Positions 1 to 26,424 of a DNA stretch of 26,424 bases are shown here, piece by piece; the first letter of the stretch is position 1; each line of letters begins with the position of its first letter. The notes under the pieces are model-generated. The model was not told the DNA's origin. It saw nothing but the letters and a program-made list of their open reading frames with translations, and searched no databases. Source of the stretch: a virus; IMG/VR virus record IMGVR_UViG_3300046485_000074, positions 1 through 26,424 of that record. The stretch is one strand, 5' to 3'. Both the position numbers and the translations under genes were made by a program.

Positions 1-356
1 TAGAGGGTCGACCCGGTGGAGCCCGGCGTCATCGTCAGGTTCGGCAGGGCGCGTCCGCTCGGCGTGGTCAGCGAGAAGACGCCGCCGTTGGCCACGGCCG
101 TGATGCAGGCCAGCACGTAGTTGCCGACCTCGACCTCCGGGCCGGCGAAGACGTTGCTGACGGCGCCGGTGCCGGTCCCGACCGCCGTGGGAATCGACAC
201 GCGGCCGATGCCCTTGGTCACGCGTCCGATGACGGCCCCGGCCGCCAGGTTCTGCCCGGACAGCACCGTGATGCTCTCCCGGCTCGGCCGGCCATTGCCC
301 TCCCGCTCTTCGAGCAGGAACTCGCCGGCGTGCTGCCCTTCAGTCTGCGTGCTCAT
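1..356 (-). CDS. Head decoration protein, lambda gpD-like (3' end cut off by window)
   Basis: This is the N-terminal 118 residues of a capsid-stabilising decoration protein. The visible part carries the family pattern: a short N-terminal arm, GEFLLEE near residue 11, then a block reading ESITVLSGQNLAAGAVIGRV, followed by a small beta-rich domain. Family members trimerise on the expanded capsid surface. The ATG at 356 is preceded by AAGGAG with a 7-base spacer, which fixes the start. It lies 15 bases after the protease stop, in the lambda order C then D, so a major capsid gene would be expected just beyond the left edge. The stop codon is outside the window. Identity is by sequence pattern and gene order. 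Confidence 0.85.
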   Translation of the reverse strand, partial: MSTQTEGQHAGEFLLEEREGNGRPSRESITVLSGQNLAAGAVIGRVTKGIGRVSIPTAVGTGTGAVSNVFAGPEVEVGNYVLACITAVANGGVFSLTTPSGRALPNLTMTPGSTGSTL

Positions 357-371
357 AAGGTCACTCCTTCG

Positions 372-1442
372 CTACTGCGCCTGGTTGCGCGCGGCGTAGA
401 TGGCCGCGACGTTGATGACCGGCTTGGGCCGCACGCCCTGGTCCGGGTCGAGGTCGCCGTGGATTTCGATGCGATCGAGCTTGGCCGTGATGGTGGTCAG
501 GTGCGTCCGCACGTCGGCGACAGGCATCGCGCCGGCGATGTAGCCCGAGGCCAGGTCGGGCAGCTTCGCCGTCGCGCACAGTGCCGTGATCTCAGCGGCC
601 CTCGCATCAGCCGCCGTCCGGGCATTCGTGGCCGCGGTGATCTTCGCGGTCACGGCCGGCATCGGCAGGGCCGCCTCGATCAACTCGCGGGCGAAGGCCG
701 CGCTGAATCCCGCAGCATCGACGGCCGCGAGGACTTCGCTCGCGGTGGCGGTCGCAGGGGGAGCTGCGGGAGGCGGCGTGATGAATGCGGTCACCTGGGC
801 GCGGAACTTCTCCGGCACGGTGAGACGCGCGAGCACTGATGGCTCGAGGAACGCTGCCACCCGCAGCCCTTCGACCTTCTCTGTCGCGAAGCCGTTGGCG
901 ATGGCGTCGTCGGCCGACATCCACGTCTCCGCGTCCAGGAGCGCGCCGAGTTCCTCCGCGGTCAACTGGGAGTGCCACTGGTAGGTGGCGATGATGGTGT
1001 CGCGGATCGCATCGAGCGTCTCAGCGGTCTTCCGGAGGTCGGCCGCGTTGCCCGCCAACGCCGTCATGGGGTTATGCACCATCACCAGCGCGTTGTCGCT
1101 GATGCGAATGGTCGTGCCGGCCATGATGATGAGCGAGGCGGCGCTGGCCGCGATGCCCTCGATGACGACGTCGACGGCGCGGGCCTTGCTGGTGCGCTGA
1201 TCGCGCAGGGCGTTGGCGATCGTCACCGCGGCGAACACGTCGCCGCCCGGGCTGTTGACGTGCACGCGAATGCCGGTCACGTTGGCCGGCAGTTTGGACA
1301 GCTCGTCGACGAAGGTCTTCGCCGAGATGCCGACGCCGTAGTACGTGTCGAACCAATCCCCGATGTAGTCGAGGATGAAGACGTCCACGACGGCGGAATC
1401 CTCCGCGCGGTTTTGAAACTTGTACCAAGCTCGAGGCGTCAT
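372..1442 (-). CDS. Head maturation protease, ClpP/S14-like, with C-terminal extension
   Basis: A prohead protease that would cleave capsid and scaffold proteins during head maturation. From the ATG at 1442 the protein has 356 residues. The first ~195 form a ClpP fold: the block HVNSPGGDVFAA near 61-72, a nucleophile Ser near 100 in EGIAASAAS, His near 123 in MVHNP, and an acidic residue in ETWMSADDA. The remaining ~160 residues are Ala- and Thr-rich and may act as scaffold, as the C-terminal part of lambda gpC (Nu3) does; that is inference. A GTG at 1454 overlaps the portal stop (GTGA) and is an alternative start. I prefer 1442 because GAGG lies 6 bases upstream and family proteins usually begin at this point. 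Confidence 0.88.
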   Translation of the reverse strand: MTPRAWYKFQNRAEDSAVVDVFILDYIGDWFDTYYGVGISAKTFVDELSKLPANVTGIRVHVNSPGGDVFAAVTIANALRDQRTSKARAVDVVIEGIAASAASLIIMAGTTIRISDNALVMVHNPMTALAGNAADLRKTAETLDAIRDTIIATYQWHSQLTAEELGALLDAETWMSADDAIANGFATEKVEGLRVAAFLEPSVLARLTVPEKFRAQVTAFITPPPAAPPATATASEVLAAVDAAGFSAAFARELIEAALPMPAVTAKITAATNARTAADARAAEITALCATAKLPDLASGYIAGAMPVADVRTHLTTITAKLDRIEIHGDLDPDQGVRPKPVINVAAIYAARNQAQ

Positions 1443-1450
1443 AGTGAACC

Positions 1451-2992
1451 TCACGCTTTCTGAGATGCCGGTGGCTCTGGCTCGGCCGGTTCGCTCGGCG
1501 ACGGCGACGCTCCACCGGTCAGGGCCTTGCGGCCGTCAGAGTCGTAGGACAGGCCGAGGTCGTCCGCCCGCTTGTTGTCGGCCGCCTGCTCGGCGTCGAT
1601 CGCTTCGATGTCCTCGCCCGTTTCGCTGACTTCCGCGCTGCGCGTGGTGAGCCCCGCGCGGATGGCCATGCGCTTCGCCTCGACGTCCTGCACGGGCTGC
1701 AGGTACGGCCAGCCCTGCGGGATCCACTTCGCACGCGCCCATGGGTCGGGGTTGGTCAGATACGCGGGCGGCATCGTCAGCGCGCCCGACAGGTATGCGC
1801 GATCGAGCCACGCCGACCAGACACGTCGACACAGCTGAAACGCGACAATCTGATGCTGCCAGGCCATGATGCGCCGCCGGAATTCGTTCAGGATGACCCG
1901 GACGGTCCGGTCGTTGACCTTGGACATGTCGCCCGTCAGCGTCTCGTACGGCACACCCGTCGCGGCCGCGACATGGAAGAGCTGCTGGCGCGAGAAGTCC
2001 GCATAGCCGCTGCCGGCGTCGGGCGGCTTCGAGAACTCCACCTTCTCGCCGGGGCCCAGTTCCTGGAAGATGCCCGGCTCGAGGCTCAGCATGGGCCGGC
2101 CGTCGGCATCGTTCTCGGTGGGCAACCCCGTCAGCGGAAGAATGGCTTCCGGATCGCCCAGTGAGCTCGCCGGTCGCTCGACGAAGCCCGCGAAGAGGTT
2201 GGCGAGTTGCTGACGGAGCAAGACCGCATCGTCAAACTTGTCGAGCTCGTGCAACCGGATGAGCGCCTGCGTCAGGTGCGGCACGCCGCGCAGCTGGCCC
2301 GGACGCAGCGGATCGTAGAGATGCACGACCGCCTCGGCCGGCACCCGGCGGAGCTGCGACCGATCGATGTCCTGCAGATCGCCAGGTCGGGATTGATAGA
2401 ACCAGTAGGCGACCCGCCCGCCGATCGGATTGAACTCGATACCCGCCCGCACCCGATTGCCCGTCGGCATGACGGTGTTGTAGGTATGGGGACAGAGTTC
2501 CGGCTCGAGGACCTGCACCTGCAGCGGCACCGAGAGCCCGTCTGACAGGAGCCGGGGGCGCAGCCGCACGAACGTCTCGCCGCCCTCCAACCACGCGCGC
2601 ACGGCCTGGCTTTGCTGGCCATACCAATCGAGTAGACCATCCGCGTCGCTCTCGTCCGTCCATCGCAGCCACAGCGCCTGCGCCTGCTTGCGAAACGGGG
2701 CGTCATCCGCTTGCGAGAGTGGCTTGATGCCCGTGCCGATGATGTTGGTGACGAGCCGATCGATCGCGCCCTTGGCATACCCGTCGTTGCGCGTCGCCGC
2801 GCGCGATCGATCGCGCAGTGTGGTCAGACCGTACAGGATGGCCGTGTTCGGGGAGACGGTGGGCGCGCGCCACCCCATTGCGCGACGGGCCAGTGACGCC
2901 CCTTCGTAGGTCGTCGACGCCACCGCACGCGTCCGACGCACCGGCGGGGCCGATGTCTCGTCGAGCGCGAGGCGGAGCTGGCCAGCCGGCAC
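1451..2992 (-). CDS. Phage portal protein, lambda gpB family
   Basis: A 513-residue portal protein. Twelve copies of such proteins form the ring at one capsid vertex through which DNA enters and to which the terminase docks. The N-terminal third has the lambda-type pattern of an Arg- and Asn-rich segment (LRDRSRAATRNDGYAKGAID) followed by LVTNIIGTGIKP. The central LYDPLRPGQLRGVP and LLRQQLANLFAGFV segments are also typical. The length matches lambda gpB (533). It starts with GTG, one base after the W-like stop, with AAGGG upstream as ribosome site. It ends in a GTGA overlap with an alternative protease start. The Pro- and Glu-rich C-terminus is the usual variable tail of this family. Confidence 0.92.
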   Translation of the reverse strand: MPAGQLRLALDETSAPPVRRTRAVASTTYEGASLARRAMGWRAPTVSPNTAILYGLTTLRDRSRAATRNDGYAKGAIDRLVTNIIGTGIKPLSQADDAPFRKQAQALWLRWTDESDADGLLDWYGQQSQAVRAWLEGGETFVRLRPRLLSDGLSVPLQVQVLEPELCPHTYNTVMPTGNRVRAGIEFNPIGGRVAYWFYQSRPGDLQDIDRSQLRRVPAEAVVHLYDPLRPGQLRGVPHLTQALIRLHELDKFDDAVLLRQQLANLFAGFVERPASSLGDPEAILPLTGLPTENDADGRPMLSLEPGIFQELGPGEKVEFSKPPDAGSGYADFSRQQLFHVAAATGVPYETLTGDMSKVNDRTVRVILNEFRRRIMAWQHQIVAFQLCRRVWSAWLDRAYLSGALTMPPAYLTNPDPWARAKWIPQGWPYLQPVQDVEAKRMAIRAGLTTRSAEVSETGEDIEAIDAEQAADNKRADDLGLSYDSDGRKALTGGASPSPSEPAEPEPPASQKA

Positions 2993-2993
2993 G

Positions 2994-3203
2994 TCAGTAG
3001 CCCTTCGAGGTGGTCACGCCGTGGACTTGCTTCGATCGGCGCGTGGTGGACGTCTGCCCCAGTTCGCGCAGGATGTCCTGCTCGAGCGTGCGCATCTCCG
3101 CATCGGAGCTGTACGTCACGCTCCGATCGCCGAGCTGCACGGTGCGCACGCCTCGCAGGCGGGCGGTCCGGACGGCGGCGAGATCGGAGTCGGTATAGGC
3201 CAT
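2994..3203 (-). CDS. Head-tail joining protein, gpW-like
   Basis: A 69-residue protein almost the same length as lambda gpW (68), which binds below the portal and prepares filled heads for tail attachment. It starts MAYTDSDLAAVRTARLRGV, has a short beta hairpin (TVQLGDRSVTY) and then a second helix (DAEMRTLEQDILREL). This is the alpha-beta-beta-alpha arrangement of the gpW fold. Its position between the large terminase and the portal matches lambda. Unlike lambda, an HTH gene and a 125-base gap separate it from the terminase, and a possible promoter lies in that gap. The ribosome site before the ATG is weak. Confidence 0.85.
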   Translation of the reverse strand: MAYTDSDLAAVRTARLRGVRTVQLGDRSVTYSSDAEMRTLEQDILRELGQTSTTRRSKQVHGVTTSKGY

Positions 3204-3250
3204 GCGTTGCGCTCAGACTTGCCAGGCGGGGGCGACCTGGCACGAGCGGC

Positions 3251-3279
3251 ATAGTGTGGTTCGTTTAGAGGGAAGTCAA
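3251..3279 (-). promoter_or_regulatory. Possible sigma70-type promoter ahead of the gpW-like gene
   Basis: On the minus strand TTGACT (3279-3274) is followed after 17 bases by CACTAT (3256-3251). The -35 box matches consensus at 5 of 6 positions but the -10 at only 3. It lies in the only sizeable gap of the head operon and would give about a 40-base leader before the gpW-like ATG at 3203. Inference from motif and position only. Confidence 0.3.
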
Positions 3280-3290
3280 AAAGTAGTGTG

Positions 3291-3317
3291 CGAAAACGGC
3301 GAGAACGGCGAGAACGG
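3291..3317. repeat. Three tandem 9-bp repeats
   Basis: The plus strand reads CGAAAACGG, CGAGAACGG, CGAGAACGG in direct succession. The array sits in the 125-base gap between the HTH gene and the gpW-like gene, just upstream of the possible promoter. It could be a protein-binding array or simple slippage. No function can be read from it. Confidence 0.6.
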
Positions 3318-3328
3318 CGAAACTCTGG

Positions 3329-3568
3329 TCAGGAACAGGCGATCGACGGCACCGGAAACCCTTTGTTCGCCAGATAGCGAGTGACCTCGTGCGTAGGGAC
3401 TCGCCACACCCGACCGCAGCGGACGGCACGTAGCTCGCCCTCCTCAATCTCGCGCCGAACGAAGTCAGGCGACATGCCGATCCAAGCGGCCAGTTCCGTC
3501 GTGCTCCAGGCGGAGCACGACGGTCCATCCATGGGCGACCGATGCTCGCGGCGAGGTGATACTGTCAT
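3329..3568 (-). CDS. Small excisionase/MerR-like HTH protein between terminase and gpW
   Basis: A 79-residue DNA-binding protein. Residues ~21-68 form a compact HTH of the excisionase/AlpA type: STTELAAWIGMSPDFVRREI, then a wing-like GELRAVRCGRVWRVP and a closing helix THEVTRYLANKG. The ATG at 3568 has AAGGA 7 bases upstream. An ATG at 3583 overlaps the terminase stop (ATGA) but has no properly spaced ribosome site, so I chose 3568. Lambda has no gene at this place. Proteins of this fold act as excisionases, repressors or activators. Here it could control the downstream head genes, since a 125-base gap with repeats and a possible promoter follows. Role unproven. Confidence 0.72.
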   Translation of the reverse strand: MTVSPRREHRSPMDGPSCSAWSTTELAAWIGMSPDFVRREIEEGELRAVRCGRVWRVPTHEVTRYLANKGFPVPSIACS

Positions 3569-3579
3569 TTTGGGATCCT

Positions 3580-5499
3580 TCATCCTCGAGAGAGGTAGTG
3601 GCTTCGGGCGACGCGGCGACCCACGATGGGCGGCCGCGGCGCAGACGCGTCCGGCGACGTCGCCGGAGTACTCGTGGTGACGACGGGCGCCGACGCGGCG
3701 AGCGTCGCGGCCATTGCCGCCAGGCGCGGATTCAATAGTCGCAAGGCGCCGAGCGCATAGACGGACATGTCGAGGGCTTCGTTGCGCGGCCGGAACTTCT
3801 TCCACACCTGTTGTGGCACGCCCTTGTGCCAGCGCATCACGAGCCGCTCGCTGGTGAGCTGGGCCGCGAACTCGTCATCGCACCAGTCGGCGTGCGGCAG
3901 GTGCACGTGGCCGGGCCCCTTCTCGGCCAGGGCGAGACGTGAGAGCCAGAGCGCCTTCGCGGCGTCGACGCCGATCGTGTAGAGCGGCACCTGCCTCTCG
4001 TGGCGGCCCCAGCGGCGCGGAGACGGAGAGGACACCAGCGGGCGCTGGCCGTCGCGCCCGATGATCGCGTACACTCGGCGCGAGGCCTTGCGCTCGGCGT
4101 AGTCGTAGACCATCGTGGTCCGGTGTCCGCCTGAGTCGATGCACGACGCCTGGATGTGCAGCGCCTGGCCGCTCGCGTGTCGATAGGGCTGGTCGAGGAA
4201 GTCATCGAGCATCTGCCACGGCGCCGGCTGCGACGTGTCCCCAGGCAGCGTCATCCGATCGATGACCCACGATTCCTCTCCCGGGCCCCAGCCGATCACC
4301 AGCGCCTCGAGGCGATCGTCCTGCACGTCGACGCCCATCGTGAGACAGCACGCGCCGGCGGGAATGTCGATCTCCGACCCGTAGATCTCGCGGCGCATCA
4401 GCAGGGCATGGGGTTCCACGCCGTCGCCCTGGTCGAGCTCGATCGGTTCTCCCAGCGTGGTGTTCTCCCAGGTGTGCATCGTGCTGGGATCACCGCGCTT
4501 CTGATCCACTCGGGCCTGCAGGAAGCCGGTGACGATCGCGACGAGCGACGAGAGCGGCGAGTAGGCCTCCCAGAGATGGAAGCTGACGATCGACTTGTCT
4601 TGTCGGTCCGGCTGCTCGGATACCCAGTGGCCTCGCGCGAGCACGGCCAGGCGTTCGACGTCGTCGAGCCCGTGGTCACAGTGCGGGCAGTGAATCCTCG
4701 CGGTCGTCGGATCGTCGTCGGTCCACCTCACCTGCGCCCAGCGATACGCGAACAAGGATCCGCACGCCGGACAGGGCACGTGATACCGCCGCTGGTCTCC
4801 CCGCTGGAACCAGGCGTGAATCGGGGCGTCGCGCATCGTCGGCGAGCTCAGCATCAGCACGCGGCGCCGGCGCCCATAGGAGGTGGTGCGCTTCAGGGCG
4901 ATCGCGATGGTGTTGCCCTCGCCGGGCAGCTCCGGCGGATAGCGATCAATCTCATCCAGCACCAGGAGACGGACGGACCTGGATGCGAGCGACGCCGCAG
5001 AGTTCGCGCCCCCGATCGCAATCGCGCCGCCACGGAAGGTCTTCGTGAGAATCGTGTTGCTGGAATCCTTCGCGCGCTTCTTCGACACGACGCCGGCGAG
5101 GATCGCGCTGGCGGCGATCACGGGCTCGAGCCGGTTCCGCGCGAAGTCTTTCGCCATCGGATCGACCGTCGGTTCGACGACGAGAATGGTGCAGGGGTCG
5201 TGGGCGATGTGATAGGCGACGACGTTCACGGCGCAGGCCGTCTTCCCCCACTGACTGCTGCCCATCACGACGACGGTCTGCACACCGGGTTCATGGAACG
5301 CATCCAGGATGCCGCGTTGGTACGGGGCGTAATCGGTCTGCCAGTGCGTGCCGGCGAGCGGGCCTGACGTCACCACGATCTCCCGATCGGAGAATTGCGA
5401 GACGGCGAGGATGGGTGGGGGCGCGAATCGCGCCAGCACGCGCGCGAGCAGCGCGGTGGAGGCGACGGGATCGCTGGCTGGCAACGTGTCGACATTCAC
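3580..5499 (-). CDS. Terminase large subunit, lambda GpA family
   Basis: The 639-residue packaging motor and DNA-cutting enzyme. An ATPase domain comes first, with Walker A-like GSSQWGKT at 80-87 and Walker B LLVLDE at 178-183. Next is a zinc-ribbon-like Cys set (C243, C246, C271, C274), often present in GpA proteins. The nuclease domain follows, with acidic residues in MGVDVQDD (D391), CIDSGGHRT (D455) and HADWCDDEF (D541/542). The length matches lambda GpA (641). The ATG at 5499 overlaps the small-subunit stop by ATGA, so the two subunits are probably translationally coupled. Lambda-type terminases usually cut at cos sites, which suggests a cos phage; that step is inference. Confidence 0.95.
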   Translation of the reverse strand: MNVDTLPASDPVASTALLARVLARFAPPPILAVSQFSDREIVVTSGPLAGTHWQTDYAPYQRGILDAFHEPGVQTVVVMGSSQWGKTACAVNVVAYHIAHDPCTILVVEPTVDPMAKDFARNRLEPVIAASAILAGVVSKKRAKDSSNTILTKTFRGGAIAIGGANSAASLASRSVRLLVLDEIDRYPPELPGEGNTIAIALKRTTSYGRRRRVLMLSSPTMRDAPIHAWFQRGDQRRYHVPCPACGSLFAYRWAQVRWTDDDPTTARIHCPHCDHGLDDVERLAVLARGHWVSEQPDRQDKSIVSFHLWEAYSPLSSLVAIVTGFLQARVDQKRGDPSTMHTWENTTLGEPIELDQGDGVEPHALLMRREIYGSEIDIPAGACCLTMGVDVQDDRLEALVIGWGPGEESWVIDRMTLPGDTSQPAPWQMLDDFLDQPYRHASGQALHIQASCIDSGGHRTTMVYDYAERKASRRVYAIIGRDGQRPLVSSPSPRRWGRHERQVPLYTIGVDAAKALWLSRLALAEKGPGHVHLPHADWCDDEFAAQLTSERLVMRWHKGVPQQVWKKFRPRNEALDMSVYALGALRLLNPRLAAMAATLAASAPVVTTSTPATSPDASAPRPPIVGRRVARSHYLSRG

Positions 5500-6032
5500 G
5501 TCCGCTTCCTTGGCTTGCCGCCTCGAGACCGTTTCCGTGTCGTGGACGCTTTCCGCGTTCGTCGGCGTCTCGTTGGAGCGGCGCCGGCGGCGAGCTCGCG
5601 CAGCGCGTCATACACGATCTCTTGGAGCAGCTGCTCTACACCCGCAGCGCCCTCGAGTGCGGCCACGCGGTGAATCCGATCGGCCAACGCGGTCGGCCAG
5701 GCGAGTAACCGGGCGCGGATGGCGGCGACCTGGCCGGACCAAAGGCGGTCAACGTCCTCGATCGGAATCAGCTTGCTGGCTCTGATGGCGACCCGCTGTT
5801 CCGCTTCGATCGCTTGGGCCAGTTCCTTGCGCGCGCGCGATGCCGTGAAGTCTGGCGCCTGCTGACGAGCGGTCTCTTCTCGTGTTGTCAGCCACGCGCG
5901 CACCGCAGCTTCGTCATACAGTGATGGCCGGCCACCGCGGCCGCGTTTGGCGACCGGCAGGCCTTCTTCTTGCCACCTCGCGACGGTGCGCGGATCGCAG
6001 GGAAGGCGCCGTGCGAGCTCCCGGCGTGTCAC
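5496..6032 (-). CDS. Terminase small subunit, Nu1-like
   Basis: A roughly 178-residue DNA-recognition subunit that would guide the large subunit to the packaging site. The N-terminus is an HTH (TRRELARRLPCDPRTVARW) followed by GGRPSLYDEAAVRAWL, the layout of Nu1/DUF1441-type proteins. A helical middle (residues ~65-150) is suited to oligomerisation, and the protein ends in a strongly basic Arg/Lys tail. It directly precedes the large subunit with an ATGA overlap. The start is uncertain. TTG at 6035 and GTG at 6032 both lack a good ribosome site, while the best one upstream (GGAGG at 6079-6075) sits 6 bases before an in-frame ATT at 6068. Confidence 0.82.
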   Translation of the reverse strand: MTRRELARRLPCDPRTVARWQEEGLPVAKRGRGGRPSLYDEAAVRAWLTTREETARQQAPDFTASRARKELAQAIEAEQRVAIRASKLIPIEDVDRLWSGQVAAIRARLLAWPTALADRIHRVAALEGAAGVEQLLQEIVYDALRELAAGAAPTRRRRTRKASTTRKRSRGGKPRKRT

Positions 6033-6035
6033 CAA

Positions 6036-6127
6036 CTTGACCGTCGACTGGATCGTCCGCTTCTGAATCGCCGTCCTCCGACCGCCTCGGCGCCGGCCCG
6101 CCGACCGACCTCAATGGCCAATGGCCC
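6036..6127. other. Non-coding gap before the terminase genes, possible cos region
   Basis: These 92 bases lie immediately upstream of the small terminase gene, where lambda carries cos. They contain the palindrome CGGCGCCG (6088-6095) and a tandem AATGGCC pair (6113-6126). No lambda cos sequence is recognisable. The assignment rests on position and terminase type only. Confidence 0.15.
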
Positions 6128-6955
6128 TTAGAGCCACGTAGAATCTACGCAGAACTTGCGGTCCGTTTGCCCGCTCTGGGGCCACACGTCACAGGGTCCC
6201 CCGCGCTTGAACAAGTCATCGCTGGCCCGCAGTTCCGAACGTCCCGCCGAGGCGACATACCCATACCGCACGAGACGTGCGAACGCTTTCGATACCGGGC
6301 CACTCGACGCGTATCCGACCCGCGTGAGCACTTCGCCCTTCGCCAGAGGTGAGGGGTACGCGTCACAGATGGCTCTCAGGAGAGCCTTCTCCATCGTGCT
6401 GAGCTTCGAACCCTCGAGGAGGTAGGCACGCAAGGCGGTGCCGAGTGGGAGCGACTCGTAATCGCCCAAGGCCGCGACTCCCGAACGGGTGATGCGGAGT
6501 CCGTTGCGGCTATCGGGTTCCACCCACCCCTCGCGCGTCAGGTCGGCGAATGCCTTTGAGACGGGTCCGCTGGAGCGATAGCTGGTGTGTAGGAGGACCT
6601 GCGCCTTCGTAAGGCCATCCGGATGCTGGGCGAGCGCCGTCAGCATCTTGCGAGGCATCCTGTCCAAGGCAACCGAACCACGCAGCGAATGCGCCATGCC
6701 CGCCCCTCCACCCGTGGCTGACCGAACGACACGGCCAGGTCGTTCCACGGATGGAGGATTGGGCCTCTGCAGGGTTTCTCGGTGGTAATCGGCCGCCGCC
6801 TTTGCGCGAAGCACACGGCCATGGTCGACAACTTGATTGACTCCGACCTGGACCTGATCCACTTGGGCCTGGATGGCGCGGGCGAGAATCTGCCCGTCCT
6901 GGACGATTGTCCGCAACTGGTCGAGGACCATGTCTGAAATCGCTGGCACCGGCAC
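6128..6955 (-). CDS. Protein with two tandem winged-helix-like domains
   Basis: I do not recognise a named family. From the GTG at 6955 it would have 275 residues. Residues ~8-60 are helical and Gln/Val-rich, possibly coiled coil. Two related modules follow at ~103-150 and ~191-240. Each begins with a helix (MLTALAQHPDGLTKAQVL; LLRAICDAYPSPLAKGEVL), shares the exact string SSGPVSKAFA and ends in an L-R-G-V wing, so the gene contains an internal duplication. This looks like a DNA-binding regulator. The start is uncertain. The ATG at 6697 has an excellent GGAGG 7 bases upstream and would give 189 residues with both modules. A possible N-terminus in another frame is described in the next entry. 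Confidence 0.6.
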   Translation of the reverse strand: MPVPAISDMVLDQLRTIVQDGQILARAIQAQVDQVQVGVNQVVDHGRVLRAKAAADYHRETLQRPNPPSVERPGRVVRSATGGGAGMAHSLRGSVALDRMPRKMLTALAQHPDGLTKAQVLLHTSYRSSGPVSKAFADLTREGWVEPDSRNGLRITRSGVAALGDYESLPLGTALRAYLLEGSKLSTMEKALLRAICDAYPSPLAKGEVLTRVGYASSGPVSKAFARLVRYGYVASAGRSELRASDDLFKRGGPCDVWPQSGQTDRKFCVDSTWL

Positions 6956-7002
6956 TCGCCGCGGTTGGTCTTCGGCAGGATCAGGCGGATGGTCTTCATC
7001 AT
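6956..7002 (-). other. Possible frameshifted N-terminus of the double winged-helix gene
   Basis: An ATGATG at 7002 overlaps the stop of the upstream gene (ATGA) and opens a frame reading MMKTIRLILPKTNRGE with GC-rich third positions. That frame then degrades into Ser/Arg/Cys-rich sequence. A single -1 shift near 6955 joins it smoothly to VPVPAISDMVLDQLRT of the next gene. This could be a real frameshift mutation, an assembly error or coincidence. No slippery heptamer is visible, so programmed frameshifting is unlikely. Confidence 0.35.
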
Positions 7003-7484
7003 CGGCCCTTGGGCTTCCGCGCGTTCCGATCGCGACGTGCCGCCACGCGCTTCTTCTCCTGGTCCAATGCGGGGGCCGGGGCATCGCCGGCGGTCGTCTT
7101 CCCCTTGCCGTCGGCGCCGTCAGCGCCAGGCATCGGTAGCGGCAACTGCCGCTCCTTCGAATCCAGGGGCCGCCGGCGGATGATCTCGCCGGTATCTTCC
7201 CGAATCGTGATGGCCTCTCCCGTGTTGTCATCCGCGTAGAGGGTCACCTTGACGTCGCGAGGCTCGGCCTTCCGGGTGACGACGAGCGTGAGGCGGGACC
7301 GCTCGGCCTCGAGCTTGGCGAGCTGCGCCTTCATGTCGGCCTTGATCTGGGCTTGGCGGTCGTCCTCCCGTTCGATGTCCTGGCAGCAGAGCCCCAGGGC
7401 GTTCGCCCGGTCGATGAACTCGTCGCTGGTGAGGTGACACTCCAACTGTTCAGGCTTCGCCTTGATCAGAATGCGCATGGCCAT
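6999..7484 (-). CDS. Phage accessory protein with coiled-coil N-terminus and C-terminal RPL..KERQ motif
   Basis: A 161-residue protein of a common but functionally uncharacterised phage type. It begins MAMRILIKAKPEQLECHLTS. Residues ~18-65 form a long charged helix likely to be coiled coil. A short beta segment follows (DVKVTLYADDNTGEAITI), then REDTGEIIRRRPLDSKERQ near 95-113, the most characteristic part of this group. The C-terminal ~50 residues are Gly/Ala/Lys-rich and disordered-looking. The ATG at 7484 has AAGGAG 9 bases upstream. Its first 35 bases overlap the end of the nuclease gene before it. It belongs to the replication cluster, but no activity can be assigned. Confidence 0.78.
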   Translation of the reverse strand: MAMRILIKAKPEQLECHLTSDEFIDRANALGLCCQDIEREDDRQAQIKADMKAQLAKLEAERSRLTLVVTRKAEPRDVKVTLYADDNTGEAITIREDTGEIIRRRPLDSKERQLPLPMPGADGADGKGKTTAGDAPAPALDQEKKRVAARRDRNARKPKGR

Positions 7485-7908
7485 GTGCTCGTTCTCCTTC
7501 AGATGATGTCGGAATGCTGTGAACCGGGACCTCGCCCGGCGCGAGGCGGTAGAGCGGGACCTGGTCCGCGCGGAGCGTGCCCATGCTGACCAGGTAGGCG
7601 ATGACGGCGTTCTGGCCGCCCACGACGTGGTGCACTTTGTAGGGCGCCTCGCAGGCCAGGCAGCGATCGCGGAACACCCGCTGCTCCGGGCGAAGCGCCC
7701 CGCCGGGAGCCTTCACTTCGATCGCCAGCAGGCCGAGGCCGCGTGGGAAGAACGCCAGGAGGTCAGGCAAGCCCTTGGTCTGGCAGGTGCCCTGATGATC
7801 CCCGCTCGGGCGATGCGTTCCGAGCACGTACACTTCGAACCCCAGCGTTGTGAGCAATCGCACAATGGCCCGCTGCTCGAACTTCTCGGGCTGGCGGCGC
7901 GCGCTCAT
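7450..7908 (-). CDS. VRR-NUC domain nuclease
   Basis: A 152-residue PD-(D/E)XK-type nuclease of the VRR-NUC family, which includes phage structure-specific nucleases and the FAN1 nuclease domain. Visible features are a first helix with Glu (FEQRAIVRLLTTLGFEVYVL), the motif KGLPDLLAF with Asp at ~49, and AIEVK with Glu ~64 and Lys ~66, followed by GGALRPEQ with Gln ~76. Together these make up the active site. A second helix and VVGGQNAVIAYL complete the fold. The ATG at 7908 has GGAGG 5 bases upstream and overlaps the preceding small gene by ATGA. It probably resolves branched DNA during replication or recombination. Confidence 0.88.
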   Translation of the reverse strand: MSARRQPEKFEQRAIVRLLTTLGFEVYVLGTHRPSGDHQGTCQTKGLPDLLAFFPRGLGLLAIEVKAPGGALRPEQRVFRDRCLACEAPYKVHHVVGGQNAVIAYLVSMGTLRADQVPLYRLAPGEVPVHSIPTSSEGERAHGHAHSDQGEA

Positions 7909-8003
7909 TCGCACCTCCGCGCCGGCCACAGGCGGATCAGCACGACCACCGCGAGCGCGGCCAGAGCGATGCCCCATTCCGGCGAGTCAGGCGCGGCGAT
8001 CAT
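7905..8003 (-). CDS. 32-residue single-pass membrane protein
   Basis: A very short gene supported by context. Its ATG at 8003 overlaps the preceding stop (ATGA) with GGAGG 5 bases upstream, and its stop overlaps the nuclease ATG at 7908 in the same way. The peptide begins MIAAPDSPEW, has one hydrophobic helix (residues ~10-27, GIALAALAVVVLIRLW) and a basic end with one Cys. Positively charged residues lie after the helix, suggesting the N-terminus faces outside. Function unknown. Confidence 0.55.
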   Translation of the reverse strand: MIAAPDSPEWGIALAALAVVVLIRLWPARRCE

Positions 8004-8356
8004 GCGGGCCTCCGGATCGTCGTCACGCGATCGCGCCCCGCCCGTCGGGCCGCCCGAGCGTCGGCGACCCGCGCCTTGCGACAGTCGCGGCAGTCGCATT
8101 GCTTCAACCGCGGGTTGTGCAGCACGAGCTTCGCGGGATCGCCTGGATGCGTCTGGCGGTAGCGCGGGCCCTCCGCGAGCCAGCCTTCGGTCAGGTGGCC
8201 ACAGTGGAGGCACCGCTGCTGCAGGATGCCGGGCTGCGCCGGCATGCCGGCCGTGGCGTCCAGCGCGTCCTGGCGGTGCGTCGCGTACTCATGGGCGCCG
8301 AAGAAGCAGCGCGCGATCTGCTTGCCACGGGCGTACCGAGCGCGGAGGGGCGTCAT
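8000..8356 (-). CDS. Small zinc-ribbon protein of unknown function
   Basis: A 118-residue protein with a likely metal site: C49-x2-C52 (RCLHCG) and a second set C87, C89, C92 (QCDCRDC). The second half is basic, which fits nucleic-acid binding. Its ATG at 8356 overlaps the previous stop by ATGA with GGAGA 8 bases upstream. Its own stop overlaps the next ATG. I cannot place it in a named family. It is one of several small Cys-rich proteins in this operon. Confidence 0.65.
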   Translation of the reverse strand: MTPLRARYARGKQIARCFFGAHEYATHRQDALDATAGMPAQPGILQQRCLHCGHLTEGWLAEGPRYRQTHPGDPAKLVLHNPRLKQCDCRDCRKARVADARAARRAGRDRVTTIRRPA

Positions 8357-8529
8357 CGTCGATTTCTCCGACGGCTTTCGAAGGCGATGGCGTCACGGCG
8401 ACGGACCTTCTGGTGACGGCGTCTTCCGTTCGGCCTCCGCTTGCGCGGGGCGTTTCGCACTGGGACCGGTCCCTCTTCCGACATCGCCAGTCCGAGCAAT
8501 CCTGCGACGAAGGCACCTGGGTCATTCAT
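8353..8529 (-). CDS. Small basic protein of unknown function
   Basis: A 58-residue protein starting MNDPGAFVAGLLGLAM, with a short hydrophobic N-terminal helix and an extremely Arg/Lys-rich second half. The ATG at 8529 overlaps the preceding stop by ATGA and has GGAGG 5 bases upstream. The stop overlaps the zinc-protein start. Signals at both ends support translation. The composition suggests nucleic-acid or membrane association, but no function can be assigned. Confidence 0.5.
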   Translation of the reverse strand: MNDPGAFVAGLLGLAMSEEGPVPVRNAPRKRRPNGRRRHQKVRRRDAIAFESRRRNRR

Positions 8530-8735
8530 GACGCCCTCCTCTCGCGTTCGTTCACGCGCGCCAACGCCGCGATTTCCTCGAGCTGCGCCAGCGCGACAAT
8601 CACGCGGGCTTCCGCCAGCCGCAGCTTGGCGACGGGTTGCTTGTCTGCGTCCCGCAAGATCGCCTCCAACCCGCACCGTTCCGCGCGCAGCGTGTCCCGT
8701 GCGTCCCGCAGCGCCGCCAAGGTCGCGTGGTCCAT
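8526..8735 (-). CDS. Small coiled-coil protein of unknown function
   Basis: A 69-residue, almost entirely helical protein rich in Ala, Leu, Arg and Glu, with heptad-like spacing (LAALRDARDTLRAE, then AEARVIVALAQLEEI). The ATG at 8735 has GGGAG 8 bases upstream. It starts 13 bases after the helicase stop and overlaps the next gene by ATGA. It may be a helicase-associated accessory protein judging from position, but that is inference. Confidence 0.6.
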   Translation of the reverse strand: MDHATLAALRDARDTLRAERCGLEAILRDADKQPVAKLRLAEARVIVALAQLEEIAALARVNERERRAS

Positions 8736-8748
8736 CGTGTCGTCTCCC

Positions 8749-10131
8749 CTAGAACCGCATCGCGCCTTGGCCGGAGGGCCGGCGCGCCATCTGTACCGCC
8801 GCCGTATCGAGTACGAGGCCCTGGTCTTCGTGGAGCGCCAGCGACGTCGCGTTCACCCGGACCGCTACTTCGCGCCGGGTCAGGTGCCCGTGCCGGTTCT
8901 TGATGACCGACGCCCAGAGCACGTCCGTGTACCGCTGCTTCACCTCGTCCGACAGCGACTTGCTGCGGTCCACGCGACGCAGCGCCACCAGGTAGTCCAG
9001 GGCTTCCTCAATCACGCCGCTGTCCCGCACGGCGGTAATGCCCAGCTCTTCGCTGCCGTCCGCGCCGCCCGCCCGCGAGACCTGGATGAGCACGAGCACG
9101 GCCACGTGCAGCCGTTTCGCCATGTCCTTCAGGTCGCGGGCTTGCTGCGACACGCGCTCGTACGTCGACGACGACCGATCGCCGCCGATGAGTCCGAGGT
9201 AGTCGATGGTGACGAGCGACACCGGCTGCTGACGCTGCACGAAGGCCACCAGGGACGTGATGCGCGCCAGGGAGAGCGACGGCTCGTCGAAGATGTGCAG
9301 CCGCGCGAACCGTGTCCGGTAGGTGTCGCGGTCGAACGTCCCCGTCTCGAGCGCGCGCAGCAGCCGGTAGCGATCGAACCCGAACTCGGCACGCGCGAGG
9401 CGCGCCACGATCTCCGCCAGCGGCATTTCCAGGCTGATGAACACCTGCCCGGCGCCGGCCTGCGCGAGCGACCGCGCGACGTGGCACGCGAGCAGCGTCT
9501 TGCCCACGCCCGTGCGCGCCATCACCCCGCACACGTCCCCGGGCCGCAGCCCGCCCAGCGTCTCGTCCAGCATGGGGAGGCCCAGCCCCACGGCCTGCTG
9601 TCGTTCGCGTTCCCGTTCATCCGCGAGCGCTTGGAGCTGCCCCTCCGCGTCGGACCCGGCCGTGGCCGTGTCCCGCCGCGAGACGCGGTCGATGCGCGAG
9701 AGATGCCCGGCGATTTCCTCCGGCTCGAGGCCGTCGCGCGCCTCGTCACAGGCGCCGGCCAGGTCCCGCGCCGCGCCCGCCGCCAGGCGCGTCAGAGCGA
9801 GCCGCTGCAGCCGGCCGACGCAATCGGCCGCGGACCGCGCAGAGGGTTGCGGCACGCCGGCCAGCAGCTCGCTCAGGTAGCCGACGCCGACCTGGTCGAT
9901 CCGCTCCCGATCGCGCAGCCGGCGCGTCACGGCCGGATACCCGACCTCCTCGCCGTCCTCCGCCACTTCGGCCGCCGCCTGGAACACGAGGGCATGCGCC
10001 GCCCGCCAGAAGTCGAGCTGCGTCAGCCCGGCCGCCGCGTACCACGTCCAGGCGTTCGGCCAGGTCAGGATCTGGCCCAGCACGGCGCGCTCGGTGTCCA
10101 AGTCGACGGCGAGGGGCGTGGCGAGGCTCAT
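8749..10131 (-). CDS. Replicative DNA helicase, DnaB-like
   Basis: A 460-residue hexameric helicase that would unwind the phage replication fork. The N-terminal domain (to ~150) carries DnaB-like helices beginning DLDTERAVLGQIL, joined by a linker to a RecA-like core. Walker A is ARTGVGKT at 205-212, the catalytic Glu lies in ISLEM (~236), Walker B is VTIDYLGLI with Asp ~310, and a sensor segment LVLIQVSRA lies near 346-353. IEEALDYLVAL and the Arg-rich end match the family. The length equals bacterial DnaB (~470). The ATG at 10131 overlaps the DUF1376 gene stop by ATGA, pairing helicase with initiator/loader as in many phages. No primase domain is fused. Confidence 0.93.
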   Translation of the reverse strand: MSLATPLAVDLDTERAVLGQILTWPNAWTWYAAAGLTQLDFWRAAHALVFQAAAEVAEDGEEVGYPAVTRRLRDRERIDQVGVGYLSELLAGVPQPSARSAADCVGRLQRLALTRLAAGAARDLAGACDEARDGLEPEEIAGHLSRIDRVSRRDTATAGSDAEGQLQALADERERERQQAVGLGLPMLDETLGGLRPGDVCGVMARTGVGKTLLACHVARSLAQAGAGQVFISLEMPLAEIVARLARAEFGFDRYRLLRALETGTFDRDTYRTRFARLHIFDEPSLSLARITSLVAFVQRQQPVSLVTIDYLGLIGGDRSSSTYERVSQQARDLKDMAKRLHVAVLVLIQVSRAGGADGSEELGITAVRDSGVIEEALDYLVALRRVDRSKSLSDEVKQRYTDVLWASVIKNRHGHLTRREVAVRVNATSLALHEDQGLVLDTAAVQMARRPSGQGAMRF

Positions 10132-10952
10132 GCGGCGCTCCGGCGCACGGCGGCGTCGGCCCCGTGCGCGTAGGACTGCGCGAAGATCCGCAAGCTGCGA
10201 TTCGCGTGGGCCGCCGGCAAGTTCTCGGCCGTGAGGTAGAACCGGATCATGGCTTCCAGATGCTTCCGATCGGGCCAGTCCGTGCAGAGCGATTCGGCGA
10301 TGCTGAAGTCGAGGGGGCCCATGTGCGGCGCCAAGGCTCCGTGGCGCAGCTCGGCGTACCAGCGCGGGAACTGCTCCAGCAGCCAGGCCGCCGATTCAGC
10401 AGCGGCTGGCAAGGGCCGGTTGAACGGGTCGGAATCGGGCGTGGGGGTAGGGGGATCTTCTAATGCAGAAGAAGGAGCAGATGCAGTGTTCGCGATCGGT
10501 TGGAGCGCAATACGAACCGGCTGGTTCACGGTCGGTTCGTGCGTTGGTTCGCGTTGCGGTTCACGATTGGTTCGCGGGGCGGCTGAACCGAACGCCGCCT
10601 TTCTGGCCTCCGCGCTGGCCTTGCCTCCGGCCACGCTGATGTCGTGCCAACCGGCCTGGCCCGCGCGCTCTCGCTCCTGCCGTGGGTTCCGGAGTCGCCC
10701 GTCCTCAGCGAGGGGGAACTTCTCGCCGATCGCCTGCCAGATGGCGTCGAACCGCTTCCCGGAGACGTGGAGCGCCCGGGCGAGCTTCGGCATGTCGTTG
10801 GGCAGCCCGTTCTTCAGCCACGCATACGACAGCAAGACCGCGTACGCGCCGGCTTGCTCCAGCGTCATGGCGGCCACGTCGAGATCCCCCACGAAGTCGC
10901 GCGGGTAGAACTGGAACGCCGGAGGCTTCTCCTGTGCCTTCTCGCGGGCCAT
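10128..10952 (-). CDS. DUF1376 replication protein, probable initiator or helicase loader
   Basis: A 274-residue protein. Residues ~10-90 are a DUF1376 domain (FQFYPRDFVGDLDVAAMTLE, then AYAVLLSYAW and LARALHVSGKRFDAIW), a winged-helix type found in phage replication proteins such as YdaU. A low-complexity Pro/Glu/Thr linker (~121-185) joins it to a C-terminal helical domain (AWLLEQFPRWYAELRHG to the end) resembling a helicase-loading domain. It directly precedes the DnaB-like helicase. The linker is encoded by evenly spaced GAACC repeats, the position of the lambda origin inside gene O. The ATG at 10952 immediately follows the upstream TAG. The general role in replication is fairly safe; initiation at the repeats is inference. 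Confidence 0.82.
   Translation of the reverse strand: MAREKAQEKPPAFQFYPRDFVGDLDVAAMTLEQAGAYAVLLSYAWLKNGLPNDMPKLARALHVSGKRFDAIWQAIGEKFPLAEDGRLRNPRQERERAGQAGWHDISVAGGKASAEARKAAFGSAAPRTNREPQREPTHEPTVNQPVRIALQPIANTASAPSSALEDPPTPTPDSDPFNRPLPAAAESAAWLLEQFPRWYAELRHGALAPHMGPLDFSIAESLCTDWPDRKHLEAMIRFYLTAENLPAAHANRSLRIFAQSYAHGADAAVRRSAA
10514..10589. repeat. Iteron-like GGTTC repeat array inside the DUF1376 gene
   Basis: Five direct GGTTC copies start at 10523, 10534, 10546, 10558 and 10569 on the plus strand, 11-12 bases apart, so they lie on one face of the helix. Inverted GAACC copies flank them at 10514 and 10585. The first pair makes a small hairpin (GAACC-GGCT-GGTTC). The block between 10440 and 10512 is less GC-rich than its surroundings. 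This resembles the arrangement of the lambda replication origin inside gene O. Confidence 0.5.
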
Positions 10953-11294
10953 CTACGCTGCTCCTTGTCGCGCATCGTGCGCGAGTCGATAGACCTTCTG
11001 GTTCACGCCGTGAGGGCCCTTCCGCTGGCCGATGCACTCCACCTGGTCCGCGAGTTCGTGGCGCCGCGCAATGACGGTGGTGCGCTCGATGCGCGGGCCG
11101 CCCTGACTGAGCAGGTCGGCGGCCTCTTCGTCGGTGAGTCCGGAAAACTCGTGGCGCGCGAGCAGCTCCGCGTAACGTGCGCAGAGATTGCCCGCGTAGG
11201 GGGCGATGGCCTCCGCGCCGGCGCGTGAGGTGTTCCCCGCGCGATCGGATTCGTCGGTCTGGTACGGGAGGCGGCCGGTTTCGAGGTACGGCAC
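10953..11294 (-). CDS. Phage winged-helix protein
   Basis: A 113-residue protein with a common phage pattern: a flexible N-terminus (PYQTDESDRAGNTSRAGAEA), a helix with IAPYAGNLCARYAELL, then SGLTDEEAADLLSQ followed by RTTVIARRHELADQ as the likely recognition helix, and a wing ending in KVYRL. Related phage proteins are predicted to bind DNA near replication genes. It starts with GTG two bases after the previous TAG. GGAGG is present but somewhat far (11 bases). The stop directly abuts the DUF1376 ATG. It may regulate the replication cluster. Confidence 0.65.
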   Translation of the reverse strand: MPYLETGRLPYQTDESDRAGNTSRAGAEAIAPYAGNLCARYAELLARHEFSGLTDEEAADLLSQGGPRIERTTVIARRHELADQVECIGQRKGPHGVNQKVYRLAHDARQGAA

Positions 11295-11296
11295 GG

Positions 11297-11506
11297 CTAC
11301 GCCACCCTCCGTGCGTGCTTGTCCGCGTGGTGCGCGAGCGCCTGCCGGCGCAGGCTTGCCGGGTCGGTGGCGATCTCGACGTGGCCGCAGCTGCAGCGCC
11401 AGCGGTGGCGCAGCTCGCGCACCAGGTCGGCGTCCGTGAGCGCCGGATCGCTGAGGTGGCCCCGTAGGGGCGAGAGGCCGTTGTCACTGTTGCGTCCGGC
11501 GTGCAT
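11297..11506 (-). CDS. Small Cys/His zinc-binding protein
   Basis: A 69-residue protein starting MHAGRNSDNG. The C-terminal half contains RWRCSCGH (C38, C40) and, about 20 residues later, AHHADKH (H59, H60, H64), a plausible Cys2His2-like zinc site on a basic helix. The ATG at 11506 shares one base with the ASCH stop (TGATG) and has AAGGAG 7 bases upstream, a clear start. Function unknown; single-finger phage proteins often bind DNA or modify host regulators. Confidence 0.6.
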   Translation of the reverse strand: MHAGRNSDNGLSPLRGHLSDPALTDADLVRELRHRWRCSCGHVEIATDPASLRRQALAHHADKHARRVA

Positions 11507-12003
11507 CAGGCCGCTCCTTGAATCTGGGATTCGATGTCGGCCGGGACGGTCCAGAGGCCAAGCGCGCCCTTGCACTGGATCGGGGCGGTGAGCCGCCTCA
11601 CATCGTCCAACAGCCAGGCATAGCGCCCGGGCGTAAAGTCTCCGAACGCGTGTTCTTGCTGGCGGCGCTCGCCGGGCACGCAGTAGACGTCCGTGCGGAA
11701 CACGTCCGCCAGGGTCGCCACCGCCACGATCGCGCCGAGCGGAAGCTCGCTCACCATGCGGTACGGATACGGCGAGTGGTACCAGTGGCGCACGGGCTGT
11801 CCCTTGAACTCCACACCGCCTCGTTCAAGCGCTGTGCGGAACGGGTCGTCTACACAGAGGGCCCGTGCAGACTTTGGGAACCCCTTGGCCGCGTGAATGG
11901 CCACGAGTCCGCGATAGGACGTGTGCCAGGAGCGCGTTTCGATTTGCTTCGCCCCGATCGCCACGAGGGTGGCCCACGGCTGCGTCAATGTCAGGGCCTT
12001 CAT
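11506..12003 (-). CDS. ASCH domain protein
   Basis: A 165-residue PUA-like protein of the ASCH superfamily. The diagnostic first block is TLTQPWATLVAIGAKQIETR with the following YRGLVAIHAAKG, a beta barrel expected to bind modified or structured RNA/DNA. Later strands include LPLGAIVAVATLADVF and GRYAWLLDDVRRL, which also fit the family. ASCH proteins are frequent in phages, and proposed roles include RNA binding and nuclease activity on modified RNA. The start at 12003 is chosen because the QPWA motif normally lies about 10 residues in. The ribosome site (GGGAG, 10 bases) is mediocre. Confidence 0.85.
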   Translation of the reverse strand: MKALTLTQPWATLVAIGAKQIETRSWHTSYRGLVAIHAAKGFPKSARALCVDDPFRTALERGGVEFKGQPVRHWYHSPYPYRMVSELPLGAIVAVATLADVFRTDVYCVPGERRQQEHAFGDFTPGRYAWLLDDVRRLTAPIQCKGALGLWTVPADIESQIQGAA

Positions 12004-12005
12004 GG

Positions 12006-12404
12006 CTACGCCGCTCCCTTCCGTCCAGAGGTCGGGCGCGTGAAGGACGGCCGCAGGCTTCCCGGCGCAGGGTAAGCGACGTCGCCAAAGCTGGTCGCGC
12101 CGGCATAGATCGTCCGCGCCGGGGCGTGCTTCAGATCCCAGATCAGTTGTCCAAGTTCGCTGTTCTGGACGGCCAGCCGGTCGTTCTGCGCGAGGAGGTT
12201 GCCGACCTGCGCATCCGCGTCGGCGAGCTGCCCGCGCAGCCGCTTCTCGACGCCGGGCCGCGTCAGCCGCCGCCAGAAGATGCACACGATGGAGGTGACG
12301 CCGAGGAACCAGCCCACAAGCGTGCAGACGCCAGCGGTCACGACGTAGGAATCCTGGTGCAGCAGGAACACGAGCCAGCGAACAGTCTGTAGAGTGGTCA
12401 GCAT
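12006..12404 (-). CDS. Membrane-anchored coiled-coil protein of unknown function
   Basis: A 132-residue protein with one clear transmembrane segment (~21-43, VVTAGVCTLVGWFLGVTSIV). A basic stretch (FWRRLTRPGVEKRLR) places the remainder in the cytoplasm by the positive-inside rule. A helical coiled-coil part follows (~55-92, LADADAQVGNLLAQNDRLAV), then a Pro/Ser-rich tail. The architecture resembles inner-membrane spanins or membrane-tethered scaffolds, but no holin, endolysin or outer spanin lies nearby. A lysis role is therefore not supported. It sits 2 bases before the ASCH start and 7 bases after a second small membrane protein. Confidence 0.62.
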   Translation of the reverse strand: MLTTLQTVRWLVFLLHQDSYVVTAGVCTLVGWFLGVTSIVCIFWRRLTRPGVEKRLRGQLADADAQVGNLLAQNDRLAVQNSELGQLIWDLKHAPARTIYAGATSFGDVAYPAPGSLRPSFTRPTSGRKGAA

Positions 12405-12411
12405 CTTCGGC

Positions 12412-12564
12412 CTACCAGTCGTTGTCGTCGGACGAGAAGCCGTCCGGGTCCATGTCGAGGTCCCAGCGCAGCGCCGTCAGCGCCACCACGAAAGCCCCGA
12501 CGACGAGCAGGGCCACGGCCCCGACGATGGCGAGAAACGCGAACAGGCAGCCTCCGGCGCTCAT
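12412..12564 (-). CDS. 50-residue single-pass membrane protein
   Basis: A short protein starting MSAGGCLFAFLAIVGAVALL, with a hydrophobic helix (~6-31) followed by an acidic tail rich in Asp that ends DDNDW. The ATG at 12564 overlaps the ParB-like stop (ATGA). GGAG lies 9 bases upstream. A Cys at position 6 inside the hydrophobic start does not make a convincing lipobox. The function is unknown; it pairs with the adjacent membrane coiled-coil gene and may act with it. Confidence 0.55.
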   Translation of the reverse strand: MSAGGCLFAFLAIVGAVALLVVGAFVVALTALRWDLDMDPDGFSSDDNDW

Positions 12565-14201
12565 GCGGCCTCGCTCCGTGTCTTCGTGGTGGTCTTCGCT
12601 TTCTTCGTCTTCTTCGCGGGCGGCGCCGCGGTCGTCATTCCGGCGCAGGCCGTGCACAGCGTCTGGGTTTCGTCCGTCCAGGCGCAGCCGCCCGCGCACG
12701 CTTCGTCCTCGGTGCAGCCGCACGAGGTACACGTGCCCGCGGCCGCCGGCGAGCTCCTCTTCTGCGCCTTCCGGATCGCGGCCACGTCGACGCCGTACTG
12801 CTTCGCGAGCTTCGGGAACGATTGGGGCGCGTTCCACTCCTCCATCTGATCGATGAGCACGAGGAACGCGGCGTGGCGTAGCGCGGCGTCGGCTGTTCTC
12901 GCGCCGAATTGTTCGCCCGCGGCGTGGTACGTGTTGTTGCCGTCGCAGAACTCCCGAAGGCGCAAGAGCACGACGTCGGCGAGCGCGGTCACCTTCCGCG
13001 CCGCGATCCCCTTTATCAGCGCCGGTACGATCGCCGGTTTCAGCGCGTCCCAGGCCTTCCGCTCCGCGTCTTCCTTGGCCTGGCGCTCGCGCCGCTTCTT
13101 CTCCCAGCTGTCCTCGCTCCGGGCCGTCCCACCCGGCTTGCCTGAACGCGCCTGCTGTTTTTCCCGCGCCAGGCGCTCGGCCTTCCAATGCACGTCGCAG
13201 TCCTTGTGGACGCAGACCTGGAAGGCCTCGCCGTAGCCGGGTCCCACCACGACGACGCCCAGTACCGCGTGCTCGCACGGTTTGCTCTTCTCCTGCCCGT
13301 CGGCGCGCTTCCAGGATGACGCGCAAAAGGTGCGCTCACCTTCCGCGTCCTTGGCGGACGGCTGCACGTACGTGTCGTGCGTGATGCTGATCACCTTCTT
13401 GCCCCGGCCCGGCTGGGCCTTGGCGGCTTCGACGCGCTCGGCCGTGGGACCGAAGTCCAGGGGCGCCGCGGCCGCGGCGTGCGCGACGTTGAAGCGGACA
13501 TGCGTGGCGATGTAGTTCTGGAATTCCCGCACGGACACGGGCTTCACGTCGTCCCACTTCCCGGGTTTGCGACCGGCTTCGCGGACATCGAAGAGTGAGT
13601 CCTCGCCCTCGAACAGCCCCTGGCGCTCGGTCGGGTCGATGGCTTTCTTCTGCTGGTCGGGTGTCAGCTTCGCGAGCAGGATGGCGTGCGGCAGAGGCAG
13701 GCGGCCGTCCTCGAGGAGATGCTTCGCGTCCGGGACCAGGTCGAGCAGCTTGAGCCGGTCCCACACGTATCGGGCGTCCTTGCCCAGCGTGGCGGCCACC
13801 GACGCCGGCGTGTGGCGCCCCTTGGCGAAGTCCAGGAGTGAGCGGAAGCCGGCCGCCTCCTCGAGCGGGCGCAGATTCTCGCGCTGCAGGTTCTCGACGA
13901 TGCTGGCTTCGCGGGCCTGATCGTCAGTGAGGTCGTGCACGACGACGGGCACCGTCACGAGCCCCGCGGCTTCGGCGGCGCGCAGGCGCCGCTGGCCAGC
14001 CACCACTTCATGCGTGATGCTGGACTTCCCTGGCACGGCGCACGGGCGCACGAGCAGGGGCGTCAGAATGCCGTGCTGCAGGATGCTCGCCTGCAGCTCG
14101 GCCAAGTTGGTCAGGTCGTCCCCGCGGCGGGGGTTCAGCGCCGAGATCTTCAGCGCGCTGATCGGCAGCTCACGCACAGGGGCCTCTGTCGTGGGTGTCA
14201 T
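12561..14201 (-). CDS. ParB-like protein with two C-terminal cysteine clusters
   Basis: A 546-residue ParB/Spo0J-type protein. Residues ~10-95 form the ParB N-terminal domain, with ALNPRR (21-26) and GQRRLRAA (69-76, the variant of the CTPase motif GERRxxA). ENLQRENL (103-110) and a KorB-like HTH (~125-150, TPASVAATLGKDARYVWDRL) follow. A middle domain carries FCASSW, PCEHAV and CVHKDCDVHW. A long charged helix comes next, and the C-terminus has a dense Cys set (~491-519, CTSCGCTEDEACAGGC). No ParA gene is adjacent, so plasmid-style partition is unlikely. The neighbourhood of SbcC-like ATPase and annealing-type protein suggests a role in DNA recombination or phage DNA modification. Confidence 0.85.
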   Translation of the reverse strand: MTPTTEAPVRELPISALKISALNPRRGDDLTNLAELQASILQHGILTPLLVRPCAVPGKSSITHEVVAGQRRLRAAEAAGLVTVPVVVHDLTDDQAREASIVENLQRENLRPLEEAAGFRSLLDFAKGRHTPASVAATLGKDARYVWDRLKLLDLVPDAKHLLEDGRLPLPHAILLAKLTPDQQKKAIDPTERQGLFEGEDSLFDVREAGRKPGKWDDVKPVSVREFQNYIATHVRFNVAHAAAAAPLDFGPTAERVEAAKAQPGRGKKVISITHDTYVQPSAKDAEGERTFCASSWKRADGQEKSKPCEHAVLGVVVVGPGYGEAFQVCVHKDCDVHWKAERLAREKQQARSGKPGGTARSEDSWEKKRRERQAKEDAERKAWDALKPAIVPALIKGIAARKVTALADVVLLRLREFCDGNNTYHAAGEQFGARTADAALRHAAFLVLIDQMEEWNAPQSFPKLAKQYGVDVAAIRKAQKRSSPAAAGTCTSCGCTEDEACAGGCAWTDETQTLCTACAGMTTAAPPAKKTKKAKTTTKTRSEAA

Positions 14202-14398
14202 GAAGGGTTGCTCTCTTTCGTCGAAACGAGGGTCCGGTTGGGATCGCAGTGGTGCGGCCACGGGCCTTTGCTGGTCAGCGCCGGGTTGGTCACGCCGCAG
14301 CGGGCGCACGTCCCGCGCGGGTAGTGGCGCCGCACGCGGGGTGTCGCCGACGGGAACATCCAGCGGCGCCATGATTCAAGGCGAGCCATCAGGTTCAT
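14198..14398 (-). CDS. Small zinc-binding protein
   Basis: A 66-residue protein starting MNLMARLESW, basic in the first half. A compact metal site follows: C31-x2-C34 (TCARCG) with H49/H50 and C51 (PHHCDP). The ATG at 14398 overlaps the SbcC-like stop (ATGA), and its stop overlaps the ParB-like ATG (14201) in the same way, so it is locked between two large genes in translational coupling. No named family recognised. Confidence 0.6.
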   Translation of the reverse strand: MNLMARLESWRRWMFPSATPRVRRHYPRGTCARCGVTNPALTSKGPWPHHCDPNRTLVSTKESNPS

Positions 14399-16749
14399 GC
14401 CGCCTCCTGATACGGGGGCAGCACGAGATCCGCCTGCCCGTCATGAACGACAATCTGGGCGTCGGCCAACCTCGCGGCGTCGCGGTTGTGGCTGACGAAA
14501 AGGATGTGATGGAAGCCGCCAATCTCGCGCACCTTGCGGAGCATCGAGAGGTAGCGTGAGGCGTTTTCGCCGTCGAGGGCGCCTGTGGTTTCGTCGCGCC
14601 ATGCCGTCCGCACGGGCGTCTGGCTGCGCGAGTTCGAGAAGATGGCGAGCGCGTTCTTCAGCGCCTCTTCGACGATCACCTGTTCCCCACCGGACAGGTC
14701 GCTCAGGTCGCGCGCGTCTCCGCCTCGAGCGCCGTCGGCCACCTTGAGCTCGAAGGCCTCCTTCATTCCCTTGCCGGACGCCGTGGCTTCCTGCGTGACC
14801 AGGTCCACGGTGAACCGTGAGCCGAACGAGGCCTCGAGGAGTTGGTTGGTCAGCCGGCTGACGGTGGGGCCCGCCGCGTCGATCTCGAGGACCGGGAGGC
14901 CATCGCGCCCCAGCGCCTTCGCCAGCCAGGTCCAGTCGAGCCAGGCCGTGTCGAGCGTGATGAGGGTCGCCTCGAGGCCGGCCAGCTCCACGCGCGCCTC
15001 CGCGATCCGGGTGAGACGACGAGCCAGGTCGCCGGCCTCCGCCTCGAGGCGCGCCAGCGTGGCCGTGCCGGCGTCCCGGGCGCTCCGGAGACGCGCGAGC
15101 TGCGCCGTGAGGTCCGCTACGTGGGCCGCCGCCTGCGCCGTGGCTGTACAGGCGGCCTCGGCCGCCGTGTGCGCCTCACGGGCCTGCAGGAGCGCCGCGT
15201 CGGCCTTCGTCTTCGCGTCGGCCAGGGCCGCCATGCGCGCCGCGAGCCGGCCATCGACCTCTTGCAGGCGTGCCGCGTGCTCGGCCTGGGCGGTCTCTCG
15301 CTGGCGGGCCAGTTCGGTCAGCCGGGCCTCGGCGACGGCCAGCGGTTCAGCCAACTTCGCGACCGCGGCCAACGCGACGCGCTGCGTCTCGGCCTCGCCG
15401 ATGCGTGTCCGCGTCTGCGTGAGCGCCGCATTCGCGAGGACTTCCGCCTCATGAATCTGGTCGGCGTCCATCTTCAACGCGGGCACTCTCGCCGCCACGG
15501 TCTCCAGTGCCGGGATCTGCGTGACGGCCTGACGCGCTGTGATGAGGAACCTGCAGGCCCCGTATGCCCCGGCGCCAGCGCACGGCACCGTGTTCACCAG
15601 GCCGGCTTGCTCGCGGACGCGCGCGAGATCCTTGGCGGCCTGCTCGGCCTCACGGACTCGAAACTCTGCGTCACGCCGCCGCGTCTGCAGGGCCACGATC
15701 TCCTCGGCGGTGGCCTCCGCCGTCGCTCGGAGCTCGGTCAGCCTGGAGTCCAGCGTCGCCAGGTCAGCGACGGCGGTCCGAATCGCGGACGCCTGGCCGA
15801 GCACGAGTTGGTTGTTCTGCACGCGAGCGTCCAGGTCACGCAACGCGGTGGCGAGCTGCGCCTGGAGCCCCTCGCGATCGCGCGTCGCCTGCATGTCGTC
15901 AGCGCGGGCCTCGCTGACCGCGTCGGCGATCGCCCGCTCCGCCCGCTGAATGTCCACGCGGGCCGTGTCGCGGCGCAGCGTGGCCGCCTGATGCGTGCTG
16001 GCCATGGCGCGCGCGCCGGCGAGAGCCGTCTCGGTCTGGTCGATCACGACGTCGGCCTGCGTGGCGGCTTGGCGGGCCGTCTCGTGCTCGCGTGTGAGAC
16101 CCGCCTGTCGGGCGAGCAGCTGCGGCTCCTGGTCGACACTGGCCGTGCGCGCAACCGCGTCCCGGGTCGCCCGGACCCGGATCCGGGATTGGTCGACCAG
16201 CCCCGCCGCCGTACGCGCCGTCTGCGCCAGCGTCTCGTAGTGGTCCAGGCCGAGGAGTTGTGCGAAGAGCGTCTTCCGGCCTTTGCGATCGAGCGTGGCG
16301 AACGACCCCGCGCGATTCTGCGCGGAGAAGGCCGACGCCAGCATGAGCGCCTGCGGCGGGAACGTCCGCGCCACCGCCGCGTCGAAGGTCGAGACTTTCC
16401 CGTCGGTGAGCGGCACCTCGCCGGCGTCCGTGGTCTGCGTGAGCACGGCCTCCGAGGTCCGGCGCACGCCGTCCAGGTTGACGCGCGCACGGAATGTCCC
16501 GCGCCCCTCGAGGTCGAACGCCGCGTCAATGAAACTGTCGCGCCCCGTGGCGTAGTCGACCAGCTCGCGGTCGGATCGGCTGGGGAACGTGCGGTACAGG
16601 GCGGCCAGGGGTGACTCGATGATCGTGCTCTTGCCCTCGCCATTGGCGCCCACGATCGCGATCAGTCCGGGCGGCAGGTCGCGGAGATCCACGGTGACCG
16701 GGTCGCCGAACCGCAACATCCCCTTGACGGTGAAGCTGGCGAGTCTCAT
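14395..16749 (-). CDS. SbcC/Rad50-like recombination ATPase
   Basis: A 784-residue SMC-like ATPase. The N-terminal lobe has Walker A (GANGEGKST, 34-42). Long coiled coils follow, interrupted near residue 405 by TVPCAGAGAYGACRFL, the likely hinge or zinc hook. The C-terminal lobe has the signature LSDLSGGEQ and a Walker B-like RTAWRDETTGALDGEN, then the HILFVSHNRD switch. The hook has C-x8-C rather than the classical CxxC. Partner proteins (SbcD/Mre11) cut DNA ends and hairpins using its ATPase; an SbcD-like gene lies 1 kb upstream. It is shorter than E. coli SbcC (1048), as is usual in phages. The ATG at 16749 overlaps the previous stop and has GAGG 7 bases upstream. Confidence 0.92.
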   Translation of the reverse strand: MRLASFTVKGMLRFGDPVTVDLRDLPPGLIAIVGANGEGKSTIIESPLAALYRTFPSRSDRELVDYATGRDSFIDAAFDLEGRGTFRARVNLDGVRRTSEAVLTQTTDAGEVPLTDGKVSTFDAAVARTFPPQALMLASAFSAQNRAGSFATLDRKGRKTLFAQLLGLDHYETLAQTARTAAGLVDQSRIRVRATRDAVARTASVDQEPQLLARQAGLTREHETARQAATQADVVIDQTETALAGARAMASTHQAATLRRDTARVDIQRAERAIADAVSEARADDMQATRDREGLQAQLATALRDLDARVQNNQLVLGQASAIRTAVADLATLDSRLTELRATAEATAEEIVALQTRRRDAEFRVREAEQAAKDLARVREQAGLVNTVPCAGAGAYGACRFLITARQAVTQIPALETVAARVPALKMDADQIHEAEVLANAALTQTRTRIGEAETQRVALAAVAKLAEPLAVAEARLTELARQRETAQAEHAARLQEVDGRLAARMAALADAKTKADAALLQAREAHTAAEAACTATAQAAAHVADLTAQLARLRSARDAGTATLARLEAEAGDLARRLTRIAEARVELAGLEATLITLDTAWLDWTWLAKALGRDGLPVLEIDAAGPTVSRLTNQLLEASFGSRFTVDLVTQEATASGKGMKEAFELKVADGARGGDARDLSDLSGGEQVIVEEALKNALAIFSNSRSQTPVRTAWRDETTGALDGENASRYLSMLRKVREIGGFHHILFVSHNRDAARLADAQIVVHDGQADLVLPPYQEAA

Positions 16750-17228
16750 GCCGCCACCTCACGATCCGTCGTCGTGGGCGCTTCGAGCGCCGTCAGTTCC
16801 TGCGTGAGCGCCGCGAGCATGGTCCCGGCATCGGCGTGCTCGAGCTGCCCGAGGCGGCCCAGCGCGGAGACGCGCGGTTCCTGCCCACTCGCCTCGGCCC
16901 ACGCCACCAGCTTCTCGGCGAGGGTCCGCGCGATCGCCACCGCCGGCGCCCGCAGGCCCCGATCCGGGAGAGCCACCAACTCCACATCGCAGCGGGCGGC
17001 CTCCGCGAAAGGCGCGCGGACCAACGCGAGGTCGATCACCTGGCGCTCGGACGCCGCGCACGTCGCGCGCACGCGGACCTCGCAGCCGGCCCACGTCGCC
17101 GGCGCGTCGATGTCCTTGCCACCCGACCCGGCGGTCACGCGCCAGGTGAAGGCATCGCGGGTGAGCAGGCCTTCAACGTGGTAAAGAGGGGCGCAGTCAA
17201 TCGGGAACGATCGCAGTGAGTACTTCAT
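16746..17228 (-). CDS. Unknown protein between HNH and SbcC-like genes
   Basis: A 160-residue protein I do not recognise. It starts MKYSLRSFPIDCAPLYHVEG and continues as alternating beta strands (FTWRVTAG, CEVRVRATC, VIDLALVRAPF, CDVELVAL), followed by two helices (AIARTLAEKLVAWAEA and MLAALTQELTALE). It has three or four Cys residues without an obvious metal spacing. The ATG at 17228 has AGGGG 7 bases upstream and overlaps the HNH stop. Its stop overlaps the SbcC-like ATG, so it is co-translated with it. It may be an accessory subunit of the SbcCD-like complex; this is inference from position. Confidence 0.65.
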   Translation of the reverse strand: MKYSLRSFPIDCAPLYHVEGLLTRDAFTWRVTAGSGGKDIDAPATWAGCEVRVRATCAASERQVIDLALVRAPFAEAARCDVELVALPDRGLRAPAVAIARTLAEKLVAWAEASGQEPRVSALGRLGQLEHADAGTMLAALTQELTALEAPTTTDREVAA

Positions 17229-17761
17229 GCTGCAACCCCTTTCCACTTGGCGCCGTTGAGAACGTCGTAGATGGTCGAGCGTGCGACGCCGAATTGCCGC
17301 GCGAGTTCGGCTGGAGACACGGAGCCTCGAGACGCTCGGATTGTGAGGACGTCGGACTCTGTCAGTTTCGTCCCCGCCCCGCGACGCGTGTTCACGGCGG
17401 TGGTGACGGGCTCAAGGTGATCGGGATTCACACAGCCCGGATTCTTACAGGTGTGGTCCAAGACAAGCCCGGCTGGCACGGGCCCATGCGCGCGTTCGTA
17501 GTAGTAGACATACGATGACTTGTAGGTGCCGTCACGAAGACGCTTGGCTCCGGCTCGTCTTTCGCGACCGCGCCTGTAGCCGTTCCAATTCCAACAACCC
17601 GTGGATGGATCGACGGTGTGGCCAGGAGAGGACCACTTGTGCCCAGAATGGCCGCGTGCGAACCGTCGTGGCTGACCCCTAATAGCCCCCTTGCGTGGGT
17701 CTGTCACTTGGGAGATGCGAGTAGGCGTCCCGCAGCCGCATTCACACAGCCCGGCGCTCAT
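17225..17761 (-). CDS. HNH endonuclease with C-terminal HTH, probable homing enzyme
   Basis: A 178-residue nuclease. The HNH motif is LVLDHTCKNPGCVNPDHLEPV, residues ~99-119, with D102/H103, C105, C110 and H115 as the metal and zinc ligands. The Cys-rich N-terminus (CECGCG) may be a small zinc finger. The C-terminus (~133-172, LTESDVLTIRASRGSV and ELARQFGVARSTIYDVLNG) is an HTH like those used by HNH homing enzymes to recognise their site. The stretch reads less GC-rich than its neighbours. It is wedged between the SbcD-like and SbcC-like genes with ATGA overlaps on both sides. It is probably a free-standing selfish gene that entered this module. Confidence 0.88.
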   Translation of the reverse strand: MSAGLCECGCGTPTRISQVTDPRKGAIRGQPRRFARGHSGHKWSSPGHTVDPSTGCWNWNGYRRGRERRAGAKRLRDGTYKSSYVYYYERAHGPVPAGLVLDHTCKNPGCVNPDHLEPVTTAVNTRRGAGTKLTESDVLTIRASRGSVSPAELARQFGVARSTIYDVLNGAKWKGVAA

Positions 17762-18519
17762 GCGGCCTCCTCGTATTCAACGACGATGTACCGCTTCTCC
17801 TCTGTCTCGCCGAAATCCATTCGGCAGACGCTCCCAACGTAATGGGCCCCGCCGATTTCTTGTGGCGCGTGGATGTGGCCGAGCAACTTCGGGACGTCGC
17901 CGAGGAGATCGAGCATCGCGCCATCGGCCTCCAGTTCCACCCCGATCGATGGCTGGCCAGAGCTGGCGCGAGCGCCCGCGATATTGAGGTGCCCGATGAA
18001 GAGTGGGAGATAGCCCTTCTCGGCGGCGACAACGAGGTTAAGTCCAAGCCCTCGGAAGATGGATTCGAGCGCCGCCTGGCCGGCGCCAAGCGTCGTACTC
18101 GCGTCGGTGCCGGAGGCAATGAGGCCCGCCCTCGAGGGATACGGGCAACAGGCAATCGCCGCGCGTCCGTCTGTGGCTAGATCGACGTAGACCGTCTCTG
18201 GGGTGGTTACCACGCGCACCGGCCACGCGGTGGCCAGCTTGTCGAAGATCTCGAGGTCCCCTGGCACGCAGTGGTTCCCGCGCACAACGACCACTGGCGC
18301 CACGCCGGCCATGCGCAGGAGTCGTTCCGCGAAGGCGTTCCGGTCCGCGGCCGTTGACCGCGTGTGGAACACGTCCCCAAGCTGCAGCCACGCCGCCAGA
18401 TTCGGAAGGGCGAGCCCGGCTTTGATGATGTCGTCGAACGCCCGAAGGCGTGCGGCATTGCGCGCGTTGCCCTCCTGGAGGTGCAGGTCGCCGATGGCTA
18501 CGATCTGATGCGTCGTCAT
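17758..18519 (-). CDS. SbcD/Mre11-like metallophosphoesterase
   Basis: A 253-residue calcineurin-like phosphoesterase with the five nuclease motifs in order: AIGDLHL (D11, H13), LGDVFHTR (D49, H52), RGNHC (N82, H83), FIGHLNIAG and LLGHIHAPQ. These bind two Mn ions and cut DNA in Mre11, SbcD and T4 gp47. It lacks the long capping region of cellular SbcD (about 400 residues), as phage versions often do. The ATG at 18519 has GGAG 6 bases upstream. An earlier ATG at 18531 overlaps the upstream stop but has no ribosome site. It would act with the SbcC-like ATPase in end resection. Confidence 0.9.
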   Translation of the reverse strand: MTTHQIVAIGDLHLQEGNARNAARLRAFDDIIKAGLALPNLAAWLQLGDVFHTRSTAADRNAFAERLLRMAGVAPVVVVRGNHCVPGDLEIFDKLATAWPVRVVTTPETVYVDLATDGRAAIACCPYPSRAGLIASGTDASTTLGAGQAALESIFRGLGLNLVVAAEKGYLPLFIGHLNIAGARASSGQPSIGVELEADGAMLDLLGDVPKLLGHIHAPQEIGGAHYVGSVCRMDFGETEEKRYIVVEYEEAA

Positions 18520-18530
18520 CGTCGTCTCCA

Positions 18531-19847
18531 TCAGAAGGGAATATCGTTAGCCGTCAGCGCGGGTTCGCCGGCGCCGACGGGCAGTTCGGGCTGGCGGGCG
18601 TCCGCCGGCGTGAGCGACGTGAGCTCCGTGCCGTACTTACCCTTGTTCTCCGTCGTGATGGTGACGGGCTGGCCCGCTTGCTTCGCGGCCGTGGCGGCAT
18701 GGGCGATCGACTGGCTGAACGTGCTGGTCTCGAGCCCGTCGGTGAAGGCGATCGCATACCGAGTCCAGGAGCCCTGCGCGTTCGTGCCCTGCTTGGCGAT
18801 GACGCACGCCTTGACATACCGCTTCGCCACGATCGCGCCGTCGACGACGGCTGGGGCAGGTTGGGCGAGCGCCGGGGCGGGCTGGGAGACCGCCGCCGGC
18901 GTGGGGGCCTGAGCGGGGATTACGGCCTGGGGCTGCGGCGCCGGCAAGGCGAGCGGCTGAGCGGCCGGAGGAACAGCGGCGGGCGCCTCGGGCTGGGCCG
19001 AGGGGAAGTCCACCACGACGCCGGCCGCCAGCGCAGGGCGCGGGCGAGTCATCGCGGGCAAGGAGGCTGTGGTGTAGAGGGCTGACGTGCCAGCCAGGGC
19101 CCGCTGCATCACGACTTCGCGCACCGCCGGATCGGCGAGGTCCGGCACGTACGACACGCGCAGGACCACGAACGGCTGTGCGAGCTCCTGCACGGTGTAG
19201 CGGTGCTTGAGACCGAGTTGCCGGATCGCCGCGCTCATCGCCTTGGTCTCGGCGAGGCGCAGGCCCTGTGCGCGCGCCTGCAGCACGCGCTTCTCCGACC
19301 AGCCGTTGATCGACCAGGTCTGCTTGTCCTTGGGCAGCGATCGATTCTCGGCCTGCAGGGCCGCCCACTTATCCGGCGTCCAGCCGCCGATCTGCGCGGA
19401 GCCGTCGCGGAAGTCCACTTCCTTGGTGCCGTGCAGGCTCATCCATGTCCCGTCGATGCCCTGCACCAGCCCGACTGCGCGGTACTCCCACAGGTTTGGG
19501 ATCGTGCGGTCGTCCAGGCGCGTGGTCAGCTCGGGATGCCAGGCGACGCCGGCACACTGGGCAATCCGCTTGAGTCCCAGCGCGCTGATCGCCCGCTCGC
19601 CGTCCGACTTCATCGTCGCGCGGTCGAAGTAGGTGTCGGAGCCGAAGCCGTCGTCGTTGATGGTGGCGTCGATGAGCACCATCGAGACGTTCACGCCGTA
19701 GCCGGGCGCGAACGCCCAGATCTTCATCGCCGGCGAGAGGACGTGGAAGCCCCGCTGCTGCCAGTCCAACACCTTCGCCGCCAGGGCGACGGGATCGGCG
19801 ATGACGCCAGCCGGTTCGGGTTGTGTTACCATCTGCGGGTCGGGCAT
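18531..19847 (-). CDS. Annealing-type recombination protein fused to SSB-like C-terminus
   Basis: A 438-residue protein. The N-terminal part (~1-260) matches a phage recombination-protein pattern by eye: TIPNLWEYRAVGLVQGIDGT, KEVDFRDGSAQIGGW, and AETKAMSAAIRQLGLKHRYT before ELAQPFVVLRV. A Pro/Ala/Gln-rich linker (~265-335) follows. The C-terminal part (~340-412) looks like an OB fold (YVKACVIAKQGTNAQGSWTR, then AFTDGLETSTFS). The protein ends LTANDIPF, like the DDDIPF tip by which SSB recruits partners. It is the likely single-strand annealing and SSB component alongside the SbcCD-like pair. The ATG at 19847 has AAGGA 7 bases upstream. The exact recombinase family is not certain. Confidence 0.62.
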   Translation of the reverse strand: MPDPQMVTQPEPAGVIADPVALAAKVLDWQQRGFHVLSPAMKIWAFAPGYGVNVSMVLIDATINDDGFGSDTYFDRATMKSDGERAISALGLKRIAQCAGVAWHPELTTRLDDRTIPNLWEYRAVGLVQGIDGTWMSLHGTKEVDFRDGSAQIGGWTPDKWAALQAENRSLPKDKQTWSINGWSEKRVLQARAQGLRLAETKAMSAAIRQLGLKHRYTVQELAQPFVVLRVSYVPDLADPAVREVVMQRALAGTSALYTTASLPAMTRPRPALAAGVVVDFPSAQPEAPAAVPPAAQPLALPAPQPQAVIPAQAPTPAAVSQPAPALAQPAPAVVDGAIVAKRYVKACVIAKQGTNAQGSWTRYAIAFTDGLETSTFSQSIAHAATAAKQAGQPVTITTENKGKYGTELTSLTPADARQPELPVGAGEPALTANDIPF

Positions 19848-19872
19848 CTCTGAATCCTTCCTTGCCTGACAT

Positions 19873-19894
19873 GGGCCGCGCTGCAACGCGGCCC
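19873..19894. promoter_or_regulatory. Hairpin in the leader of the annealing-protein gene
   Basis: A perfect 8-base stem GGGCCGCG / CGCGGCCC with a 6-base loop lies in the 60-base gap between the excisionase-like gene and the annealing-protein gene. No T-run follows on either strand, so it is not a standard intrinsic terminator. It could protect or attenuate the downstream message. Confidence 0.4.
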
Positions 19895-19907
19895 GTTGTG
19901 TGTACCG

Positions 19908-20180
19908 CTACGAGAAGCGTCGCTGCGCGGGCGCGATCGCGTAGTCGACGAGGGGCGGCCTCCGCACGGACGCCGGAGGGTCACACGCGGGCGCCTGGCG
20001 TCGCGCCTCGAGGTACTCGAGCAGGTCGGTCTCGCGGATGTAGATACGCGCGTTCCGTCCGCCGAGCAGTCGAGTGGAGGCCAGTAGCCGCCTGCTGACG
20101 AGTTTGTAGACCGTGGCGGTCGGCACACCGATCCGCTCCGCCGCGTCGTCGATCGTCAGCAGTCTGAGATTGGCGGCCAT
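19908..20180 (-). CDS. Excisionase-family HTH DNA-binding protein
   Basis: A 90-residue protein with a helix_turn_helix_17 / excisionase-type domain in residues ~6-62: LLTIDDAAERIGVPTATVYK, a basic turn RRLLASTRLLGGRNARIY, and IRETDLLEYLEARRQ. The C-terminal third is Pro/Arg-rich and probably disordered. The ATG at 20180 has AGGAG 6 bases upstream. It lies in the early operon about 1.4 kb from the integrase. It could be the recombination directionality factor or a transcription regulator; the fold is clear but the role is not. Confidence 0.8.
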   Translation of the reverse strand: MAANLRLLTIDDAAERIGVPTATVYKLVSRRLLASTRLLGGRNARIYIRETDLLEYLEARRQAPACDPPASVRRPPLVDYAIAPAQRRFS

Positions 20181-20189
20181 GGTCCGCTC

Positions 20190-20366
20190 CTACCACCAGC
20201 ACCCGGACAGGACGCAGAACCACCAGGGCTGCTGGCCCGCCTCGCAGAACCGGCAGATGTCCGGGTACGGAATCGAGGCCATCGCCGCCGCGAGCACGGG
20301 GCTGACGATGAGGGCCTGGGTGACGCGCCACGCGAGCTGCGCCGCTGTCGAGTTCATCCGACGCAT
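20190..20366 (-). CDS. Small Cys-rich membrane protein
   Basis: A 58-residue protein starting MRRMNSTAAQ. It has a likely membrane helix (~12-33, VTQALIVSPVLAAAMASI) and an unusual end rich in Cys and Trp (CRFC at 38-41, then C51, C56 and a final WW). The ATG at 20366 follows AAGGAGG by 4 bases, a strong site. It overlaps the end of the upstream gene by 13 bases in another frame. Function unknown. Confidence 0.5.
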   Translation of the reverse strand: MRRMNSTAAQLAWRVTQALIVSPVLAAAMASIPYPDICRFCEAGQQPWWFCVLSGCWW

Positions 20367-20806
20367 ACGTCCTCCTTCGAGTGATCTGATCGCCAAGACG
20401 CCTTCGCCATGCGTGGCTTGACGATCGTCAGCAGCAGCGCGTAGACGTCCGCGATCGTGGGTGCTGAGAGGTGCCACTCCGCGCGCAGCTCCTCAAGCAA
20501 GCAGGCGCGGAACAACGGAGGTGTGTCGCTCAATCGATCGAGCGCGATGTGGCGCAGCCCCGAAAGCTGCTGGCTCCAATGCGCGGCCGTCTCGTGCAGC
20601 AGCTTCACGGGCGCCATGCAGCGTCGCTCCTGCAGGAAGCAGGCTTCGCAGTATCGCGGCGCCGGCGATGGCACCTGGACGCTCTTGTCCCAGCCGTTCA
20701 TGGTCAGCGTGGTCGGATGCCAGGTGACGGTCACGGGCCAGCGATGCCCATACGGACACTCGGCCACCATCGACGTCGGGAAGACGGGGTTGACGGGATC
20801 AGTCAT
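20354..20806 (-). CDS. Unknown protein with N-terminal zinc-ribbon-like motif
   Basis: A 150-residue protein. The first 65 residues contain ECPYGHRW (C17, H21) and YCEAC-x6-C (C53, C56, C63), which may bind zinc in a rubredoxin-like ribbon. The remainder is helical (ALDRLSDTPPLFRACLLEEL, IADVYALLLTIVKPRMA). The ATG at 20806 has GGGAG 7 bases upstream and overlaps the preceding stop by ATGA. No family recognised. It belongs to the first part of the early operon, where host-takeover proteins are often found. Confidence 0.65.
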   Translation of the reverse strand: MTDPVNPVFPTSMVAECPYGHRWPVTVTWHPTTLTMNGWDKSVQVPSPAPRYCEACFLQERRCMAPVKLLHETAAHWSQQLSGLRHIALDRLSDTPPLFRACLLEELRAEWHLSAPTIADVYALLLTIVKPRMAKASWRSDHSKEDVCVG

Positions 20807-21114
20807 CGGGACGCTCCCGCCTCTGCGGCGAGCGACGCCGCCACGAGCTCGACCAGGCGGCGAGCGGCTTTCTCAACAGACGTGGAGGACGTGGGCCAGT
20901 ACGTGGGGTGCGTGGTGGCCGGGGCGCTCGTCGGCCAGGTGGTCGACGTGCTGGGACCATCGACCACCTGGAGCGACGCGCGCACGACGGCGGCCTGATC
21001 GAACAACGCCTCGACCTGGCCGAAGCTGGGTGACTCCCCTGCTCGGTGCAACGCCTTCAGCTTGTCGAGGTGGTCGAGCAGCTCGAGGAGGTGAGTCGCT
21101 GTGGCGGAAGTCAT
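20803..21114 (-). CDS. Unknown small protein with Ser/Thr/Pro-rich centre
   Basis: A 103-residue protein: an N-terminal helix (HLLELLDHLDKLKALHRA), a second helix (FGQVEALFDQAAVVRASLQV), a low-complexity Ser/Thr/Pro/Trp segment (~54-79) and a final amphipathic helix (EKAARRLVELVAASLAAEA). The ATG at 21114 overlaps the XRE stop by ATGA with GGAGG 4 bases upstream, and the stop overlaps the next ATG. It is the second gene of the early operon. Function unknown. Confidence 0.6.
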   Translation of the reverse strand: MTSATATHLLELLDHLDKLKALHRAGESPSFGQVEALFDQAAVVRASLQVVDGPSTSTTWPTSAPATTHPTYWPTSSTSVEKAARRLVELVAASLAAEAGASR

Positions 21115-21344
21115 GCCGCCTCCTGGGGTGTGCGAATCAGGTAGCGGCGAACGGAATAGCCGAGGCCCTTGGCCAGCTTCTTCGCAGTTCGATTGGTCTG
21201 TCGCTCGCCGCGGAGGAAGCGAATGACCGTCATGTCTGAGACACAGGCACGGTCGGCCAGGTCGGCCTTGTTCAACCCGGCGACAGCCATGTCCTCGGCC
21301 ATCAACCGGATGTCGAACGCAACGCCCGAGGGGGTGGTCTTCAT
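21111..21344 (-). CDS. XRE-family (Cro/CI-type) transcription regulator
   Basis: A 77-residue single-domain HTH protein. Residues ~24-50 read LNKADLADRACVSDMTVIRF followed by LRGERQTNRT, the standard XRE helix-turn-helix. The closing helices (KKLAKGLGYSVRRYLI) complete the five-helix fold. There is no C-terminal cleavage or oligomerisation domain, so it is more like Cro than a full CI repressor. It is the first gene of the leftward early operon. It lies directly beneath a near-consensus promoter whose -10 box is inside a palindrome, which suggests autorepression. No Shine-Dalgarno is present, and the promoter would start transcription only a few bases before the ATG. Confidence 0.85.
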   Translation of the reverse strand: MKTTPSGVAFDIRLMAEDMAVAGLNKADLADRACVSDMTVIRFLRGERQTNRTAKKLAKGLGYSVRRYLIRTPQEAA

Positions 21345-21348
21345 TGCG

Positions 21349-21373
21349 GACCGGAGTATAGAAACATCCGGTC
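21349..21373. promoter_or_regulatory. Operator candidate overlapping the early promoter
   Basis: A perfect 7-base dyad GACCGGA-N11-TCCGGTC. It covers the -10 box and much of the spacer of the early promoter, right beside the XRE gene. The spacing suits a homodimeric HTH protein binding one helix face, so the XRE protein is the first candidate for binding it. Inference from position. Confidence 0.55.
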
Positions 21374-21384
21374 TTCTCTGTCAA
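21355..21384 (-). promoter_or_regulatory. Strong sigma70-type promoter of the early operon
   Basis: On the minus strand TTGACA (21384-21379, exact consensus) is followed after 18 bases by TATACT (21360-21355, 5 of 6). Only 10 bases separate the -10 box from the XRE ATG, so the transcript should begin about 3-5 bases before it and be leaderless or nearly so. This is the best promoter in the window and would drive the whole leftward early operon. Confidence 0.75.
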
Positions 21385-21600
21385 CCACTTTTATTAGACA
21401 CGGCCAACAATGCAAACCGGCCAGACGTACGATGCGGCGTAATGAGTGACCGCCCGATCTTCCATGCCGACCTCGGCGGGTATTTTGGAGCGCTGCGCCT
21501 GGCCCGAGGGCGCAGCAACTCCGCGTAGAGGTCCATACGCGCTGGTTCACCGTCTACCTGCTCGGCCCCTTCGCGCGTATCGCTGACGCCGCCCATCGCG
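21385..21600. other. Intergenic region between early promoter and integrase
   Basis: These 216 bases hold no convincing gene. A short plus-strand frame (21442-21528) reads MSDRPIFHADLGGYFGALRL and stops at TAG 21526, without a ribosome site. It resembles the first residues of an HTH protein and may be a remnant. It lies in the same frame as the integrase, but the sequence between the TAG and the integrase GTG is Ser/Pro-rich and not protein-like. No clear promoter for the integrase was seen. Confidence 0.3.
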
Positions 21601-22179
21601 GTGGACCCCGCCATCGTCGTCCGCGTGGCGAAGCAGCTCGAGGCGCGCGAAAAGAAGGGCCTAATCCGAGACGCGAAGACCCGGGCCCGCTTTATGGTCC
21701 TGGCTGCCTGCGGCCGGCGCCCGAGCGAGGTCATGCGGACGCAGCGCAGCGACGTCGACCTGGTCCGCCGGGTCTGGACGGTGCGCGACGGCAAGGGTGG
21801 TGAGTCCCCGGGCGTCTACCTCAACAACGACATGCTGGCCGCCTGGCGCGTGTTCGTAAAGGCCAAGGCCTGGGGCACGTTCGAGACCTCGAGCTTCGCC
21901 AAGGTGCTCCGGTCAGCCGGCTGGCCGAAAGCGGTCCGGCCCTACAACCTCCGGCACACGGTCGGCATCAGCCTGTCGGAGGCCGGGGTCGACCTGGCGG
22001 ACATCCAGGCGCACATGGGGCACAAGCGGATCGCGACGACGCGCAAGTTCTACGTGCCCGTGCTCTCCAGCCGGATGGAGGCCGCCAGCCGCCTCCTGGA
22101 GGGCCGACTGGGTTGGGGGGCACACATGGCCGCGAAGGCGCCGAAGTCCTCAAGGCGGGCCACGCGCAAGGCGAGCTGA
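21601..22179 (+). CDS. Tyrosine recombinase / integrase, catalytic domain only
   Basis: A 192-residue protein carrying a complete tyrosine-recombinase catalytic core: Arg in AACGRRPSEV (~R40), Lys in DGKGG (~K65), RPYNLRHTVG (R118, H119), HMGH (~H141) and the nucleophile Tyr in TTRKFYVPV (Y151). It ends in a basic tail. Typical phage integrases have 300-400 residues with arm-binding and core-binding domains before the catalytic domain; these are missing here. The start GTG has no ribosome site and the true start may differ. It is the only plus-strand gene and is divergent from the early operon. It may be a decayed integrase or a minimal recombinase. Confidence 0.82.
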   Translation: MDPAIVVRVAKQLEAREKKGLIRDAKTRARFMVLAACGRRPSEVMRTQRSDVDLVRRVWTVRDGKGGESPGVYLNNDMLAAWRVFVKAKAWGTFETSSFAKVLRSAGWPKAVRPYNLRHTVGISLSEAGVDLADIQAHMGHKRIATTRKFYVPVLSSRMEAASRLLEGRLGWGAHMAAKAPKSSRRATRKAS

Positions 22180-22186
22180 GCCTGAA

Positions 22187-22210
22187 AACCCCGCGCTGAC
22201 GAAAGGGGTT
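22187..22210. terminator. Weak stem-loop just after the integrase
   Basis: AACCCC and GGGGTT form a 6-base stem around a 12-base loop beginning 8 bases after the integrase stop. No T-run follows, so termination would be inefficient or factor-dependent. It may equally be part of the repeats discussed for attP. Confidence 0.25.
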
Positions 22211-22251
22211 GGTGCAGAAGGTTGGCACGAGGCGAAACAACGCCAAATCAC

Positions 22252-22434
22252 TCAGATAAGTCCGACCATCTGAACGTCGTCCTTCGGTTCGACTCCCAGG
22301 CGCTTCCGCCACACCTTCGCCGCGTTTTCCTCGAACAAATAGGCCACTTTCGCCAGTTCTTGGCCCTCGACCCGGTCGTCACTTACTGTGCCAATAGCGG
22401 CCAATAGCGGCCAGCTTTCGCCAACAGCGGCCAC
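22252..22434 (-). CDS. Possible 60-residue protein of unknown function
   Basis: This minus-strand frame starts with GTG at 22434 and contains a protein-like stretch VEGQELAKVAYLFEENAAKV, then WRKRLGVEPKDDVQMVGLI. It has no ribosome site, its first 15 residues are encoded by 10-base repeats, and it overlaps the possible attP. Third-position GC is only moderately raised. It could be a real small gene or a remnant of one. Confidence 0.3.
   Translation of the reverse strand: MAAVGESWPLLAAIGTVSDDRVEGQELAKVAYLFEENAAKVWRKRLGVEPKDDVQMVGLI
22391..22430. repeat. 10-bp phased direct repeats
   Basis: CCAATAGCGG occurs at 22391 and 22401 exactly head to tail. A divergent 10-mer follows and then CCAACAGCGG (one mismatch) at 22421. 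The 10-base period places all copies on one helix face, as in binding arrays for excisionase or other DNA-bending proteins. It lies inside the candidate attP region. Confidence 0.5.
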
Positions 22435-22488
22435 AAGGGGTCGGCACCAGGGGTTGGCACGGGTCTCTCGGGGGTCAGGTAGCGTGAC

Positions 22489-22541
22489 GGTCCGGATCGA
22501 GCACGCAGGAGGCCCCTGCGTCCCAGCGCCCGACCCGGACC
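22489..22541. terminator. Two-tier stem-loop after the late gene cluster
   Basis: An outer stem GGTCCGG (22489-22495) / CCGGACC (22535-22541) encloses an inner perfect stem ACGCAGG (22503-22509) / CCTGCGT (22515-22521). It begins 10 bases beyond the stop of the last leftward structural gene and separates it from the convergent integrase. No T-tract follows, so it may be a factor-dependent terminator or a 3'-end stabiliser. Confidence 0.4.
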
Positions 22542-22551
22542 GCGAGAGCTG

Positions 22552-22932
22552 CTACGGCACCATCGGCACCTGGGCGACATTGAAGGGGGCCGTGTGCGTC
22601 AGCCCGTGGCTGGGCCAGGTGAACTGCAGCACGATCAGGTGCCGCTCCTGAGGGACCGCCCGCAGCATCGCCATGTCCGCCGGCGTCAGGGTGAGCGTGA
22701 GCACGCCGGCCTCGGTGATCGTCACCCGTCCGACCCCGACTCCGACGGCGGCCCCGTTCTCCCAGACCAGCACGCGATCCCAGGCATTGACCACGGCATT
22801 CGCGCTGGCCTCCACGAGCGAGATCAGCAGCCGCGTGATCGTGGCGCCGTTGACGGGCGCGCCGTCCTCGTCCGTGAGCGTGCCTCGGAATCGGCCGCTC
22901 GTCCCCTCGTTGATGGTCGTCAGCGTCAGCAT
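22552..22932 (-). CDS. Small virion-type structural protein (beta-rich)
   Basis: A 126-residue, beta-rich protein: LTLTTINEGTSGRFRGTLTD, then ATITRLLISLVEAS, VITEAG-like strands and a final HLIVLQFTW segment. Such an Ig-like fold is common in minor tail or baseplate proteins, including polypeptides that decorate fibres. It is the last gene of the late cluster, 6 bases after the fibre candidate. The ATG at 22932 has GAGG 9 bases upstream. The exact role is unknown. Confidence 0.62.
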   Translation of the reverse strand: MLTLTTINEGTSGRFRGTLTDEDGAPVNGATITRLLISLVEASANAVVNAWDRVLVWENGAAVGVGVGRVTITEAGVLTLTLTPADMAMLRAVPQERHLIVLQFTWPSHGLTHTAPFNVAQVPMVP

Positions 22933-22938
22933 GGGTGT

Positions 22939-24435
22939 CTACCTCTCGAGAGGAATGAGCGCGGCGCCGGCGAGCGCCGGCGTCGTCAGGGTTGCATCGG
23001 CCAGTACCGGAAAGGCCAGTCCGTCGTCGATGAGGGCGGGCTTCGTGAGCGTCACGCCGGCGAGCGCCGGGATGGTGAGTGCGGCACGCTCGAGCGTCGG
23101 CGTCGTCAGGGTCACGTCGTCCAGGGTGAGGAGTTCAGGTAGCGGCCAGGTGATAGCCCAGAGACGCGCGCAGAAGAGCTGGAAGGCCGCCGTGCCGATG
23201 AGCGCTTCCACCGCCGTGGCGTCTAGCCTCGAGGCGGGCAGCGTCCAGCCTCCAGATCCCGCGAGCAGCTCCGCCGCGATCGCCTCGAGCGTCGCAGGAG
23301 AAAGATCGACCGCTCCGGTCCCGGCCAGGAGCTCGGCCGCGGCCGCGTCGAGCTGCGCCGCCAGGAGTGACCAGGCGCCGGATCCGAGCATGGCTTCGAC
23401 CGCGACGGCGGCACCGTTCGGCGGCGGCATCATCCAGGCGCCCGCGCCGGCGATGAGGAGATGCCCGATCGCGGAGAGCTGCGCGGATGAAAGCGCTAGG
23501 GCCGACGTGCCTCCGACGTGCAGCAGCGCGTGGTGCCAGGCGATGCGCCAGGGCGTCAGGGCGGCGTCGTAGAGCGCCACGTAGGCGAGCGACCCGCTGG
23601 CGTAGACGTACCAGCCGCCCGGATCTCCCCAGGCGCCCCAGTGGTTCGCCGGGGGCTGGCTGAGGTTCACGGTCAGCGTGTCGGTCCGCACGAACGTCCC
23701 ATCTCGGTACAGGGCGATCGTCCGCGCCGGCGAGTCGACGATCGCGACGTACTGATGCCAGGCGCCGTCGGCGATGAGCAGGTCTGTGCCGATCGCGTCC
23801 GCGGCCAGGTAGACCGGCAGGCCGGCCTCGGCGCCGACGTCGCCGGCGAACGGCCGCCCGGTGTCCCCATGCACGGGCGCGACGCCAAAGGCGAGCCAGG
23901 GGTCCGTCGCGCCGGCCTCCCGCTTGGCCCACACCTCGATCGTCGCCACGGTGAGCGGAGGCAGCGGCCCCACGCCGAAGGGCACGCCCGAGCCGACGAC
24001 GCCCGGCGTGTCGCCGCTCAGTAGCGGCCAGTAGCCCGCCAGCCTCGATTCTGCGACGGCGTCAGCGTAGGCCGCCGTGCGCCAGGTGGAGGGCAACGAC
24101 GCCACGACGGGGCGGGCCTCGCTGTAGAGCGAGAGACTGCGGCATCGCCTGGGCGCCGGCGAGAGTGCCGTGACGGCGATGCCCCGGCAGTGGATGGTCG
24201 ACGGGACGGGCGCGGGATGCGTGGGCGCGTTGCGCCCTTCACGCAGCAGTCCCACGGCCGCCGGCGGCGACAGCGTAATCGGCAGACAGCGGACCGGCGC
24301 TGGGATCTCGGGGAAGCCCAAGCCCTCGATGGCAAGACAGCGGATGACCTTCGGAATCAGGACCTCGACCCACCCCAGGGATGGGTCGCCGAGCGGGGAC
24401 ACCGCGCCGAGCTGGATCGCATGGGCGTCTGCCAC
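22939..24435 (-). CDS. LamG-like tail fibre candidate with two C-terminal repeat types
   Basis: A 498-residue protein. The central part (~125-290) has a concanavalin/LamG layout: LAGYWPLLSGDTPGVV, LTVATIEVWAKRE, GAWHQYVAIVDSPARTIALY and YASGSLAYVALYDAALTPW, the usual sugar-binding jelly roll. From ~313 to 424 come about five ~21-residue units of the form LDAxAxELLAGSGxWxL. From 443 to 492 come five exact-period decapeptides LTxPxLxxxx (LTTPTLERAA, LTIPALAGVT, LTKPALIDDG and so on). This points to a tail fibre, receptor-binding or virion surface protein. It starts with GTG and has only a weak ribosome site. No catalytic motif seen. Confidence 0.72.
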   Translation of the reverse strand: MADAHAIQLGAVSPLGDPSLGWVEVLIPKVIRCLAIEGLGFPEIPAPVRCLPITLSPPAAVGLLREGRNAPTHPAPVPSTIHCRGIAVTALSPAPRRCRSLSLYSEARPVVASLPSTWRTAAYADAVAESRLAGYWPLLSGDTPGVVGSGVPFGVGPLPPLTVATIEVWAKREAGATDPWLAFGVAPVHGDTGRPFAGDVGAEAGLPVYLAADAIGTDLLIADGAWHQYVAIVDSPARTIALYRDGTFVRTDTLTVNLSQPPANHWGAWGDPGGWYVYASGSLAYVALYDAALTPWRIAWHHALLHVGGTSALALSSAQLSAIGHLLIAGAGAWMMPPPNGAAVAVEAMLGSGAWSLLAAQLDAAAAELLAGTGAVDLSPATLEAIAAELLAGSGGWTLPASRLDATAVEALIGTAAFQLFCARLWAITWPLPELLTLDDVTLTTPTLERAALTIPALAGVTLTKPALIDDGLAFPVLADATLTTPALAGAALIPLER

Positions 24436-24439
24436 GAGG

Positions 24440-24868
24440 TCAGATCCGCATCAGCCCGCCGTTGCCTAGCGGCGCCCACACGACGGGGAAATCCCCACCG
24501 CTGGCCAGGTCCCCCATGTCGTAGTTGAAGACCAGGAGGCTGTCCGCGTCGTTCGTCCCGAACTTATAGGCCACGGCCGCGCGGATGGTCTGCCCCGACG
24601 CGAGACCGGCAAACGTGACGTCGTTCGCGTCCAGGGTCTCCACGAAGTTGGTGTCGTCACGAGTGAGGCTGCGGCCGGTGAGCGTCTGGCGCGCGTAGCC
24701 CGCCGCGGTGATCTCGTGGGCGACGATCTCAGAGACGTACTGCGCGGTCAGCGGACCGACGTAGTCGCTGTTGAGGAGCATCACCTTGTAGGTGCCGGCC
24801 GTGAGGGCGCCCAGCGAGCCATTCAGGAGCGCTTCCTTCGCGCGGGTGAACATCCAGTCGCCAATCAT
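24440..24868 (-). CDS. Phage virion structural protein of unknown position
   Basis: A 142-residue protein typical of a widespread phage structural group: a first helix (WMFTRAKEALLNGSLGALTA), TYKVMLLNSDYVGPLT, EITAAGYARQTLTGRS, then alternating strands (DVTFAGLASGQTIRAAVAYK, SLLVFNYDMGDLASGGDFPV). Such genes sit next to tail-fibre genes. The start is secure: ATG 24868 with GGAG 6 bases upstream, 12 bases after the sigma-like gene. Whether it belongs to tail, baseplate or capsid cannot be told from sequence. Confidence 0.68.
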   Translation of the reverse strand: MIGDWMFTRAKEALLNGSLGALTAGTYKVMLLNSDYVGPLTAQYVSEIVAHEITAAGYARQTLTGRSLTRDDTNFVETLDANDVTFAGLASGQTIRAAVAYKFGTNDADSLLVFNYDMGDLASGGDFPVVWAPLGNGGLMRI

Positions 24869-24880
24869 GAAGTTCTCCTC

Positions 24881-25900
24881 TTACGGCACGCGGCGCGCGC
24901 CCGTGATTCGACGTTGAAACCACCGCCACGAGGCGGCGCAGCTCCGCTCACCGCACGTCATCAGTTGGCGCCACTGGGCGTCGCTGTGTTTCGGACGGCG
25001 CACGAACACCCGCTCGCAGATGACGCACGCATGCTGGGCCGCCTCAGGATGACGGGCGAGGGCCCGCAGCCGACGCCAGATACCAGCCATCCGGGGTCGG
25101 GCCGGGTCAGCGGCGCGCACCAGCCGATGGGCGTTCCCGACGTCGGTGCCCAGGGCCTGTGCGATCGCCCGATAGCTGGCGCCCGAGTGCCGCAGCCGGG
25201 CGGCCTCCGTGCGGCGGGCCTGGCGCGCCGCGTTCGTTCGATTCTGATGGACGTTCCGACACGATCGGCTGCAGGTCGTGGCCGCCTGCCAGCGCCGAAG
25301 CGACCGGCCATGTCGAAGGATGGTAAGACCGCAGACGGGGCAGAGTTGAGGCGTAGGCATCGCGTGCTCCATGACCCGGGCGACGGCGGCCCGGACCCGT
25401 GGGCACGCGGTCGACCGATGGCCGTCCCAGTATGCGGCCTGGAGCAAGGCCCGATCCGACGGCGGGACCGCCTGTAGGAGTTCCGCGATATAGAGCGTCG
25501 TCACCATCGAATTGTCCAGGCGACGCAACGGCACCAGGCGCCCGCTGGCCAGCGTGTGCCGGCCCAGCGGCGCCGCCTCGATCCAGTCGAGGCCGCCCGC
25601 CTGATCGGCGTAGACCAGCATCGGCGCGGAGACCGCGCCCCCGCGCACGTGCCGCCGATCCGCCGGTGCCAGGATGTCCGTCTCGCGCAGGTGGTCCCGG
25701 ATCGCCCCCAGGACGTGATGCTGCGCGAAGCTCTGCAGCTGCACGCCCCGGTCCGGATCGAACCGCCGGAGGCCTCGCGCCAGGCCGAGGCACCCCGCGG
25801 CGATGACATCCTCCCGATCGGCGCCGTGGTTCATCCGCAAGTACGGATAGGCGACCCGGCGCACGAACGGGAGGTAGTCGGCCTCGGTCACGTCAGGCAC
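24881..25900 (-). CDS. Sigma-factor-like protein fused to zinc-ribbon and HTH segments
   Basis: A 339-residue frame without internal stops. Residues ~8-85 match sigma70 region 2 of the FliA/WhiG type: the helix YLPFVRRVAYPYLR, EDVIAAGCLGLARGL, RRFDPDRGVQLQSFA, then LGAIRDHLRETD before a basic stretch. Only a short region-4-like piece follows (VPPSDRALLQAAYWDGHRS). The second half (~181-339) has a zinc site CPVC (C187, C190) with C210/C214, an HTH (RLRHSGASYRAIAQALGTDV) and a second Cys cluster (CVIC, then CGERSC). An internal ATG at 25360 has GGAG 6 bases upstream, so a separate shorter product is possible. It probably redirects RNA polymerase to late promoters. Confidence 0.7.
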   Translation of the reverse strand: MPDVTEADYLPFVRRVAYPYLRMNHGADREDVIAAGCLGLARGLRRFDPDRGVQLQSFAQHHVLGAIRDHLRETDILAPADRRHVRGGAVSAPMLVYADQAGGLDWIEAAPLGRHTLASGRLVPLRRLDNSMVTTLYIAELLQAVPPSDRALLQAAYWDGHRSTACPRVRAAVARVMEHAMPTPQLCPVCGLTILRHGRSLRRWQAATTCSRSCRNVHQNRTNAARQARRTEAARLRHSGASYRAIAQALGTDVGNAHRLVRAADPARPRMAGIWRRLRALARHPEAAQHACVICERVFVRRPKHSDAQWRQLMTCGERSCAASWRWFQRRITGARRVP

Positions 25901-26300
25901 TCTTCGGCATCGTGATCTGCATCGACGTGATGGAGATCTCCGCGTGCTGGACGACCGACACGGTGGCCATGTTGACGTCGCACCCCGACGTCCCGACACT
26001 GCCATCGACCTCGGCCGCGCCCGCACTGCTGGCCGCCCGGAACCAGGTGGCGGCGCCCGTGAAGTCCGCGTCGCTGTCCTTCGTGATGGCGTTCGCCGTC
26101 GCCACACCATCCACCGCGGCGCCGAACGCCGGCGCGCCGAAGGTCAGCGTCGCCAGGAGCACCTGGTCGGTGAGCGCCGTGTTCGGCGTGGCCGGCTGCG
26201 TGCCGGTGTACAACTTCAGCGTGCCGCCGTTCAGCAGCGCGCAGAGCGCATCCAAGGCCGCGTTGGCCGCGGCGTTCGAGAGTTTCAGGTTCTTCGCCAT
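25893..26300 (-). CDS. Phage virion structural protein
   Basis: A 135-residue protein of a common phage structural type. It starts MAKNLKLSNAAANAALDALC, followed by LLNGGTLKLYTGTQPATPNT, LLATLTFGAPAFGAA, GAATWFRAASSAGAAEVDGS and an ending in ITSMQITMPKSA. Its genes cluster with tail or decoration genes. The ATG at 26300 is chosen over an in-frame upstream start because the family begins with this sequence; only AGG lies upstream. Its end overlaps the start of the sigma-like gene by 8 bases, so the two may be co-translated. Confidence 0.72.
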   Translation of the reverse strand: MAKNLKLSNAAANAALDALCALLNGGTLKLYTGTQPATPNTALTDQVLLATLTFGAPAFGAAVDGVATANAITKDSDADFTGAATWFRAASSAGAAEVDGSVGTSGCDVNMATVSVVQHAEISITSMQITMPKSA

Positions 26301-26323
26301 GTTTAACCTATCCGATGTGCTTA

Positions 26324-26340
26324 GGCGCACAAGGTGCGCC
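26324..26340. promoter_or_regulatory. Short hairpin upstream of the late cluster
   Basis: GGCGCAC and GTGCGCC form a perfect 7-base stem with a 3-base loop, 23 bases before the first late ATG at 26300. It may be an operator or an mRNA leader structure. No convincing promoter boxes were found nearby. Confidence 0.35.
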
Positions 26341-26378
26341 GCAGGCTGTTATTGGGCCGTCGTCTTGCATTGCCACTT

Positions 26379-26414
26379 CCTGTTTTTCACACTCATGTGA
26401 GTGTGAAAAACAGG
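26379..26414. repeat. 36-bp near-perfect palindrome at the right window edge
   Basis: Two 17-base arms (CCTGTTTTTCACACTCA and its exact complement) are separated by only 2 bases. It is AT-rich compared with the rest of the window. It lies about 80 bases upstream of the late cluster. No T-run follows either arm, so it is not a plain intrinsic terminator. It could be an operator, a recombination or packaging site, or a cruciform-forming element. Confidence 0.7.
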
Positions 26415-26424
26415 CGAGTAGTGG

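Follow-up and report, generated by a model that had tools for sequence, protein, structure and literature searches.

A solitary phage protein joining sigma-70 region 2 to a helix-turn-helix flanked by putative zinc ribbons

Introduction

In nearly all sigma factors, region 2 is accompanied by region 4. Can a phage keep the former and rebuild the latter from an unrelated DNA-binding module? The question is raised by a 26.4-kb contig of an uncultured virus in IMG/VR, the whole of which (26,424 nucleotides; hereafter the window) was analyzed here. The contig carries a 336-residue ORF, P0001, in which a sigma factor part is followed by a tail with the layout zinc ribbon, helix-turn-helix (HTH), zinc ribbon. 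A sequence-only reading of the locus had described a FliA/WhiG-like region 2 joined to two cysteine clusters and an HTH, and had suggested that the tail could replace region 4 in -35 recognition and thus provide a new late-gene switch.

Results

The single uninterrupted frame described in that reading, which did not state its strand, is found on the minus strand (Table 1); translation of the plus-strand frame over positions 24881-25900 reveals an internal stop. The length of the ORF is uninformative, as this GC-rich DNA yields spurious antisense ORFs of up to 884 aa. Because long ORFs are cheap in the contig, the case for P0001 rests on domain matches and on codon preference. The P0001 frame is favored over all others at every codon-preference window along the gene, with a weaker preference in the tail and an N-terminal sigma part that is more typical of this phage. 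Codon preference thus argues against a frameshift artefact.

Table 1 Features of P0001 and its neighborhood in the window
Feature	Coordinates	Strand	Basis or remark
Virion structural protein phrog_3758, upstream neighbor	25893..26330	minus	start more likely ATG 26300
Sigma/Zn-HTH-Zn fusion gene P0001	24881..25891	minus	GTG start 25891, stop 24881-24883, 336 aa
Sigma-70 region 2, residues 5-70	25682..25879	minus	Pfam Sigma70_r2, E=1.3e-12
Linker where region 3 would be, residues 71-130	25502..25681	minus	low-confidence AF2; sigma alignment
Region 4.1-like helices (stub), residues 135-157	25421..25489	minus	weak region-4 model match
Shortened stretch at region 4.2 site, residues 158-177	25361..25420	minus	region 4.2 columns empty, MAFFT
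Internal in-frame ATG, residue 178	25358..25360	minus	possible start for C-terminal part alone
Putative zinc ribbon 1, residues 184-211, DUF2256-like	25259..25342	minus	cysteine spacing C184-x2-C187-x19-C207-x3-C211
HTH, residues 215-261, phrog_645-like	25109..25249	minus	phrog_645 profile, AF2
Putative zinc ribbon 2, residues 289-318, DUF2256-like	24938..25027	minus	C289-x2-C292-x20-C313-x4-C318; DUF2256 at 284-316
phrog_644 protein, downstream neighbor	24440..24868	minus	PHROG profile
Lectin-like Laminin_G_3 protein, probably a fibre or adhesin, downstream	22939..24435	minus	Pfam

P0001 lies between the phrog_3758 and phrog_644 genes, with the Laminin_G_3 gene beyond the latter, so its earlier placement among fibre genes was roughly right. 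The phrog_3758 gene ends one base before the P0001 GTG, and the weak SD context of this start (energy -2.5) is consistent with translational coupling. Production of a separate zinc/HTH protein from the ATG at 25360, as had been proposed, is possible and gained no support: the SD context of this codon (energy -5.6) is ordinary, being equaled or bettered by 27% of internal in-frame ATGs. Searches for RNA families and tRNAs found none.

The profile search proposed as a check on the sigma assignment returned a region 2 match well above the Pfam threshold (47.8 bits; cut-off 24). The closest families are FliA and WhiG, as claimed: the FliA_WhiG model TIGR02479 matches with E=8.2e-14, at 51.9 bits against its own cut-off of 189.6, a score that falls short of membership in the subfamily. 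The best relatives with solved structures are FliA, RpoH, and WhiG. The NCBIfam sigma70-ECF superfamily model, a broad one, scores 45.5 bits (cut-off 42.9); judged by its best match, P0001 is not of the ECF type. AlphaFold (AF2) models region 2 with a pLDDT of ~96, and Foldseek places the model on the N-terminal domain of SigE (TMt 0.79, 1.5 Å). All columns that are invariant in an alignment of five sigma factors (D28, G33, F44, A56, G62, and R69) are retained, including D28, which we take to be the acidic residue conserved in region 2.2 as a contact to core polymerase. Residues 5-70 are therefore a bona fide sigma-70 region 2, and P0001 possesses, by both profile score and structure model, the part that marks the sigma-70 family (core binding and -10 melting).

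The segment that follows departs from the sigma-70 plan. P0001 has neither a region 3 of normal size nor a complete region 4, in contrast to FliA and WhiG, and the linker at the place of region 3 contains no cysteines. A region-4 model derived from 16 sigmas reaches only 8.8 bits over residues 130-336, with a weak match at 135-157; AF2 predicts helices at 129-140 and 144-156, around this stub. When P0001 was aligned with 16 cellular and viral sigmas using MAFFT, the region 4.2 columns after the stub remained blank. Thus, of the earlier description of region 4 as reduced to a stub, the loss of region 4.2 from its usual place stands, and the stub itself is a weak but plausible candidate for a region 4.1 remnant.

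The two cysteine clusters and the HTH were likewise borne out. DUF2256 matches P0001 in two stretches with 27.3 bits, above the Pfam cut-off of 25, and ribbon 1 is similar to ribbon 2 (p=0.008 by shuffling); their cysteine spacing suggests that both bind zinc. The HTH is matched by the phrog_645 profile with E=4e-7 in the whole protein, 1.2e-7 in the C-terminal piece, and 2e-9 in one genome. AF2 run without an alignment places HTH helices at ~218-257 with a pLDDT of about 92-95; it gave no confident model for the tertiary structure of the tail, and fold searches with the tail found no significant match. One related contig encodes a phrog_645 member that has the pattern TxAARQARxxE...GxxYxxIAxxxG in common with the HTH of P0001, the two being identical at 15 of 30 aligned positions (E=0.003 for this single comparison). 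The phrog_645 score of 33 bits compares with 17 bits for Sigma70_r4_2, and HTH_38 is weak too. Since the HTH is nearer to phrog_645 than to Sigma70_r4_2, the tail looks appended, and we favor, on these profile comparisons, an appended module over a displaced region 4.2.

Two database labels touch on the tail. A match to phrog_1271, annotated as an HNH endonuclease, covers only the ribbon/HTH part and can be traced to the ribbons alone, and Pfam finds no HNH domain, so P0001 was not considered an endonuclease. The PHROGs label of phrog_645 itself, RNase E, seems wrong: the member L188 (a minus-strand ORF in G378) has the appearance of a simple HTH protein, possibly one of the small-terminase type.

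No other protein with this architecture was recovered. With the tail as query, tblastn found zero matches among 50,697 phage records at a threshold as loose as E<=1, and zero among 72,556 plasmids (E<=0.1); whole P0001 matched phages in region 2 only. IMG/VR and GTDB were also scanned, with P0001 or with its tail; these scans, which depend on a short matching peptide and have low sensitivity, came back empty. Against 296 genomes of one phylum the tail gave three weak matches, none of them in a sigma gene, and none were found in 47 genomes of another phylum and 399 of one class. The search for homologues with the same fusion, suggested at the outset, thus found none in phages, plasmids, IMG/VR, or GTDB. 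Degenerate region 2 patterns, some of them broadened by short invented variant peptides that served as search patterns only, recovered 16 viral loci with sigma-like genes, mostly of ordinary build and none with the P0001 tail. Literature searches found no sigma factor with a zinc/HTH part in place of region 4. Our searches found no known family with this domain order (sigma region 2, a stub, and Zn-HTH-Zn), which the earlier reading did not recognize either. We conclude that P0001 is a real chimera, so far solitary and confined to a single uncultured phage.

The sigma gene is also absent from 28 phage records related through the terminase (L002-L029) and from the phage contigs that contain the structural gene found upstream of P0001 (48 records taken whole; 80 loci, L067-L146). 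Many of these contigs are fragments, so that absence from any single one is suggestive only. Since it is missing from 76 phage contigs that are related or in part related, the gene is best seen as accessory and does not belong to a conserved circuit of late transcription. Among genomes, the closest terminases come from uncultured Thermoleophilia and Eisenbacteria assemblies, which gives a weak hint of the host.

Among the viral sigmas recovered with the region 2 patterns, two (L163:2429-3112 and L153:2926-3615) combine region 2 and an intact region 4, with Sigma70_r4 above its cut-off, with a C-terminal four-cysteine ribbon of the pattern CxxC...CxxC. The addition of a ribbon to a phage sigma factor has therefore happened at least once more. 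Like P0001, these proteins carry the ribbon behind a phage sigma region 2, but they retain region 4, have one ribbon, and lack a second HTH. The counterparts of the P0001 tail are phrog_645 HTH proteins and DUF2256 ribbons; none of the members encountered had them fused to a sigma region 2.

Cysteine clusters or ribbons also occur in other phage proteins. L033 (G013:13699-13812 region) and L194 encode a small stand-alone protein with a cysteine cluster, an HTH, and further cysteine clusters; in L033 it is a minus-strand ORF of 139 codons, and the terminase of that phage shows 69% identity. The layout is like that of the P0001 tail, yet homology is not detectable (E=0.35). A minus-strand ORF of 359 codons in L173 (G377), from a phage related to the P0001 phage by protease and decoration genes, carries tandem CxxC...CSxxC ribbons.

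The proposed late-gene switch found no support beyond the location of the gene. A scan for FliA/WhiG-type promoters (TAAA-N14-17-GCCGATAA) gave 16 matches compared with ~8 in shuffles, three of the 16 being one site, and none of the matches lay ahead of late operons. The search for a shared promoter motif therefore produced nothing convincing, and together with the absence of the gene from the 76 contigs this leaves the switch without backing.

Discussion

What, then, could a sigma factor of this build do? The reading we tentatively put forward, at a little under an even chance, is that P0001 is a working phage sigma-70-family protein whose -35 reader has been replaced by the Zn-HTH-Zn module. 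Region 2 would dock on the beta' clamp helices of the host RNA polymerase and open a -10-like element; the region 4.1 remnant may still contact the beta flap; and the appended HTH, with the ribbons as a brace, would read DNA upstream of the -10 element instead of region 4.2. P0001 would in this way redirect part of the host polymerase to promoters of its own, either in the phage or in the host. The strong region 2, the presence of a real HTH and ribbons in the same frame, and the loss of region 4.2 all speak for a working sigma factor. Against it stand the empty searches for fusion homologues, which leave no conservation to indicate maintenance or selection on the cysteines and the HTH, and the promoter scan, in which no promoter class emerged, as well as the low confidence of the tertiary model for the tail and the weakness of the region 4.1 match. 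The narrower proposal, in which region 4.2 was swapped for a module reading an upstream promoter element and a private promoter class results, we regard as rather unlikely.

Phages do tolerate sigma factors that lack a classical region 4: the T4 protein gp55, which supplies region 2, works with a separate flap-binding protein, gp33, that mimics sigma-4, and the two are also active when fused artificially (PMC2988020). Like gp55, P0001 would lean on region 2, with the role of region 4 supplied otherwise (PMC2988020); in P0001, however, the extra part is fused and contains an HTH and ribbons, whereas gp33 does not read DNA. A natural fusion would bear on a question raised for T4 late transcription, namely why fused late sigmas are not known (PMC2988020). 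If the proposed function is correct, P0001 would show that DNA-binding modules of unrelated origin can serve to rebuild the recognition of promoters.

The cysteine-rich tail might instead be an on-board regulator, a metal or redox sensor or a protein docking site, rather than a promoter reader. Precedents exist: the cysteine-rich C-terminal domain of CorE senses copper (PMC8999054), zinc-finger ECF52 sigmas are known (PMC5826349), and the ribbons of L153 and L163 sit behind an intact region 4. The ECF sigmas CorE/ECF238 and ECF52 resemble P0001 in having a sigma part followed by a cysteine-rich tail (PMC8999054, PMC5826349), but they keep region 4, whereas P0001 has an HTH between two ribbons. 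The CXC linker that accompanies an intact region 4 in CorE-type proteins (ECF44/ECF238) is missing from P0001, with no cysteine in 71-130, and a pure sensor would leave both the confident HTH between the ribbons and the missing region 4.2 unexplained; we consider a regulatory tail improbable. A still slimmer chance attaches to P0001 being a decoy or inhibitor used in host takeover, with region 2 holding the polymerase and the truncated region 4 blocking initiation so that host transcription is damped. An intact region 2 without region 4.2 and the accessory, moron-like character of the gene would suit such a protein, but it would have no need of two ribbons and an HTH, and the gene sits within the structural cluster and not in an early takeover region.

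Two further explanations concern how the protein came about. P0001 could be a recent or decaying chimera, formed by recombination of a sigma gene with a phage Zn-HTH gene and free of any selected function. It is a singleton in all collections searched, its C-terminal codon preference is less typical than that of the N-terminal part, and the stand-alone protein of L033 and L194 illustrates a possible kind of donor, without being a detectable homologue. On the other hand, the frame has suffered no stop or frameshift, all eight ribbon cysteines stand at ribbon-like spacing, and the region 2 columns are intact, which makes a functionless chimera quite unlikely in our judgement. Alternatively, region 4 might be split by an inserted ribbon 1, with region 4.1 at 135-157 and region 4.2 represented by the HTH (residues 233-260), in which case P0001 would be an ordinary sigma factor with insertions. 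The two halves of the region-4 model do match in order, positions 2-24 on the stub and 20-46 on the HTH, and their 8.8-bit sum was reached by none of 2000 shuffles; the NCBIfam sigma70-ECF alignment also spans residues 5-259 unbroken. HTHs generally resemble one another, however, the HTH scores higher with phrog_645 than with Sigma70_r4_2, and a helical stretch that seems to lie at 158-177, after the stub, could be the old region 4.2 recognition helix. A split region 4 thus appears very improbable, and we retain an appended reader on a working sigma factor as the preferred explanation.

Several other elements of the window were recorded in passing. A perfect inverted repeat at 26379-26414, its 17-nt arms separated by a 2-nt loop (CCTGTTTTTCACACTCA / TGAGTGTGAAAAACAGG), lies ten bases from the contig end and may be an operator, a terminator, or an assembly fold-back. 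Between replication genes, a minus-strand gene at 17225-17761, probably of the homing type, encodes an HNH endonuclease that ends in an HTH (phrog_826, E=1.9e-22). A gene at 21601-22179 encodes a 192-aa tyrosine-integrase-like protein that matches only the C-terminal half of integrase families and is possibly truncated. Finally, a strong sigma-70-type promoter match (TTGACA, 18, TATACT) is located on the minus strand at 21384-21355 and immediately precedes a small gene resembling HTH_3 repressors (21111-21344).
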